DNA of 49,194 bases from an uncultured Ruminiclostridium sp. (GTDB lineage: Bacteria; Bacillota; Clostridia; Oscillospirales; Ruminococcaceae). Shown one piece after another: positions 1-49,194 of the stretch. Position 1 is the first letter of the stretch. Every line of letters begins with the position of its first letter. Location of the stretch: NCBI GenBank assembly GCA_947624435.1, contig CANQKE010000015.1, positions 1-49,194 of the forward strand. The letters are read 5' to 3'. A program made the position numbers and the translations under genes. The notes beneath the pieces were generated by a model that ran no database searches, was not told the DNA's origin, and saw only the letters and a program-made list of their open reading frames with translations.

Positions 1-207
1 AAGGGCATAGACAAAAAGACCGGCAAAGTCTTAGTGGAGGTATCACCCGAATATTTCCGCCCCACCGACGTGGTGACGCTGCTGGGAGATCCCGCCAAGG
101 CAAAAGCTACCCTCGGTTGGAATCCTACGAAAACTTCTTTCGAGGAGCTTGTGAGACTGATGACGGAGAATGATATTAAGGCGGTTGCTGATGGAAAGTC
201 TGTTTAA
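1..207 (+). CDS. gmd: GDP-mannose 4,6-dehydratase, C-terminal end (partial)
   Basis: Frame 1 is open from the window edge and encodes the last 68 residues of a GDP-mannose 4,6-dehydratase. The recognisable end of the family is present: VEVSPEYFRPTDV followed by LLGDPAKAKATLGWNP and an ELVRLM helix. The enzyme oxidises and dehydrates GDP-D-mannose to GDP-4-keto-6-deoxy-D-mannose in the cytoplasm. That product is the substrate of both ColD and the Fcl-type enzymes encoded just downstream, so this is the entry step of the locus. The stop at 205-207 overlaps the start of the next gene by 17 nt, which argues for translational coupling. The N-terminal catalytic domain lies outside the window. Confidence 0.93.
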   Translation, partial: KGIDKKTGKVLVEVSPEYFRPTDVVTLLGDPAKAKATLGWNPTKTSFEELVRLMTENDIKAVADGKSV

Positions 208-574
208 GATATTAAAGCCTGTTTTCACAAATTCCGACGAACGCGGAAGTATGGTTCAGTTGTTCCAGGAAAATTGCAATCAAGCCAATGTTCTGCGCTG
301 TAAAAAAGGCGCACTGCGCGGTAACCACTATCATAAACTCAACACGGAATCCTTTTATGTCGTTGAGGGAGAGGTGGAGGTAACGCTAAAAACCCTGGAG
401 CAAAAACCTGTTGTGGAAACAAAGACATTTTCAAAGGGCGATTTTTTCGCAATACCGCCTAATATCAATCATGAATTATTATTCAAGGAGGATACCATAA
501 TGACGGCTTTTTACGATAAAGGCGTAATATTGCCTGACAAGACAACTGATATATATATATATATATATATATAA
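191..574 (+). CDS. Cupin-fold sugar-nucleotide/polysaccharide biosynthesis protein
   Basis: A 127-residue cupin of the type found as the C-terminal domain of CapF and in WxcM/FdtA-like sugar isomerases. The cupin motif GNHYHKLNTESFYVVEGEV supplies metal or substrate residues, and FAIPPNINHEL forms the second motif. I chose ATG 191 because AAGGCGG (178-184) lies just ahead of it; an upstream in-frame start at 170 lacks a good site. It overlaps gmd by 17 nt. A role in isomerising or epimerising a GDP-keto-sugar is inferred from fold and context. The conserved domain ends near residue 117, and the last codons are an (AT) repeat encoding alternating Ile-Tyr before the stop. One AT unit more or fewer extends the protein to 146 residues, ending at the colD start codon. 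Confidence 0.8.
   Translation: MESLFKILKPVFTNSDERGSMVQLFQENCNQANVLRCKKGALRGNHYHKLNTESFYVVEGEVEVTLKTLEQKPVVETKTFSKGDFFAIPPNINHELLFKEDTIMTAFYDKGVILPDKTTDIYIYIYI
549..573 (+). repeat. (AT)12 dinucleotide tract at the 3' end of the cupin gene
   Basis: Twelve AT units plus one A. The tract ends inside the stop codon of the cupin gene. A gain or loss of one unit is a frameshift. With 12 units translation stops at 572-574. With 13 units the frame runs to TAA at 627-629, directly before the colD ATG at 630. With 11 units it runs to TGA at 631-633, which overlaps that ATG. Such tracts are classical slippage sites; variability here is inferred, not observed. Confidence 0.95.
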
Positions 575-576
575 GA

Positions 577-629
577 TTAACAAGTATTGCGTTTTCTTTC
601 CCTTTTTTCACGGAAAGGAGGCGCGTTAA
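577..629 (+). promoter_or_regulatory. Hairpin that buries the colD ribosome-binding site
   Basis: Bases 589-601 pair with 612-624 in a continuous 13-bp stem (three G.U pairs) around a 10-nt loop. An outer TTAAC (577-581) pairs with GTTAA (625-629). The whole Shine-Dalgarno region GGAAAGGAGG (612-621) is in the 3' arm, just before ATG 630. A ribosome stopping at 574 never reaches the stem; one in either alternative cupin frame passes through it. Pairing was found by eye and folding energy was not computed. Confidence 0.65.
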
Positions 630-1790
630 ATGAAGTACAGACTTAGCGATGACACATGGGACAACAATGAATTCGATGCGATAATAAGCGTTCTGAGGTC
701 CGGACGGTTTTCAATGGGGGAACGTGTAGCGGAGTTTGAAAAGGCATTCGCGGAAAAATTCGGCGTAAAATATGCGCTTATGGTAAGCTCAGGCTCGGCG
801 GCTAATTTGCTTGCGGTCGCAGGACTGATATATTCCGGCAGACTTAAAAAGGGCGATGAAGTGATAGTTCCCGCCGTTTCCTGGAGTACTACATATTTTC
901 CGCTGTACCAGATGGGACTTAAACTCAGATTTGTAGATATCGACAAGGATACGCTTAATATAGATATCGCAAAGCTTCAAGAAGCGATAACTTCTCAGAC
1001 GCGGCTTGTTTGCCTTGTAAATCTTCTGGGCAATCCCAATGATTTCGATGCGGTGAAGAAGATATGTGACGACAAAAACATCATCATAATGGAAGACAAC
1101 TGCGAGTCGCTCGGCGCGGAATATCACGGCAGGAAAGCCGGAACGTTCGGCTTGGTTGGGACTTATTCAACTTTTTATTCGCATCACCTTTGCACGATGG
1201 AGGGCGGAGTTGTCGTTACCGACGACGAGGAGCTGTATCACTATATGCTGTGTATAAGGGCTCACGGCTGGACAAGAAATCTTCCCAAGGACAGCAAAAT
1301 TTACAGTAAAAGCGAAAACGCTTTCTATGAGAGCTTTAACTTTATTGTGCCGGGATTTAATCTGCGCCCGCTTGAAATGGAAGGCGCTGCCGGAACTCAG
1401 CAGCTTAAAAAGATGGACGGCATAATTGCACAGCGCAGAGAGAACGCCCGCTATTTCAAGGAGAAAATGCAGGATATTCCCGACGTGCGTACTCAAAAGG
1501 AAACGGAAAGCAGCTCGTGGTTCGGCTTTGCGGTCATTCTTGAAGGAAAGAATATCGGTAAGCGCGACGAGGTCGTAAAGCAGCTTGCCGAAAAGGAGAT
1601 AGAGGTGCGTCCCATCGTGGCGGGAAACTTTACCCGCAACAAGGTCATCGAATATATGGAGCATACCGTGAGCGGTGAACTTACCGCCGCGGATGATATT
1701 CACGACAACGGATTTTTCATAGGAAATCACAGTAAGAATAATTTCGCCGAGATAGATTACTTTGTGCAGGTCCTTAAATCCGTACTGTAA
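630..1790 (+). CDS. colD: GDP-4-keto-6-deoxymannose 3-dehydrase (ColD)
   Basis: A 386-residue DegT/DnrJ/EryC1/StrS-family PLP enzyme. Ordinary members carry the Schiff-base lysine in an SxxxxK...GEGG segment; here it reads STFYSHHLCTMEGG (180-193), with His185 in the lysine position. That substitution is the known hallmark of the 3-deoxygenating enzymes ColD (GDP-colitose) and the CDP-sugar E1/RfbH. The adjoining gmd points to ColD, which removes the C3 hydroxyl of GDP-4-keto-6-deoxymannose. Other family marks are SSGSAANLLA (53-62) and the acidic MEDNCESLGA segment (154-163). The start ATG 630 has AAGGAGG 8 nt upstream, but this site is inside a hairpin. The next gene follows after 16 nt with an exposed site. 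No ferredoxin-reductase partner is seen, which again favours ColD over E1. Confidence 0.9.
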   Translation: MKYRLSDDTWDNNEFDAIISVLRSGRFSMGERVAEFEKAFAEKFGVKYALMVSSGSAANLLAVAGLIYSGRLKKGDEVIVPAVSWSTTYFPLYQMGLKLRFVDIDKDTLNIDIAKLQEAITSQTRLVCLVNLLGNPNDFDAVKKICDDKNIIIMEDNCESLGAEYHGRKAGTFGLVGTYSTFYSHHLCTMEGGVVVTDDEELYHYMLCIRAHGWTRNLPKDSKIYSKSENAFYESFNFIVPGFNLRPLEMEGAAGTQQLKKMDGIIAQRRENARYFKEKMQDIPDVRTQKETESSSWFGFAVILEGKNIGKRDEVVKQLAEKEIEVRPIVAGNFTRNKVIEYMEHTVSGELTAADDIHDNGFFIGNHSKNNFAEIDYFVQVLKSVL

Positions 1791-1806
1791 AAACAAGGAG
1801 AAAAGC

Positions 1807-2808
1807 ATGGAAAAGAATGCTAAGATCTACGTTGCCGGTCATACCGGAATGGTAGGGACAGCGCTTGTGCGTAATTTGACCTCCAGAGGATACACAAATA
1901 TAATAGGCAGGACTTTTGAGGAATTAGACCTTACAAGACAGTCTGAAGTTGAAGAGTTTTTCGACCGTGAGAGGCCTGAATACGTTTTTCTGGCAGCCGC
2001 AAGGGTAGGAGGGATAGGAGCAAATATAAAATCGCCCGCTGAATTTCTTATGGATAATCTTAAAATGCAAAATAATATATTTACGGCTGCTTTAACTCAA
2101 AAAGTGAAAAAGCTGATTTTCATAGGCTCTGCCTGCGTATATCCGGAATCGGCGGAGCAGCCCATAAGTGAAGAATCTTTATTGACCGGTAAAATGGAAG
2201 AGCACCACGAAGGGTATTCTTTAGCTAAGATTTGCGGAATTAAAGCGTGCGAATATCTTCACAAGGAGTACGGCGCGGAATATATGAGTGTAATTCCTTG
2301 TAATTTGTACGGATATAACGACAACTTTGATGTTTTACGCTCACATATAATTCCCGGCATAATAAGGCGTTGTTATGAAGCAAAGATAAACGGCAACGAT
2401 AAGTTGACGGTATGGGGCAGCGGAAATGCTCGCAGGGAGTTGTTGTTTGCCGATGATTTAGCAGATGCTTGTCTGTTTTTGCTAGATAATGGTGCAGGAG
2501 GAGAATATTACAATATAGGATCCGGCAGCGATTATTCCATACTTGAGATAACACAAATGATAAGGAAAATAGTTGGCTATGACGGAGAGATAATAACCGA
2601 CAGTTCCAAACCGGAGGGTATGATGAAAAGATTGATGAACTCTTCAAAAATAAATAAGCTTGGATGGAAACCGAAAGTCGGGCTTGAAGAAGGATTAAGA
2701 CTTACATATAGGTGGTTTTTGAATAATATCGCTCCCGATATATGCGGGGGGGGGGTACAGCTTAACTGTATCGTTTGTTCTTACGCCTTTATTTGCATGG
2801 AGGCGTAA
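1807..2808 (+). CDS. fcl: GDP-fucose/colitose synthase paralogue 1 (Fcl-1)
   Basis: A 333-residue extended SDR of the GDP-4-keto-6-deoxymannose 3,5-epimerase/4-reductase (GMER, ColC) family. The Rossmann motif is GHTGMVG (11-17). The catalytic residues are Ser108, Tyr137 and Lys141 (YSLAK), and both residues used for epimerisation in the E. coli enzyme have counterparts, Cys110 and His180. It should therefore be competent for epimerisation and reduction; the product (fucose or colitose series) cannot be told from sequence. ATG 1807 has AAGGAG upstream; longer versions overlap colD without reason. The conserved core ends at YRWFLNN; beyond it a G10 tract leads into an atypical Cys-rich tail ending at 2808. 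It shares identical DNA stretches with Fcl-2 and Fcl-4. Confidence 0.88.
   Translation: MEKNAKIYVAGHTGMVGTALVRNLTSRGYTNIIGRTFEELDLTRQSEVEEFFDRERPEYVFLAAARVGGIGANIKSPAEFLMDNLKMQNNIFTAALTQKVKKLIFIGSACVYPESAEQPISEESLLTGKMEEHHEGYSLAKICGIKACEYLHKEYGAEYMSVIPCNLYGYNDNFDVLRSHIIPGIIRRCYEAKINGNDKLTVWGSGNARRELLFADDLADACLFLLDNGAGGEYYNIGSGSDYSILEITQMIRKIVGYDGEIITDSSKPEGMMKRLMNSSKINKLGWKPKVGLEEGLRLTYRWFLNNIAPDICGGGVQLNCIVCSYAFICMEA
2746..2755 (+). repeat. G10 homopolymer at the 3' end of fcl-1
   Basis: Ten consecutive G residues, about ten codons after the conserved WFLNN end of the domain. At G10 the frame ends in TAA at 2806-2808, abutting the fcl-2 ATG at 2809. At G9 it ends in TGA at 2810-2812, overlapping that ATG. 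At G11 (or G8) it stops at 2763-2765, upstream of the hairpin at 2781. Proteins would be 333, 334 and 319 residues. Confidence 0.95.
2781..2808 (+). promoter_or_regulatory. Hairpin that buries the fcl-2 ribosome-binding site
   Basis: TTACGCCT (2781-2788) is a perfect inverted repeat of AGGCGTAA (2801-2808). Two further T.G pairs (2789-2790 with 2799-2800) extend the stem to 10 bp around an 8-nt loop. The Shine-Dalgarno GGAGG (2799-2803) lies wholly in the 3' arm, and the arm ends on the base before the fcl-2 ATG. The G10 and G9 frames read through the stem; the G11 frame stops 16 nt before it. Confidence 0.7.
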
Positions 2809-3765
2809 ATGATGAACAAAAATTCAAAGATCTACGTTGCCGGTCATACCGGAATGGTAGGCTCTGCTATAGTCAGAGAGCTTAAAAGGCAGGGATATGA
2901 AAACATTGTCGGCAGAACGCACGGTGAGCTTGACCTTACGGATAAAGCGGCGACAGAGGCGTTTTTTGCCTCGGAAAAGCCGGAATATGTTTTTCTGGCA
3001 GCCGCAAGGGTAGGAGGTATCAAAGCAAACTCTACATATCCCGTTGAATTCGGGCTTACAAATATGTATATTGCCGCGAACGTTTTGCAGGCGGCGCATA
3101 ACAGCGGCGTGAAAAAGCTGCTTTATCTCGGAAGCGCCTGCTGCTATCCAAATGATGCGACTATGCCGATAAAGGAGAAAGACCTGCTTAATGGTAATCC
3201 AGAAGTTACCAACGAGGCTTACGCGCTTGCAAAGAATTTCGGGGTGCGGCTTTGCGGATATTTCAGAAAAGAATATGGCGACGATTTTATCGCGGTAACT
3301 CCCGCTAATTGCTATGGCGAGGGCGACAGCTTCGACCCTCAGAATTCACACGTTATTCCCGCTCTGATACGGAAGTATCACGAAGCAAAGCTGAATAATA
3401 CGCCGAAAATAGAGCTTTGGGGCAGCGGTAAGGCGATGAGAGAATTCATATATGTGGACGACCTTGCGAGCGGCTGCGTATATGCGATGAACAATTATTC
3501 CGATTACGAACATGTCAATGTAGGAACGGGGACGGAAATATCGATACTTGACCTTGCAAAGCTGATAAGCGAGGTCGTGGGCTATGAAGGCGAAATAGTC
3601 ACCGACCCGTCAAAACCGGACGGAAAGATGAGGAACTTTATCGATTCCTCCAAATTGCTCGGTTTAGGCTGGAAGCCTCAGTATACCATGAAAACAGGCG
3701 TTGAAAAGCTGTTTGAGTGGTATTTGGAGAATGTACATTCCTCGGAGGTTGAAAATCATGGATAA
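2809..3765 (+). CDS. fcl: GDP-fucose/colitose synthase paralogue 2 (Fcl-2)
   Basis: A 318-residue GMER/ColC-family SDR. The cofactor motif is GHTGMVG, the catalytic residues are Ser109, Tyr138 and Lys142 (YALAK), and both epimerase residues are kept as Cys111 and His181 in the NSHVIPAL segment, the closest of the four to the E. coli pattern. It should carry out 3,5-epimerisation and 4-reduction of a GDP-4-keto-6-deoxyhexose. The ATG at 2809 abuts the fcl-1 stop; a second ATG at 2812 is equally possible. Its ribosome site is in a hairpin, so expression probably depends on ribosomes arriving from fcl-1. The C-terminus is short and has no G tract. The last 8 nt overlap fcl-3. Confidence 0.88.
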   Translation: MMNKNSKIYVAGHTGMVGSAIVRELKRQGYENIVGRTHGELDLTDKAATEAFFASEKPEYVFLAAARVGGIKANSTYPVEFGLTNMYIAANVLQAAHNSGVKKLLYLGSACCYPNDATMPIKEKDLLNGNPEVTNEAYALAKNFGVRLCGYFRKEYGDDFIAVTPANCYGEGDSFDPQNSHVIPALIRKYHEAKLNNTPKIELWGSGKAMREFIYVDDLASGCVYAMNNYSDYEHVNVGTGTEISILDLAKLISEVVGYEGEIVTDPSKPDGKMRNFIDSSKLLGLGWKPQYTMKTGVEKLFEWYLENVHSSEVENHG

Positions 3766-4717
3766 AGATAAGAAAATTTATGTAGCCGGTCATGCCGGAA
3801 TGGTAGGCTCTGCCCTCATGAGAAAACTGAAAAGCATTGGCTGCAAAAATATCATAAGCAAAGACATAAACGAGCTTGACCTGACGCGTCAGTCGGATGT
3901 GGAAGAATTTTTTGAAAAGGAAAAACCCGATATAGTTTTTCTGGTGGCGGCAAATGTAGGTGGGGTTTCAGACAATCGTCAGTATCCCGCCGAGCATCTC
4001 AGAGATAACGCCTATATCGAATTGAATGTTATAAACAGCGCTTTTAATAACGGTTGTAAGCAGCTGCTATTCATTTCTTCAAATTGCATTTATCCTAAAA
4101 ACGCTCCGTTACCTCTTACAGAGGATAGTTTTATGAACGGCAAACTTGATCCGGACTGGGAGGGATACGGAATATCCAAAATCGTCGGTGCAAAGCTTTG
4201 TGAATATTACTCAAAGCAATATGGCGTTCAGTATATTTCAGCCGTTCCTTGCAATTTATACGGAATAAATGATTGTTACGACGAAAAGAAATCAAGAGTA
4301 GTTGCTGCGCTGATAAGACGCTTTCATGAAGCAAAAACAAACAATGCCAAAAGCGTTGAAATATGGGGCGACGGCACGGCTTTAAGAGAATTTTTGTTTG
4401 CCGATGATCTTGCGGATGCTTGTGTGCTTTTAATGGATAAGTATCACGAAAGTGATATCATAAACGTTTCACCCGGGATAGAACATTCAATAAAGGACAT
4501 AGCTTTTATGATACAGGAAGCGGTCGGCTATGACGGGGAAATAGTGTTCAACACCGACAAACCCGGCGGAATACATAGAAAAAATATGTCCTGTGAAAAG
4601 CTCAATAAACTCGGATGGGCAGCCAAAACCGATATGCTTACAGGCATAAATACCGCATACAAATGGTTCTGTGAAAATATCTCCTCCAATTTTGCGGGGG
4701 GGGGTAATACCCTATAA
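3758..4717 (+). CDS. fcl: GMER-family SDR paralogue 3 lacking the epimerase histidine (Fcl-3)
   Basis: A 319-residue SDR with GHAGMVG (11-17), Ser108, Cys110 and the YGISK pair Tyr137/Lys141. The histidine equivalent to E. coli His179 is replaced: the segment reads KSRVVAALIRR, with Arg180 in its place. In the E. coli enzyme that histidine is the acid used with the cysteine in C3/C5 epimerisation, so this copy may reduce without epimerising, or epimerise at one carbon only. The start ATG 3758 lies inside fcl-2 with CGGAGG about 10 nt upstream and no hairpin. After the conserved YKWFCEN end, a G9 tract leads to a stop at 4715-4717. Sequence is visibly A+T-richer than the flanking genes. Confidence 0.85.
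   Translation: MDKDKKIYVAGHAGMVGSALMRKLKSIGCKNIISKDINELDLTRQSDVEEFFEKEKPDIVFLVAANVGGVSDNRQYPAEHLRDNAYIELNVINSAFNNGCKQLLFISSNCIYPKNAPLPLTEDSFMNGKLDPDWEGYGISKIVGAKLCEYYSKQYGVQYISAVPCNLYGINDCYDEKKSRVVAALIRRFHEAKTNNAKSVEIWGDGTALREFLFADDLADACVLLMDKYHESDIINVSPGIEHSIKDIAFMIQEAVGYDGEIVFNTDKPGGIHRKNMSCEKLNKLGWAAKTDMLTGINTAYKWFCENISSNFAGGGNTL
4696..4704 (+). repeat. G9 homopolymer at the 3' end of fcl-3
   Basis: Nine consecutive G residues after the conserved end of the domain. At G9 translation stops at 4715-4717 and at G10 at 4705-4707, both upstream of the hairpin that begins at 4728. At G8 (or G11) the frame stays open to TAA at 4788-4790, passing through the hairpin and overlapping the fcl-4 ATG (4783) by 8 nt. 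Proteins would be 319, 316 and 343 residues. Confidence 0.95.
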
Positions 4718-4727
4718 CATTATTTAC

Positions 4728-4782
4728 TATTGCATATACCTTGTTACAAATATTAAATTTAGATTTAACGAGGTGTGCAATA
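4728..4782 (+). promoter_or_regulatory. Hairpin that buries the fcl-4 ribosome-binding site
   Basis: TATTGCA (4728-4734) pairs with TGCAATA (4776-4782), and ACCTTGTTA (4738-4746) pairs with TAACGAGGT (4766-4774, one G.U). The two helices (16 bp in all) are separated by a small internal loop, with a 19-nt apical loop. The Shine-Dalgarno GAGGTG (4770-4775) is inside, and the 3' arm ends on the base before ATG 4783. This 65-nt gap between fcl-3 and fcl-4 holds nothing else. Confidence 0.7.
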
Positions 4783-5742
4783 ATGAATAAATTTGATAAA
4801 AATGCAAAGATTTATATTTCCGGTCATGCCGGAATGGTCGGGTCTGCGCTAGTTCGAGGATTAAAGGCAAAAGGGTATAATAACCTTATCGGCAAAACAA
4901 TAGAAGAGCTTGACCTTACCAGACAATACGACGTTGAGAAATTTTTTGAAGCAGAAAAGCCGGACTATGTTTTTCTTGCTGCCGCTAAGGTTGGTGGGAT
5001 AGGTGCGACGGTAAAATATCCGGTCGAGTTTCTCATGGATAATCTCGCAATTCAGAGTAATGTTTTGACCTGTTCGTTTAAGTACGGTGTTAAAAAATTA
5101 ATTTTTATAAGTTCTGCTTGCGTTTATCCGCGTGAGGCAAAGCAGCCTATTTCGGAGGAATCGCTGCTTACGGGTATGCTGGAGCCGACTAACGAAGGCT
5201 ATGCTTTGGCGAAGATAGCGGGTCTTAAAGCATGTGAATACTACCGCCGTGAATATGGACTGAGTTATTTCAGTGCAATACCTTGTAATTTGTACGGATA
5301 TAACGACAGCTTTAATGTAAATCGTTCAAATCTTATTCCCGCGATGATAAGAAAATTTCATTCCGCTAAGGTCAACGGATTGAAGAATGTCGTTGTATGG
5401 GGGACGGGAAGAGCATACAGAGAGCTGCTGTTTGCCGATGATATGGCCGACGCGTGTATATATCTTATGGAAAATTATTCCGGCGATGGATTTGTCAATA
5501 TAGGATATGGCAAAGATTTTACTATATTGCAGATAGCTGAGATGGTCAAAAAGGTCGTCGGTTATGAAGGTGAGATCGTTACCGACCCGACCAAACCTGA
5601 GGGAATGTTCAGAAAAATCGTTGATTCCTCCAAGATAACTAATCTTGGCTGGAAGCCGAAAACCAACATTGAGGACGGATTGAAACTGACCTACAAATGG
5701 TTTTTGGAAAACGTCAAGGACAAGGACGAGCTTGTCACCTAA
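4783..5742 (+). CDS. fcl: GMER-family SDR paralogue 4 lacking the epimerase histidine (Fcl-4)
   Basis: A 319-residue SDR with GHAGMVG (14-20), Ser111, Cys113 and Tyr140/Lys144 (YALAK). As in Fcl-3 the epimerase histidine is missing; here the segment reads NRSNLIPAM, with Asn183 in that position. It is otherwise very close to Fcl-1, sharing a 28-nt identical DNA stretch (5281-5308 with 2296-2323). I chose ATG 4783, with GAGGTG 8 nt upstream; a TTG at 4741 in frame would put the hairpin inside the gene and has no ribosome site. It has a normal C-terminus, WFLENVKDKDELVT, and no tract. A role as 4-ketoreductase giving a different stereoisomer from Fcl-1/2 is inference. Confidence 0.86.
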   Translation: MNKFDKNAKIYISGHAGMVGSALVRGLKAKGYNNLIGKTIEELDLTRQYDVEKFFEAEKPDYVFLAAAKVGGIGATVKYPVEFLMDNLAIQSNVLTCSFKYGVKKLIFISSACVYPREAKQPISEESLLTGMLEPTNEGYALAKIAGLKACEYYRREYGLSYFSAIPCNLYGYNDSFNVNRSNLIPAMIRKFHSAKVNGLKNVVVWGTGRAYRELLFADDMADACIYLMENYSGDGFVNIGYGKDFTILQIAEMVKKVVGYEGEIVTDPTKPEGMFRKIVDSSKITNLGWKPKTNIEDGLKLTYKWFLENVKDKDELVT

Positions 5743-5758
5743 AGAAAAGGAAGAAAAA

Positions 5759-7048
5759 ATGCAGATAGTTCTACTCTCTGGCGGCTCGGGCAAGCGCTTA
5801 TGGCCGCTGTCAAACGAGGTGCGCTCTAAGCAGTTTCTGAAGCTCATCAAAAACGATAACGGCTGTACCGATTCAATGGTAAGGCGCGTATACGGGCAGA
5901 TATCGGCCGCTATTCCGGATGCGGATATATCGGTCACTACCAGCGCAACACAGGTGGAGGCGATAAAGAATCAGCTAGGCTCTAAGGTGTCTGTTATTGT
6001 AGAGCCTCAGCGCCGCAACACCTTTCCCGCTATCGCGCTGGCCTCATCTCATTTATATTACGAAAGGCGCTGCGAACCGGACGAAACGGTTATAGTCCTG
6101 CCGGTAGACCCTTATGTGGAAAATGATTTTTTCGCCGCATTGAATAAAATCGACGCCGCGGTACAGCAAGGCACGGCGGATATTGTGCTGATGGGAGTAA
6201 AACCCACCTACCCATCCGAAAAATACGGCTACATAATCCCCGAAAATACCGATATTGAGCCTTTTCCCGTTTCGCAGTTCAAGGAAAAGCCGGACAAGCA
6301 TGCCGCACAGCAGTTTATAGATATGGGCGGGCTTTGGAACTGCGGCGTGTTCGCGTTTAAGCTGTCGTATATCATGGATATTGTACAGCGCTATGTGCCG
6401 TCGACCGGCTTTGCCGATGTGCTGAATAATTATGCTTTGTTTGAGAAAAACAGCTTTGACTATGTAGTGCTGGAAAAAGCGGACAGCGTGGCGGTAGTTC
6501 CGTATGACGGAGAATGGAAAGACCTTGGTACATGGAACACTATCACCGAGGTTATGGACCCTCTTTACGGCTTTGCGATAGCAAGCGAGGACTGCACCAA
6601 TACTCACGTCATAAATGAGCTTGAAATACCGATAGTGGTAATGGGCGCGCATGATATGATAGTGGCGGCAGGTCCTGACGGTATACTTGTCGCCGATAAG
6701 GAGCAAAGCTCATACATAAAGAAATACGTTGAGAATATGGACATTCGCCCGATGTATGAGGAACGCGAGTGGGGCGATTACACCGTGCTTAATGTTTCTG
6801 TAGATGAAAAAGGGAACAAGGCGGTCACCAAAAAGAAATTCGTAAAGCAGGGCAGTGAGATAAAGGAAAAGACGCATGCCGCAAACCGCACCGTCTGGAC
6901 AGTGCTGAGCGGAAAAGCGGTCATAAAGATAAACGGCAGAAATCACGACGCTTTCCCCGGCGATACCTACACGATAGATAAAGGTATAGCTCACTCGCTT
7001 ATTGCCGTGGAGGATACAACGATACTTGAAGTGCAGATAAATGTATGA
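5759..7048 (+). CDS. manC: Mannose-1-phosphate guanylyltransferase with C-terminal cupin
   Basis: A 429-residue GDP-mannose pyrophosphorylase. The N-terminal signature is LSGGSGKRLWPLS (6-18), and a later FKEKPD segment belongs to the sugar-phosphate site. It makes GDP-mannose from GTP and mannose-1-phosphate, the substrate of Gmd. The C-terminal part starts at EREWGDYTVLN and has the cupin of type II phosphomannose isomerases, but the zinc-binding HxH/R/E cluster is reduced to THAANRTVW, so isomerase activity is doubtful. It is also shorter than the usual 470 or so residues. ATG 5759 has AAAGGAAG upstream; the TTG at 5732 overlaps fcl-4 and is less likely. The last 4 nt overlap the next gene (ATGA). 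Confidence 0.92.
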   Translation: MQIVLLSGGSGKRLWPLSNEVRSKQFLKLIKNDNGCTDSMVRRVYGQISAAIPDADISVTTSATQVEAIKNQLGSKVSVIVEPQRRNTFPAIALASSHLYYERRCEPDETVIVLPVDPYVENDFFAALNKIDAAVQQGTADIVLMGVKPTYPSEKYGYIIPENTDIEPFPVSQFKEKPDKHAAQQFIDMGGLWNCGVFAFKLSYIMDIVQRYVPSTGFADVLNNYALFEKNSFDYVVLEKADSVAVVPYDGEWKDLGTWNTITEVMDPLYGFAIASEDCTNTHVINELEIPIVVMGAHDMIVAAGPDGILVADKEQSSYIKKYVENMDIRPMYEEREWGDYTVLNVSVDEKGNKAVTKKKFVKQGSEIKEKTHAANRTVWTVLSGKAVIKINGRNHDAFPGDTYTIDKGIAHSLIAVEDTTILEVQINV

Positions 7049-9588
7049 ATATGGTTAATATTTCTCTTATAGTTCCTCTTTACAATTCATCTGCCGATCT
7101 GCAGAACGTTATAAATGTTGTAAAGACGATAAAAACCCCCTTCGAGCTCCTCCTTATCAACGACGGGTCTTCCGACAACACGGCGGAGCTTTGCAGGGAA
7201 GCCGAGGGGAAATACAGCTTTGTACGCTTTTTTGACAAGCCGCACACAGGCGTTTCGGATACCCGCAACTTAGGAATAAAAAACGCAAGAGGGAAATATA
7301 TACTTTTTCTGGATGCGGATGATTCTCTTTCCGACGGCAGCGCGGACAAGCTGTATGAATTTTTCGAGGAATGCGGAGACGTTTGCGACCTTGTCACATA
7401 TCCTATCGAAACGCACTATCACGGTGTTGTACTTGCTCCGCATTTCAGATATAAATACATGACCTATTCCGGTATATACGATCTTCGCGAGCTGCCATAT
7501 ATCGGTCAGACCACAATGAACATAATGGTGCGCAACCGCTTTGAGGACAATGCTTTATTTGACGATAAGATGACCTTTTCCGAGGATCAGCGTTATTGTT
7601 ATGAGGTCACAAAGGAAAAGATGAAAATCGGATTCTGCGCCGATGCAAAATATATCTACAATCGGGCGGAAACCACTTCGTCGGGAAAAATCAGCGGAGC
7701 GTGCTATATTTTCGAGCAGTCGATGAAAATGTTTGAGGATATGTTCGGTAAAACCGATCCCGTTCCGCAGGCGTATCAGGGATTATATATAAACGATCTC
7801 GCGTGGAAGCTGCGCTCTAATATCCTTTACCCTTATCATTACAACGCCGCGCAGTTTAGCCAAGCTATGAACAGGATAAAAGCGCTGCTTAGCCGGGTGG
7901 ATAACGAGGTTATTTTGAAGCATCCGGATATAAACGCTTTCCATAAGTTTTATTGGCTGTCAATGAAGCCGCAAAACAAAGTAAGCGCATTTTATGAATC
8001 CGAACGGTTTGGGCTTAAGGATGACAGCGGAGTTATTCTTTCGGAGAAGATCGCGGAGATCGTTGTGACCAGAATAAGAGATGATAACGGTACTTTTATA
8101 TTCAGAGGCTTTGTGAAATCTTCCGCGTTTAATTTCACCGAAAAGCCGAAATTGTATGCCGAGATAAACGGTAGACGCGAGGAGCAGGCTCTTTACGATT
8201 CCGCCCATAGCTATTATCTGTGCCGGACTAAAACCCATAATTTTTATGCGTTTTGCTTTCAAGCCGATATTGAGAATTTACGGCGTTTGAGCTTTTTCAT
8301 TTCACTGAACGGGTATGAATACGGCTGCAAATATTATTTTATGCCGAAAACTCCTTTTTCGTATTACGCGCAGAGATATAAAGCGCCTATAGGTAAAAAA
8401 GTGTTGAGCTACGATACGGAAAAAAGGCAGTTTGAGCTTTCGGACGAGTCGTGCCAAAGCGTTCTTTTAGAAAACAGCAAATGCCCGCTGCCTTCGTCGG
8501 GAATGAAACGAATACGCAAAAAAGCGGCTGCTCTGCGGTATAGAACTAATATCTGCCTTTATTATGACTGCCGCGGCGTCGGCAAAGACAACGGTTGGTA
8601 CAGATTTAAGGAGGATTATTTCAAAAACGACGGAGTACGGCGGATATATATTTATGATAACGAAAAGTCAAAAAAAGATTTTTCGTTTCCGAAAGCAGAC
8701 CTGCGCGACCTTGTGCCGTTCGGCAGCAACGAGCATAAAATACTTTGCCTTTCCTGCCGGAAAATAATAACCGCTTATATAGAAGATATAAATATCTTTC
8801 CTTTTCGGTCGGAGGAGCTTTATCTTTATGCTGATTTCTTCGATTTTGAGGTTGAATATATACAGCACGGGATACTTCACGCCAGTCTTCCGTGGAAGTA
8901 CACTCCGGAAATAATAATGGCGGATAAAGTGGATATATCAACGGATTACGAGGAAAAGCTGTTCACCGAGAAATATCATTTCAGAAAAGAGGATATAATA
9001 CCTCGACTTATGCCGAGGCTTAAAATGCTTGACCGGACCGCAAAGCCGCAGAAGAAGATATTATTTGCGCCAAGCTGGCGGCAGTACCTGATAGGTCCGG
9101 ATATCAACGGAGAATGGCAGCCGCTGAACAGCTTATTTGAGTCGTCGGATTATTTTAAGAACATATCCGATTTTCTTAACGACGAAAAGCTGAACGATCT
9201 GCTGGAGCAAAATGGTTATATCCTGGATTTCAAGCTCCATCCTATTTTTGAGGTGTACCGCGATCGCTTTAAGATACGTTCCGAGCGGGTGCATATAGTG
9301 GATACGGCTTTATCGATAGAGCAATACGAGATTTTCATCACGGATTTTTCATCTTTCGCGTTTGACTTTATATATCTCGGACGAAAGGTGTTCAGCTTTA
9401 TCCCCGATGAAATGCAGTTCAGATGCGGTATGAATTCGTATAGGGAGATAGAGAGCGAACACTTGTTTAACAAGATCAAATGTACGCAAGATATCGATGG
9501 ATTATTCAGCCAAAGTGAAGCTGAATACAATTTAGATAATATGTCTAACGAGTCCGCCGGTCAGATCCTATGGGTATCTCCGAATTAG
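7045..9588 (+). CDS. Bifunctional GT2 glycosyltransferase / CDP-glycerol glycerophosphotransferase-like protein
   Basis: An 847-residue fusion. Residues 1-230 are a GT-A family 2 transferase: ISLIVPLYN at the start, LINDGSSD (37-44) and the metal site FLDADDS (88-94). The middle part is not recognised. From about 590 to 810 the protein matches the TagB/TagF fold: QHG near 605, ILFAPSWRQ near 670, KLHP near 730 and ITDFSSFAFDF near 762. TagF-like enzymes transfer glycerol- or ribitol-phosphate from a CDP-activated donor, so the protein may add both a sugar and a polyol-phosphate to a cell-surface polymer. No membrane segment is seen. It overlaps manC by 4 nt and is the last gene of the operon. 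The order GT then TagF domain is common in capsule and teichoic-acid clusters. Confidence 0.82.
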   Translation: MNMVNISLIVPLYNSSADLQNVINVVKTIKTPFELLLINDGSSDNTAELCREAEGKYSFVRFFDKPHTGVSDTRNLGIKNARGKYILFLDADDSLSDGSADKLYEFFEECGDVCDLVTYPIETHYHGVVLAPHFRYKYMTYSGIYDLRELPYIGQTTMNIMVRNRFEDNALFDDKMTFSEDQRYCYEVTKEKMKIGFCADAKYIYNRAETTSSGKISGACYIFEQSMKMFEDMFGKTDPVPQAYQGLYINDLAWKLRSNILYPYHYNAAQFSQAMNRIKALLSRVDNEVILKHPDINAFHKFYWLSMKPQNKVSAFYESERFGLKDDSGVILSEKIAEIVVTRIRDDNGTFIFRGFVKSSAFNFTEKPKLYAEINGRREEQALYDSAHSYYLCRTKTHNFYAFCFQADIENLRRLSFFISLNGYEYGCKYYFMPKTPFSYYAQRYKAPIGKKVLSYDTEKRQFELSDESCQSVLLENSKCPLPSSGMKRIRKKAAALRYRTNICLYYDCRGVGKDNGWYRFKEDYFKNDGVRRIYIYDNEKSKKDFSFPKADLRDLVPFGSNEHKILCLSCRKIITAYIEDINIFPFRSEELYLYADFFDFEVEYIQHGILHASLPWKYTPEIIMADKVDISTDYEEKLFTEKYHFRKEDIIPRLMPRLKMLDRTAKPQKKILFAPSWRQYLIGPDINGEWQPLNSLFESSDYFKNISDFLNDEKLNDLLEQNGYILDFKLHPIFEVYRDRFKIRSERVHIVDTALSIEQYEIFITDFSSFAFDFIYLGRKVFSFIPDEMQFRCGMNSYREIESEHLFNKIKCTQDIDGLFSQSEAEYNLDNMSNESAGQILWVSPN

Positions 9589-9623
9589 ATTTAAGTTTTC
9601 GTTGCTATCTTTACAAAACCAAC

Positions 9624-9653
9624 CCTCCCCACCTTTTTAACAAGGCGGGGAGG
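9624..9653. terminator. Bidirectional terminator between glycan operon and rmuC
   Basis: A 12-position stem CCTCCCC-A-CCTT / AAGG-C-GGGGAGG with one A.C mismatch on the + strand, which becomes a G.U pair when read from the rmuC side. It lies between two convergent genes. The T run is weak on both sides, so efficiency is uncertain. Confidence 0.6.
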
Positions 9654-9658
9654 TCAAA

Positions 9659-10975
9659 TTATTCCTCTATCTCCGATTGCTGATCCAGCCCGAGCAGCGC
9701 TGCGGAGTCCTCGCTGCTGTCAAGCAGTTCCACGGTTTTTAAGCTGCGGTTGATAGCGCGGCTGCGCACGCCTATCAGCTTTTCAAGCTCGTCGTCCGCC
9801 TGACGCAGGCGGTTCTTAGCAGCGGCGAGCACGTCGCCGAACCTGTTGAATTCTATCTTTGCCGCCTGGAGTATCTTCCAGACCTCGCCGCTCTTTTGCT
9901 GTATCGCAAGCGTTCTGAATCCCATTTGCAGACTGTTGAGCATCGCCGCCATGGTGGACGGCCCCGCGATATTTACCCTGTAATTTTTTTGAAGGACTTC
10001 TACCAGCCCCATATTTATGACCTCGGCGTATAGTCCCTCAAACGGCAGGAACATTATCGCAAAATCGGTGGTGTAGGGCGGCGCAATGTACTTTTCGCTT
10101 ATGCTCTTTGCACAGCGCTTTATCTCCGCGTCAAGAAGTCCGCGCTTTTGCTTTATAAGCTCGGTATCTCCGGTTTCATACGCGGCGAGCAGATCGGAAA
10201 ATCTGTCCTGGGGGAATTTCGAGTCTATAGGAAGATATACTCGCTCGTCCGGCTGCGCGCCCGGGAGCTTTACCGCAAAATCCACCTTTTCGCTGCTGTT
10301 CGGTTTTACCGACTGTTGAGCGCAGAACTGCTCCGGCGCGAGTATCTCTTCCAATATTGCGCCAAGCTGTATCTCGCCGAGCGTGCCGCGCGTCTTTACG
10401 TTGGAAAGCACGTTTTTAAGATCTGATACGCCGGACGCGACGCTTTTCATCTCGCCGAGTCCTCTATGTACCTGCTCTAATCGTTCGTTCACCGCCGAGA
10501 AGGATTGAGTCAGCCGCTCGTTCAGGGTCTTTTGCAGCTTTTCGTTGACGGTATCGTTTATCTTTTCCAGACTTTGCTGATTGTCCTGCCTGAGCTTTTC
10601 AATGCTTTCGGTGTTGGACGTCTGTATCTTTTCAAGCGATGCGGTTATGCTCGTGCGGATATCGTTAAAATCCTTTTCCAGCTTTTCCAATCGCTCGTTA
10701 GTCTGCTTTTGCTGCTGCTCCTGAGAGGAACGCAGCATATCCCCGAACGCCGAAAAATTAGCCGACACGGTTTGGTGTAAGCCGTTTTGCAATTCTACCA
10801 GCAGCTTGTTCTGCGATTCAAACTGCCGCCCTAACAGCTCTATCTCCCGCCTTAAAGCGGCCGTTTCCTGCTCGGATTTGTCACTGCCGTCCGATCTGCC
10901 TTTTACAAGCATGACGGCAAGCATAATGAGTATCACAACCGCGCATATAAGCGAGATTATCTCTACTATTTCCAT
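9659..10975 (-). CDS. rmuC: DNA recombination protein RmuC
   Basis: A 438-residue RmuC-family protein. An N-terminal membrane segment (about residues 5-24, IISLICAVVILIMLAVML) is followed by a long coiled coil (30-190) and the conserved RmuC nuclease-like domain with TRGTLGEIQLGAILE, VYLPIDSKFP and FLPFEGLYAEV segments. The role is inferred from the family: limiting inversions at short repeats. ATG 10975 is preceded by GAAAGGAC; an upstream in-frame ATG at 11020 would run into the tRNA terminator and is rejected. The gene is downstream of tRNA-Leu but separated from it by a terminator. No strong own promoter was found. Confidence 0.9.
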   Translation of the reverse strand: MEIVEIISLICAVVILIMLAVMLVKGRSDGSDKSEQETAALRREIELLGRQFESQNKLLVELQNGLHQTVSANFSAFGDMLRSSQEQQQKQTNERLEKLEKDFNDIRTSITASLEKIQTSNTESIEKLRQDNQQSLEKINDTVNEKLQKTLNERLTQSFSAVNERLEQVHRGLGEMKSVASGVSDLKNVLSNVKTRGTLGEIQLGAILEEILAPEQFCAQQSVKPNSSEKVDFAVKLPGAQPDERVYLPIDSKFPQDRFSDLLAAYETGDTELIKQKRGLLDAEIKRCAKSISEKYIAPPYTTDFAIMFLPFEGLYAEVINMGLVEVLQKNYRVNIAGPSTMAAMLNSLQMGFRTLAIQQKSGEVWKILQAAKIEFNRFGDVLAAAKNRLRQADDELEKLIGVRSRAINRSLKTVELLDSSEDSAALLGLDQQSEIEE

Positions 10976-11002
10976 GTTACGTCCTTTCTTCACTTCACCT
11001 AT

Positions 11003-11038
11003 AAAAAAACATCGGAGCAAATTTCATTTTGCTCCGAC
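11003..11038 (-). terminator. Terminator of tRNA-Leu
   Basis: Directly after the tRNA 3' end on the minus strand: TCGGAGCAAA arms (11012-11021 and 11027-11037) form a 10-bp stem followed by seven T residues (11009-11003). It is a strong Rho-independent terminator. Confidence 0.9.
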
Positions 11039-11039
11039 A

Positions 11040-11126
11040 TGGTGCGGGGAAAGGGACTTGAACCCTCACGCCAATACTGACACAAGCACCTCAAGCTTGC
11101 CTGTCTGCCTATTCCAGCATCCCCGC
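11040..11126 (-). tRNA. tRNA-Leu, anticodon GAG
   Basis: An 87-nt tRNA including an encoded CCA (11042-11040). The acceptor stem GCGGGGA pairs with TCCCCGC, followed by discriminator A and CCA. The anticodon stem CAAGC/GCTTG encloses the loop TTGAGGT, giving anticodon GAG. The long variable arm and the GGTTCAAGTCC T-loop are typical of leucine tRNAs. A consensus promoter precedes it and a terminator follows, so it is a single-gene unit. Confidence 0.96.
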
Positions 11127-11140
11127 AAATCGCATTATCT

Positions 11141-11169
11141 ATTATAACAGAACAGCGCCTGTTTGTCAA
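11141..11169 (-). promoter_or_regulatory. Consensus sigma-A promoter of tRNA-Leu
   Basis: On the minus strand: TTGACA (11169-11164), a 17-nt spacer and TATAAT (11146-11141), 15 nt before the mature tRNA 5' end. Both hexamers are perfect. Confidence 0.88.
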
Positions 11170-11211
11170 TAGTTTTTTCAAAAATTTTAGCCGCCGATAA
11201 AACATAAGCTC

Positions 11212-11241
11212 TTGACATAACGGTATTTTATATGTTAAAAT
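11212..11241 (+). promoter_or_regulatory. Promoter of the SDR gene
   Basis: TTGACA (11212-11217), an 18-nt spacer and TAAAAT (11236-11241), 30 nt before the ATG at 11272. The TATGTTAAAAT context recurs in the promoter at 15654-15682. Confidence 0.75.
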
Positions 11242-11271
11242 AAGGAAAACTCAACAAGGGAGGCTGCTGTT

Positions 11272-12024
11272 ATGGTAGACGTAAAGGGCAGATGGGCGCT
11301 GATAACCGGCGCTGCACGCGGTATAGGTTATATTACCGCAAAATTTATGGCGCAGCAGGGCTGTAATCTGCTGCTGCACTCCAGGAGTTTAGCACATACC
11401 GAAAAGGTGTTAGATGAGGTAAAGGCGCTAGGCGTTTCGGCTTATGCGTTTGAGGCGGAGCTGTCCGATTTGGACGCGGTGGCGAAAATGCTGGAGGACA
11501 TCGACGCGCTGGGCGTCAGAGTGGACATTGTTATGAACAACGCGGGCTTGCAGATAGCGTACCGCAACGAGTATTTCAAAACGCCGATGAATGATTACAC
11601 CGAGAGCTTTAAGATAAACACGATAGCGCCCGCGATGATATGCTATCATTTTATGCCTAAGATGATAGAAAACGGCTTCGGCAGGATATTAAACACTACC
11701 AGCGGCATACGGCTCGAACCGCAGCAGGCGGGCTATTCCGCAAGCAAGGCGGCTCTTGACAAGATAACCATTGACCTCGGTTCTACCGTAGAGGGGACCG
11801 ACGTGATGATAAATCTCACCGACCCCGGCTGGTGCCGTACCGACCTTGGCGGGCCGAACGCGCCTAACGCTCCAGAAAGCGCGATACCCGGCATAGCGGT
11901 AGGAGCGTTCGTCGATGACAAAAAATCCGGCAGATACTTAAACGCGCCGTTCTTCACCGGGCTTACCCTTGAACAGGCGGTAGAAAAAGCCGAGAAAGAA
12001 TTTGACAGCCCGTACGACAAGTAA
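11272..12024 (+). CDS. Short-chain dehydrogenase/reductase
   Basis: A 250-residue classical SDR. The cofactor motif TGAARGIG is at 12-19, NNAG at 89-92, and the catalytic set is Ser144, Tyr155 and Lys159 (YSASK). It uses NAD(H) or NADP(H); the substrate is unknown. The C-terminal part, with PNAPNAPESAIPG, lacks a recognised substrate signature. AAGGGAGG (11257-11264) and ATG 11272 fix the start. It has its own promoter and a following terminator, so it is monocistronic, and convergent with the sirtuin gene. Confidence 0.88.
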   Translation: MVDVKGRWALITGAARGIGYITAKFMAQQGCNLLLHSRSLAHTEKVLDEVKALGVSAYAFEAELSDLDAVAKMLEDIDALGVRVDIVMNNAGLQIAYRNEYFKTPMNDYTESFKINTIAPAMICYHFMPKMIENGFGRILNTTSGIRLEPQQAGYSASKAALDKITIDLGSTVEGTDVMINLTDPGWCRTDLGGPNAPNAPESAIPGIAVGAFVDDKKSGRYLNAPFFTGLTLEQAVEKAEKEFDSPYDK

Positions 12025-12030
12025 TAATGA

Positions 12031-12057
12031 CCGCCCCGATGATTTTCAACGGGGCGG
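12031..12057. terminator. Bidirectional terminator between SDR and sirtuin genes
   Basis: A perfect 8-bp stem CCGCCCCG/CGGGGCGG with an 11-nt loop, followed by ATCTTTT on the + strand. It sits 7 nt after the SDR stop and 6 nt after the sirtuin stop, and so probably serves both. Confidence 0.8.
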
Positions 12058-12062
12058 ATCTT

Positions 12063-12776
12063 TTATACCTTTATTTCATTAAGTATCTCGCCGACCTTGC
12101 CGTGTATCACAAGATCCGCCTGCTTATCGAACGGCGTTTCGTCGCGGTTTATCAGTACCAGCTTATCGCCGTTGAAATACCGTATAAAGCCCGCGGCGGG
12201 GTAGACCGTAAGCGACGTTCCCGCCACTATAAGAGTGTCACAGCTGCTTATCGCGTCCAGTGCTTTTGTGACGGTGTGCTCGTCTAACGGCTCGCCGTAA
12301 AGCACCACGTCCGGTTTTATAAGCCCGCCGCATTCACAGTGGGGAACTCCCTCGCTGCTTTGCATATACCATGCGTCGTACATTTTACCGCATTTACGGC
12401 AGTAGTTGCGGTGTACCGAGCCGTGCAGCTCGTAAACCGTCTTGCTGCCCGCCGCCTGATGAAGTCCGTCTATGTTCTGAGTGACCACCGCCGTCAGCTT
12501 TCCGGCAGCTTCCAGCTCCGCCAGTTTAAGATGAGCCGCATTCGGCTTTTTATCAAGCGCCAGCATTTTGTCCCGATAAAAACGGTAAAAATCCTCGGTG
12601 TGACTGAAAAAATACTCGTGGCTGAGCATCGTTTCCGGCGGCACGTCGTATTTCTGATTATACAGTCCGTCCGCAGAACGAAAATCCGGTATCCCGCTTT
12701 CGGTGGAAACTCCCGCTCCGCCGAAGAATACTATCTTTTTGCTGCCGCTTATTATCTCCTGCAATTCGTTTGACAT
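12063..12776 (-). CDS. cobB: NAD-dependent protein deacylase, sirtuin (SIR2/CobB family)
   Basis: A 237-residue sirtuin. The NAD site GGAGVSTESGIPDFR spans 19-33, TQNIDGLH 99-106 and the catalytic His is 118. Four zinc cysteines are present at 126, 129, 147 and 149 (CRKC and CEC). It removes acyl groups from protein lysines using NAD. The gene follows the GH3 glycosidase after an 11-nt gap with AAGGAGG just before ATG 12776, so the two form an operon. Linking deacylation to sugar hydrolysis is only contextual. The length is normal for class U/M bacterial sirtuins. Confidence 0.94.
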   Translation of the reverse strand: MSNELQEIISGSKKIVFFGGAGVSTESGIPDFRSADGLYNQKYDVPPETMLSHEYFFSHTEDFYRFYRDKMLALDKKPNAAHLKLAELEAAGKLTAVVTQNIDGLHQAAGSKTVYELHGSVHRNYCRKCGKMYDAWYMQSSEGVPHCECGGLIKPDVVLYGEPLDEHTVTKALDAISSCDTLIVAGTSLTVYPAAGFIRYFNGDKLVLINRDETPFDKQADLVIHGKVGEILNEIKV

Positions 12777-12787
12777 AACGTTCCTCC

Positions 12788-15541
12788 TTACTTTATCAGC
12801 CGGAATTTGAGCAGTCCGGCCTGTCCGCCGATATAGAACGATAACGTGCCGTTTTCGGGCAAATTATCCGAGCTTATCTCGGCGCGGTATTTTGTGAATT
12901 TGTCGGGGTAGGGGGAGACCGCCACCGGTATCTTTGCCGCGTCGCTGCCGTTTACAGAAATTATTATCTCTCCTGCGAGTCCCGCACTGCAAGCGTACAG
13001 CTCTATCGCCTTTGCACCGCTCAGGTCGGCGGTATCAAAGAAGATATTCCCGCCGGACATGAAATGCTGCTGCTCGGCTTTCGACCATAACATTCTCGTT
13101 CCCGATTTGCGGTCGTAATTTTCCGATTTGGTGTATTTGAACAAGTTGCGCGGCGGTATCGTTTCTCCGTTTACAAAGACGGTGCTTTCGGCGCGTATAT
13201 CAAGGCTGCTTGCCCCGCAGCGGAAGATATATTCCCCGCTTTCTACCGTCAGCTTTTCGCGGGTGACGTCGTAAAATTCAAGTCTTTTTTTAAGTATCTC
13301 TATTTTTACCTCCGCGGTCTCTCCTGCTTTTATAAATACGCGGAAAAATCCGCAGAGCTGCTTTATCGGACGCTTTACCCTCGGCGCTTTCGGGGTGAAA
13401 TATATCTGCACGACCTCCTCGCCGTCGCGCTTAGAAACGTTTTTGACCTTTACCGAGGCTATAAGCTTATTACCGCGTTCTATCACCGAAAAGTCGGAAT
13501 ACTTAAACTCGGAGTAGCTCAGCCCATAGCCGAATTCATACAGCGGCTTTCCCTTGTAGTAAAGATAGGTCATATCGCTTTCGATAATGTCGTAGTCGGT
13601 TATCGGAGCAAGCTCGTCCTCGCTTTTATACCATGTCTGGGATAAGCGTCCGGCGGGGTTATGTTCGCCGCTTATCACACTTGCGAACGCGTCCCCTAGT
13701 TCCGGCCCTGCGTGGGTGGTGTAAATTATCGCGGGCAGAGTTTTCTGCTGCTCGTTTATGGCGTATGGATAGCTTGACACCACCGCAAAAATCGTTTTGG
13801 GATTAGCGCTGTATACGGCGTTTATCAGCTTTGTCTGGCTTTCGGGCAGGGAAAGGGTGTCGCGGTCGTAGCATTCCCTTGCAACTATCATCGGGTCGTT
13901 TCCGCCGCAGACTATCGCCGCGTCCGCTTTAGCGGCGAGCTTTGCGGCACGCTGAGCGCCGTCGGAAATGATCTCTATATCAAACAGCTTTTCCGGCTCG
14001 ACGCCGTAAGGACGCGCTTTCTCCACAAGACCGTCGTCGTTTACACAAAGCGTCATTTTGAAGTATGTACCGAGCTTTATATGTCCGTCCGTCGGCTTTA
14101 CCCAAAATATTTCCCTTGTGAACCAACGGTAGGTAGTGGGGGAGTCCGCTTTCATCGTTTCCTCGGTGAAGAATTTGCCGTTGTACAGACTTTTAAGCGT
14201 TATCTGTCCGTTGCCGAATTCTCCGAGTTCAAACGCGGCGTGTTTATCTTTCTTGCCGTATATCGCCGATACCGTGCCGTCGTCGTTTACGCCGAGATAT
14301 TTTCCGGTAAGCACCGATCTTACCGCCGCGTGATCTCTGCCGTTATCGTAATAGACCTTTTTGTACTGCTTTTTAAGGCCGTCCAGTATCGTCTTGCGGT
14401 AGGACGACCAGCCGGTGTACCAGTCCATAATGCAGTCGTTCCCGTTCTGACCTATCAGCGCGATATTTAAGTTTTTACCAAGCGGCAGCAGTCCGTCGTT
14501 TTTGAGTAAAACGGTCTGTTCTTTAGCCGCGCGCAGACTGAGCGAGCGAAATTCCTCACATTCCAGGCGGGAAACGTCTATCTTGCTGTACGGGTTATCC
14601 TCGTCAAATTCTCCCAGCTTGAAACGCGCCAGTAAGCAGCCATATATTGCCTCGTCGATGTCCTTTTCGGTTATAAGACCGCGCCGCAATGCCTCTTTAG
14701 CGCTTGCCGCGACCAAATTCGCGTCGTCGGTCATTACCTCCATACCGCTTTTCAGCGCGAGTGCAAGCGTTTCTGCATGATCGGGACTGTGACGGTGCGC
14801 GTTTACGTTCTGGGAGAAATCCCCGCCGTCCGTCACCGCAAACAGCATGCCCCATTTTCTTTTAAGCAGGCGTTTAAGGTCGGGATTTACCATGCCCGGC
14901 ACTCCGGAAAGCTCGTTATACGCCGCCATTACCGAGCGCGCTCCTCCCTCGGTCATCGCCGGCTTGAAGGCCGCGTAGTAGTATTCGTGCAATGTTCTCG
15001 GCTCGGTGTTAGAGCTGTAGCTGCCTCGGTTTTCCTCGGTATTGTTAGCGCAAAAATGCTTTAACGTCGGTATCGTGCGCAGATATTCTCCGACCGGGTG
15101 AGCAAGTCCCAGCGTGTACGCCGCCGACATCTGTCCGGTAAGGAAAGGGTCCTCGCCGTAGCCCTCCTCGTTGCGCCCCCATAAGGGATTGCGGCACATA
15201 TCGACGGTAGGACCCCACAGCATGAGATGCCCGTTCGGGTGGAGGGAGTTTATTATGCGCGCCTCTTCTCCGGCGGTTTCGCCTATCTCTTTCATAAGCT
15301 CGGTATCAAACGTGCCCGCCATTCCTATCGGCTGAGGATATACCGAGGTGGTAAGCTCGGGATCGCGGGAAACATATCCGCGCGCGACCTCCACGCCGAC
15401 GTGCCATTCCTTTATCCCAAGACGCTCGATACCCAGCTGCCGGGTAGCGAGCAGCCCTATCTTTTCGTCGCGGGTAAGCCGTTTTATCAGATCCTTTGTC
15501 CGTTCTTCCATTGAAAAACGCCTGTCGCGAAATTTTTCCAT
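12788..15541 (-). CDS. Glycoside hydrolase family 3 (beta-glucosidase-like), cytoplasmic
   Basis: A 917-residue GH3 enzyme without a signal peptide, so probably cytoplasmic. The TIM barrel carries GRNEEGYGEDP (122-132), KHF (161-163) and the nucleophile segment AVTDGGDFS with Asp238 as the likely nucleophile. Between the second catalytic domain parts (about 400-530) there is an insert starting with GKYLGVNDDG that looks like a beta-trefoil (fascin/actin-crosslinker-like) carbohydrate domain. A fibronectin III-like domain follows (about 680-770), and the last 120 residues resemble a CBM6-type beta-sandwich. ATG 15541 is preceded by AAGGAGGGG. It heads the operon with the sirtuin. Substrate specificity (gluco, xylo or other) cannot be read from sequence. 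Confidence 0.9.
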   Translation of the reverse strand: MEKFRDRRFSMEERTKDLIKRLTRDEKIGLLATRQLGIERLGIKEWHVGVEVARGYVSRDPELTTSVYPQPIGMAGTFDTELMKEIGETAGEEARIINSLHPNGHLMLWGPTVDMCRNPLWGRNEEGYGEDPFLTGQMSAAYTLGLAHPVGEYLRTIPTLKHFCANNTEENRGSYSSNTEPRTLHEYYYAAFKPAMTEGGARSVMAAYNELSGVPGMVNPDLKRLLKRKWGMLFAVTDGGDFSQNVNAHRHSPDHAETLALALKSGMEVMTDDANLVAASAKEALRRGLITEKDIDEAIYGCLLARFKLGEFDEDNPYSKIDVSRLECEEFRSLSLRAAKEQTVLLKNDGLLPLGKNLNIALIGQNGNDCIMDWYTGWSSYRKTILDGLKKQYKKVYYDNGRDHAAVRSVLTGKYLGVNDDGTVSAIYGKKDKHAAFELGEFGNGQITLKSLYNGKFFTEETMKADSPTTYRWFTREIFWVKPTDGHIKLGTYFKMTLCVNDDGLVEKARPYGVEPEKLFDIEIISDGAQRAAKLAAKADAAIVCGGNDPMIVARECYDRDTLSLPESQTKLINAVYSANPKTIFAVVSSYPYAINEQQKTLPAIIYTTHAGPELGDAFASVISGEHNPAGRLSQTWYKSEDELAPITDYDIIESDMTYLYYKGKPLYEFGYGLSYSEFKYSDFSVIERGNKLIASVKVKNVSKRDGEEVVQIYFTPKAPRVKRPIKQLCGFFRVFIKAGETAEVKIEILKKRLEFYDVTREKLTVESGEYIFRCGASSLDIRAESTVFVNGETIPPRNLFKYTKSENYDRKSGTRMLWSKAEQQHFMSGGNIFFDTADLSGAKAIELYACSAGLAGEIIISVNGSDAAKIPVAVSPYPDKFTKYRAEISSDNLPENGTLSFYIGGQAGLLKFRLIK

Positions 15542-15586
15542 AGCCCCTCCTTTATCCGAGTCCGGATATTTGCGGTTTCTTTTTTA

Positions 15587-15615
15587 AGTATACTATAAAA
15601 CCGTTCGGTTTGCAA
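15587..15615 (-). promoter_or_regulatory. GH3 promoter with a palindromic operator in the spacer
   Basis: On the minus strand: TTGCAA (15615-15610), a 17-nt spacer and TATACT (15592-15587), 46 nt before ATG 15541. The spacer and -35 box contain the inverted repeat AAACCG-TT-CGGTTT (15598-15611), placed to block polymerase. This is a typical position for a LacI-type sugar repressor, but the cognate repressor is not in the window. Confidence 0.7.
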
Positions 15616-15653
15616 TAAAAAAATCAATGTTACGGAAAAAGTTTTGTGAATGA

Positions 15654-15682
15654 TTGACAATACCGCTTAAATATGTTAAAAT
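15654..15682 (+). promoter_or_regulatory. Promoter of the YegP-like gene
   Basis: TTGACA (15654-15659), a 17-nt spacer and TAAAAT (15677-15682). It is divergent from the GH3 promoter; the 213-nt gap between the two genes holds only these two promoters. Confidence 0.8.
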
Positions 15683-15754
15683 ATTCTTATAAACCCGTTC
15701 GTCGTTATTCGACAAACGGAAAACGGAAAATTATTTTACAGGAGGAAAAAAGAG

Positions 15755-16120
15755 ATGGGCAAGTTTGTTATCAAAAAGACTTCCACCGGCGTAAAGTTTG
15801 ACCTTAAAGCAGGTAACGGCGAGGTGATAGCCACCAGCGAGGTCTACAACAGCGACGCCGCCTGCAAGAACGGTATCGAGAGCGTCCGCAAATGCTGCGA
15901 CAGCGCGGTAGAGGATCAGACCGTTGAGGGTTACGAAACGCTCAAGCACCCCAAGTACGAAGTCTACCTTGACAAGAAGGGCGAATACCGCTTCAGACTT
16001 AAAGCGCGCAACGGCGAGATAATCGCCACCGGAGAGGGCTACAAGGCTAAAGCAGGCTGCATGAACGGTATCGAGAGCATAAAGAAAAACGCTCCCGAGG
16101 CCGAGATAACCGAAGAATAA
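15755..16120 (+). CDS. DUF1508 / YegP-family protein with two tandem domains
   Basis: A 121-residue protein of two DUF1508 repeats (about 5-57 and 68-118). Each has the family pattern FxxKAxNGEVIATSExY followed by a cysteine and NGIESV/I. Solved members form a small beta-beta-alpha fold; the biochemical role is unknown. The gene has a strong promoter, AGGAGG (15740-15745) and a terminator, so it is monocistronic and may be well expressed. Codons are strongly biased toward GAC, GGC and AAG. Confidence 0.88.
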   Translation: MGKFVIKKTSTGVKFDLKAGNGEVIATSEVYNSDAACKNGIESVRKCCDSAVEDQTVEGYETLKHPKYEVYLDKKGEYRFRLKARNGEIIATGEGYKAKAGCMNGIESIKKNAPEAEITEE

Positions 16121-16132
16121 TTTTGCTTATTA

Positions 16133-16159
16133 AAGGGCTGCTCGTTACGGGCAGCCCTT
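16133..16159. terminator. Bidirectional terminator between the YegP-like gene and sigG
   Basis: A perfect 9-bp stem AAGGGCTGC/GCAGCCCTT with a 9-nt loop, followed by ATTGTT. It lies 12 nt after the YegP-like stop and 12 nt from the sigG stop on the other strand. Confidence 0.75.
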
Positions 16160-16171
16160 ATTGTTAGCAGC

Positions 16172-16942
16172 TCAAAGCTGTTTTTTTATTTTATTCAGCG
16201 CGCCTTTTTCCAGTCTTGAAACCTGCGCCTGACTTATGCCTATCTCCTCCGCTACCTCCACTTGGGTGCGGCCCTTGAAAAATCGCAGGTTCAGTATCCG
16301 TTTTTCCCGCGCGTCCAGTGAAACGATAGCCTCTTTAAGAGCTATCTCATCCAGCCAGTTCTTGTCGTCGTTGTTGTCGCCTATCTGATCCATCATATAT
16401 ATAGTGTCGCCAGACTCCGAGAATACCGGCTCATACAGTGATATCGGGTCGCTGACCGCCTCTAAAGCTAACACCACGTCCTCGCGCTTTGCGTCTATCT
16501 CCTTTGCGATCTGTTCTATCGTCGGCTCGCGGGAATGCTCGTTAGTCAGCTTTTCCCGCGCTTGCATCGCCTTATATGCAAGGTCGCGCATGGAGCGGCT
16601 GACACGTATGGAGTTGTTGTCCCTAAGATACCGCCGCAGCTCGCCCATTATCATCGGTACGGCGTAGGTGGAAAATTTTACGTTGTATTCGGTGCTGAAG
16701 TTGTCTATCGCTTTCATCAGCCCTATACAGCCCACCTGAAACAGGTCGTCCGGATTCTCTCCGCGGCCGGAAAAACGCTGTATCACGCTGAGCACCAGCC
16801 TTAGATTTCCGTTTATAAGCTCTTCGCGCGCCTTTTTATCGCCCTGCTTTATCCGCTCAAGCAGAGCGGTCTTTTCCTCCTCTTTAAGTACAGTCAGCTT
16901 TGAGGTGCTTACGCCGCTTATCTCCACTTTGTTGTAATACAA
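16172..16942 (-). CDS. sigG: RNA polymerase sporulation sigma factor sigma-G
   Basis: A 256-residue sigma-70-family factor matching sigma-G end to end. The N-terminus NKVEISGVSTSKL is diagnostic. Region 2 has NGNLRLVLSVIQRF and DDLFQVGCIGLMKAIDNF, and region 4 ends with VEVAEEIGISQAQVSRLE. It directs late forespore gene expression, so the organism belongs to a sporulating lineage. Asn44, equivalent to B. subtilis Asn45 that the anti-sigma factor Gin (CsfB) recognises, is present. The start is TTG 16942, with GGAGGG (16954-16949) six nt upstream; the ATG at 16956 is out of frame. A stable hairpin abuts the ribosome site. The usual neighbours spoIIGA and sigE are absent. Confidence 0.95.
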   Translation of the reverse strand: MYYNKVEISGVSTSKLTVLKEEEKTALLERIKQGDKKAREELINGNLRLVLSVIQRFSGRGENPDDLFQVGCIGLMKAIDNFSTEYNVKFSTYAVPMIMGELRRYLRDNNSIRVSRSMRDLAYKAMQAREKLTNEHSREPTIEQIAKEIDAKREDVVLALEAVSDPISLYEPVFSESGDTIYMMDQIGDNNDDKNWLDEIALKEAIVSLDAREKRILNLRFFKGRTQVEVAEEIGISQAQVSRLEKGALNKIKKQL

Positions 16943-16952
16943 AAAAATCCCT

Positions 16953-16982
16953 CCATACCCTTAATCTACATTAAGAGTATGG
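16953..16982 (-). promoter_or_regulatory. Leader hairpin touching the sigG ribosome-binding site
   Basis: On the minus strand the arms CCATACTCTTAAT and ATTAAGGGTATGG form a 13-bp stem (one U.G) with a GTAG loop. The 3' arm ends in the first two bases of GGAGGG. It could damp sigG translation or, with the T7 run at 16947-16941, act as a terminator for the upstream gene. Both are inference. Confidence 0.6.
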
Positions 16983-17016
16983 ACGGATCAAAGTCATATT
17001 ATACTGAAAAATTTAC

Positions 17017-17319
17017 TCAGGCGCTGATATAAATATCCTCGTCCTCTTCCGGTACTATGCTGTGCTTTACTCTGTCCTCGACCTCGGCCTTTTTAGCGTT
17101 GTTGAAACGGTCGAGCGTACCTACCAGATATCCTGTGATACGACGTATCCTCTCGAAAGGTATCTCTCCGAAATGACAGGTCATGTTCACATAGTCGCCG
17201 TCTAACTCAAGATCGATAGTATTGATCAGCTTGCCGGGGTTTGCGTCGATCGCATGATTTACATAAGCGTCGATCTCGTTCTGTTCTAAAGTTCCGTTGA
17301 TAACATTTACCTGTACCAT
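17017..17319 (-). CDS. Small protein carrying a stand-alone NrdD-type glycyl-radical domain
   Basis: A 100-residue protein. Residues 56-87 match the C-terminal glycyl-radical loop of anaerobic (class III) ribonucleotide reductase NrdD: RIRRITGYL, with Gly63 in the radical position, then LDRFNNAKKAEVEDRVKH. The catalytic barrel and the four-cysteine zinc site of NrdD are absent. The first 55 residues are not recognised, and the last 12 are acidic. ATG 17319 has GGAGAAGGAA upstream. The gene is complete, with its own promoter holding a near-consensus NrdR box, so it is not simply a broken nrdD. A role as a radical spare part for damaged NrdD (as GrcA is for pyruvate formate-lyase), or as a regulator, is hypothesis. 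It is followed by sigG after a 74-nt gap. Confidence 0.7.
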   Translation of the reverse strand: MVQVNVINGTLEQNEIDAYVNHAIDANPGKLINTIDLELDGDYVNMTCHFGEIPFERIRRITGYLVGTLDRFNNAKKAEVEDRVKHSIVPEEDEDIYISA

Positions 17320-17391
17320 TTTAATTCCTTCTCCTTAAAATCGTTTTTTATTGTTGCAGCCTTGCGGCTTATTCTTGTGGTGGTGATTCTA

Positions 17392-17420
17392 AGTATAACA
17401 CAATATGTTGTGTTTGTCAA
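17392..17420 (-). promoter_or_regulatory. Promoter with an NrdR box between -35 and -10
   Basis: On the minus strand: TTGACA (17420-17415), a 17-nt spacer and TATACT (17397-17392). The spacer is filled by the palindrome ACACAATATGTTGTGT (17398-17413, + strand), which matches the published NrdR-box consensus (acaCwAtATaTwGtgt) at 15 of 16 positions by eye. A second, much weaker half-site (CTTGTG, 17374-17379) lies about three helical turns away. Repression by NrdR is the expected effect. Confidence 0.8.
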
Positions 17421-17476
17421 TAGGTAAAACCACAAAAAAGAGAAAAAAGTTAAAATTTTTTTATCAAGGCAAATGC

Positions 17477-19360
17477 TCAGGTCGCTATGCCCGCAAACTG
17501 GGTATTGTAAAGCTTTGCATAAGCGCCGCCCTGCGCGAGCAGCTCCTTGTGATTGCCCGCCTCGGCTACCTTGCCGCCGTCGATAACGACTATCTTGTCC
17601 GCGTCGCGTATGGTGGAAAGGCGGTGCGCGATTATAAGACTGGTGCGTCCTTGCATAAGCGCCAGCATAGCCTCTTGTATATAGACCTCGGTACGGGTGT
17701 CTATGCTGGAGGTAGCCTCGTCGAGTATCAATATCTTGGGGTCGGCGAGTATCGCGCGCGCTATCGCGATAAGCTGGCGCTGTCCCTGCGAAAGGTTGCT
17801 GCCGCCCTCGGTCAGCATGGTGTTGTAGCCGTCGGTCAGCTTTTCGGCAAATTCGTCCACGCGGGCGGTCTTTGCCGCGGCTATTACCTCCTCGTCGGTG
17901 GCGTCCAGCCTGCCGTAGCGGATATTCTGCGCTATCGTATCATTGAAGATAACAGTGTCCTGCAAAACTATGCCGATAGATTCACGCAGCTTTTTCTTCG
18001 GTATATCGTATATGCTTTCTCCGTCAAGCGTTATACTGCCGGAATCTATGTCGTAAAATCTCGTCAGCAGATTTACCACCGTCGTTTTTCCGGAACCGGT
18101 CGCGCCGACGATAGCTAATTTCTGCCCGCTTCTTATCCACAGATCGAAATCATGCAGCACCTGTTCTCCGGGAACGTAGGAAAAGCTCAGGTCCTTAAAG
18201 GTTATATCGCCTTTTACGTTTTCTACACTAAAGCTTTCGTCCTTGCCCTCGTCTACCTCCGGGGGATTATCCATTATCTCGAACACACGCTCCGCGCCTG
18301 CTATCGCGGTCTGTATCATCGCATACTGCTGTGCTATCTCGTTTATAGGACGGGTGAAATTCCTTGTGTACTGTAAAAACGCCTGTATCGTGCCGACGGT
18401 TATCGCGCCGCTCAGCGCCAAAGGATTAAAGCCGGTTATCAGGAAGTACGCGCCGAAGCCCGCTACCAGCAGAAAGCCTATATTGCCGATAACGTTCATG
18501 CACGGTCCCATAACGCCGCCGCTTATCTGCGCCTTTATCGACGCGTCGGTCAGCTTGTCGCTGATAACGTTGAACTCGTCGCAGGAACGCTGCTCGCGGG
18601 AAAACGACGCGATGGTACGGCAGCCGGTAACGGTCTCCTCAATATGACCGTTAAGCTGTCCGAGTAATGACTGCTGGAGCGGGAAGTACTTGCGCATGAA
18701 TTTTGTCAGCCCTCTGGTCACCGCCAGCGTCATTACGATACTTGTCATGCTGACTAAGGTAAGCATAGGGGAATAGAATATCATGAACAGGAAGCACCCT
18801 ATCAGCGTAAGCACGCCGGAAAACAGCGACGCTATCGACTGGGAAATGGTGTTAGATACGTTTTCTATATCGTTTGTCATACGGCTCATGATATCGCCGT
18901 GCTGATGTGTGTCGGTGTACTTTATCGGAAGATATGATATCTTTGCGAAAAGGTCGTTTCTCATGACCTTTACGGTCGTCTGTGACAGCATAGCGGCAAA
19001 CAGCCCCTGAAAATACGTCAGCAGCGAGCTTACGGCATATACTCCGCCAAGCAGCAGCAGATAATTTATCATGCCCTTGATGTCTATATTGAGCCGGTTT
19101 TCGGAGATCGTTATGCAGTCTATCGCAAGTCCCTGCAAAAACGGCGCGGCAAGATTGGTAAACGTGATTATCAGCATTATCCCGAGCAATGCGAACAGCA
19201 TGTACTTATTTTTACCTATGTACTGGATTATACGCTTTACCGTAGCGCCAGCGTTTTTCGGCTTTTCAGTCGGCATAGCCATTCTTTGTTGCGGCGGCGG
19301 ACCTCCGCGTCCCATCATACGGGGCATTTGCATTTGTACGGGAGCTTTTTGTTCAGCCAA
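17477..19360 (-). CDS. Heterodimeric ABC exporter, subunit with intact ATPase site
   Basis: A 627-residue ABC half-transporter: six membrane segments (about 50-330) and a C-terminal ATPase domain. Walker A is GATGSGKT, Walker B ILILDEATSSID with the catalytic Glu, and the H-loop IAHRLST. The signature is the variant LSQGQ. The first 35 residues are Met/Pro/Gln/Arg-rich. The start is TTG 19360, overlapping the previous gene by 8 nt, with AGGAAGGGGG upstream; ATG at residue 10 is an alternative. It pairs with the preceding half-transporter to form a multidrug-type exporter; substrate unknown. Confidence 0.9.
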   Translation of the reverse strand: MAEQKAPVQMQMPRMMGRGGPPPQQRMAMPTEKPKNAGATVKRIIQYIGKNKYMLFALLGIMLIITFTNLAAPFLQGLAIDCITISENRLNIDIKGMINYLLLLGGVYAVSSLLTYFQGLFAAMLSQTTVKVMRNDLFAKISYLPIKYTDTHQHGDIMSRMTNDIENVSNTISQSIASLFSGVLTLIGCFLFMIFYSPMLTLVSMTSIVMTLAVTRGLTKFMRKYFPLQQSLLGQLNGHIEETVTGCRTIASFSREQRSCDEFNVISDKLTDASIKAQISGGVMGPCMNVIGNIGFLLVAGFGAYFLITGFNPLALSGAITVGTIQAFLQYTRNFTRPINEIAQQYAMIQTAIAGAERVFEIMDNPPEVDEGKDESFSVENVKGDITFKDLSFSYVPGEQVLHDFDLWIRSGQKLAIVGATGSGKTTVVNLLTRFYDIDSGSITLDGESIYDIPKKKLRESIGIVLQDTVIFNDTIAQNIRYGRLDATDEEVIAAAKTARVDEFAEKLTDGYNTMLTEGGSNLSQGQRQLIAIARAILADPKILILDEATSSIDTRTEVYIQEAMLALMQGRTSLIIAHRLSTIRDADKIVVIDGGKVAEAGNHKELLAQGGAYAKLYNTQFAGIAT

Positions 19361-21101
19361 CCGAAACGCCCCCTTCCTCTTTCATCTGGGAATAGTAAAT
19401 ATCCCGATATACCTTGCTCGTCTGCATAAGCTCGGTATGGGTGCCGAACGCGCAGATAGTGCTTTTATCTATGACGGCTATCTTGTCCGCTCTCATGACG
19501 CTTGCGATACGCTGCGCTATCATGATAACGGTGACGTCCGTCAGCCTTTCACGCAAAGCGGCGTGCAGCTTTGCCTCGGTGCTGAGATCCAGCGCGGAGG
19601 TGCTGTCGTCGAAGATAAGTATTTTCGGCTTTTTGAGTATCGCGCGGGCGATGGACATTCTTTGCTTCTGACCGCCGGACAGCGACGCGCCTTTTTCGCT
19701 TATCATCGTATCGTATCCGTCGGTAAAGCCCTGTATAAATTCTTCCGCCTGCGCCGTTTGCGCCGCGAGCTTTACCTCGTCGTCGGAAGCGTTGTCATCG
19801 CCCCAGCGGATATTTTCCGCCACCGTGCCGGAAAACAGCTCGCTTTTCTGCAATACCACGCCGATATTCGAGCGCAGATCATCCAGCTTGTAATCCTTAA
19901 CGTTCACCCCGTCGATAAGTACCTCTCCGTCGGTGCAGTCGTAAAAGCGGGGGATAAGATTCACCAGCGAGGTCTTGCCGCAGCCGGTAGAGCCTAATAT
20001 CGCCAACATCTGCCCGGGCTGCGCGGTAAGGTTTATATTTTTAAGCACCGGCTTTCCGGAGGTGTTAGGATAGGCAAAGCTTACGTTTTTGAATTCCACC
20101 TTGCCCTCGGTTATCTTTGCGTCGGAATTTCCGTCGAATATCACCGGATCGGTGTCCAGAACTTCCTTTACACGCTTTGCCGAGGCCATCGCGCGGGATA
20201 CCTGCTGGAACATCATGCCGACCATCATGACCGACATCAATATCTGAGTTATGTAGGTGACCGCCGCCATTACGCTGCCGACCTCCATCGCCCTCGCTTC
20301 CACCTGCAAACCGCCGATAAGGATAATCGCCATTACCGACGCGTTCATTACCACCATCAATATCGGGTTTAATATCGCAAGCAGCTTCTGCACCTTCATA
20401 TTGGTTTCCATAAGCTCGGAATTTGCGTTGCCAAATCGGTCTATCTCGTATTCTTCGCGGGTGAATGCCTTTACTACCCGCGCGCCGGTGACGTTCTCCT
20501 GTACTATGCTGTTCACCTTGTCCAGCTTGTTCTGAACTACTCCGAACAGCGGCGCGGCGCGCTTCATGATAAGCGCCACGACGGTAAGCTGTACCGGCAG
20601 CGAGATAATAAGCACCAGTCCGAAGTTGACATTAAGCGTCAGCAGGCAGGCTATTCCTCCTAAAAACTGCATACCGGTACGCACGAACATTCTAAGCGAC
20701 ATCGCCACAAACTGCTGAATCGCGGTGATATCGTTGGTAAGCCTTGTTACCAGCGAGCCGGTCGTGAATTTATCCGTCTGCTGGAACGACAGGTGCATGA
20801 CCTTTTCAAAGGTGTCTTTTCTCATGTCGTTGCCGAACTTCTGTGCTACGGTCGTGCCGAACGCCGCCGACGCGATACCTCCCGCGCAGCCCAGCAGCGA
20901 AAAGCCCAGCATAAAAAGGCCGGTCCTCAGCACGTATTGAAGATTTTCGTCCAGCGCGCCGCCGCCCAAAATGCCGTTGTCTACAATATTACTCATAAGC
21001 TGCGGCTGGATAAGGTCCATGGATACCTCCAGTATCATCGACAAAGGACACAGCAGCGCGAACAGCCAGTAGGGCTTCAGATACTTAAATATCTTACTCA
21101 T
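19353..21101 (-). CDS. Heterodimeric ABC exporter, subunit with degenerate ATPase site
   Basis: A 582-residue ABC half-transporter. The six-helix membrane domain spans about 8-300. The ATPase domain has Walker A GSTGCGKT, signature LSGGQ, but Walker B reads ILIFDDSTSALD (Asp for the catalytic Glu) and the H-loop reads IAQRIAS (Gln for His). These are the marks of the non-hydrolysing site in heterodimeric exporters such as TM287/288 or BmrCD, and the partner supplies the matching variant LSQGQ signature. ATG 21101 overlaps the marR stop by 8 nt, which fixes the start over one at 21131. Confidence 0.9.
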   Translation of the reverse strand: MSKIFKYLKPYWLFALLCPLSMILEVSMDLIQPQLMSNIVDNGILGGGALDENLQYVLRTGLFMLGFSLLGCAGGIASAAFGTTVAQKFGNDMRKDTFEKVMHLSFQQTDKFTTGSLVTRLTNDITAIQQFVAMSLRMFVRTGMQFLGGIACLLTLNVNFGLVLIISLPVQLTVVALIMKRAAPLFGVVQNKLDKVNSIVQENVTGARVVKAFTREEYEIDRFGNANSELMETNMKVQKLLAILNPILMVVMNASVMAIILIGGLQVEARAMEVGSVMAAVTYITQILMSVMMVGMMFQQVSRAMASAKRVKEVLDTDPVIFDGNSDAKITEGKVEFKNVSFAYPNTSGKPVLKNINLTAQPGQMLAILGSTGCGKTSLVNLIPRFYDCTDGEVLIDGVNVKDYKLDDLRSNIGVVLQKSELFSGTVAENIRWGDDNASDDEVKLAAQTAQAEEFIQGFTDGYDTMISEKGASLSGGQKQRMSIARAILKKPKILIFDDSTSALDLSTEAKLHAALRERLTDVTVIMIAQRIASVMRADKIAVIDKSTICAFGTHTELMQTSKVYRDIYYSQMKEEGGVSVG

Positions 21102-21558
21102 ATGAAAATTCCGTCCCCACTTCCTTCTCAAGATTGCTTAGCAGCTTTTCTAACAGGCGGTCAAGCTGCTTTAGCTCCTTTGCGGTAACGCCGTCAAGGC
21201 ATATCTCCTCGATAAGCAGCACGCTTTCCCGCATTTTAGCGTTCATTTCCCGACCCTTGTCGGTAAGCCAGATATGTACAGACCTGCCGTCCTCCGCGTC
21301 GCGTACTTTCGTTATAAACCCGTCGCTGAGCATATTCTTTATGGTTATGCTGATGGTGGGCGCGCTGAGCCTGGTAAATTGCGCCAGCTCCTGCTGTAAC
21401 ATGCCGTCCTTGTGAGAAAGCGCGAAAAGCAGCGGGGTATACGCTGAGCGGCAGTCGTTTTTTTGAGTCTGTACGCGCATAAGAGCGTCAAACATTTTTG
21501 AGGCGGCCATCAGCTTTCCGAGCCTTACCGTATCTTCCGGCACTGTTTTTTCCGACAT
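21094..21558 (-). CDS. MarR-family transcriptional regulator
   Basis: A 154-residue winged-helix regulator with the MarR layout: LQQELAQFTRLSAPTISITIKNMLSDGFI is the recognition region and RDAEDGRSVHIWLTDKG the wing. It heads the exporter operon, overlapping the first transporter gene by 8 nt. It presumably represses its own promoter and responds to an exported compound. The upstream gap contains TTTG-N4-CAAA (within 21590-21605), a possible but short operator. The gap to tyrA (238 nt) is otherwise A+T-rich with promoter elements only. Confidence 0.88.
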   Translation of the reverse strand: MSEKTVPEDTVRLGKLMAASKMFDALMRVQTQKNDCRSAYTPLLFALSHKDGMLQQELAQFTRLSAPTISITIKNMLSDGFITKVRDAEDGRSVHIWLTDKGREMNAKMRESVLLIEEICLDGVTAKELKQLDRLLEKLLSNLEKEVGTEFSYE

Positions 21559-21718
21559 TACAGATCCTCCTTTTTTTGTTCAATACAATAGTTTGCATAC
21601 AAAACAACACTCAATATTTGTAAAGTTTATATATGAAAATTATACCCCTAAAAAAGTCGGATTGTCAATAGCTAGCAAAAAAATTATCGCCGATTTCACA
21701 GGATTTTCATTTTTGGAC

Positions 21719-21747
21719 TTGAAATACTCATAAAGAAATTATATAAT
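21719..21747 (+). promoter_or_regulatory. tyrA promoter
   Basis: TTGAAA (21719-21724), a 17-nt spacer and TATAAT (21742-21747), 50 nt before the ATG. Confidence 0.78.
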
Positions 21748-21796
21748 ATATTGTGGAGATTTGTGTATTTTAAGAATAGAGAAAGGACATATTACA

Positions 21797-22660
21797 ATGA
21801 AAATAGCGGTAGTAGGACTGGGACTTATCGGCGGCTCTATCTGCAAGGCGCTGAAAAAGAACACGTTCCATTATATAATGGGCTCGGACATAGACGAAAG
21901 TGTTTGTGAAAAGGCGCTCGCCTGCGGGGCGGTAGATGAGATAATCACGCCGGATATGCTTAATGAAGCGGATATGACGGTGATATGCCTTTATCCCGAA
22001 TCCATCGTGGAATTTGTGAAAAACAACGCGGACAAATTCAAAGAGGGTTCGATAGTCACCGACTCATGCGGTATAAAGGAATATGTGGTAGAGGGCTGCA
22101 CCGAAGTATTGGCAAAGCGCGGCGTTATCTTTGTCGGCAGCCACCCGATGGCGGGCAGGGAATTTTCCGGCTTCGATTATTCCACCGACGACCTTTTTGT
22201 CGGGGCAAGCTATATAGTGACCCCCACCGAGGGAACGCCGAAAATGGCGATAGACCTGCTGGCGACGCTCGCTTGCTGCATGGGCTTTGAAAAGGTAGTG
22301 ACCGCGACGCCTCAGCAGCACGATACGAATATCGCTTTCACCTCGCAGCTTGCGCACGTTGTGTCAAACGCTTATGTAAAAAGTCCGTCGCTGTTCAACG
22401 CGGACGGATTTTCGGCGGGCAGCTTTCTTGATCTCACCCGTGTGGCAAAGCTGAACGAGCACATGTGGACCAGCCTGTTTTTATGCAATAAAAAAGCGCT
22501 GCTGTTCGAGCTGGATAATATAATCGGGCATTTGGAGCAGTACAAAAGCGCTATCGAAAACAACGACCCCGACACGCTCAGAGATATACTCCGCGACGGC
22601 AGAGAGCGCAAGGAGAAGAGCATAGAGCTTTACGCGAAAAACGGCAGCAAAAACAATTGA
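21797..22660 (+). CDS. tyrA: Prephenate dehydrogenase
   Basis: A 287-residue TyrA. The NAD-binding motif VVGLGLIGGS is at 5-14 and the catalytic His116 lies in GSHPMAGREFSG. It converts prephenate to 4-hydroxyphenylpyruvate for tyrosine synthesis. No ACT domain or chorismate mutase is fused. ATG 21797 follows AAAGGAC; the longer frame from 21761 begins in the promoter region and is rejected. No other aromatic-pathway gene is nearby; the next gene is a membrane protein 22 nt downstream. Confidence 0.93.
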   Translation: MKIAVVGLGLIGGSICKALKKNTFHYIMGSDIDESVCEKALACGAVDEIITPDMLNEADMTVICLYPESIVEFVKNNADKFKEGSIVTDSCGIKEYVVEGCTEVLAKRGVIFVGSHPMAGREFSGFDYSTDDLFVGASYIVTPTEGTPKMAIDLLATLACCMGFEKVVTATPQQHDTNIAFTSQLAHVVSNAYVKSPSLFNADGFSAGSFLDLTRVAKLNEHMWTSLFLCNKKALLFELDNIIGHLEQYKSAIENNDPDTLRDILRDGRERKEKSIELYAKNGSKNN

Positions 22661-22682
22661 CGGAAAGGGGATATGTCGGTCG

Positions 22683-23234
22683 ATGGCTTTACCTAAGGGC
22701 AGGAGCTTTCATATAGCTTTGTGCGGCATTCTATGTGCGATATGCGTGATAATGATGTTTTTTACCGGCGTTATCCCGATAGGCGCGTATATTCTTCCTG
22801 CCGTGGCAGGGATAGTGATATGGATAATCTATCAGGAGATAAATCTTAAATGGGCGCTGCTTAGCTATTCAGCGGTGGCGCTGCTCGCGCTGCTGCTTAC
22901 GCCGGATATCGAATCTAAACTGCTGTTCGCAGCGTTTTTCGGCTACTATCCGGCGGTACGCGACAAGCTGGCGGCGATAAAGCCCAAAGCGCTCTCGCTG
23001 GTATTGCGCTTTGCGTCGTTCAATATACCGGTGGTGATAATTTACTTCCTGCTGCTGAACGTTATGGGAATGTCCGACCTGTTAGAGGACTTCGCCGGAT
23101 TCGGAGAGTGGGCGGTAGTCATCTTCTGGGTGCTGGGCAATTTCATTTTCGTATGCTATGATATCTGTCTTGATCAGCTTTCGTATTTCTATGATAAATG
23201 GCTCAGAAAAAAGCTGCACCGTGTGATAAAATAG
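22683..23234 (+). CDS. Multi-pass membrane protein of unknown function
   Basis: A 183-residue hydrophobic protein with about five membrane segments (roughly 11-30, 35-52, 58-74, 105-128, 142-162) and a basic C-terminus (DKWLRKKLHRVIK). I do not recognise the family; the size and layout are reminiscent of small transporter S-components, but no binding motif is seen. It lies 22 nt after tyrA with AAAGGGG ahead, so is probably co-transcribed, and is followed by a terminator. A link to tyrosine metabolism is not supported beyond position. Confidence 0.75.
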   Translation: MALPKGRSFHIALCGILCAICVIMMFFTGVIPIGAYILPAVAGIVIWIIYQEINLKWALLSYSAVALLALLLTPDIESKLLFAAFFGYYPAVRDKLAAIKPKALSLVLRFASFNIPVVIIYFLLLNVMGMSDLLEDFAGFGEWAVVIFWVLGNFIFVCYDICLDQLSYFYDKWLRKKLHRVIK

Positions 23235-23281
23235 GCATACGGTGGTAAAACCGAGACGATTTTTCCCCGATATTTTCTTAC

Positions 23282-23315
23282 AAAAAGCTTCCGACCGAAC
23301 AGCCGGAAGTTTTTA
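23282..23315 (+). terminator. Terminator of the tyrA operon
   Basis: Stem CTTCCG/CGGAAG with flanking AAAAG and TTTTT that extend it, then a T5 run. It lies about 50 nt after the membrane-protein stop. Confidence 0.8.
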
Positions 23316-23398
23316 CTTGTATATGGACTTTAGAGATCTGATTTTTATGAGATGCTAAGATCCTCGCATTGGTTGAAAATCAAACAACTAATTGATGG

Positions 23399-23427
23399 TT
23401 GACATTTCTCGGTATAACAGGTATGAT
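23399..23427 (+). promoter_or_regulatory. Promoter of the XRE regulator gene
   Basis: TTGACA (23399-23404), a 17-nt spacer and TATGAT (23422-23427), 43 nt before the ATG at 23471. Confidence 0.78.
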
Positions 23428-23470
23428 GAATACAGAACCGGTTCTAAATAATTTTTTAGGAGAAATAACT

Positions 23471-24565
23471 ATGAATATTTCACTTGGAGCAAAAATAAAA
23501 GAACTTAGGACAGAGCTTAAACGCACGCAGACCGAGCTTGCCGAAGCGCTTTCGATATCTCCGCAGGCGGTCAGCCGTTGGGAGGTCGGCGTAAGCTATC
23601 CCGACCTTGATCTTTTGCCGTCCATCGCAAATTATTTCGGCGTGACGATAGATTCGCTTTTCGGTTATGATGGCGAAAGAAGCGAAAAAATCAACGCTCT
23701 GTGCGAAAGACTCAGGAAAATGAACCGTGAAAATAACGGCGAGGACGTTTCAATGGACGAGTGCATACGTCTTGCACGAGAAGGACTGATAGAATTTCCT
23801 GGCAATAAAAGGATAATGCTGTGCCTTGCCGATATCCTTTACAATGCGGGATATGTACGGCACGGAGAGTTTCATTTGACAGATGAAAACGGATACGAAG
23901 TATTCGACGTTGAGCGTCATAAAAAGTATTCCGAGTGGCAGGAAGCGATATCACTTTATGAGAAGCTGCTGGATGTTTTGGAGGACGGCGACGATAAGTA
24001 TGGCGCTGTAAAGTCGCTTGCGACCCTCTATGCGGTGAGCGGCGAAAACGAAAAGGCGGCCAAGCTTGCAAAGCGCGCGCCTGAGATAACCGGATGCCGT
24101 GAGTTTTTAAGAATATGCGGATACACCGGAATCAAACGCGCAGAGGCTTATGAAGAGTCGGTGACGGAATTTGCATATAGGCTTGTTCAGTTAATGATAC
24201 ATTGCGAAATATCGCGCAGTACAAACGATCCTATCGCCACCGCAAAAAGCGTTGCTTCGGCAATAGCTGTAGGCGACGCCGTTATCAGTACCGGATATCG
24301 CGGCGATAAAAAATTACGGTGTTTTTTGGCAGAAAACGAGATGTTCTTAGCTGACCGGCTATGGCAGGCGAACGACGACGATGGTGCGTTTGCGGCGCTT
24401 GATCGCGCATACGAAAGAGCCGAATCTTGTGACGCAGACCTTTTGCATCAACTTCCGGAATTATATCCTTGGTTTTGCGTCAAAGAAACCCGCAAAGAAA
24501 ACATAAAAAACGACCCGAGATGGAACGACTGGGTAATTCGTACTGAAAAACCCGATATTCCTTAA
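23471..24565 (+). CDS. XRE-family transcriptional regulator with C-terminal helical repeats
   Basis: A 364-residue protein. Residues 7-65 are a Cro/CI-type helix-turn-helix: LGAKIKELRTELKRTQTELAEALSISPQ... with QAVSRWEVG as recognition helix. The rest is alpha-helical, with TPR-like pairs (for example EAISLYEKLLDVLE and FAALDRAYERAE). This is a common clostridial regulator layout; the ligand is unknown. TTAGGAG lies ahead of ATG 23471. It has its own promoter and terminator. Confidence 0.86.
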   Translation: MNISLGAKIKELRTELKRTQTELAEALSISPQAVSRWEVGVSYPDLDLLPSIANYFGVTIDSLFGYDGERSEKINALCERLRKMNRENNGEDVSMDECIRLAREGLIEFPGNKRIMLCLADILYNAGYVRHGEFHLTDENGYEVFDVERHKKYSEWQEAISLYEKLLDVLEDGDDKYGAVKSLATLYAVSGENEKAAKLAKRAPEITGCREFLRICGYTGIKRAEAYEESVTEFAYRLVQLMIHCEISRSTNDPIATAKSVASAIAVGDAVISTGYRGDKKLRCFLAENEMFLADRLWQANDDDGAFAALDRAYERAESCDADLLHQLPELYPWFCVKETRKENIKNDPRWNDWVIRTEKPDIP

Positions 24566-24578
24566 TCCATAATAATCT

Positions 24579-24605
24579 AAACCCCCGGCTTTAAGTCGGG
24601 GGTTT
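24579..24605. terminator. Bidirectional terminator after the XRE gene
   Basis: A perfect 9-bp stem AAACCCCCG/CGGGGGTTT with a 9-nt loop. It also lies 22 nt after the stop of the convergent membrane-protein gene. Confidence 0.85.
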
Positions 24606-24626
24606 ATTGTATAACGTTCTGAAATA

Positions 24627-26699
24627 TCAGATATCAAATACCGGTGAGTTCGCGCCGTTGTAATCATCGTCAAAATAATTATAATTGTCATCGAAATCAT
24701 AATCATTATCAGAATAATCGTAATCGTAATCATCATCGGTCGAATTAGCGCTCTCAAAGGCTTTAGCCATATAATCGGATATGAAATCCGTGCTGGGGAG
24801 CTTTTGTATCTTTTCGACGATATTTGACATATTAGTCTGGATATCGGACATTATCTTGCTGTACGCCGCTTGCCCCTCCGCGGAGCTCATATCGCTGCTG
24901 CTGAATGTGTTTGTGCTGTCGGCCTTCGGCAGGTCGGGAGCCTGATACTGTGTAGGCTCGGCCGCGAGCGCGACGCTCATAACGTTCGACCCGTTTGAAG
25001 ATATCTTCATGTCAAACGCCGTCTTTTCGCTTTCCTTGGAGGCGTTCAGCTCAACGGTGAAGGTCTGACCCTGGCAGGTAACGTCGGTAGAGCCGCTGAA
25101 CGAAGTGTCTGTGTAGGAGAAAGAACCGCTTTGTTCAAACACATTTGAACCGTCCATATTCAGCGCGGAGGTGACGTTGTAGGCGTTTTCGCCGGTCTTA
25201 TCCGCATTCATATAAAAGTCGAACGAATCGCCGGAGGCAAACTTTACCGAAATGCCGTCGTCACCAAATACATGCACCATGCTGAGAACGTTCGTATTGT
25301 CGATATAAACGTCTCTGCCGATTATCTCTTTATCGGTGTAGTATACCGTCATCTCGCCTAGCTTTTTCTCAAGGTCCTCCTTGTCGCTTTGCTCAAGGTA
25401 GGATTCAAACGCGCTCTTCAGCATATTAAGAGATTCTTTTCCGAATCCCGCCTCTTCAAACATAGAAAGAAGCGTGTTGTCGTTTTTAATGTCGTCGATA
25501 AGCGCTATTACCAGCTTCATCATCTTTTCGTTGGTGAAGCTTATCTTTGTGGACTGGCAGTTTATGGTTTTGCTGCCGACCGTAAGAGTCGCGGCCTTGG
25601 TATCCTCGCCGGAGAATACTTCAAAGTAATCGTCTACCACCATATTGAGCAGCTTTTCCGCCGTTTCGTTGTCAAGACTGCTAAACAATGAACTAAGTCC
25701 GAATATCGAGCTCATGCCGCCGGAGGGCAGGCTGTTCGACATCAGCAGAGAAGAGGAAAGCAGCGGCGCGGAAAGCTGCGAGGAATCAAGCTCGCTTAAC
25801 GGGCTGTTGGTGATATACATTTCCGAAAGCTCCGGTATCTGCAATATCATAACGCCGTTTTCTCTCCACATATTAACGGTAAGGTAGCTCTCATCGCCCG
25901 CCTTTAACTGCGCCTGTATCTGTCCGTCGCCGTCCTTGCTTGCGAATATATTTCCGGTCAAAACGCTCGGTGCATATTCGCCGTTACCGATATCTACTTT
26001 CACTTCAAATTGCTGACCGCGGTCGGCAGGAACAACTTCGGTGATAGGATTGTTCTCGATGGTGTCGCTTACCTTTGCGAAAAATCCTCTCTCCATCTTT
26101 TCATAGCTGCTGTTGCCTTTGAAGAAGTGGAAGAACAGGAATATTCCCCCGCATATCAAAGCGGCAACTAAGATTATTATAAGTATTATGATAGGAGCTT
26201 TGCTCTTTTTCTTGATAGGCATAACCGCAAAAGAGGACGCCTCGTAAGAGGGCATACCGTACGGCTGCTGTGCGTATTGCTGAGCCTGCGCGTACTGCTG
26301 TTGCGGTATCTGCTGACCTGCGTATTGTTGCTGCGGAATCTGCTGACCTGCGTACTGCTGTTGGGGAATCTGTTGACCTGCGTATTGTTGCTGCGGAATC
26401 TGCTGACCTGCGTACTGCTGTTGCGGAATCTGCTGACCTGCGTATTGTTGCTGCGCAATCTGCTGACCTGCGTATTGCTGTTGGGGTATCTGCTGACCTG
26501 CGTATTGTTGCTGCGGTATCTGCTGACCTGCGTACTGCTGCTGCGGAATCTGCTGACCCTGCGCGTACTGTTGAGGTGCCTGCTGAGTCTGCGCGTACTG
26601 CTGTTGAGGTGCTTGCTGTGCGGCGCTTTCATCGTCCGAGCCGAACTCCTCCACTACCTGACGCCAGTTTTCCTCGACGTTGTTATCTTTATTTTCCAT
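24627..26699 (-). CDS. Single-pass membrane protein with a Gln-rich repeat tail and extracellular domain
   Basis: A 690-residue protein with no signal peptide. Residues 1-48 are acidic/Gln-rich. Residues 49-138 are nine copies of the ten-residue unit QQIPQQQYAG. After a basic KKKSK stop comes one membrane helix (168-193), so the repeats face the cytoplasm. The outer part (200-655) is a beta-rich, Ser/Asp-rich domain resembling lipoprotein-like sensor domains of Clostridia; I do not recognise a named family. The last 35 residues are almost all Asp, Tyr and Asn. ATG 26699 follows AAAGGAAA. The low-complexity cytoplasmic region could mediate self-association; function is unknown. Confidence 0.8.
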   Translation of the reverse strand: MENKDNNVEENWRQVVEEFGSDDESAAQQAPQQQYAQTQQAPQQYAQGQQIPQQQYAGQQIPQQQYAGQQIPQQQYAGQQIAQQQYAGQQIPQQQYAGQQIPQQQYAGQQIPQQQYAGQQIPQQQYAGQQIPQQQYAQAQQYAQQPYGMPSYEASSFAVMPIKKKSKAPIIILIIILVAALICGGIFLFFHFFKGNSSYEKMERGFFAKVSDTIENNPITEVVPADRGQQFEVKVDIGNGEYAPSVLTGNIFASKDGDGQIQAQLKAGDESYLTVNMWRENGVMILQIPELSEMYITNSPLSELDSSQLSAPLLSSSLLMSNSLPSGGMSSIFGLSSLFSSLDNETAEKLLNMVVDDYFEVFSGEDTKAATLTVGSKTINCQSTKISFTNEKMMKLVIALIDDIKNDNTLLSMFEEAGFGKESLNMLKSAFESYLEQSDKEDLEKKLGEMTVYYTDKEIIGRDVYIDNTNVLSMVHVFGDDGISVKFASGDSFDFYMNADKTGENAYNVTSALNMDGSNVFEQSGSFSYTDTSFSGSTDVTCQGQTFTVELNASKESEKTAFDMKISSNGSNVMSVALAAEPTQYQAPDLPKADSTNTFSSSDMSSAEGQAAYSKIMSDIQTNMSNIVEKIQKLPSTDFISDYMAKAFESANSTDDDYDYDYSDNDYDFDDNYNYFDDDYNGANSPVFDI
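26290..26563 (-). repeat. 30-bp tandem repeat with a 60-bp higher-order pattern
   Basis: Nine contiguous 30-bp units encode the QQIPQQQYAG repeats. Synonymous variants mostly alternate (TACTGCTGTTG against TATTGTTGCTG on the + strand), so the true unit of duplication was probably 60 bp. Copy number is likely to vary between strains. Confidence 0.9.
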
Positions 26700-26755
26700 A
26701 TTGATTTCCTTTCTGTCATCGTAACTAAGACAGTAAGACTAAAGCCTTTTTGTTA

Positions 26756-26784
26756 ATTGTAGCATACTTGTTAAAGAATTGCAA
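26756..26784 (-). promoter_or_regulatory. Promoter of the repeat membrane-protein gene
   Basis: On the minus strand: TTGCAA (26784-26779), a 17-nt spacer ending in an extended TATGC, and TACAAT (26761-26756). The remaining gap to 26883 is A+T-rich with no further signal. Confidence 0.7.
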
Positions 26785-26884
26785 CAATTTTGACCAAAAT
26801 CCTGAAATTTCCACCGCCTTTTTTCTCAAACAATAGGTTTTGCGCCGCAGGGCAAACCGCTTTTTGGTATATTTACACAAAAAT

Positions 26885-26910
26885 ATCCCCCGGCATTTCT
26901 GTCGGGGGAT
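26885..26910 (-). terminator. Terminator of the solute-binding protein gene
   Basis: On the minus strand: an 8-bp stem ATCCCCCG/CGGGGGAT followed by ATTTTTG. It lies 35 nt after the stop codon at 26945. Confidence 0.85.
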
Positions 26911-26944
26911 ACGTTATTTATGCTGTTGTTATTAAGTCTGACTT

Positions 26945-28447
26945 TTACTGGCTTACCGCTGCGTTCATATCTTCGATACGTTTTTCGATAGCGGGCAGCA
27001 CTTCGTTACGCTGCTGAACGTAAGATGTACCGTTCATTACAGGGTAGAAGGTAAGAGTCTGGAGCGGGCTGTCGCCGGAGTTGCCATCCGAAATATCCTG
27101 ACCGATACCGTCCTTGAAGTCAAATACTGCGGTAAAGGTTTCGGGATCTTCCATGATGTCTATACGATCCATGATGTACTCGGGGCACTCATAGGATTCC
27201 ATGAACTGCTCACGGAATGCCTGGCTTACAGCTTCATCCTGCGAGCAAAGTGCGTTGCAGTAGATCCAAGCTCTGTAGCCGTCTACGTTTCTTGCGGAAG
27301 ATACCAGCATGATCGGGTCGATCTTCATCGGCTGATAATATTCATCGGAGCCGGGCATCTTAGGATACGGAACGAACTGTACCTCGTCCTCATCCCAGTC
27401 CTTGTTAGCTCTCTTGAAGGTACCTACAGAACCGCTGCCTTCAAAGGACCACTTGCCGTCCTCAAGGAAGAGCACGTTACCTGCGTTCCACTCTCTGGGG
27501 TTGGTGTTCCAGCTTGCAAGAACTTCTCTCGGATAACGGAGAGATTCGCCTGCTTCATCATCAAAGAGCAGCAGAATATCCATCAGCTTTTCAATGTTCG
27601 CGTCGTTGAAGTGGCCTACCAGCTTGCCGTCCTCAAGTGAAATAAGAGGAGTACCGGTGGTAGCTACCAGTCTGTTCTGGAACCAGTAACCGTCTATAGC
27701 ATACTTGCCGTTATCGGGGTCGGTGAATGTACGGCAGGTCTCTAAGAAGCTGTCCCAATCCCATTCGCCGTTTTCAAACTGAGTCCAGGGATCCTCAACA
27801 CCTGCCTGAGCAGCAATGGACTTTCTGTACCACAGAACGGAGTTGCAGCCTACCGAAACAACAGGGCAGTAAAGGTGGCCGTTCCACTTAAGGGATTCGA
27901 TAACGTCCTTGGTGTCTGCCCAAACGTCGTCGTTGAAATCAAACAGCTCGTCAACACTCTGGAACAGGTTCTTGTAAACGCTGTACGGATAGTTCTCTAT
28001 CTCGAACGGGAAGCAGTCGGGAGAATCGCCGGACTGTACCATAGAAGACAGCTTGTTGTATCTGTCGGCATAACCTACGTTTATGTTGATGAACAGATCG
28101 TCTTCGTTCTTGGCACTGTAGCCGTCGGGAACTCCTGCGGGAGTACCGTACATCTCCTTGAACAGCTTTACTTCGGGTGAATTTTCGTCGATAGCCCACC
28201 ATGCGAGCCAGATCAGCTTGTTGTCGACTTTGAGGTCTTTCATATCACCGCTTACGGAACCCGCAAGCTCGCTGGTAGCGTTACCTACGTTGCTGTTCTC
28301 GCCGAGAGTGATGATGGAAGATTCTTCGGATGAGGCCGCGTCACCGGTGGGAGCACCGGAAGTAGCATTATTTCCGCATCCGGAAAATGTGCCTACAGCG
28401 GTAACGAGCGCGAGTGCTCCCGCCATAGCTTTTAAGTACTTCTTCAT
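26945..28447 (-). CDS. Extracellular solute-binding lipoprotein (sugar ABC transporter type)
   Basis: A 500-residue family 1 solute-binding protein. The N-terminus is a lipoprotein signal with basic MKKYLK, a hydrophobic stretch and the lipobox FSGC, giving Cys24 as the lipidated residue; a Ser/Gly/Thr-rich linker follows. The mature part has the family layout (DRYNKLSSMVQSGDSPDCF, LFDFND, NSVLWYRKSI, W/Y-rich ligand segments). It should bind an oligosaccharide at the cell surface. AGGAGG precedes ATG 28447. No permease or ATPase gene is adjacent, so it is an orphan component. Its codon choice (CTT, TTC, ACC, AAG) looks like that of a highly expressed gene. Confidence 0.9.
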   Translation of the reverse strand: MKKYLKAMAGALALVTAVGTFSGCGNNATSGAPTGDAASSEESSIITLGENSNVGNATSELAGSVSGDMKDLKVDNKLIWLAWWAIDENSPEVKLFKEMYGTPAGVPDGYSAKNEDDLFININVGYADRYNKLSSMVQSGDSPDCFPFEIENYPYSVYKNLFQSVDELFDFNDDVWADTKDVIESLKWNGHLYCPVVSVGCNSVLWYRKSIAAQAGVEDPWTQFENGEWDWDSFLETCRTFTDPDNGKYAIDGYWFQNRLVATTGTPLISLEDGKLVGHFNDANIEKLMDILLLFDDEAGESLRYPREVLASWNTNPREWNAGNVLFLEDGKWSFEGSGSVGTFKRANKDWDEDEVQFVPYPKMPGSDEYYQPMKIDPIMLVSSARNVDGYRAWIYCNALCSQDEAVSQAFREQFMESYECPEYIMDRIDIMEDPETFTAVFDFKDGIGQDISDGNSGDSPLQTLTFYPVMNGTSYVQQRNEVLPAIEKRIEDMNAAVSQ

Positions 28448-28520
28448 TGTTTCCTCCTAAAATGATTTTTGTAGCAATACGAAATTAGCTCCAGGCACAA
28501 TAGATATTACGCCTAATGTT

Positions 28521-28549
28521 ATTATATCATTTTGATAAGCTTCAATCAA
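28521..28549 (-). promoter_or_regulatory. Promoter of the solute-binding protein gene
   Basis: On the minus strand: TTGATT (28549-28544), a 17-nt spacer and a perfect TATAAT (28526-28521). The untranslated leader is about 68 nt. Confidence 0.8.
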
Positions 28550-28640
28550 GATGAAATATGTAACAATTTCTTTTAGTTTTTTTATATAAATGTAACAATT
28601 TTTAGCTTAATGGCTTGATTATTTACTTAAAATAAAGTGA

Positions 28641-28676
28641 AATTTCCCCAATTCACTAATGCGAAACAGGGAAATT
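28641..28676 (-). terminator. Possible terminator of the chemoreceptor gene
   Basis: AATTTCCC and GGGAAATT (28641-28648, 28669-28676) can pair around a 20-nt loop, followed on the minus strand by TCACTTTATTTT. The loop is long and an alternative fold exists, so this is tentative. Confidence 0.35.
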
Positions 28677-28698
28677 GTCAAAATATGCGGTAATATTA

Positions 28699-29706
28699 TC
28701 AGCGGTCTATCTTTTCCGCCGCCGAGGTTATGCAGATATCGAGCTCTCTGACGGTGTTTGTGTTTTCCTTTACTCTTTCGGAAATACCGACCAGGTCCTG
28801 CTCGATGTTCTTGATGGACATTTTTACGCTGTTGAGCACCTCTTCAACGCTGCGTATGCGGTTGGAGGTCTGCTCCGCAAGGCGGCGCACCTCCTGAGCT
28901 ATCACGTTGAAGCCCGCGCCCGCGTCGCCCGCGTGCTTTGCCTCAATAGAGGCGTTGAAACCGAGCAGCGTCATCTGCGTTGCGACGTTCTGCAAGTAGT
29001 TTAATATCGAATCGGTCATGCTTACGGTCTTGTCGGCGACCTCCGCGCGTTTGCTTATCTTTTCAAATTCCACCGACAGCGTTTTTATACCGTCTATCAG
29101 TTCTCCGCTTTGCTCCTGCACCTGCTGATAGTCCGCTTTAAGCTCGGCGTTCTTTTCCTCTATTGATTCCTCTATCTGACGAGAGGACAGCTTTGCGTCG
29201 CAGATATCGCCCAGTATATCCGCAAGGCGTAAAAGCAATGCTGCCGCGCTGTTCACCTGTTCCTTTGTCACGGTGGGTATCTGCTTTAGCGCGGAGAGAT
29301 ACTCATCCGGATCGACGCCGAGTTCGTTAGCGGCGCGGATAGCTTCGGATATGTCAGGCTCTTCCGTCAGCGTCTGACCTCCGATGAGGGTAGCTGAGTG
29401 AACGCCGTTTATTTTTACCGGAACGGCAAAGCAGGACAGTCCCGCGGGCGAGGTGTATAAATACGGTCTTCCCGCACGGGCGGCGGCCTCTCCGGCGCGC
29501 AGGTCGCAGCGGTCGCTTAACGATCTGCCCTCCTCGGTAGCGCGGAGGTAGGAGGAGATAAATTCCGTCGGCGCGCTTATTCTTGTCAGCAGACCGTCAA
29601 GGTCCAGCGCATACGCCGACATATTAACACCGGCAGCGTAGGCGTCCAGCAGCTCTTGAAGATCTCCGCTTGCTATCAATCCGGTCAGTCCTATATCTCT
29701 GTTCAT
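28699..29706 (-). CDS. Soluble chemoreceptor-like protein with a PocR sensor domain
   Basis: A 335-residue protein without membrane segments. The N-terminal 160 residues are a PocR ligand-binding domain (start IASGDLQELLDAYAAGVNMSAYALD, later CxLRAGEAAARAGRPYLYTSPAGLSCFAVPV and LIGGQTL). A short coiled coil leads into a truncated methyl-accepting signalling domain with the hairpin tip LGFNASIEAKHAGDAGAGFNVIAQEVRRLAEQ. PocR domains bind small organic molecules such as diols or methylated compounds. A soluble receptor would sense a cytoplasmic metabolite and act on CheA, but no che gene is here and the HAMP and methylation helices are short. AAGGAG precedes ATG 29706. Confidence 0.88.
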   Translation of the reverse strand: MNRDIGLTGLIASGDLQELLDAYAAGVNMSAYALDLDGLLTRISAPTEFISSYLRATEEGRSLSDRCDLRAGEAAARAGRPYLYTSPAGLSCFAVPVKINGVHSATLIGGQTLTEEPDISEAIRAANELGVDPDEYLSALKQIPTVTKEQVNSAAALLLRLADILGDICDAKLSSRQIEESIEEKNAELKADYQQVQEQSGELIDGIKTLSVEFEKISKRAEVADKTVSMTDSILNYLQNVATQMTLLGFNASIEAKHAGDAGAGFNVIAQEVRRLAEQTSNRIRSVEEVLNSVKMSIKNIEQDLVGISERVKENTNTVRELDICITSAAEKIDR

Positions 29707-29799
29707 TATGTATTCTCCTTTTTCAAAAGGTAAGCTAAGTATCGGCAGTCGGTTCCGGCAGAATTCAGCTGCACGGATATACAGATATATTCACTATAC

Positions 29800-29828
29800 A
29801 TTATAAACCGTCCGGCATAAAAAATCAA
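29800..29828 (-). promoter_or_regulatory. Chemoreceptor promoter
   Basis: On the minus strand: TTGATT (29828-29823), a 17-nt spacer and TATAAT (29805-29800). The 323-nt gap 29707-30029 holds this and the divergent glgA promoter; I see no gene or other clear structure in the rest. Confidence 0.8.
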
Positions 29829-29931
29829 GATACTAAGCTCTGTTTTTTGTGAAAATACACAAGTAAACTATAAAATTTTGGTAGGTTATTCCGATTTTTC
29901 CGACAGCGCGGGGATAAAAATGTTTTTTCGC

Positions 29932-29960
29932 TTGATTTTAATACGAAAATATGGTATATT
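29932..29960 (+). promoter_or_regulatory. glgA promoter
   Basis: TTGATT (29932-29937), a 17-nt spacer and TATATT (29955-29960), 70 nt before the ATG at 30030. Confidence 0.7.
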
Positions 29961-30029
29961 TTAATAGGATATATACTGTGGATATGTCCGTAAAATTTAC
30001 CGATACTTCTATAGGAACGGAGTGATAAA

Positions 30030-31457
30030 ATGAGAATACTTTATGCGGCGAGCGAGGCGCAGCCGGTCGCGGCTTCGGGCGGACTTGCAGATGTGGCGGG
30101 CTCTTTGCCCAAGGCTTTAGCGGAGGAGGGCCATGAGGCGGCGGTCGTACTTCCCCTTTATGTGAACACCATCGCTCAGAAATGGCGCGAGCAGATGACC
30201 TACGTCACAAACTTTTATGTTCCGGTGGGCTGGCGCAGCCAGTATTGCGGACTGTTTACCGCGAACATCAACGGAGTAACTTATTATTTCCTGGACAACG
30301 AATATTATTTCAAGCGCGATTACGGTCTGTACGGCTATTACGACGACGCGGAGCGCTATGCGTTCTTCTCTCGTGCCGTGCTGGAGATGCTGACCGTCAT
30401 CGACTTCAAGCCGCAGGTCATCAATTCCAATGACTGGCAGTGCGCGCTGATACCGGTATATTATCATATGTTCTATGAGCATCACCATAAGCTGTGGGGG
30501 ATAAAGCATGTATTCACGATACATAATATCCAGTATCAGGGAAGATACGGCATGGAGCTGCTGGAGCAGGTGCTAGGTATCCCGCGCCACTTTGCTTCTC
30601 TCATGGAATATGACCGCGATATAAACTTCATGAAAGCGGCTATCGAGGTAGCGGATAAGGTCACCACCGTTTCTCCCACCTACGCAAGGGAGATATTCGA
30701 CCCGTGGTTCTCTCACGGACTTGACCGTGCGTTAAAGGATAAGGCTTACAAGACCTGCGGTTTCCTCAACGGTATCGACACCGATATGTACAATCCGCAG
30801 ACCGATCCGGTGATACCCGCGAATTTCAGCGCGAGCCGCCGTTCCGGCAAAAAGGTCTGCAAGGAAAAGCTGCTTGAAGAGGTCGGACTTCCTCAGGGTG
30901 ACGAGCCGGTACTCGGCATGATCTCCCGCCTGGTGGAGCATAAGGGTTTCGATCTGGTGAAATACGTCTTTGACGATATTATAAACCTCGGCTTCAAGGT
31001 GATAATCCTCGGCTCGGGAGAACCGCAGTACGAGCAGTTCTTCAACGAGATGCGCTGGAGATATCCGGACAAGGTGGCGTTCACCTGCGGATATGTTCCC
31101 GACCTTGCAAAGAGGATATATGCGGGCGCGGATATGTTCCTTATGCCCAGTAAGAGCGAGCCGTGCGGCTTGGCTCAGATGATCTCGCTGCGTTACGGCA
31201 CGATACCGATAGTGCGTTCTACCGGAGGTCTTGCGGACAGCATAATCGACTGCGGCAACGAGAACGGCACCGGCTACACCTTCCAGTCCTACAACGCGCA
31301 TGACATGCTCGGCGCTATCAACCGCGCAAAGGATCATTACTGGGATAAGAAGGAATGGAACAAGCTGATAGTGCGCGCGATGAAAGCCGACTTCAGCTGG
31401 AGCCAGTCCGCTAAGCTGTATATAGGACTTTACCGCGAGCTTTGCCCGGAGGACTGA
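30030..31457 (+). CDS. glgA: Glycogen (starch) synthase, GT5
   Basis: A 475-residue GT5 glycogen synthase of normal length. It elongates alpha-1,4-glucan from ADP-glucose. Recognisable parts are the N-terminal YAASEAQPVAASGGLADV, NSNDWQCALIPV, the FLNGIDTDMYNP segment, ISRLVEHKGFDL, and the C-terminal PSKSEPCGLAQMISLRYGTIPIVRSTGGL with the catalytic Glu. The usual nucleotide-binding KTGGL reads ASGGL here, without the lysine that contacts ADP-glucose in the E. coli enzyme. This change is seen in some clostridial homologues as I recall, and may shift donor preference. No other glg gene is adjacent. GGAACGGAG precedes ATG 30030. Confidence 0.93.
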   Translation: MRILYAASEAQPVAASGGLADVAGSLPKALAEEGHEAAVVLPLYVNTIAQKWREQMTYVTNFYVPVGWRSQYCGLFTANINGVTYYFLDNEYYFKRDYGLYGYYDDAERYAFFSRAVLEMLTVIDFKPQVINSNDWQCALIPVYYHMFYEHHHKLWGIKHVFTIHNIQYQGRYGMELLEQVLGIPRHFASLMEYDRDINFMKAAIEVADKVTTVSPTYAREIFDPWFSHGLDRALKDKAYKTCGFLNGIDTDMYNPQTDPVIPANFSASRRSGKKVCKEKLLEEVGLPQGDEPVLGMISRLVEHKGFDLVKYVFDDIINLGFKVIILGSGEPQYEQFFNEMRWRYPDKVAFTCGYVPDLAKRIYAGADMFLMPSKSEPCGLAQMISLRYGTIPIVRSTGGLADSIIDCGNENGTGYTFQSYNAHDMLGAINRAKDHYWDKKEWNKLIVRAMKADFSWSQSAKLYIGLYRELCPED

Positions 31458-31470
31458 TAAAACGAACCTG

Positions 31471-31497
31471 TACGGTCGGATCTTATATCCGACCGTA
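31471..31497 (+). terminator. Terminator of glgA
   Basis: A perfect 11-bp stem TACGGTCGGAT/ATCCGACCGTA with a 5-nt loop, 14 nt after the glgA stop. The following T run is poor (TGAATTTG). Confidence 0.7.
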
Positions 31498-31502
31498 TGA
31501 AT

Positions 31503-31532
31503 TTGACATATATAAATTATTAAGAACATTAT
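31503..31532 (+). promoter_or_regulatory. Promoter of the antiporter gene
   Basis: TTGACA (31503-31508), an 18-nt spacer and CATTAT (31527-31532), directly after the glgA terminator. The start codon is 15 nt further, so the leader would be very short; moderate support. Confidence 0.5.
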
Positions 31533-31547
31533 AAGGGAGAAAGTAAC

Positions 31548-32573
31548 ATGTTCCTTGCGATTTGCGCGCTCGCGGTGGGGATAGTTTTGACTGTCATGAA
31601 CGCCGCGGGAATAAACATCAATGTAAATATCATCTGCTCTTTGGGCGTGCTGGTCGTCGGCTTTATGATGCTGATAAAGGGCGCGGACCTGTTCGTGGAG
31701 GGCGCGTCCAAGATAGCGGCAAAATTCCATATACCGCAGATAGTAATAGGCCTTACCATCGTGGCGATGGGCACTTCCGCACCGGAGGCGGCGATAAGCA
31801 TAGGCGCGGCGTTTCAGGATGCGGCGGCTATCTCGGTGGGAAACGTCGTGGGCAGCAATATCATGAATATACTGCTTATCCTCGGCGTCAGCGGGCTTAT
31901 AACCAAGCTCAAGATAAAGCCGAACACCCTTAAATTCGAGATACCGTTCGTAGTGGTGATAACCGCCGTGCTTTTACTGCTGGGCTGGATAGGCGGCGGA
32001 CTGGACAAGATAGACGGCGCTGTTCTGCTGGTGCTGTTCGCCTGCTTTCTCGGTTATCTGTTTTACCTTTATAAAAAGGGTGACAATTCGGCGGCGGACG
32101 ACGTGCCGGAGCTTACCGACAAGGATAAGCTGCCGATAATGATATTGATAACGGTAATAGGACTTGTCAGCATAGTGCTGGGCAGCGACCTTACAGTCGG
32201 CGCGGCAAAGAGCATAGCCCAGACGGTGGGCGTGGACGATCGCACTATATCGCTTACGGTAGTTGCGTTCGGCACTTCTCTTCCGGAGCTTATAACCTGT
32301 ATCGCGGCATCTCTCAAGAAAAAGGACGACATCGCTATAGGAAACATCATCGGCAGCAATATCTTCAATATCCTGTTTGTGGTGGGACTTGCGTCGGTGT
32401 TCTCGCCAAGCCCGCTCGCTTTCGGTCAGAGCTTTATGATAGATACCGCGGTAGCTATCGGGGCGGCGGTCATGCTGGGACTTCTGGTAGTGCGCAAAAA
32501 GCGGCTCAGCCGATTGTCCGGCGGGATAATGCTGGCGGCTTACGCGGGTTACTGCGTATATCTTTTCATTTGA
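31548..32573 (+). CDS. Na+/Ca2+ antiporter, CaCA family (YrbG-like)
   Basis: A 341-residue membrane protein with about ten helices in two inverted halves. Each half carries the family's alpha-repeat: GTSAPE (75-80, Glu80) with GNVVGSN, and GTSLPE (Glu247) with GNIIGSN. The two glutamates bind the transported cation. It probably exports Ca2+ in exchange for Na+ or H+ across the cytoplasmic membrane. AAGGGAGAAAG precedes ATG 31548. It is monocistronic, with terminators on both sides. Confidence 0.94.
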   Translation: MFLAICALAVGIVLTVMNAAGININVNIICSLGVLVVGFMMLIKGADLFVEGASKIAAKFHIPQIVIGLTIVAMGTSAPEAAISIGAAFQDAAAISVGNVVGSNIMNILLILGVSGLITKLKIKPNTLKFEIPFVVVITAVLLLLGWIGGGLDKIDGAVLLVLFACFLGYLFYLYKKGDNSAADDVPELTDKDKLPIMILITVIGLVSIVLGSDLTVGAAKSIAQTVGVDDRTISLTVVAFGTSLPELITCIAASLKKKDDIAIGNIIGSNIFNILFVVGLASVFSPSPLAFGQSFMIDTAVAIGAAVMLGLLVVRKKRLSRLSGGIMLAAYAGYCVYLFI

Positions 32574-32588
32574 CGATATGAACATTGT

Positions 32589-32622
32589 TTCCGCTGTCGG
32601 TACGCCTTACCGACGGCGGAAT
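32589..32622 (+). terminator. Terminator of the antiporter gene
   Basis: A 14-bp stem TTCCGC-T-GTCGGTA / TACCGAC-G-GCGGAA with one T.G pair and a 5-nt loop, followed by TTGTTTTT. Confidence 0.88.
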
Positions 32623-32651
32623 TGTTTTTGAAAAATACATAATTATGACCA

Positions 32652-32766
32652 TGCTTGCAAAGCAAGCACTCTTCTTTCGAGTTTTGCGCGGTTGTGCGAA
32701 GCAAAATTGTTGACCGTATTCAACAAAGCGCAAAACTCACATTCTGAAAAATCTATTTTTCAGAAT
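32652..32766 (+). other. Intergenic element of four hairpins, function unknown
   Basis: Between the antiporter terminator and the miaB promoter: TGCTTGC/GCAAGCA (32652-32668); an 11-bp outer repeat GAGTTTTGCGC (32679-32689) / GCGCAAAACTC (32728-32738) enclosing TTGTTGA/TCAACAA (32707-32726); and a 12-bp stem ATTCTGAAAAAT/ATTTTTCAGAAT (32741-32766) with a 2-nt minimal loop, followed by T6. The last is terminator-like. It may be a small RNA, an intergenic repeat family or a miniature mobile element. No coding frame is supported. Confidence 0.55.
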
Positions 32767-32774
32767 TTTTTCAC

Positions 32775-32803
32775 TTGATATTTTGCAGGGAGTGTGGTAT
32801 AAT
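32775..32803 (+). promoter_or_regulatory. miaB operon promoter
   Basis: TTGATA (32775-32780), a 17-nt spacer ending GTGTGG and TATAAT (32798-32803), 66 nt before the miaB start. It probably drives the long housekeeping run that follows. Confidence 0.82.
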
Positions 32804-32868
32804 TTATCTTGGAATACCATATATGCGATTTGTGCGCATAAAAACACTTAAACTGCGGAGGGAAAGCA

Positions 32869-34272
32869 TTGATTCGTGAACTTAGCGGAGAAGAAAACGC
32901 GCTTTTTAATGAATACATAGATAAGACGCGTGCGTATTTCCAAAGCAGCGGCGGTGCGCCGAAAGCGTATGTGCACAGTTACGGCTGTCAGCAGAACGTC
33001 AGCGACGGCGAAAAAATACAGGGCATATTGCAGCAGATGGGCTGCGTTTTTGTAAATTCGCCGGAGGACGCGGGTATAATAATCCTAAATACCTGCGCCG
33101 TAAGGGAAAACGCCGAGGACAAGGTGTTCGGCAATGTAGGAGCGCTCAAAAAGCTTAAAGAGCAAAACAGAGGGCTTGTGATAGCGGTGGGCGGCTGCAT
33201 GGTACAGCAAAAGCACATCGCCGAAAAGCTGAAAGCCTCTTACCCGTTTGTGGATATCGTTTTCGGTACTCACACCATGCACGAGCTGCCACGTATGTTA
33301 TACGAAAAGCTGACCGACGGCAAGGGCTGTATAAACATACCGGACGCGGACGGGATAATTTGCGAGGGCATTCCCACCAGAAGAAACAGCGATATAAAAG
33401 CATATGTTCCTATAATGTACGGCTGTGACAACTTCTGTTCCTACTGCGTAGTGCCTTATGTGCGCGGACGGGAACGCTCCCGCAAGGCCGAGGCGATAGA
33501 AAAAGAAGTATCCGAGCTGATAACGCAAGGGTACAAGGAGATAATGCTGCTCGGGCAGAACGTCAATTCCTACGGAAAGAATATCGGCGGTACGGATTTT
33601 GCCGGACTGCTGAAAAGACTTGACAGCTTTGACGGAGAATATAAACTCAGCTTCATGACCTCCCACCCCAAGGACTGCACCAAAGAGCTTATCGACGTTA
33701 TCGCCGGCAGCAGGCATATCGAGCATCATATACATCTTCCGGTACAAAGCGGCAGCGACAGGATATTAAAGCTGATGAACCGCCGCTACACCGTGGAAAA
33801 ATATCTGGAGCTTGTAAATTACGCGAAAAGCCGTATACCGGATCTATCGCTCACCACCGATATAATCGTCGGTTTTCCGGGAGAGGGATACGAGGATTTC
33901 TGCCAAACGCTGGAGCTTATGAAAAAGGTGCGCTACGACATGGCTTACACCTTTATCTACAGCAAACGAGAGGGTACGCGCGCGGCAGAAATGGACGACC
34001 CCGTAAGCGACAAGGAAAAGGGTATATGGATGCGCGAGCTGCTAAGCGTTCAGGGGCAGATAGGGCTGGAGAATTATCAGCGGTACGTCGGCAGTACCCT
34101 TACGGTACTTTGCGAGGGACATGATAAAAACAAGCCGGAATATCTCACCGGACACAGCAGGCAGAGCATTATCGTAAGATTTGCCGGAGAGGAAAGCCTT
34201 ATCGGCAGCTTCGTAAAGGTGAAAGTCACCAAGGCTATGCCGTGGGCGGTAGAGGGCGAGCTTATAAATTAA
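32869..34272 (+). CDS. miaB: tRNA-2-methylthio-N6-isopentenyladenosine synthase
   Basis: A 467-residue radical-SAM methylthiotransferase. The N-terminal UPF0004 domain has the auxiliary-cluster cysteines Cys40, Cys76 and Cys110. The radical-SAM motif CDNFCSYC gives Cys186, Cys190 and Cys193. A TRAM domain ends the protein. It adds the methylthio group to i6A37 made by MiaA, encoded later in the same run. The start is TTG 32869 with GGAGG 7 nt upstream; no in-frame ATG fits. This miaB-mutS-mutL-miaA-hfq order is typical of Clostridia. Confidence 0.95.
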   Translation: MIRELSGEENALFNEYIDKTRAYFQSSGGAPKAYVHSYGCQQNVSDGEKIQGILQQMGCVFVNSPEDAGIIILNTCAVRENAEDKVFGNVGALKKLKEQNRGLVIAVGGCMVQQKHIAEKLKASYPFVDIVFGTHTMHELPRMLYEKLTDGKGCINIPDADGIICEGIPTRRNSDIKAYVPIMYGCDNFCSYCVVPYVRGRERSRKAEAIEKEVSELITQGYKEIMLLGQNVNSYGKNIGGTDFAGLLKRLDSFDGEYKLSFMTSHPKDCTKELIDVIAGSRHIEHHIHLPVQSGSDRILKLMNRRYTVEKYLELVNYAKSRIPDLSLTTDIIVGFPGEGYEDFCQTLELMKKVRYDMAYTFIYSKREGTRAAEMDDPVSDKEKGIWMRELLSVQGQIGLENYQRYVGSTLTVLCEGHDKNKPEYLTGHSRQSIIVRFAGEESLIGSFVKVKVTKAMPWAVEGELIN

Positions 34273-34312
34273 AGTATCAAATACATATCTAAATAAAAAG
34301 GAGAACGGAAAA

Positions 34313-34720
34313 ATGGATGCTATCAAAGCGGCAAGAGAATTAGGAAAAGCGATACAGGCGGACGAACGCTATATCGAATACAGCAAGGCGAAAGCGGCTA
34401 ACGACGCCGACGAGGAGCTTCAGCAGCTTATAGGGGAATTTAACCTTAAAAGGCAGCAGGTAGGGCTGGAGATGAGCAAGTCCCCCGAAGAGCAGGATAA
34501 GGAAAAGCTGGACGCCGCAAATAAGGAAATGCAGCGGCTTTACACGCTGGTAATGTCCAACGAGCATATGGCGGATTACACCATGGCAAAGCAGGGAATG
34601 GACAGGCTTGCGGCGGACGTGAACGCGATAATAAGCCTGTGCATAAACGGCGAAGACCCCGACACCTGCGATTATACCGCCTGCACCGGTTCATGCGCGA
34701 CCTGCGGCGGCTGCGGCTGA
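34313..34720 (+). CDS. YlbF/YmcA-family protein with Cys-rich tail
   Basis: A 135-residue helical protein of the YlbF/YmcA (DUF964) family: two long helices (6-60 and 64-100) with the typical EFNLKRQQV and NKEMQRLYTLVMSN segments. In B. subtilis the relatives form a complex with YaaT that affects RNase Y, competence, biofilm and sporulation. The last 30 residues carry seven cysteines, ending in CATCGGCG; the Y-complex is known to hold Fe-S clusters, so metal binding here is plausible. AAAAGGAG precedes ATG 34313. It lies between miaB and mutS, probably co-transcribed. Confidence 0.85.
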   Translation: MDAIKAARELGKAIQADERYIEYSKAKAANDADEELQQLIGEFNLKRQQVGLEMSKSPEEQDKEKLDAANKEMQRLYTLVMSNEHMADYTMAKQGMDRLAADVNAIISLCINGEDPDTCDYTACTGSCATCGGCG

Positions 34721-34738
34721 TAGACGGAGGTCGGGCAG

Positions 34739-37336
34739 ATGCCTGAAAAGACTGAAAAGCTGACTCCCATGATGCAGCAGTATTTTGACATCAAAAAGGA
34801 TTACAGCGATTATATTTTGTTTTATCGGCTCGGCGATTTTTACGAGATGTTCGACAAGGACGCGTTAGTAGCGTCTAAAGAGCTTGAGCTTGCTATGACC
34901 AAAAGAGCCGGAGTTCCTATGTGCGGCGTGCCGCACCACAGCGCGGAGGGCTATATAAAGAAGCTTATCGACAGAGGCTTTAAGGTCGCGGTATGCGAGC
35001 AGACTGTCGACCCCGCGCTGGCAAAAGGGCTGGTAGACCGCGATATAGTGCGGCTGGTCAGCGCCGGAACGGTGATAGAGGCGTCCATGCTCGAAGAGGG
35101 CGTTAATAATTACATTTCCTGCGTATATTTCGGAGAAAGCGGCGTGGGAATGGTATTCGCCGACATATCCACCGGAGAGGTGCACGCCTTTGAAAAGCCG
35201 AACGGTAAAAAACAGTACGACGAGATAATAAACGAGTTTTCAAGATATACACCCGCCGAGCTGCTGTTCAATTACGGTATGCTTACGGCAAAGCCGGTGT
35301 ACGATTTTATCCGCTCGCGTTTTACGAAGTGCGCGGCGGAGCAGCTTGACGACGAGCGCTTTGCCCCGAACGAGTCGGCGATAACCGCACAGTTTTCCGG
35401 CAGCATAGAGGATATAGGGCTTGCCGACAAGGAAAACGCGGTGCGTGCGTTATCGGCGCTGCTGGATTATCTTACCAAGGCTCAGCGCAGCGGCGCAAAG
35501 CGGTTTGTAAAGCTGAACGTGCATAGCGGTCAGGAGTATATGGAGCTTGGCTTTAACGCGCGGAGAAATCTTGAACTTACCCAGACCATGCGCAGCGGGG
35601 AAAAGCGCGGCTCATTGCTTTGGGTACTGGACAAGACCGTCACCGGTATGGGACGGCGCAGGCTAAAGCAGTGCGTAGAGCGTCCGCTTACCGACGCGGC
35701 GAGGATAATTCGCAGACATGACGCGGTACAGGCGCTGGTGGAAAATTCATCGGTGCTGTACGATATCCGCGACGATCTTGACAAGGTGTACGACCTTGAA
35801 CGGCTGATGACCCGCATTATATACCGCAGCGCAAGCCCGAAAGATATATACGCGCTGGGCGTTACCTGCCGGGCGATACCTCAGCTTAAAGAGGATCTTT
35901 CCCGATTGGACGCGCCGCTGATAAAAAGCCTTAATAAAAGGATAAGCGACCTTACCGATATCGCAAATCTTACCGAAAACGCGATATCCGACGACCCGCC
36001 CGCGCTGACTAAGGACGGCGGCTATATAAAAGCCGGATTCAACGAAGAGCTTGACAGGCTGCGCAAGATAACCGGCGGCGGCAAGGATATGCTGGACGAG
36101 ATAGAGCAGCGGGAAAGAGAGCAGACCGGCATAAAGAACCTGCGGGTGGGCTTTAACCGCGTATTCGGCTATTACATAGAGGTATCAAAGGGCAATATTT
36201 CCATGGTGCCGGACAGGTATGTTCGCCGTCAGACCTTAGCCAACGGAGAGCGCTACATCACCGACGAGCTTAAAAAGATAGAAAGCGAGATATTGGGCGC
36301 TAACGACAAGATACTTGCGCTGGAGGCGGAGATATTCTCCCAGGTGCTGGATTTTATCGCGAAGTATCTTGACGCGGTGCAGCTTACCGCCGAATCCGTC
36401 GCCGATACCGACGTATTGTGCAGCTACGCGGTGGTATCGATAGAAAACAACTACACCCGTCCGGTGATAGCCAACACCGGAGTGATAGAGATAAAGGACG
36501 GACGGCATCCGGTAGTGGAAAAGACCGTCAACGAAATTCTGTTTACCCCAAACGACGTTTATCTTGACTGCGGGGCAAACCGCCTGATGATAATTACCGG
36601 GCCCAACATGTCGGGTAAATCCACCTTTATGCGTCAGGTAGCGGTGATAACGCTTATGGCGCAAATAGGCTGCTTTGTTCCCGCCTCGTATGCGAGGATA
36701 GGGATAGTGGACAGGATATTCACCCGCGTCGGGGCGAGCGACGACCTTTCCTCCGGACAGTCCACCTTTATGGTAGAGATGAACGAGGTGGCGGAGATAC
36801 TTGCGAACGCTACCAAAAACAGCCTTGTAATACTTGACGAGATAGGGCGCGGCACTTCGACCTTCGATGGTATTTCTATCGCGAAGTCCGTGGCGGAATA
36901 CATTTCCTCCAAGGCGATAGGCTGCAAGACGATGTTCGCCACTCACTATCACGAGCTTATCTCGATGGAGAGGGAGCAGGACGGCGTAAGAAATTTCAGC
37001 GTTCGGGTAAAGCAGAAAGGCGACGATATACAATTTCTGCATAAGATAGCCGAGGGAGGGACCGACAACAGCTACGGCATACAGGTGGCGAAGCTCGCCG
37101 GACTTCCGAAAAAGGTGCTGGACAGGGCGAAAGAGATACTCGCCCAGATGGAGCAGGCTCCCCGCGTACAGCGCGAGCTGGAGCTTCGCAGCAGCGAAGA
37201 GGAGCAGACCCAGATAGATTTTGAGGCTACCGCAAGGCATAACGTCATAAACGAGATAAAAGGGCTAGACCTTGACGATATGACCCCCAGAGAGGCATAC
37301 GCAAAGCTTGAAGAGCTGAAAAAATCATTGATATAG
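34739..37336 (+). CDS. mutS: DNA mismatch repair protein MutS
   Basis: A full-length 865-residue MutS. The mismatch-contact FYE motif (GDFYEMF, Phe34 and Glu36) is intact. The ATPase has GPNMSGKST near 620, the Walker B VILDEIGRGTSTFDG and ATHYHEL. The C-terminal helix-turn-helix and clamp region are complete. ATG 34739 follows GACGGAGG. It recognises mispairs and short slippage loops; with mutL beside it the organism appears repair-proficient, relevant to the stability of the tracts in the glycan locus. Confidence 0.97.
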   Translation: MPEKTEKLTPMMQQYFDIKKDYSDYILFYRLGDFYEMFDKDALVASKELELAMTKRAGVPMCGVPHHSAEGYIKKLIDRGFKVAVCEQTVDPALAKGLVDRDIVRLVSAGTVIEASMLEEGVNNYISCVYFGESGVGMVFADISTGEVHAFEKPNGKKQYDEIINEFSRYTPAELLFNYGMLTAKPVYDFIRSRFTKCAAEQLDDERFAPNESAITAQFSGSIEDIGLADKENAVRALSALLDYLTKAQRSGAKRFVKLNVHSGQEYMELGFNARRNLELTQTMRSGEKRGSLLWVLDKTVTGMGRRRLKQCVERPLTDAARIIRRHDAVQALVENSSVLYDIRDDLDKVYDLERLMTRIIYRSASPKDIYALGVTCRAIPQLKEDLSRLDAPLIKSLNKRISDLTDIANLTENAISDDPPALTKDGGYIKAGFNEELDRLRKITGGGKDMLDEIEQREREQTGIKNLRVGFNRVFGYYIEVSKGNISMVPDRYVRRQTLANGERYITDELKKIESEILGANDKILALEAEIFSQVLDFIAKYLDAVQLTAESVADTDVLCSYAVVSIENNYTRPVIANTGVIEIKDGRHPVVEKTVNEILFTPNDVYLDCGANRLMIITGPNMSGKSTFMRQVAVITLMAQIGCFVPASYARIGIVDRIFTRVGASDDLSSGQSTFMVEMNEVAEILANATKNSLVILDEIGRGTSTFDGISIAKSVAEYISSKAIGCKTMFATHYHELISMEREQDGVRNFSVRVKQKGDDIQFLHKIAEGGTDNSYGIQVAKLAGLPKKVLDRAKEILAQMEQAPRVQRELELRSSEEEQTQIDFEATARHNVINEIKGLDLDDMTPREAYAKLEELKKSLI

Positions 37337-37355
37337 ATCGAAAGGAACACAGTAA

Positions 37356-39314
37356 ATGCCGACCATAAGACTGCTTGACAAAAGCGTCGCAGAGCTTATC
37401 GCCGCGGGAGAGGTGGTAGAGCGTCCCTCCTCGGTGATAAAGGAGCTTGCGGAAAACTCCGTAGACGCCGGAGCAAAGCATATAACAATAGAAATAAAAA
37501 ATGGCGGCATAAGCTATATGCGCATTACCGACGACGGCTGCGGCATCGCTTATGACGAATTGCCGACCGCGTTTTTAAGGCACGCGACCAGCAAGATACA
37601 AACCGGCGGCGACCTTGCCGCAATAGGAACGTTAGGCTTTCGCGGAGAAGCGCTCGCGTCGGTGGCGGCGGTATCCCGTATCGAGATGATGAGCCGGCGG
37701 CCGGAGGACGAGCTGGGCGGCAGGATAGTGCTGGAGGGCGGCGAGGTAGTTTCGCATGAGCAATGCGGCTGTCCGGCAGGCACAACGATAGTTATACGCG
37801 ATCTTTTTTACAATACCCCGGCACGGCTGAAATTCCTTAAAAAGGACGTGTCGGAGGGAAATTACATAGCGGCGGCGGTGGACAGGCTGGCATTGTCCGA
37901 GCCGGGAATATCTTTCCGCTTTATAAGGGATAATAAAAGCGTCAGAACAAGCACCGGCGACGGTATGCTGTATTCCGCGATAAGGTCGGTATGCGGCAAG
38001 CAGTTCGCCCAAACGCTTATACCGGCGGATTATTCCTATAACGGTATGTCGGCGTCGGGATATGTATCCTCTCCGCTGTTTTGCCGCGCAAGCCGCAGTA
38101 TGCAGATATTTTTCGTAAACGGCAGATATATAAAAAGCACCACCTGCATGGCGGCGCTGGAAGAGGCTTACCGCAGCACGATAATGACCGGAAAATACCC
38201 GGCCTGCGTGCTTAATATCGCCATGCCCGCCGACGCGGTGGACGTAAATGTACACCCCGCTAAGACCGAGGTCAGGTTCGCCTATGACAAGGCGGTGTTC
38301 GATACGGTGTATCTCACGGTGAAGAACGCCCTGCTGCTGGGCGCCGACCGCAAAAAGGAAATAACGGTCGAGCGGGAAAAACCGAAAGAGGATTATTCCC
38401 CGGAAAATTACTTCGCCCGCACCGCCAAAGCGGCCGAGCCGGAGCAGCAGCATTTGGAGCTTTCCGAAAAGGAACAGCAAAAATCCGATACGGTCCAAAA
38501 ACAGAGCGGCGTTGATGTTCAAAGTATTTATCTTAAAAACCGCCGCGAGCCTGTAACGCTTCACAGCAATATAAATATGCCGGATCGTTTTGATAAGCAA
38601 AACAAAACGGTTCAGAATGCTGCCGAAAGTATCCCCGCGCAGGACAACGTACCTTTACCGGAAGAACCGCCGCAGTTCAGCTATATAAACGAGGAAAGTC
38701 TTAAGCATAAAGAGCCGGTAAAAGCGATCGTTCCCGAGCAGCCGGAGGAAGAAAAGGAGATACGCGTTATCGGGGAGTTTTCCGCCACATATATAATCTG
38801 CGAGGCGGAGGATCAGTTAGTTATAATAGATAAACACGCCGCGCATGAGCGGATAAGATTTGAAAAGCTGAAGGAGGAGTTTTTCCGTACCTCGCAGCTG
38901 CTTATGGACGAAGTAAAGGTAAAGCTCTCCGCGGAGGAATACAACGCGCTGAACGAGTATTACCGATACGTCGAGCAGGCGGGAGTGGAGCTTATCTTCC
39001 TTGACGATATGACCGTACAGGTGACCGTGATGCCGGACGTCATCACCCAAAGCCCGCAGGAGCTTATCTGCGATATCGCCGGACGGCTGATGAACGGCGG
39101 CACCGAGCAGGAAGCGGCGCTGTTTGACGATATGCTTCACACCATGGCGTGCAAGTCCGCGATAAAAGCCAACGACCGTACCGACATTTACGAGCTGGAG
39201 GCGCTGGCGAGAAGAGTTTACAACGATAAGAAAATACGTTTCTGTCCGCACGGCAGACCGGTCATGACCGTCCTTACCAAAAGCAGGATAGAGCATTTCT
39301 TCAATAGAAGCTGA
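37356..39314 (+). CDS. mutL: DNA mismatch repair protein MutL (endonuclease type)
   Basis: A 652-residue MutL. The GHKL ATPase has IAAGEVVERPSSV, ENSVDAGA, DDGCGI, HATSKI and GFRGEAL. A variable Gln/Glu-rich linker runs from about 340 to 465. The C-terminal domain carries the metal-endonuclease motif as DKHAAHERIRFE near 491 (Lys where Gln is usual) and CPHGRP near 629, so it should nick DNA itself, as expected in an organism without mutH. AAAGGAAC precedes ATG 37356, 19 nt after mutS. Confidence 0.96.
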   Translation: MPTIRLLDKSVAELIAAGEVVERPSSVIKELAENSVDAGAKHITIEIKNGGISYMRITDDGCGIAYDELPTAFLRHATSKIQTGGDLAAIGTLGFRGEALASVAAVSRIEMMSRRPEDELGGRIVLEGGEVVSHEQCGCPAGTTIVIRDLFYNTPARLKFLKKDVSEGNYIAAAVDRLALSEPGISFRFIRDNKSVRTSTGDGMLYSAIRSVCGKQFAQTLIPADYSYNGMSASGYVSSPLFCRASRSMQIFFVNGRYIKSTTCMAALEEAYRSTIMTGKYPACVLNIAMPADAVDVNVHPAKTEVRFAYDKAVFDTVYLTVKNALLLGADRKKEITVEREKPKEDYSPENYFARTAKAAEPEQQHLELSEKEQQKSDTVQKQSGVDVQSIYLKNRREPVTLHSNINMPDRFDKQNKTVQNAAESIPAQDNVPLPEEPPQFSYINEESLKHKEPVKAIVPEQPEEEKEIRVIGEFSATYIICEAEDQLVIIDKHAAHERIRFEKLKEEFFRTSQLLMDEVKVKLSAEEYNALNEYYRYVEQAGVELIFLDDMTVQVTVMPDVITQSPQELICDIAGRLMNGGTEQEAALFDDMLHTMACKSAIKANDRTDIYELEALARRVYNDKKIRFCPHGRPVMTVLTKSRIEHFFNRS

Positions 39315-39317
39315 CGT

Positions 39318-40262
39318 ATGGAAAAGCAGTTTCTCATAGTGGTATGCGGCCCTACCGCGAGCGGCAAGACAGCGCTTGCGGCACAGCTTGCAAAGGATAT
39401 GGACGGCGAGGTGGTCTCGGCGGATTCCATGCAGATATATAAGGGACTGGATATAGCCGTAGCTAAGCCCACAGAGCAGGAAATGCTCGGAGTGCCGCAC
39501 CACCTGATAGATTTTCTCGACCCGCAGCAGAGCTTTTCGGTGGCGGATTATGTAAAGCTGGCGGGCGGCGTTATATCGGATATCGCAGCAAGAGGAAAAC
39601 AGCCGATAGCAGCGGGCGGCACGGGCCTTTATATAAGCTCGCTGGTGGACAATATCGGTTTTGACGATGAGTGCGGGCAGGATACGGAGTACCGCGCAGG
39701 GCTTGCCGTTCTTGCTAAAGAAAAAGGTGGGGAATATCTGCTTGATATGCTCAAAAAAATCGACCCGCAGACCGCCGCGCAGCTCCACCCGAACAATGTA
39801 AAGCGCATAATTCGGGCGTTAGAGGTATATAAGCTCAGCGGCAGGACGATGACCGAGCTCAGGGAGGAAAGCCGAAAACACCCCTCTCCTTATATCCCCT
39901 GCATGATGATGATAGATTATGACCGGCAGACGCTGTATGACAGAATAGACCGCAGAGTGGACATGATGCTTGAAAGCGGGCTTATCGACGAGGCAAGGCG
40001 GTTTTATTCTCAAAGCGAGTATCCTACCGCCGCTCAGGCTATCGGGTATAAGGAGCTCAAGCCGTATCTTGACGGGAAAGAACCGCTGGAGCAGTGCGTG
40101 GACAGGCTCAAACAGCAAACGCGCAGATATGCTAAAAGACAGCTTACATGGTTTTACAGAGATAAAAGAATCTTCAGGATACCTGCGGATAACAGCACAT
40201 CTCTCAAAGAAATTTTGGGAAATGCAAAAAAATATATAAAAACCTGTAGAAATTCAGGTTGA
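39318..40262 (+). CDS. miaA: tRNA dimethylallyltransferase
   Basis: A 314-residue MiaA. P-loop GPTASGKT is at 11-18, then DSMQIYKGLDI and the HHLIDFLDP, GGTGLYI and TRRYAKRQLTWFYRD segments. It transfers a dimethylallyl group to A37 of tRNAs reading UNN codons; MiaB then thiomethylates it. ATG 39318 is 3 nt after the mutL stop with no strong own site, so it is coupled to mutL. The stop overlaps a small hairpin (AACCTG/CAGGTT). Confidence 0.95.
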   Translation: MEKQFLIVVCGPTASGKTALAAQLAKDMDGEVVSADSMQIYKGLDIAVAKPTEQEMLGVPHHLIDFLDPQQSFSVADYVKLAGGVISDIAARGKQPIAAGGTGLYISSLVDNIGFDDECGQDTEYRAGLAVLAKEKGGEYLLDMLKKIDPQTAAQLHPNNVKRIIRALEVYKLSGRTMTELREESRKHPSPYIPCMMMIDYDRQTLYDRIDRRVDMMLESGLIDEARRFYSQSEYPTAAQAIGYKELKPYLDGKEPLEQCVDRLKQQTRRYAKRQLTWFYRDKRIFRIPADNSTSLKEILGNAKKYIKTCRNSG

Positions 40263-40283
40263 AATATGCTAAAATAGTATCAG

Positions 40284-40304
40284 CCGTTTATATTCCGTAA
40301 ACGG
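40284..40304 (+). promoter_or_regulatory. Hairpin in the hfq leader
   Basis: CCGTTTA (40284-40290) pairs perfectly with TAAACGG (40298-40304), loop TATTCCG. An extended -10 (TGC-TAAAAT, 40267-40275) lies just upstream, so hfq may have its own promoter with this hairpin in the leader. Confidence 0.5.
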
Positions 40305-40344
40305 TGCCGCGAGCGAACAGTTCGATTTTAAGGAGGTCACGGCA

Positions 40345-40593
40345 ATGGCAAAGGAGATCAATTTACAGGACGTATTTCTGAATCAGGCCAGAAAGGAAAG
40401 GATACCGGTGACGATATATATCACCAACGGTTTCCAGTTCAAGGGACTTGTCAAGGGCTTTGACAATTACACGGTCATACTTGACACAGACGGAAAACAG
40501 AACCTTATCTACAAGCATGCGATCTCGACTATCACCCCGTTCAGGGCGATATCGATACTCGATGCTTTCGACAAGGCGGATGAGCAGGCATAA
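40345..40593 (+). CDS. hfq: RNA chaperone Hfq
   Basis: An 82-residue Hfq. The proximal-site residues are present (Gln8 in NLQD and Tyr56-Lys57-His58 in the YKHAIST Sm2 motif), as is the Sm1 segment [18 protein letters not shown]. It forms a hexamer that binds small RNAs and A-rich mRNA. There is only a short C-terminal tail, as in other Firmicutes. AAGGAGG precedes ATG 40345. The miaA-hfq order is widely conserved. Confidence 0.97.
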
Positions 40594-40605
40594 AGCAAGG
40601 AGACA

Positions 40606-41826
40606 ATGGATAAATCAGCTACAACTAAGATAATAGCGGGGCTGCTGGCGGTGTTTCTGTTAGTTACGGTAATCAGTCAGTTTGCTATCCACAGCGAAAA
40701 CGGAATAAGCACCGAGGTCGCTATCCGCTATGAATCGGAGGACGCGCTGGTTTTTGACGGTGTGTTCGTAAGGAACGAGCACACGGTAAGGAGCGATGTT
40801 GACGGCGTGCTTCGCTACGAGCACGCCGATGGCTCCAAGCTTGGCAAAAACAGCATTATTGCCAGCGTATATAGCAGCGCCGGCGATATTCAGAAAAAGA
40901 ATAAAATAAACGCGCTGAAAAGCCGGATAGATTCGCTTAACGACGCACAGAGCCTTGCGGGCACCGACAGCTCTCAGATAGAGGCGTTCAATAAGCTTAT
41001 CTCGGAAAAGCACAGCGAGCTTATAAAGGCGATATACGACGGGGATTATACCGCGGCGGGCAATATAAAGTACGAGCTGCTCAATCTTCAAAGCAAGCGC
41101 GATATGGCAAAGGGCAAAAGCACCGATCTTACGCCGGTGATAAACTCTTTGGAGCAGCAGGCGCAAAACCTTGAGCAGAATATCTCTTCCGAACCGCAAA
41201 GCATTTATTCGGAGGAAAGCGGGTATTTCGTAAGCTCCGCCGACGGATATGAAAGCGAGCTTAACCTCGACGATATAAGTTCTCTTACCGTTAATCGCAT
41301 AACCGAGATAATCAATACGCCGTCCCGCTCTGCAAACAGCGGTGATGTTATCGGAAAGCTGATAGACGATTACAACTGGAAGTTAGCGGCGGTGATAGAG
41401 ACCGAAAAGGCGGTCGTTTTAGAGGAGGATACCTACGTCACTATCTATGCCGGCGGTTCTCTTGTGCCGATACGGGTGTATATAGAGTCGATGGAAAAGC
41501 AGGACGACGGCAACACTATCGTTATATTTTCCTCCGACGTTATGAATTCGCTGCTTACTTCAAAGCGCACCGAGCGTTTTCGCGTGCCGCTGGAGGCATA
41601 CAACGGGATAAGGATATCCGCGTCGGCGATACATTTTGACGACGACAACAATATGGGAGTCTTTATAAAGACAGGCTCGCAGGCGGAATTCAGAAGGATA
41701 AACCAGATATATTCCGGCGAGGATTTTGTGATAGCGGAGGATACCAGCGGTCAGCTCGGATATCTCGCGCTGTACGACAATATAATCACGGAGGGTAAGG
41801 ACCTTTATGACGGAAAGGTGCTTTAG
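40606..41826 (+). CDS. HlyD-like single-pass membrane protein
   Basis: A 406-residue protein with an N-terminal membrane helix (about 8-28) and an extracytoplasmic part resembling membrane-fusion (HlyD) adaptors: a barrel-sandwich half near 50-100 (FVRNEHTVRSDVDGVLRYEHADGSKLGKN), a coiled coil (100-195), then a second half. No partner transporter is nearby. Its place, 12 nt after hfq and overlapping ylmE by 20 nt, ties it to the ylmE-sepF-ylmH-divIVA run, so a cell-envelope role is inferred. AAGGAGAC precedes ATG 40606. Confidence 0.78.
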   Translation: MDKSATTKIIAGLLAVFLLVTVISQFAIHSENGISTEVAIRYESEDALVFDGVFVRNEHTVRSDVDGVLRYEHADGSKLGKNSIIASVYSSAGDIQKKNKINALKSRIDSLNDAQSLAGTDSSQIEAFNKLISEKHSELIKAIYDGDYTAAGNIKYELLNLQSKRDMAKGKSTDLTPVINSLEQQAQNLEQNISSEPQSIYSEESGYFVSSADGYESELNLDDISSLTVNRITEIINTPSRSANSGDVIGKLIDDYNWKLAAVIETEKAVVLEEDTYVTIYAGGSLVPIRVYIESMEKQDDGNTIVIFSSDVMNSLLTSKRTERFRVPLEAYNGIRISASAIHFDDDNNMGVFIKTGSQAEFRRINQIYSGEDFVIAEDTSGQLGYLALYDNIITEGKDLYDGKVL

Positions 41827-42520
41827 GTCGGCCGAGCAGACCGGCTTTGACGAGATAAAGCAGAATCTCGCCGTTATCCGCGAGACCTCCGCCGAGGCAA
41901 TGTATAAAGCCGGGCGAAAGGACGATCTCAGGATAATGGCGGTCACTAAGACCGTACCGGTCGAGAAGATAAATTATGCCGAGAGTTTAGGCATAGACCT
42001 GCTCGGAGAAAACCGCGTGCAGGAGTTTCTTGGAAAAGCGGACGGGTATTCTCCCGATTCCGAGGTGCATTTTATCGGTTCGCTGCAAAGCAACAAGGTA
42101 AAATACATCATCGGCAGGGTGAGCATGATACATTCGGTGGACAGCGTAAAGCTTGCGCAGGAGATAAACAAGCGCTCCGCCGAGCACGGTATCACTACCG
42201 ATATACTGCTTGAGATAAACATAGGAGGAGAGGACAGCAAGAGCGGCATATCTCCCGATATGCTGGAAGACACCGCAAAGCGTATGGAGGAATTTGAGAA
42301 CATACGGCTGCGCGGGCTGATGACTATACCGCCTCCGGGAGGCGAGGAGAAATATTTTGCTAAGATGCAGGAGCTTTATCAGCGAATGCGTCAGGACAAC
42401 GCGAATATCGACGTGCTTTCCATGGGAATGTCGGCGGATTATGTCGACGCTGTAAAATACGGCTCAACGTTAATACGGATAGGCAGCGGCCTGTTCGGTT
42501 ACAGAAATTATAATAAATAA
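41807..42520 (+). CDS. ylmE: PLP-binding homeostasis protein (YggS/YlmE family)
   Basis: A 237-residue single-domain fold III PLP protein. Lys48 in MAVTKTV binds the cofactor; GENRVQEF, HFIGSLQSNK, and MGMSADYVDAVKYGSTLIRIG are family marks. It has no known enzymatic reaction and maintains PLP and amino-acid balance. The start at ATG 41807 overlaps the preceding gene by 20 nt; the segment before residue 12 is variable, so a later start cannot be excluded. It precedes sepF as in most Firmicutes. Confidence 0.93.
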   Translation: MTERCFRSAEQTGFDEIKQNLAVIRETSAEAMYKAGRKDDLRIMAVTKTVPVEKINYAESLGIDLLGENRVQEFLGKADGYSPDSEVHFIGSLQSNKVKYIIGRVSMIHSVDSVKLAQEINKRSAEHGITTDILLEINIGGEDSKSGISPDMLEDTAKRMEEFENIRLRGLMTIPPPGGEEKYFAKMQELYQRMRQDNANIDVLSMGMSADYVDAVKYGSTLIRIGSGLFGYRNYNK

Positions 42521-42534
42521 CGGAGGATCAAAAA

Positions 42535-42990
42535 ATGAGCGCATTTGAAGGTTTAAGGAATTTGTCCAAGAAGTTACAGGGATCTGAGGAAGAGGACGAG
42601 ATCTACGAGGAGGAGAGCGCAGAGCGTGAAAAGGCTCCGGAATCTCCCCGCAGCACCTCTGCATCGTCCGGCAAAATATATACCTATAATGCAAGCACCA
42701 CACTGCATTTGGTGGTAAGCAGACCTAAAAAGTACAGCGACGCTGCCGAGATAGCAGAGCTTTATAAAAATAAGAACACCGTTATCCTGATGTTCAGCAA
42801 CACCAACAAGGATATCGCAAACCGCCTTATCGACTTTCTCGGCGGCGTAAGCTATATCACCGACGGCGAGCTGAAGAGGATAGGCGATACTACTTATGTT
42901 CTTGCTCCGTTTAATGTTGATATCTCAGGTGAATTTATCGACGAGATAAGCAACATTTCCGGCGAGGATATTTTTGACGATATAGGCTGA
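42535..42990 (+). CDS. sepF: Cell division protein SepF
   Basis: A 151-residue SepF. An N-terminal amphipathic helix (MSAFEGLRNLSKKL) for membrane binding is followed by an acidic linker (18-45) and the SepF domain (58-140) with RPKKYSDAAEIAELYKNKNTVILMF, RLIDFLGGVSYITDG and YVLAPFNVDI. It tethers FtsZ to the membrane. ACGGAGG precedes ATG 42535. Confidence 0.96.
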   Translation: MSAFEGLRNLSKKLQGSEEEDEIYEEESAEREKAPESPRSTSASSGKIYTYNASTTLHLVVSRPKKYSDAAEIAELYKNKNTVILMFSNTNKDIANRLIDFLGGVSYITDGELKRIGDTTYVLAPFNVDISGEFIDEISNISGEDIFDDIG

Positions 42991-42991
42991 T

Positions 42992-43756
42992 ATGTCCGAA
43001 GGGGATAATAACTTTTCTACACATATAATAAATGCCGCCGCTGTCTGTGCAAAACGTAACGCCCCGTATTTCACCCGCTTTCTTACAGAGGAAGAGCAGG
43101 CCGTTTTGAAAAACGAAAGGCTGCCTGACGGGGTGTTTTCAAGGCTTTACGGCGGCGAAAAGAATACCGAGTGCTGTCGCGCGGTGCTGGGAGTGTTTCC
43201 GTTGCGGTTTTATGATCTTGACGCGGAACAGCTTGACGCGATGTACCCTATAAAGGCGCTGACCTTTACTTTTCGTGAAAGCGATACGATAACTCACCGA
43301 AATGTGCTGGGAACGCTCATCTCCCTTGGGATAGAGCGCGACAGGATAGGCGATATTTATGTCGGAGAGGGCGTAGTTATAGTTTATCTGTACGATACCG
43401 TTTCGGATTACATCGCTCAGTCGATAACGAAAATAGGCGGCGTAGGAGTGACGGTGATACAAGGCGCCGCCGAGCTTCCTAAGCGCGAGTTTAAGGATAT
43501 AAAGCTGTCGGTATCGTCTTTAAGGCTTGACAATATCATCAGTCATACGATAGGGACCAGCCGTTCGTCGGCGCAGGAAAATTACGTCAAAGCCCAGCGC
43601 GTATCGTTAAATTCCGTGCTGTGCACCGATTGCTCAAAGCAGCTTGCCGTAGGCGACAAAATATCGGTGCGCGGGGTAGGAAAATTCATCTTTCACGCAA
43701 TAGACGGAGAGGGAAGAAAAGGGAATATTCACATCACTGTGAAAAAGTATATATGA
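42992..43756 (+). CDS. ylmH: YlmH-family S4-domain RNA-binding protein
   Basis: A 254-residue protein with the YlmH N-terminal region (VFPLRFYDLDAEQLDAMYPIKALTFTF) and a C-terminal S4 domain (about 178-240: LSSLRLDNIISHTIGTSRSSAQENY...VRGVGKFIF). In B. subtilis YlmH binds stalled ribosomal complexes and helps ribosome rescue. It starts 1 nt after the sepF stop with a poor own site, so is coupled to it. Confidence 0.93.
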   Translation: MSEGDNNFSTHIINAAAVCAKRNAPYFTRFLTEEEQAVLKNERLPDGVFSRLYGGEKNTECCRAVLGVFPLRFYDLDAEQLDAMYPIKALTFTFRESDTITHRNVLGTLISLGIERDRIGDIYVGEGVVIVYLYDTVSDYIAQSITKIGGVGVTVIQGAAELPKREFKDIKLSVSSLRLDNIISHTIGTSRSSAQENYVKAQRVSLNSVLCTDCSKQLAVGDKISVRGVGKFIFHAIDGEGRKGNIHITVKKYI

Positions 43757-43774
43757 CAGGAGGGGGACGTTTCT

Positions 43775-44677
43775 GTGAATGCAAAAGAAATAGTTACCAA
43801 AACCTTTGAAAAAGTAAAATTCAACGGTTATAAGACCGAAGAGGTAGACGAATATCTGCGCGACGTGTCCGTTGAGTTCAAAAAGCTCCAGAACGAGAAC
43901 GCGGAGCTTGAGAAAAAGCTGGAGGTGCTTGCCGCCAAGATAAGAGAATACCGCAACGACGAGGACGCTTTGCGCGACGCTCTGCTGATAGCTAAAAAGC
44001 AGGGTATCGCCATTGTAAACGACGCTAAAGCGGAGGCCGAAAAGATAACCAAAGAGGCAAAAGAAAAGGCAGACAAGACCAAAAAGGACGCCGACGATTA
44101 TTCCGCAAAGAAAAAAGCCGAATCCGATAAGTCGCTCGGCGACGCAAAGGCCGAGGCGAAGCGTATCGTCGACGAGGCAAACGGCAAGGCTGACGAGATA
44201 CATACCGTAATGATGCAGCAGACCGAAAGAGAGCAGATAGTTCTTCAGCGCACCAGAAAAGAGGTAGCGGACTACACCGCTAAGATACTTGCCGCATACA
44301 ACGCGCATATAAGCTATATCAAGGACATACCCGCTCAGTGCGAGAATGAATTTGTTATCAGCACCGCTAAAGAGGTAGAAAACAGAAAGCCGTCAGACAG
44401 CGCTTTCGCTAAACAGCCCGCAAAGCCGGACAATACCGAGCCGTTCAAGGCGCAGCCGGAGGAAAAGCCCGCCGAGCCTAAGCCCGAGAATAAGCCCGCC
44501 GAGCCTAAGCCGGAGGATAAACCCGCTGAGCCTAAGCCGGAAGAGAAAAAGCCGGAGGATAAGAAAGCGGAGGAAAAGAAGTCCGACGAGAGAAAGACCG
44601 AGTCTATTCTTTTCAAGCTGGGCGAGGATAAGAGCAACGATCTGCACGAACCGCTTGAATTCGGGAAAAAGCAATAA
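43775..44677 (+). CDS. divIVA: DivIVA-family polar/septal protein
   Basis: A 300-residue DivIVA. The membrane-binding N-terminus KTFEKVKFNGYKTEEVDEYL (9-28) and a long coiled coil (30-150) are typical. The last third is a Pro/Glu/Lys low-complexity tail with three copies of KPAEPKPE (about 230-260). The start is GTG 43775 with AGGAGGGGG 8 nt upstream. It marks curved membranes and recruits division or envelope proteins. It is longer than the 160-residue B. subtilis protein because of the tail. Confidence 0.93.
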   Translation: MNAKEIVTKTFEKVKFNGYKTEEVDEYLRDVSVEFKKLQNENAELEKKLEVLAAKIREYRNDEDALRDALLIAKKQGIAIVNDAKAEAEKITKEAKEKADKTKKDADDYSAKKKAESDKSLGDAKAEAKRIVDEANGKADEIHTVMMQQTEREQIVLQRTRKEVADYTAKILAAYNAHISYIKDIPAQCENEFVISTAKEVENRKPSDSAFAKQPAKPDNTEPFKAQPEEKPAEPKPENKPAEPKPEDKPAEPKPEEKKPEDKKAEEKKSDERKTESILFKLGEDKSNDLHEPLEFGKKQ

Positions 44678-44725
44678 TCTATCTTTTATCGCTGCGGGAG
44701 CTTGCCCGCAAGAAAAGGAATACAC

Positions 44726-45244
44726 ATGTTATATATAGCATTAGCGGCAGCAGTGGGACTTATCGGTCTTGACCAACTTACTAAAATTCTTATAGACAGC
44801 AATATGAGTCTGCATGATTCGATACCGCTTATAAAATTCGGAGATGTGCAGGTGTTCAATATAACCTATGAGCGGAACACCGGCGCGGCGTTCAGTATGC
44901 TGGAGGATAAGCAGTTGATGCTTATAATCGTTACGGCGGCGGTATTGATAGGAATGCTGCTTTTGCTCTTTACAAAGAGGGTAAAGAACCCCCGGTATAT
45001 CTGGTGCATTTCATTGATATTTGCCGGCGGAGCGGGCAATCTTATAGACCGCCTGCTAAGAGGTTTTGTAGTCGACTTCTTTGATTTTCGTCTTATCCAT
45101 TTCGCCGTGTTCAACGTCGCGGATATCTGCGCGGTAGTCGGCGCGGCGGGATTAGTAATATTTATTTTTATCGATGAGATAAAGGAACACCGCCGGAAAA
45201 AGGCGACCACTCACATGGACGGAGAGCCGGATGGAAAGGCTTGA
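44726..45244 (+). CDS. lspA: Lipoprotein signal peptidase
   Basis: A 172-residue signal peptidase II with four membrane segments. The family motifs are present: ERNTGAAFSML (49-59), GAGNLIDR (102-109), and the catalytic aspartates Asp117 (FVVDFFDF) and Asp133 (FNVADI). It cleaves prolipoproteins such as the solute-binding protein encoded at 26945-28447. ATG 44726 follows AAAAGGAA; a TTG start at 44702 lacks a good site. The last 14 nt overlap the next gene. Confidence 0.95.
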   Translation: MLYIALAAAVGLIGLDQLTKILIDSNMSLHDSIPLIKFGDVQVFNITYERNTGAAFSMLEDKQLMLIIVTAAVLIGMLLLLFTKRVKNPRYIWCISLIFAGGAGNLIDRLLRGFVVDFFDFRLIHFAVFNVADICAVVGAAGLVIFIFIDEIKEHRRKKATTHMDGEPDGKA

Positions 45245-46142
45245 GCTCCTGTGCGAAGAAGGCGGAGAGCGGCTGGATAAATTCATCTGCACTCAGCTTG
45301 ACAGTATCTCACGCAGCGCGGCGGCTCAGATAATCGACGACGGCGGCTGCACGGTAAACGGGGCGGTATGCGCAAAAAACTGCCGCTTAAAGTCCGGCGA
45401 CCGTGTAGAGCTTACGTTGCCCGACGTCAAAGAACCGGACGTAAGCCCGGAGGATATACCGCTGGATATCGTATACGAGGATGAATGGCTTTTAGTGGTG
45501 AACAAGCCCAAGGGCATGGTGGTACATCCCGCGCCGGGACATTACGACGGCGGCACGCTGGTAAACGCGCTTATGTATCACTGCCGCGGAAGTCTTTCCG
45601 GCATAAACGGTGTGCTTCGCCCCGGTATCCTGCACAGGATAGACAGGGATACCAGCGGACTTTTAGCGGTGGCTAAGACCGATACTGCTCATAAAATGCT
45701 TGCCGAGCAGATAAAACAGCACAGCTTTACCAGAGAATACGCGGCGGTAGTTCGCGGCGTGGTAAAAGAGGACGGCACGGTGGACGCTCCTATAGGAAGA
45801 CACAAGTCGGACAGGAAAAAAATGTGCGTCACCGAGCTTAATTCAAAGCCGGCGGTCACCCATTATTTCGTTGAACAGCGATACGCGAAAAACACCTTTT
45901 TGCGGCTCAAACTGGAGACCGGGCGCACTCATCAGATAAGGGTGCATATGGCGTATATCGGGCATCCGGTGACAGGCGACGCGGTATACGGAAACGGCGA
46001 GCCTAAATGGCTGTGCGGACAATGTCTGCACGCGAAAAAGCTCGGCTTTGTCCACCCGAACGGGCAGTATATGGAATTTGATTCTGAGCTGCCTGATTAT
46101 TTTGTAAGACTGCTGGACAGTCTTGAAAATTCAAAAATATAA
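45231..46142 (+). CDS. rluD: RluA/RluD-family pseudouridine synthase
   Basis: A 303-residue enzyme with an N-terminal S4 domain (about 14-70) and a pseudouridine synthase domain. The motif HRIDRDTSG (135-143) carries the catalytic Asp138, and LKLETGRTHQIRVH is the other family mark. The lspA-rluD order (as ylyB in B. subtilis) is conserved in Firmicutes. The exact rRNA target cannot be told from sequence. The start overlaps lspA by 14 nt. Confidence 0.93.
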   Translation: MERLELLCEEGGERLDKFICTQLDSISRSAAAQIIDDGGCTVNGAVCAKNCRLKSGDRVELTLPDVKEPDVSPEDIPLDIVYEDEWLLVVNKPKGMVVHPAPGHYDGGTLVNALMYHCRGSLSGINGVLRPGILHRIDRDTSGLLAVAKTDTAHKMLAEQIKQHSFTREYAAVVRGVVKEDGTVDAPIGRHKSDRKKMCVTELNSKPAVTHYFVEQRYAKNTFLRLKLETGRTHQIRVHMAYIGHPVTGDAVYGNGEPKWLCGQCLHAKKLGFVHPNGQYMEFDSELPDYFVRLLDSLENSKI

Positions 46143-46154
46143 GTGTAGGATAAA

Positions 46155-46958
46155 ATGGATTTTTCAAACGTTATCATAATGACCGACCTTGACGGCACAT
46201 TGTTAGACGATAAGAAAAATATCTCTCAAAGAGATATGGCGGCGATAGATGATTTTTGCGCTAAGGGCGGAAAGTTCACTATAGCGACCGGACGCGGTTA
46301 TTCCATGGCGAAGCCGGTCGCGGATAAGCTTAAGCTAAGTATGCCCGCCGTTATATTCAACGGTTCCGCGGTATATGATTTTACCGACGAGAGCTTTCTC
46401 TGGCAAAGCGAAGTGACTTACCGCGCCCGCGGCTACATAAAGGAAATAATAAAGAATTTCCCCGACGTCGGGATAGAGGTGCTGCATAAGCACACGGTAT
46501 ACGTTCCCTCCAACAACGAAGTAGAGCGTATGCATATGGCACTGGAAAACGTTAAGGGCGTTATCTGCGACATCGACGATATTCCGGACGGCGGCTGGCT
46601 CAAGGTGCTTATCGCTTATCCGGAGGAAAAAATGCCGAAGATACGCGCGTTCATAGACGAAAACTGCTGTGAGGGTACGAACAGGGTGCTTTCCGCGCCG
46701 TTTTTCTATGAGCTGCTCCCCACCGGAGTAAGCAAGGCATACGGCTATAAAAAGCTGTTAGAGCTTACCGGGAACACTCACAGGTTCACCGTGGCGGCGG
46801 GGGATTATCCCAACGACGCCGAAATGGTGCGCTCCGCCGATCTGGGCGTCGCCGTTGAAAACGCCCACGACGAGGTGAAGAAAGCGGCTAACATAATAAT
46901 CGGCACAAATAACGACGACCCGATGACGCATATAATCGAACATATCGCGTCGCTTTGA
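46155..46958 (+). CDS. HAD-IIB (Cof-type) phosphatase
   Basis: A 267-residue Cof-type HAD hydrolase. Motif I is MTDLDGTLLDD (9-19), motif II NGSAVYD, and motifs III/IV are Lys...GDYPNDAEMVRSADLGVAVENA. The C2B cap lies between. It probably dephosphorylates a sugar phosphate or FMN-like compound. It starts 12 nt after the rluD stop and may be co-transcribed. Confidence 0.92.
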   Translation: MDFSNVIIMTDLDGTLLDDKKNISQRDMAAIDDFCAKGGKFTIATGRGYSMAKPVADKLKLSMPAVIFNGSAVYDFTDESFLWQSEVTYRARGYIKEIIKNFPDVGIEVLHKHTVYVPSNNEVERMHMALENVKGVICDIDDIPDGGWLKVLIAYPEEKMPKIRAFIDENCCEGTNRVLSAPFFYELLPTGVSKAYGYKKLLELTGNTHRFTVAAGDYPNDAEMVRSADLGVAVENAHDEVKKAANIIIGTNNDDPMTHIIEHIASL

Positions 46959-46970
46959 TAAAGGAATAAA

Positions 46971-46984
46971 CGGGGCATGCCCCG
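46971..46984. repeat. 14-bp perfect palindrome before the transketolase gene
   Basis: CGGGGCATGCCCCG, 18 nt before the transketolase start and just ahead of its ribosome site (GAAAGGA). It could form a 5-bp hairpin with a CATG loop or bind a dimeric protein. Confidence 0.8.
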
Positions 46985-47002
46985 ATGAAAGGAATACAGG
47001 AT

Positions 47003-47842
47003 ATGGACAAAATGATAAAAAAGCAGCTTGAACAAACTGCCGCCAAGGTAAGGCTCGGTATCATCGAGGGCGTATACAATGCCAAGTCCGGCCATCCCGG
47101 AGGCTCGCTGTCGATAGCTGACACGCTTACCTATCTCTATTTCGCAAGAATGAACGTCGACCCTAAAAACCCGCAGATGCCGGAGCGCGACAGACTGGTG
47201 CTTTCCAAAGGACACACCGCGCCTGCATTGTATTCGGTATTGGCAAACAGAGGATTTTTCCCGGTGGAGGAGCTTAAAACTCTGCGCCACATTGATTCGA
47301 GACTTCAGGGACATCCGGTGCGCAATAAGATACCCGGCGTTGATATGAGTACCGGCTCGCTCGGACAGGGCATTTCCGCCGCCTGCGGAATGGCGCTTTC
47401 CGGCAAGCTGTCCAACGATTATTACAGAGTTTACGCGATACTCGGCGACGGTGAGATAGAGGAAGGTCAGGTATGGGAAGCGGCAATGTTCGCGGCTCAT
47501 TATCAGCTTGACAATCTTTGCATAGTCGTTGACAATAACGGCTTGCAGATAGACGGCAAGATAAGCGACGTAATGTCGCCCTATCCGATAGATGAAAAGT
47601 TCAAGGCGTTCGGCTGGAACGTGGTATGTATAGACGGTCATGATTTCGACGAGATAGAAAAGGCGTTCGACAACGCCGAGAGAAAGCTCAACTGCCCCAC
47701 GGCTATCATTCAGAAGAGCGTAAAGGGTAAGGGCGTTTCCTTTATGGAGGATCAGGTATCATGGCACGGTACCGCTCCGAACGAAGAACAGTATAATCAG
47801 GCAAAGGCAGAGCTTGAAAAGCAGCTTGCCGAGCTTTCATAA
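47003..47842 (+). CDS. tkt: Transketolase, N-terminal subunit
   Basis: A 279-residue subunit holding the thiamine diphosphate-binding half: SKGHTAPALYS (about 66-76), STGSLGQGIS and the TPP/Mg motif GDGEIEEGQVWEAAMFA ... NNGLQIDG. Split transketolases are common in anaerobes. It pairs with the next gene to interconvert pentose-phosphate sugars. I chose ATG 47003, which has GAAAGGA 10 nt upstream; the ATG at 46985 directly follows the palindrome and lacks a site. Confidence 0.95.
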   Translation: MDKMIKKQLEQTAAKVRLGIIEGVYNAKSGHPGGSLSIADTLTYLYFARMNVDPKNPQMPERDRLVLSKGHTAPALYSVLANRGFFPVEELKTLRHIDSRLQGHPVRNKIPGVDMSTGSLGQGISAACGMALSGKLSNDYYRVYAILGDGEIEEGQVWEAAMFAAHYQLDNLCIVVDNNGLQIDGKISDVMSPYPIDEKFKAFGWNVVCIDGHDFDEIEKAFDNAERKLNCPTAIIQKSVKGKGVSFMEDQVSWHGTAPNEEQYNQAKAELEKQLAELS

Positions 47843-47860
47843 CAGGAAAGGAGCTTAAAA

Positions 47861-48796
47861 ATGGATAAAAAAGCAACCCGTGAAAGCTACGGCGAGGCGC
47901 TTGTAATGCTCGCCGAAAAGAGAAAGGACCTTGTTGTGCTGGACGCGGATCTGGCGGCGGCTACCAAGACAGGGACTTTCAAAAAGGCATATCCCGACCG
48001 CTTTTTCGACTGCGGTATAGCGGAAGCGAATATGATGGGTGTTGCGGCGGGCATCGCCACCACCGGCAAGCTGGTTTTCGCCAGCACATTCGCAATGTTT
48101 GCGGCAGGCAGAGCTTTTGAGATAGTAAGAAACAGCATAGGCTATCCTCACCTTAACGTTAAGATAGGCGCTACTCATGCCGGAATATCGGTAGGCGAGG
48201 ACGGCGCGAGCCATCAGTGCAACGAGGATATCGCGCTTATGCGTGCGATACCCGGCATGACTGTCATAAATCCCGCCGACGATATTGAAGCAAAGGCGGC
48301 GGTGCTTGCAATGGCGGATTACGAGGGTCCGACCTATATGCGTTTCGGCAGACTTGCCGCGCCGATATTCAACGACCCCGCGACCTATAAGTTTGAGTTA
48401 GGCAAGGGCATACGCCTTAAAGAGGGCGACGACGTCACCATAATCGCTACCGGACTTATGGTAGCTCAGGCGCTTGCGGCGGCGAGCGAGCTCAGAGATA
48501 TGGGGATAAACGCCGACGTTATCAATATCCACACCATCAAGCCGATAGACAAGGATATTATAATCGAATCGGCAAAGCGCACCGGCTGCGTCGTTACTGT
48601 AGAGGAACACAGCGTTATCGGCGGCCTCGGCAGCGCGGTTTGCGACGTACTCAGCGAAAACTGCCCCACCCGCGTTACTAAGATAGGCGTTCAGGACGTG
48701 TTCGGCCATTCCGGCCCCGCTCCCAAGCTGCTTGAGGAGTTCGGACTTTGCGCCGAGAACATTGTTTCGGTGGTAAAAAAGGTAGTAGGTAAATAA
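47861..48796 (+). CDS. tkt: Transketolase, C-terminal subunit
   Basis: A 311-residue subunit with the pyrimidine-binding and C-terminal transketolase domains: RESYGEAL, LDADLAAATKTGTF, DCGIAEANMMGVAAG and TFAMFAAGRAFE, then RFGR and VTVEEHSVIGGLGSAV. It completes the split enzyme with the preceding gene, 18 nt upstream. AGGAAAGGAG precedes ATG 47861. A terminator follows. Confidence 0.95.
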   Translation: MDKKATRESYGEALVMLAEKRKDLVVLDADLAAATKTGTFKKAYPDRFFDCGIAEANMMGVAAGIATTGKLVFASTFAMFAAGRAFEIVRNSIGYPHLNVKIGATHAGISVGEDGASHQCNEDIALMRAIPGMTVINPADDIEAKAAVLAMADYEGPTYMRFGRLAAPIFNDPATYKFELGKGIRLKEGDDVTIIATGLMVAQALAAASELRDMGINADVINIHTIKPIDKDIIIESAKRTGCVVTVEEHSVIGGLGSAVCDVLSENCPTRVTKIGVQDVFGHSGPAPKLLEEFGLCAENIVSVVKKVVGK

Positions 48797-48818
48797 ATTT
48801 TCGGGATTCTAAATATAG

Positions 48819-48854
48819 AACCGTCAGGCTCCATTAGGGGCTTGACGGTTTTTT
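48819..48854 (+). terminator. Transketolase operon terminator
   Basis: A perfect 8-bp stem AACCGTCA/TGACGGTT with a 16-nt loop that can pair further, followed by T4-T6. Confidence 0.88.
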
Positions 48855-48869
48855 GTCGGTTTGTAAAAT
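48842..48869 (+). promoter_or_regulatory. Possible promoter overlapping the terminator
   Basis: TTGACG (48842-48847), a 16-nt spacer and TAAAAT (48864-48869). It would start a transcript near 48876. Confidence 0.45.
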
Positions 48870-48875
48870 TTTGCA

Positions 48876-48970
48876 CTCAAAAGCTGTATCCATGCTTAAC
48901 ATATCAGGGCATGGAGCGGTCTTATCAATTATTTTCGGCTGTGGGCTAAAAATTGCTCACAGCTTTTTTT
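48876..48970 (+). ncRNA. Candidate small RNA
   Basis: A region of about 95 nt with no supported coding frame, lying between a possible promoter and a clear terminator. The terminator is a 9-bp stem GCTGTGGGC/GCTCACAGC (one G.T, 48938-48963) with T7. Inside is another inverted repeat, CCATGC/GCATGG. The 381-nt gap 48797-49177 holds this, the transketolase terminator and a promoter for the next gene. Confidence 0.4.
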
Positions 48971-49047
48971 GTGCGAAAATGCGTACAACTTCAAAACTGC
49001 CGCTGATGTGTTTTTTCGGCGGTTATTTTTTCGCAAATTTCATTCTT

Positions 49048-49075
49048 TTGCGAAAAGCAAAAACTATGCTAGAAT
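49048..49075 (+). promoter_or_regulatory. Promoter of the gene leaving the window
   Basis: TTGCGA (49048-49053), a 16-nt spacer ending in TGC and TAGAAT (49070-49075), followed by a G+C-rich inverted repeat before ATG 49178. Confidence 0.5.
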
Positions 49076-49177
49076 ATAATCGCAAAGCCGCAATACCGCG
49101 CTGTGCGGTCATTTGTTAAGCTGAAAGTATTATAGCATAAAAGCGGGCGAATGTCAACACGAAAAAGGAGAAAAAAG

Positions 49178-49194
49178 ATGGAAAATATTTATTT
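49178..49194 (+). CDS. First codons of a gene (partial)
   Basis: ATG 49178 with AAGGAG at 49165-49170 opens a frame reading MENIY to the window end. Nothing more can be said of its product. Confidence 0.6.

Follow-up and report, generated by a model that had tools for sequence, protein, structure and literature searches.

What do long slippage tracts do when they lie at the 3′ ends of genes? A sugar-nucleotide operon of an uncultured Ruminiclostridium sp. raises this question (the window, meaning the whole stretch analysed, comprises 49,194 nucleotides of contig CANQKE010000015.1). In classical slipped-strand systems, the tract disrupts its own gene or lies in a promoter. The operon resembles classical contingency genes, such as those of Neisseria and Campylobacter, in combining slippage tracts with surface glycan genes; the accessible text of a contingency-gene review (PMC11868660) does not mention translational coupling. 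From the modelled folds and reading frames, we consider it highly probable that a change in tract length switches translation of the next gene. The stop codon of the carrier gene would move from a position ahead of a hairpin that buries the Shine-Dalgarno (SD) site (OFF) to the next start codon (ON), or back.

Slippage tracts and reading frames in the operon

All features described lie on the forward strand. An (AT)12 tract (549..572) ends the cupin gene, a G10 tract (2746..2755) ends fcl-1, and a G9 tract (4696..4704) ends fcl-3. Apart from 549–572, no AT run in the 2,351,078-base assembly reaches 9 units, and the fcl-1 tract is its sole G run of 10. Runs of G9 or longer occur at 6 places, 2 of them in this operon, and runs of G8 or longer at 13. 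The cupin domain ends at about residue 111, ahead of (AT)12, and the tracts of fcl-1 and fcl-3 lie past the Fcl domain, which ends at residues 308 and 309, respectively. Tract coordinates and domain ends thus confirmed the original prediction that the tracts sit at gene ends beyond the conserved domains. The window shares with SSR loci an unusually long tract in or near a gene, and the frames computed for each length indicate that a length change shifts the reading frame where expression could matter. MutS1 is intact in the genome, so its loss is not the cause of slippage. Promoter tracts, with poly-G beside TATAAT-like boxes, were seen in other genera and are absent from these junctions.

The carriers in the window match enzyme or cupin families. 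The cupin gene (191..574; PF14667, Cap5F C-terminal-like) is followed by colD (630..1790), the first gated gene, whose product resembles GDP-4-keto-6-deoxymannose-3-dehydratase. Its best PDB match was 2gms (E 8.7e-141); ColD 3gr9 was likewise matched, and the SHH motif aligned. The GDP-fucose-synthase-like gene fcl-1 (1807..2808) carries the second tract and precedes fcl-2 (2809..3765), the second gated gene. The third carrier, fcl-3 (3758..4717), overlaps fcl-2 by 8 nt and precedes fcl-4 (4783..5742), the third gated gene.

We computed, for each tract length, the distance from the carrier stop to the next ATG. With the 12 AT units present, the cupin gene stops at TAA 572–574, 55 nt before the colD ATG (OFF). 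The coupled stops lie at 627..633, namely TAA 627–629 with 10 or 13 units (distance 0) and TGA 631–633 with 11 or 14 units (−4). For fcl-1, G10 gives 0 and G9 gives −4, and G8 or G11 leads to an early stop (2763..2765), 43 nt before the fcl-2 ATG (OFF). For fcl-3, G9 gives TAA 4715–4717, 65 nt before the fcl-4 ATG (OFF), G7 or G10 gives a stop 75 nt before it, and G8 or G11 gives a coupled stop (4788..4790) 8 nt inside fcl-4 (−8; ON). In the ON frames, the stop of the first gene therefore lies at or overlaps the start of the second, as is typical of translational coupling. The three-frame stops agreed with the proposed written states of OFF, ON, and OFF for colD, fcl-2, and fcl-4. Three gates were likewise found as proposed, while the proposed maximum of eight expression states stands as an upper bound only, given the 8-nt overlap of fcl-2 and fcl-3. 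Fusion of adjoining genes was ruled out, as no frame in the window joins them. The carrier tails are altered between frames, as in C-terminal phase variation, but more than the carrier tail is predicted to change with the frame.

Predicted hairpins over the Shine-Dalgarno sites

Folding predicted a strong stem over the SD site of each gated gene, as had been claimed from the sequence. The colD stem-loop (588..625) covers GGAGG 617–621 (z −2.7; SD occlusion 0.997). A 12-bp stem (2781..2808) covers the fcl-2 site, GGAGG 2799–2803 (z −4.9; occlusion 0.998), and the coupled TAA of the G10 frame (2806–2808) lies at its end. The fcl-4 stem-loop (4728..4782) covers GAGG 4770–4773 (z −4.8; occlusion 0.999). 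Hence, as in translational coupling, a stem is predicted to hide the downstream SD. The five tract-free junctions showed no such stem, also in line with the prediction: z was +1.3 for gmd-cupin, −1.0 for colD-fcl-1, +1.2 for fcl-2-fcl-3, +0.65 for fcl-4-manC, and +0.94 for manC-GT. The fcl-3 SD had an occlusion of 0.78, yet its fold was weak (−7.5 kcal/mol). A terminator scan found 11 sites (6.6 expected), none of which was one of the three SD stems, and an Rfam search of window positions 1–9600 returned no element above threshold, with one sub-threshold match elsewhere (8471–8509).

Related operons provided natural contrasts. In two tract-free colD orthologues (89–90% identical), the SD was open (occlusion 0.257 and 0.148), whereas it is buried here (0.997). 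A simpler operon in genome G068, gmd-colD-fcl-manC, lacks G7+, C7+, and (AT)5+ runs across 18 kb. Orthologous fcl gates differ in length and state (G10, ON, here; G8, OFF, in genome G064) while the hairpin is kept.

The hairpin was also searched for on its own, using an RNA covariance model of the stem with no tract in it, across 12 genomes. All 8 matches with E <0.001 were members of the model and thus have no proof value. Among the 25 weaker matches listed, one was a known tract gate outside the model (G064:C32), one was L204, and one was L203; the sequences of most of the others were inspected by eye and taken as ordinary stems. L204, which is not a model member, has a (CA)9 tract joining two epimerase-family genes, with an SD occlusion of 0.999. 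It is ON at −4 with 9 units and OFF at 48 or 55 with other lengths. L203 has an SD hairpin with no repeat within 160 nt upstream. Compensatory conservation of the stems was not borne out, as two-sided changes did not exceed those in shuffles (2 pairs vs 1.4). Stem changes were mostly single and pair-keeping, and one stem arm is the SD itself.

Recurrence of the arrangement in other loci and genomes

Among 44 tabulated tract junctions, the SD was buried (occlusion 0.7 or more) in 33. We then asked how many obey a frame rule under which each frame terminates either ahead of the hairpin or at the following gene's start codon. Thirty of these 33 did so, compared with 4.9 ± 2.0 in shuffles (at most 12 over 1000 runs). 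Among junctions that had come into the table without hand selection, the rule was obeyed by 13 of 16 (shuffle mean 2.1, maximum 8), and when junctions were counted as sequence clusters, by 22 of 25 (mean 3.6, maximum 10). L134, L146, and L147 broke the rule despite a buried SD, and three junctions without a buried SD nonetheless satisfied it. Nearly all OFF stops (53/55) fell 3–40 nt ahead of the hairpin 5′ arm, and 28 of 35 ON stops lay at −4 (13), −1 (11), or 0 (4). The assembled states were 18 ON and 12 OFF. SD occlusion above 0.8 was found at 15 of 18 tract junctions (10/13 of those within the control regions) but at only 5 of 78 non-tract junctions, taken from the window and L061–L072.

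Rule-obeying junctions with a buried SD span a second locus of the source genome, its relatives, Lachnospiraceae, Treponema, and one prophage. The second locus, on another contig, consists of tandem ATP-grasp paralogues with a G9 tract 55 nt from the next ATG; this gate is ON at −4 and OFF at 45 or 52, with an SD occlusion of 0.94. Protein P0123, encoded on a 9,357-base contig, is identical, letter for letter, to the 406-aa product that the ATP-grasp carrier would give with G10 instead of G9. It may be a natural length variant of this gate, predicted to be OFF where the gate is ON here, and it may be a homopolymer assembly error. The reading of the tracts as a coupling switch acting on the neighbour is supported by the frame rule and by loci that had no part in the original prediction, since the ATP-grasp pair, relatives, other clostridia, Treponema, and the (CA)9 gate all fit it.

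The scope of these counts was as follows. The hand table (n = 18) comprised 15 gates besides the three of the window. Of 21 distinct sites (fcl-1 included), 12 were tabulated and 9 were left out; ORFs lay on both sides in 4 of these 9, none of which obeyed the rule. A hand count gave 37 distinct places: 2 own sites, 1 already seen, 11 looked at, and 23 outside the examined set. Four of the 11 were tabulated; in the remaining 7, an upstream ORF, a start within range, or a strong stem was missing. From a further 84 stretches, 80 were listed and all 80 classified, and the 29 junction-class sites entered the table minus three duplicates. In a later set, 4 of 9 new sites combined a buried SD (0.7 or more) with the rule; one of these, L359, has just 52 codons ahead of the tract. 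L355 follows the rule with an open SD, and one G064 tract (C20:1070) has no hairpin. Among the matches listed for a broad pattern in viral contigs, at least 22 junctions had ORFs on both sides, of which 2 had a buried SD, 6 obeyed the rule, and 1 (L272) did both. When the matches listed for an AT-tract pattern in 396 family genomes were inspected by eye, no further AT gate was recognised; a TACAG-specific pattern yielded no new gate among the matches examined, and searching a phage collection with the L272 and L149 stretches gave no match. Parts of the operon matched 25 plasmid records, the best 5 of which cover 5–7%.

Alternative explanations, proposed mechanism, and implications

We weighed several other explanations for this arrangement. 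The tracts might swap only the tail of the carrier, leaving the hairpin and the fit to the start codon incidental. The tracts do lie at 3′ ends with tails that differ between frames, and this is what Snyder et al. proposed for Helicobacter canadensis, in which eight genes, including rfbB, have a 3′ poly-G tract with read-level length variation (PMC2823697). In 5 of those 8 genes, two frames stop 0–5 residues from the tract and the third runs on for 16–50 (e.g. 4/1/18, 17/4/2, and 2/0/16), a signature lacking in the other 3. The authors interpreted this as an altered carrier tail or, once, a gene fusion, and coupling is not mentioned in the accessible text. However, tail swapping predicts neither SD burial (15/18 vs 5/78) nor the on/off rule (30/33), and the tail sequences differ from frame to frame. 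We therefore consider it improbable as the whole explanation.

It is more doubtful still that slippage occurs at the RNA level, giving every cell a fixed coupled fraction rather than a heritable switch. Polymerases or ribosomes, too, may slip on long G runs, and one cell would then sample all frames. However, the tract is (AT)12 at one gate here and (CA)9 in L204, and such dinucleotide repeats are not the usual runs for transcriptional slippage. Moreover, the orthologous fcl gates differ in both DNA length and state, and the G9/G10 variant was seen.

Frame-dependent translation might instead govern an intergenic terminator or Rho access, with the SD stem secondary. Streptococcus gallolyticus Pil1, the closest known system, operates in this way: the repeat number in an upstream ORF places the stop, and the ribosome, by melting a hairpin, switches on whatever lies beyond it (PMC3894217). 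Pil1 relies on a transcription terminator and on GCAGA repeats with a short leader peptide of 38 aa (PMC3894217), whereas the window has mono- and dinucleotide tracts at the ends of full-length proteins, with stop-start overlap and a stem that buries the SD. No short repeat-bearing leader was found among the 18 hand-tabulated gates, whose carriers run to 136–454 codons from stop to tract. A small, weak terminator-like palindrome lies 3′ of the fcl-1 tract, but each stem contains the SD and extends to the start codon, and the terminator scan picked out none of the three as a hairpin trailed by a U run. A switch of this kind is thus highly unlikely here, though Rho polarity could add to the effect. 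Ordinary tight junctions with constitutive coupling and neutral tracts have next to no likelihood: ATGA and TGATG overlaps are common among prokaryotes (PMC6728339), but of the six G9+ runs in the genome, two sit at these junctions, as does its sole AT9+ run, and the OFF-frame stops are confined to a narrow zone just ahead of the hairpin.

We therefore favour slipped-strand phase variation working through translational coupling as the likely overall reading. The conserved domain of the carrier protein is retained in every frame. Given the computed tract positions and three-frame stops, the predicted hairpin would fold and block free 30S binding; in the ON frame, ribosomes on the carrier would unfold the stem and terminate at the start codon, and the neighbour would then be translated by termination-reinitiation or from the exposed SD. 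Slipped-strand mispairing, for which one candidate natural variant exists at the sister ATP-grasp gate, would alter tract length, so that a population would mix ON and OFF cells. The switch would select which GDP-deoxysugar enzymes are made (ColD and the Fcl paralogues), and with them the sugar entering the surface glycan.

Known systems contain parts of this design. In natural (PMC12548453) and synthetic synTCE (PMC11602170) coupling, an SD hidden in a hairpin is opened by upstream translation, and close or overlapping stops and starts couple best. In E. coli, the synthetic element, which has this same layout, is functional: stems of at least 6 bp stop leak, and stops from −1 to +5 couple best (PMC11602170). 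Unlike the switch proposed for the window, these systems have no heritable length switch, and the accessible texts of both papers do not mention phase variation. In the Bifidobacterium breve pilus switch, a G-tract in the first ORF governs later genes and its length varies in culture (PMC9187656). That tract, however, joins two ORFs into one pilin, with later genes thought to be under polarity (PMC9187656), whereas the window frames fuse none.

We regard it as evenly balanced whether this modular gene-to-gene phase switch (tract, early stops, SD stem, and stop-start overlap) represents a general device, open to duplication and present in at least Bacillota, Spirochaetota, and prophage tail genes, which in series would relay expression to the first closed gate, giving nested enzyme sets, and which would also make up part of Helicobacter C-terminal phase variation. 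Serial arrays (G066 C10, G064 C20, L109, L154, and L149) suggest ordered, nested expression states, unlike a tract inside a single gene. If the device is real, finders of phase-variable genes based on carrier breakage would miss or misname such loci, because switching would affect the following gene while the tract itself appears harmless; the arrangement would also provide a sequence rule for finding further gates. Commensal clostridia and treponemes could then vary their surface sugars not through gene knock-out but through a choice among sugar-nucleotide enzymes, often encoded by neighbouring paralogues.

The operon and its three proposed gates

The operon in the window runs from the end of gmd through cupin (start at 191), colD, fcl-1, fcl-2, fcl-3, fcl-4 and manC to a glycosyltransferase gene. 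The identity of ColD is well supported: among solved structures, its product is closest to those of E. coli ColD (2gms, E = 8.7e-141; 3gr9), and the SHH motif, whose His stands in place of the usual Lys, is aligned. The four Fcl proteins score 390.9–431.8 bits against the GDP-L-fucose synthase model, under its curated cut-off of 500, and are accordingly described as GDP-L-fucose-synthase-like. The three tracts of the operon are rare within the assembly. The (AT)12 is the sole AT run of at least 9 units in 2.35 Mb, two of the six G9+ runs genome-wide lie within the operon, and the G10 at fcl-1 is the only G10 run of the genome. MutS1 is intact (window 34760–37324, plus strand; 953.8 bits), which suggests a working mismatch-repair system.

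We computed the stop position of the carrier, the gene bearing the tract, in all three frames for every tract. With 12 units, cupin stops 55 nt ahead of colD; with 10 or 13 the stop abuts colD (0), and with 11 or 14 it overlaps by 4 nt. At fcl-1, G10 makes the stop abut fcl-2, G9 gives a 4-nt overlap, and G8 or G11 places the stop 43 nt ahead. At fcl-3, the stop lies 65 nt (G9) or 75 nt (G7 or G10) ahead of fcl-4, and G8 or G11 gives an 8-nt overlap. These positions bear out the OFF, ON, OFF states originally predicted for the assembly, ON meaning a carrier stop at the next start codon and OFF one ahead of the hairpin. No frame fused genes across the window junctions. Because fcl-3 begins within fcl-2 (8-nt overlap), the second gate may also act on fcl-3 and hence on the third, and the eight expression states proposed for three gates can only be a maximum.

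Predicted folds at the three gates gave z-scores of −2.7, −4.9 and −4.8 against shuffles, with a predicted Shine-Dalgarno (SD) occlusion of 0.997–0.999. As had been claimed, such predicted stems were confined to the gates: the three gated junctions folded far better than shuffles and the five tract-free ones did not. The orthologue contrast at colD is sharper than any shuffle. In two congeners, colD (89–90% identical) directly follows gmd, with neither cupin nor an upstream tract, and its SD is predicted to be open (occlusion 0.257 and 0.148). The operon of genome G068 is gmd-colD-fcl-manC, with no such run across 18 kb; in the congener G064, a second fcl is present and is preceded by the sole gate; and relative to G068 the window has four additional genes, namely cupin and three copies of fcl, along with three gates. 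Gates accompany the added genes. Changed base pairs still paired in 2/2 cases in the fcl stem, in 1/1 in a stem on contig C10, and in 3/3 or 4/7, depending on the reference, at a gate common to stretches L102 and L369. Two-sided changes were no more frequent than in shuffles, and the proposed compensatory conservation of the hairpins is therefore weak.

The orthologous fcl gate differs in length, being G10 (ON) in the window and G8 (OFF) in G064. A 90% identical protein, P0001, bears an ON-type tail, as read from protein sequence only.

Recurrence of the layout

On contig C13 of the source genome, a G9 tract links two tandem ATP-grasp paralogues that share 58.6% identity; early stops fall at 45 and 52 nt and the ON stop at −4, and the SD is predicted to be buried. 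All 406 residues of P0123, from a 9,357-base contig, equal the predicted product of this carrier with G10 replacing G9. P0123 probably reflects a naturally occurring change of tract length that would turn the gate OFF, against ON in the assembly (58,454-base contig); this is a single case and might be an assembly error.

A search for a tract-SD-ATG pattern, which imposed no hairpin requirement, found further gates in three congeners (G064, G066, G069) and, beyond the genus, in G357, G221 and G365, which represent three more genera of the family. A scan of named GTDB genomes gave 84 stretches; among the 80 listed, which were classified, gates occurred in records named Clostridia, Lachnospiraceae, Acetatifactor, Treponema and Bacillota. 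In gate-bearing genomes, four of nine new sites fit (L356, L359, L365, L369), and one gate in a genome may signal more. At several gates, the out-of-frame stops come from a post-tract stretch resembling TACAG-TATAA-CTGA; TATAG-type stops are frequent in Treponema. Two serial gates, at G066:C10:11785 and 12573, lie between different genes; the tract, the stem and the end of the protein before them (EQQIKRGG) are almost the same in both, and the gate and carrier 3' end seem duplicated there as a cassette. A small second stem (CAG...CTG) lies between tract and SD stem at G064:C20:1877, G357:C3, L109 and L154, among others.

We scored whether each frame ended either at least 25 nt before the start or at −25 to +5, with at least one of each. 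Among 44 tract junctions, 33 had a buried SD (occlusion at least 0.7), and 30 of these obeyed the rule; shuffling the tract-to-SD stretch gave 4.9 ± 2.0 (maximum 12 in 1000). Only 3 of 11 open-SD junctions obeyed. The result held in the subset free of hand-picking (13/16; shuffle mean 2.1, maximum 8) and in sequence clusters (22/25; mean 3.6, maximum 10). Of 55 OFF stops, all but two lay 3–40 nt ahead of the hairpin 5' arm (53), and 28 of 35 ON stops were at −4, −1 or 0. As assembled, 18 gates were ON and 12 OFF, the mixture that a switch would leave.

A covariance model of the hairpin, carrying no tract information, had among its weaker matches a (CA)9 gate that is not a model member and that none of the tract patterns picked up (L204, G221:C37:16304–16340; excluded from the rule counts). 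It lies between two tandem NAD-dependent epimerase family genes (both PF01370), 75 nt from the start codon; the carrier stop falls at −4 with 9 units, and 55 nt (7 or 10) or 48 nt (8 or 11) before the start, and predicted SD occlusion is 0.999. The hairpin search thus reached a different kind of tract, and the (AT)12 gate is not the sole dinucleotide gate. Another stretch (L203, G357:C20:5621–5648) has a strong predicted SD-burying hairpin ahead of an ATG and no repeat in the preceding 160 nt; it may be an ungated or otherwise regulated relative.

Genes at the proposed gates and other tracts

Carrier and gated gene were detectable relatives in 14 of 18 hand-tabulated pairs. By Pfam, one set of ten gated genes comprised seven CTP_transf_3 cytidylyltransferases, one IspD-like gene, one epimerase and one with PylC-like and LAL_C2 domains (ATP-grasp kind). 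Another ten included two cytidylyltransferases, two glycosyltransferases and one each of hexapeptide transferase, epimerase, ATP-grasp and FrhB/FdhB-like genes; two, including a prophage gene, had no Pfam match. A further scan added one cytidylyltransferase-like gene and one dTDP-sugar isomerase gene.

In a prophage (L149:2100–4100; JAUNQD010000023.1, minus strand), Prophage_tail and DUF859 genes precede four tandem small ORFs linked by three G9/G10 tracts; downstream of these ORFs, Pfam identifies a lysin-like gene (CW_7) and then a holin gene. The SD is predicted to be buried at two of the three junctions; the small ORFs matched no PHROG (four scanned) and no Pfam family (two scanned). The locus is a candidate switch of the phage tail or of receptor binding. 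The viral contigs L272 (IMG/VR 2930187738_000002) and L221 (IMG/VR 3300018479_000107) also carry a gate-like tract, hairpin and frames, the pre-tract ORF of L221 having just 16 codons.

A tract of the classical slippage type lies at G000:C34:5347–5354 and its flanks (L025–L027), where G8 divides a gene into parts of 147 and 282 aa and G7 or G10 would read one 448-aa protein. Poly-G/C runs lie inside two hexapeptide transferase genes (C12, C45) and a HAD-domain gene (C26). In five family genomes of other genera (G211, G333, G215, G336, G239), poly-G9 immediately 5' of TATAAT-like boxes upstream of genes perhaps reflects promoter-spacer phase variation.

Relation to known systems and proposed mechanism

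In searches of an open-access library, which lacks most subscription papers, we found no tract described as switching the next gene via an SD hairpin, and we therefore regard the proposed switch as a novel form of slipped-strand phase variation. The nearest system found is S. gallolyticus Pil1. Table 2 of the H. canadensis work has a gate-like frame signature in 5 of 8 genes, with tract lengths varying in reads; there, unlike in our reading, the variation was interpreted as tail switching.

The tracts, the frames, their recurrence and the contrast with ungated orthologues are what we observed. Established coupling biology fits the proposed mechanism. Of the two main models of coupling, one has upstream ribosomes unfold the RNA, and phage f1 coupling is abolished when the stop is moved well upstream of the hairpin (PMC12548453); a synthetic element built for coupling, whose stems have at least 6 bp and whose stops lie at −1 to +5, behaves as a gate requires (PMC11602170). 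In the OFF state, the predicted stem would form and block the SD; in the ON state, it would be unfolded, with reinitiation at the neighbour. Switching would be heritable through tract length, and its outcome would be a change of glycan.
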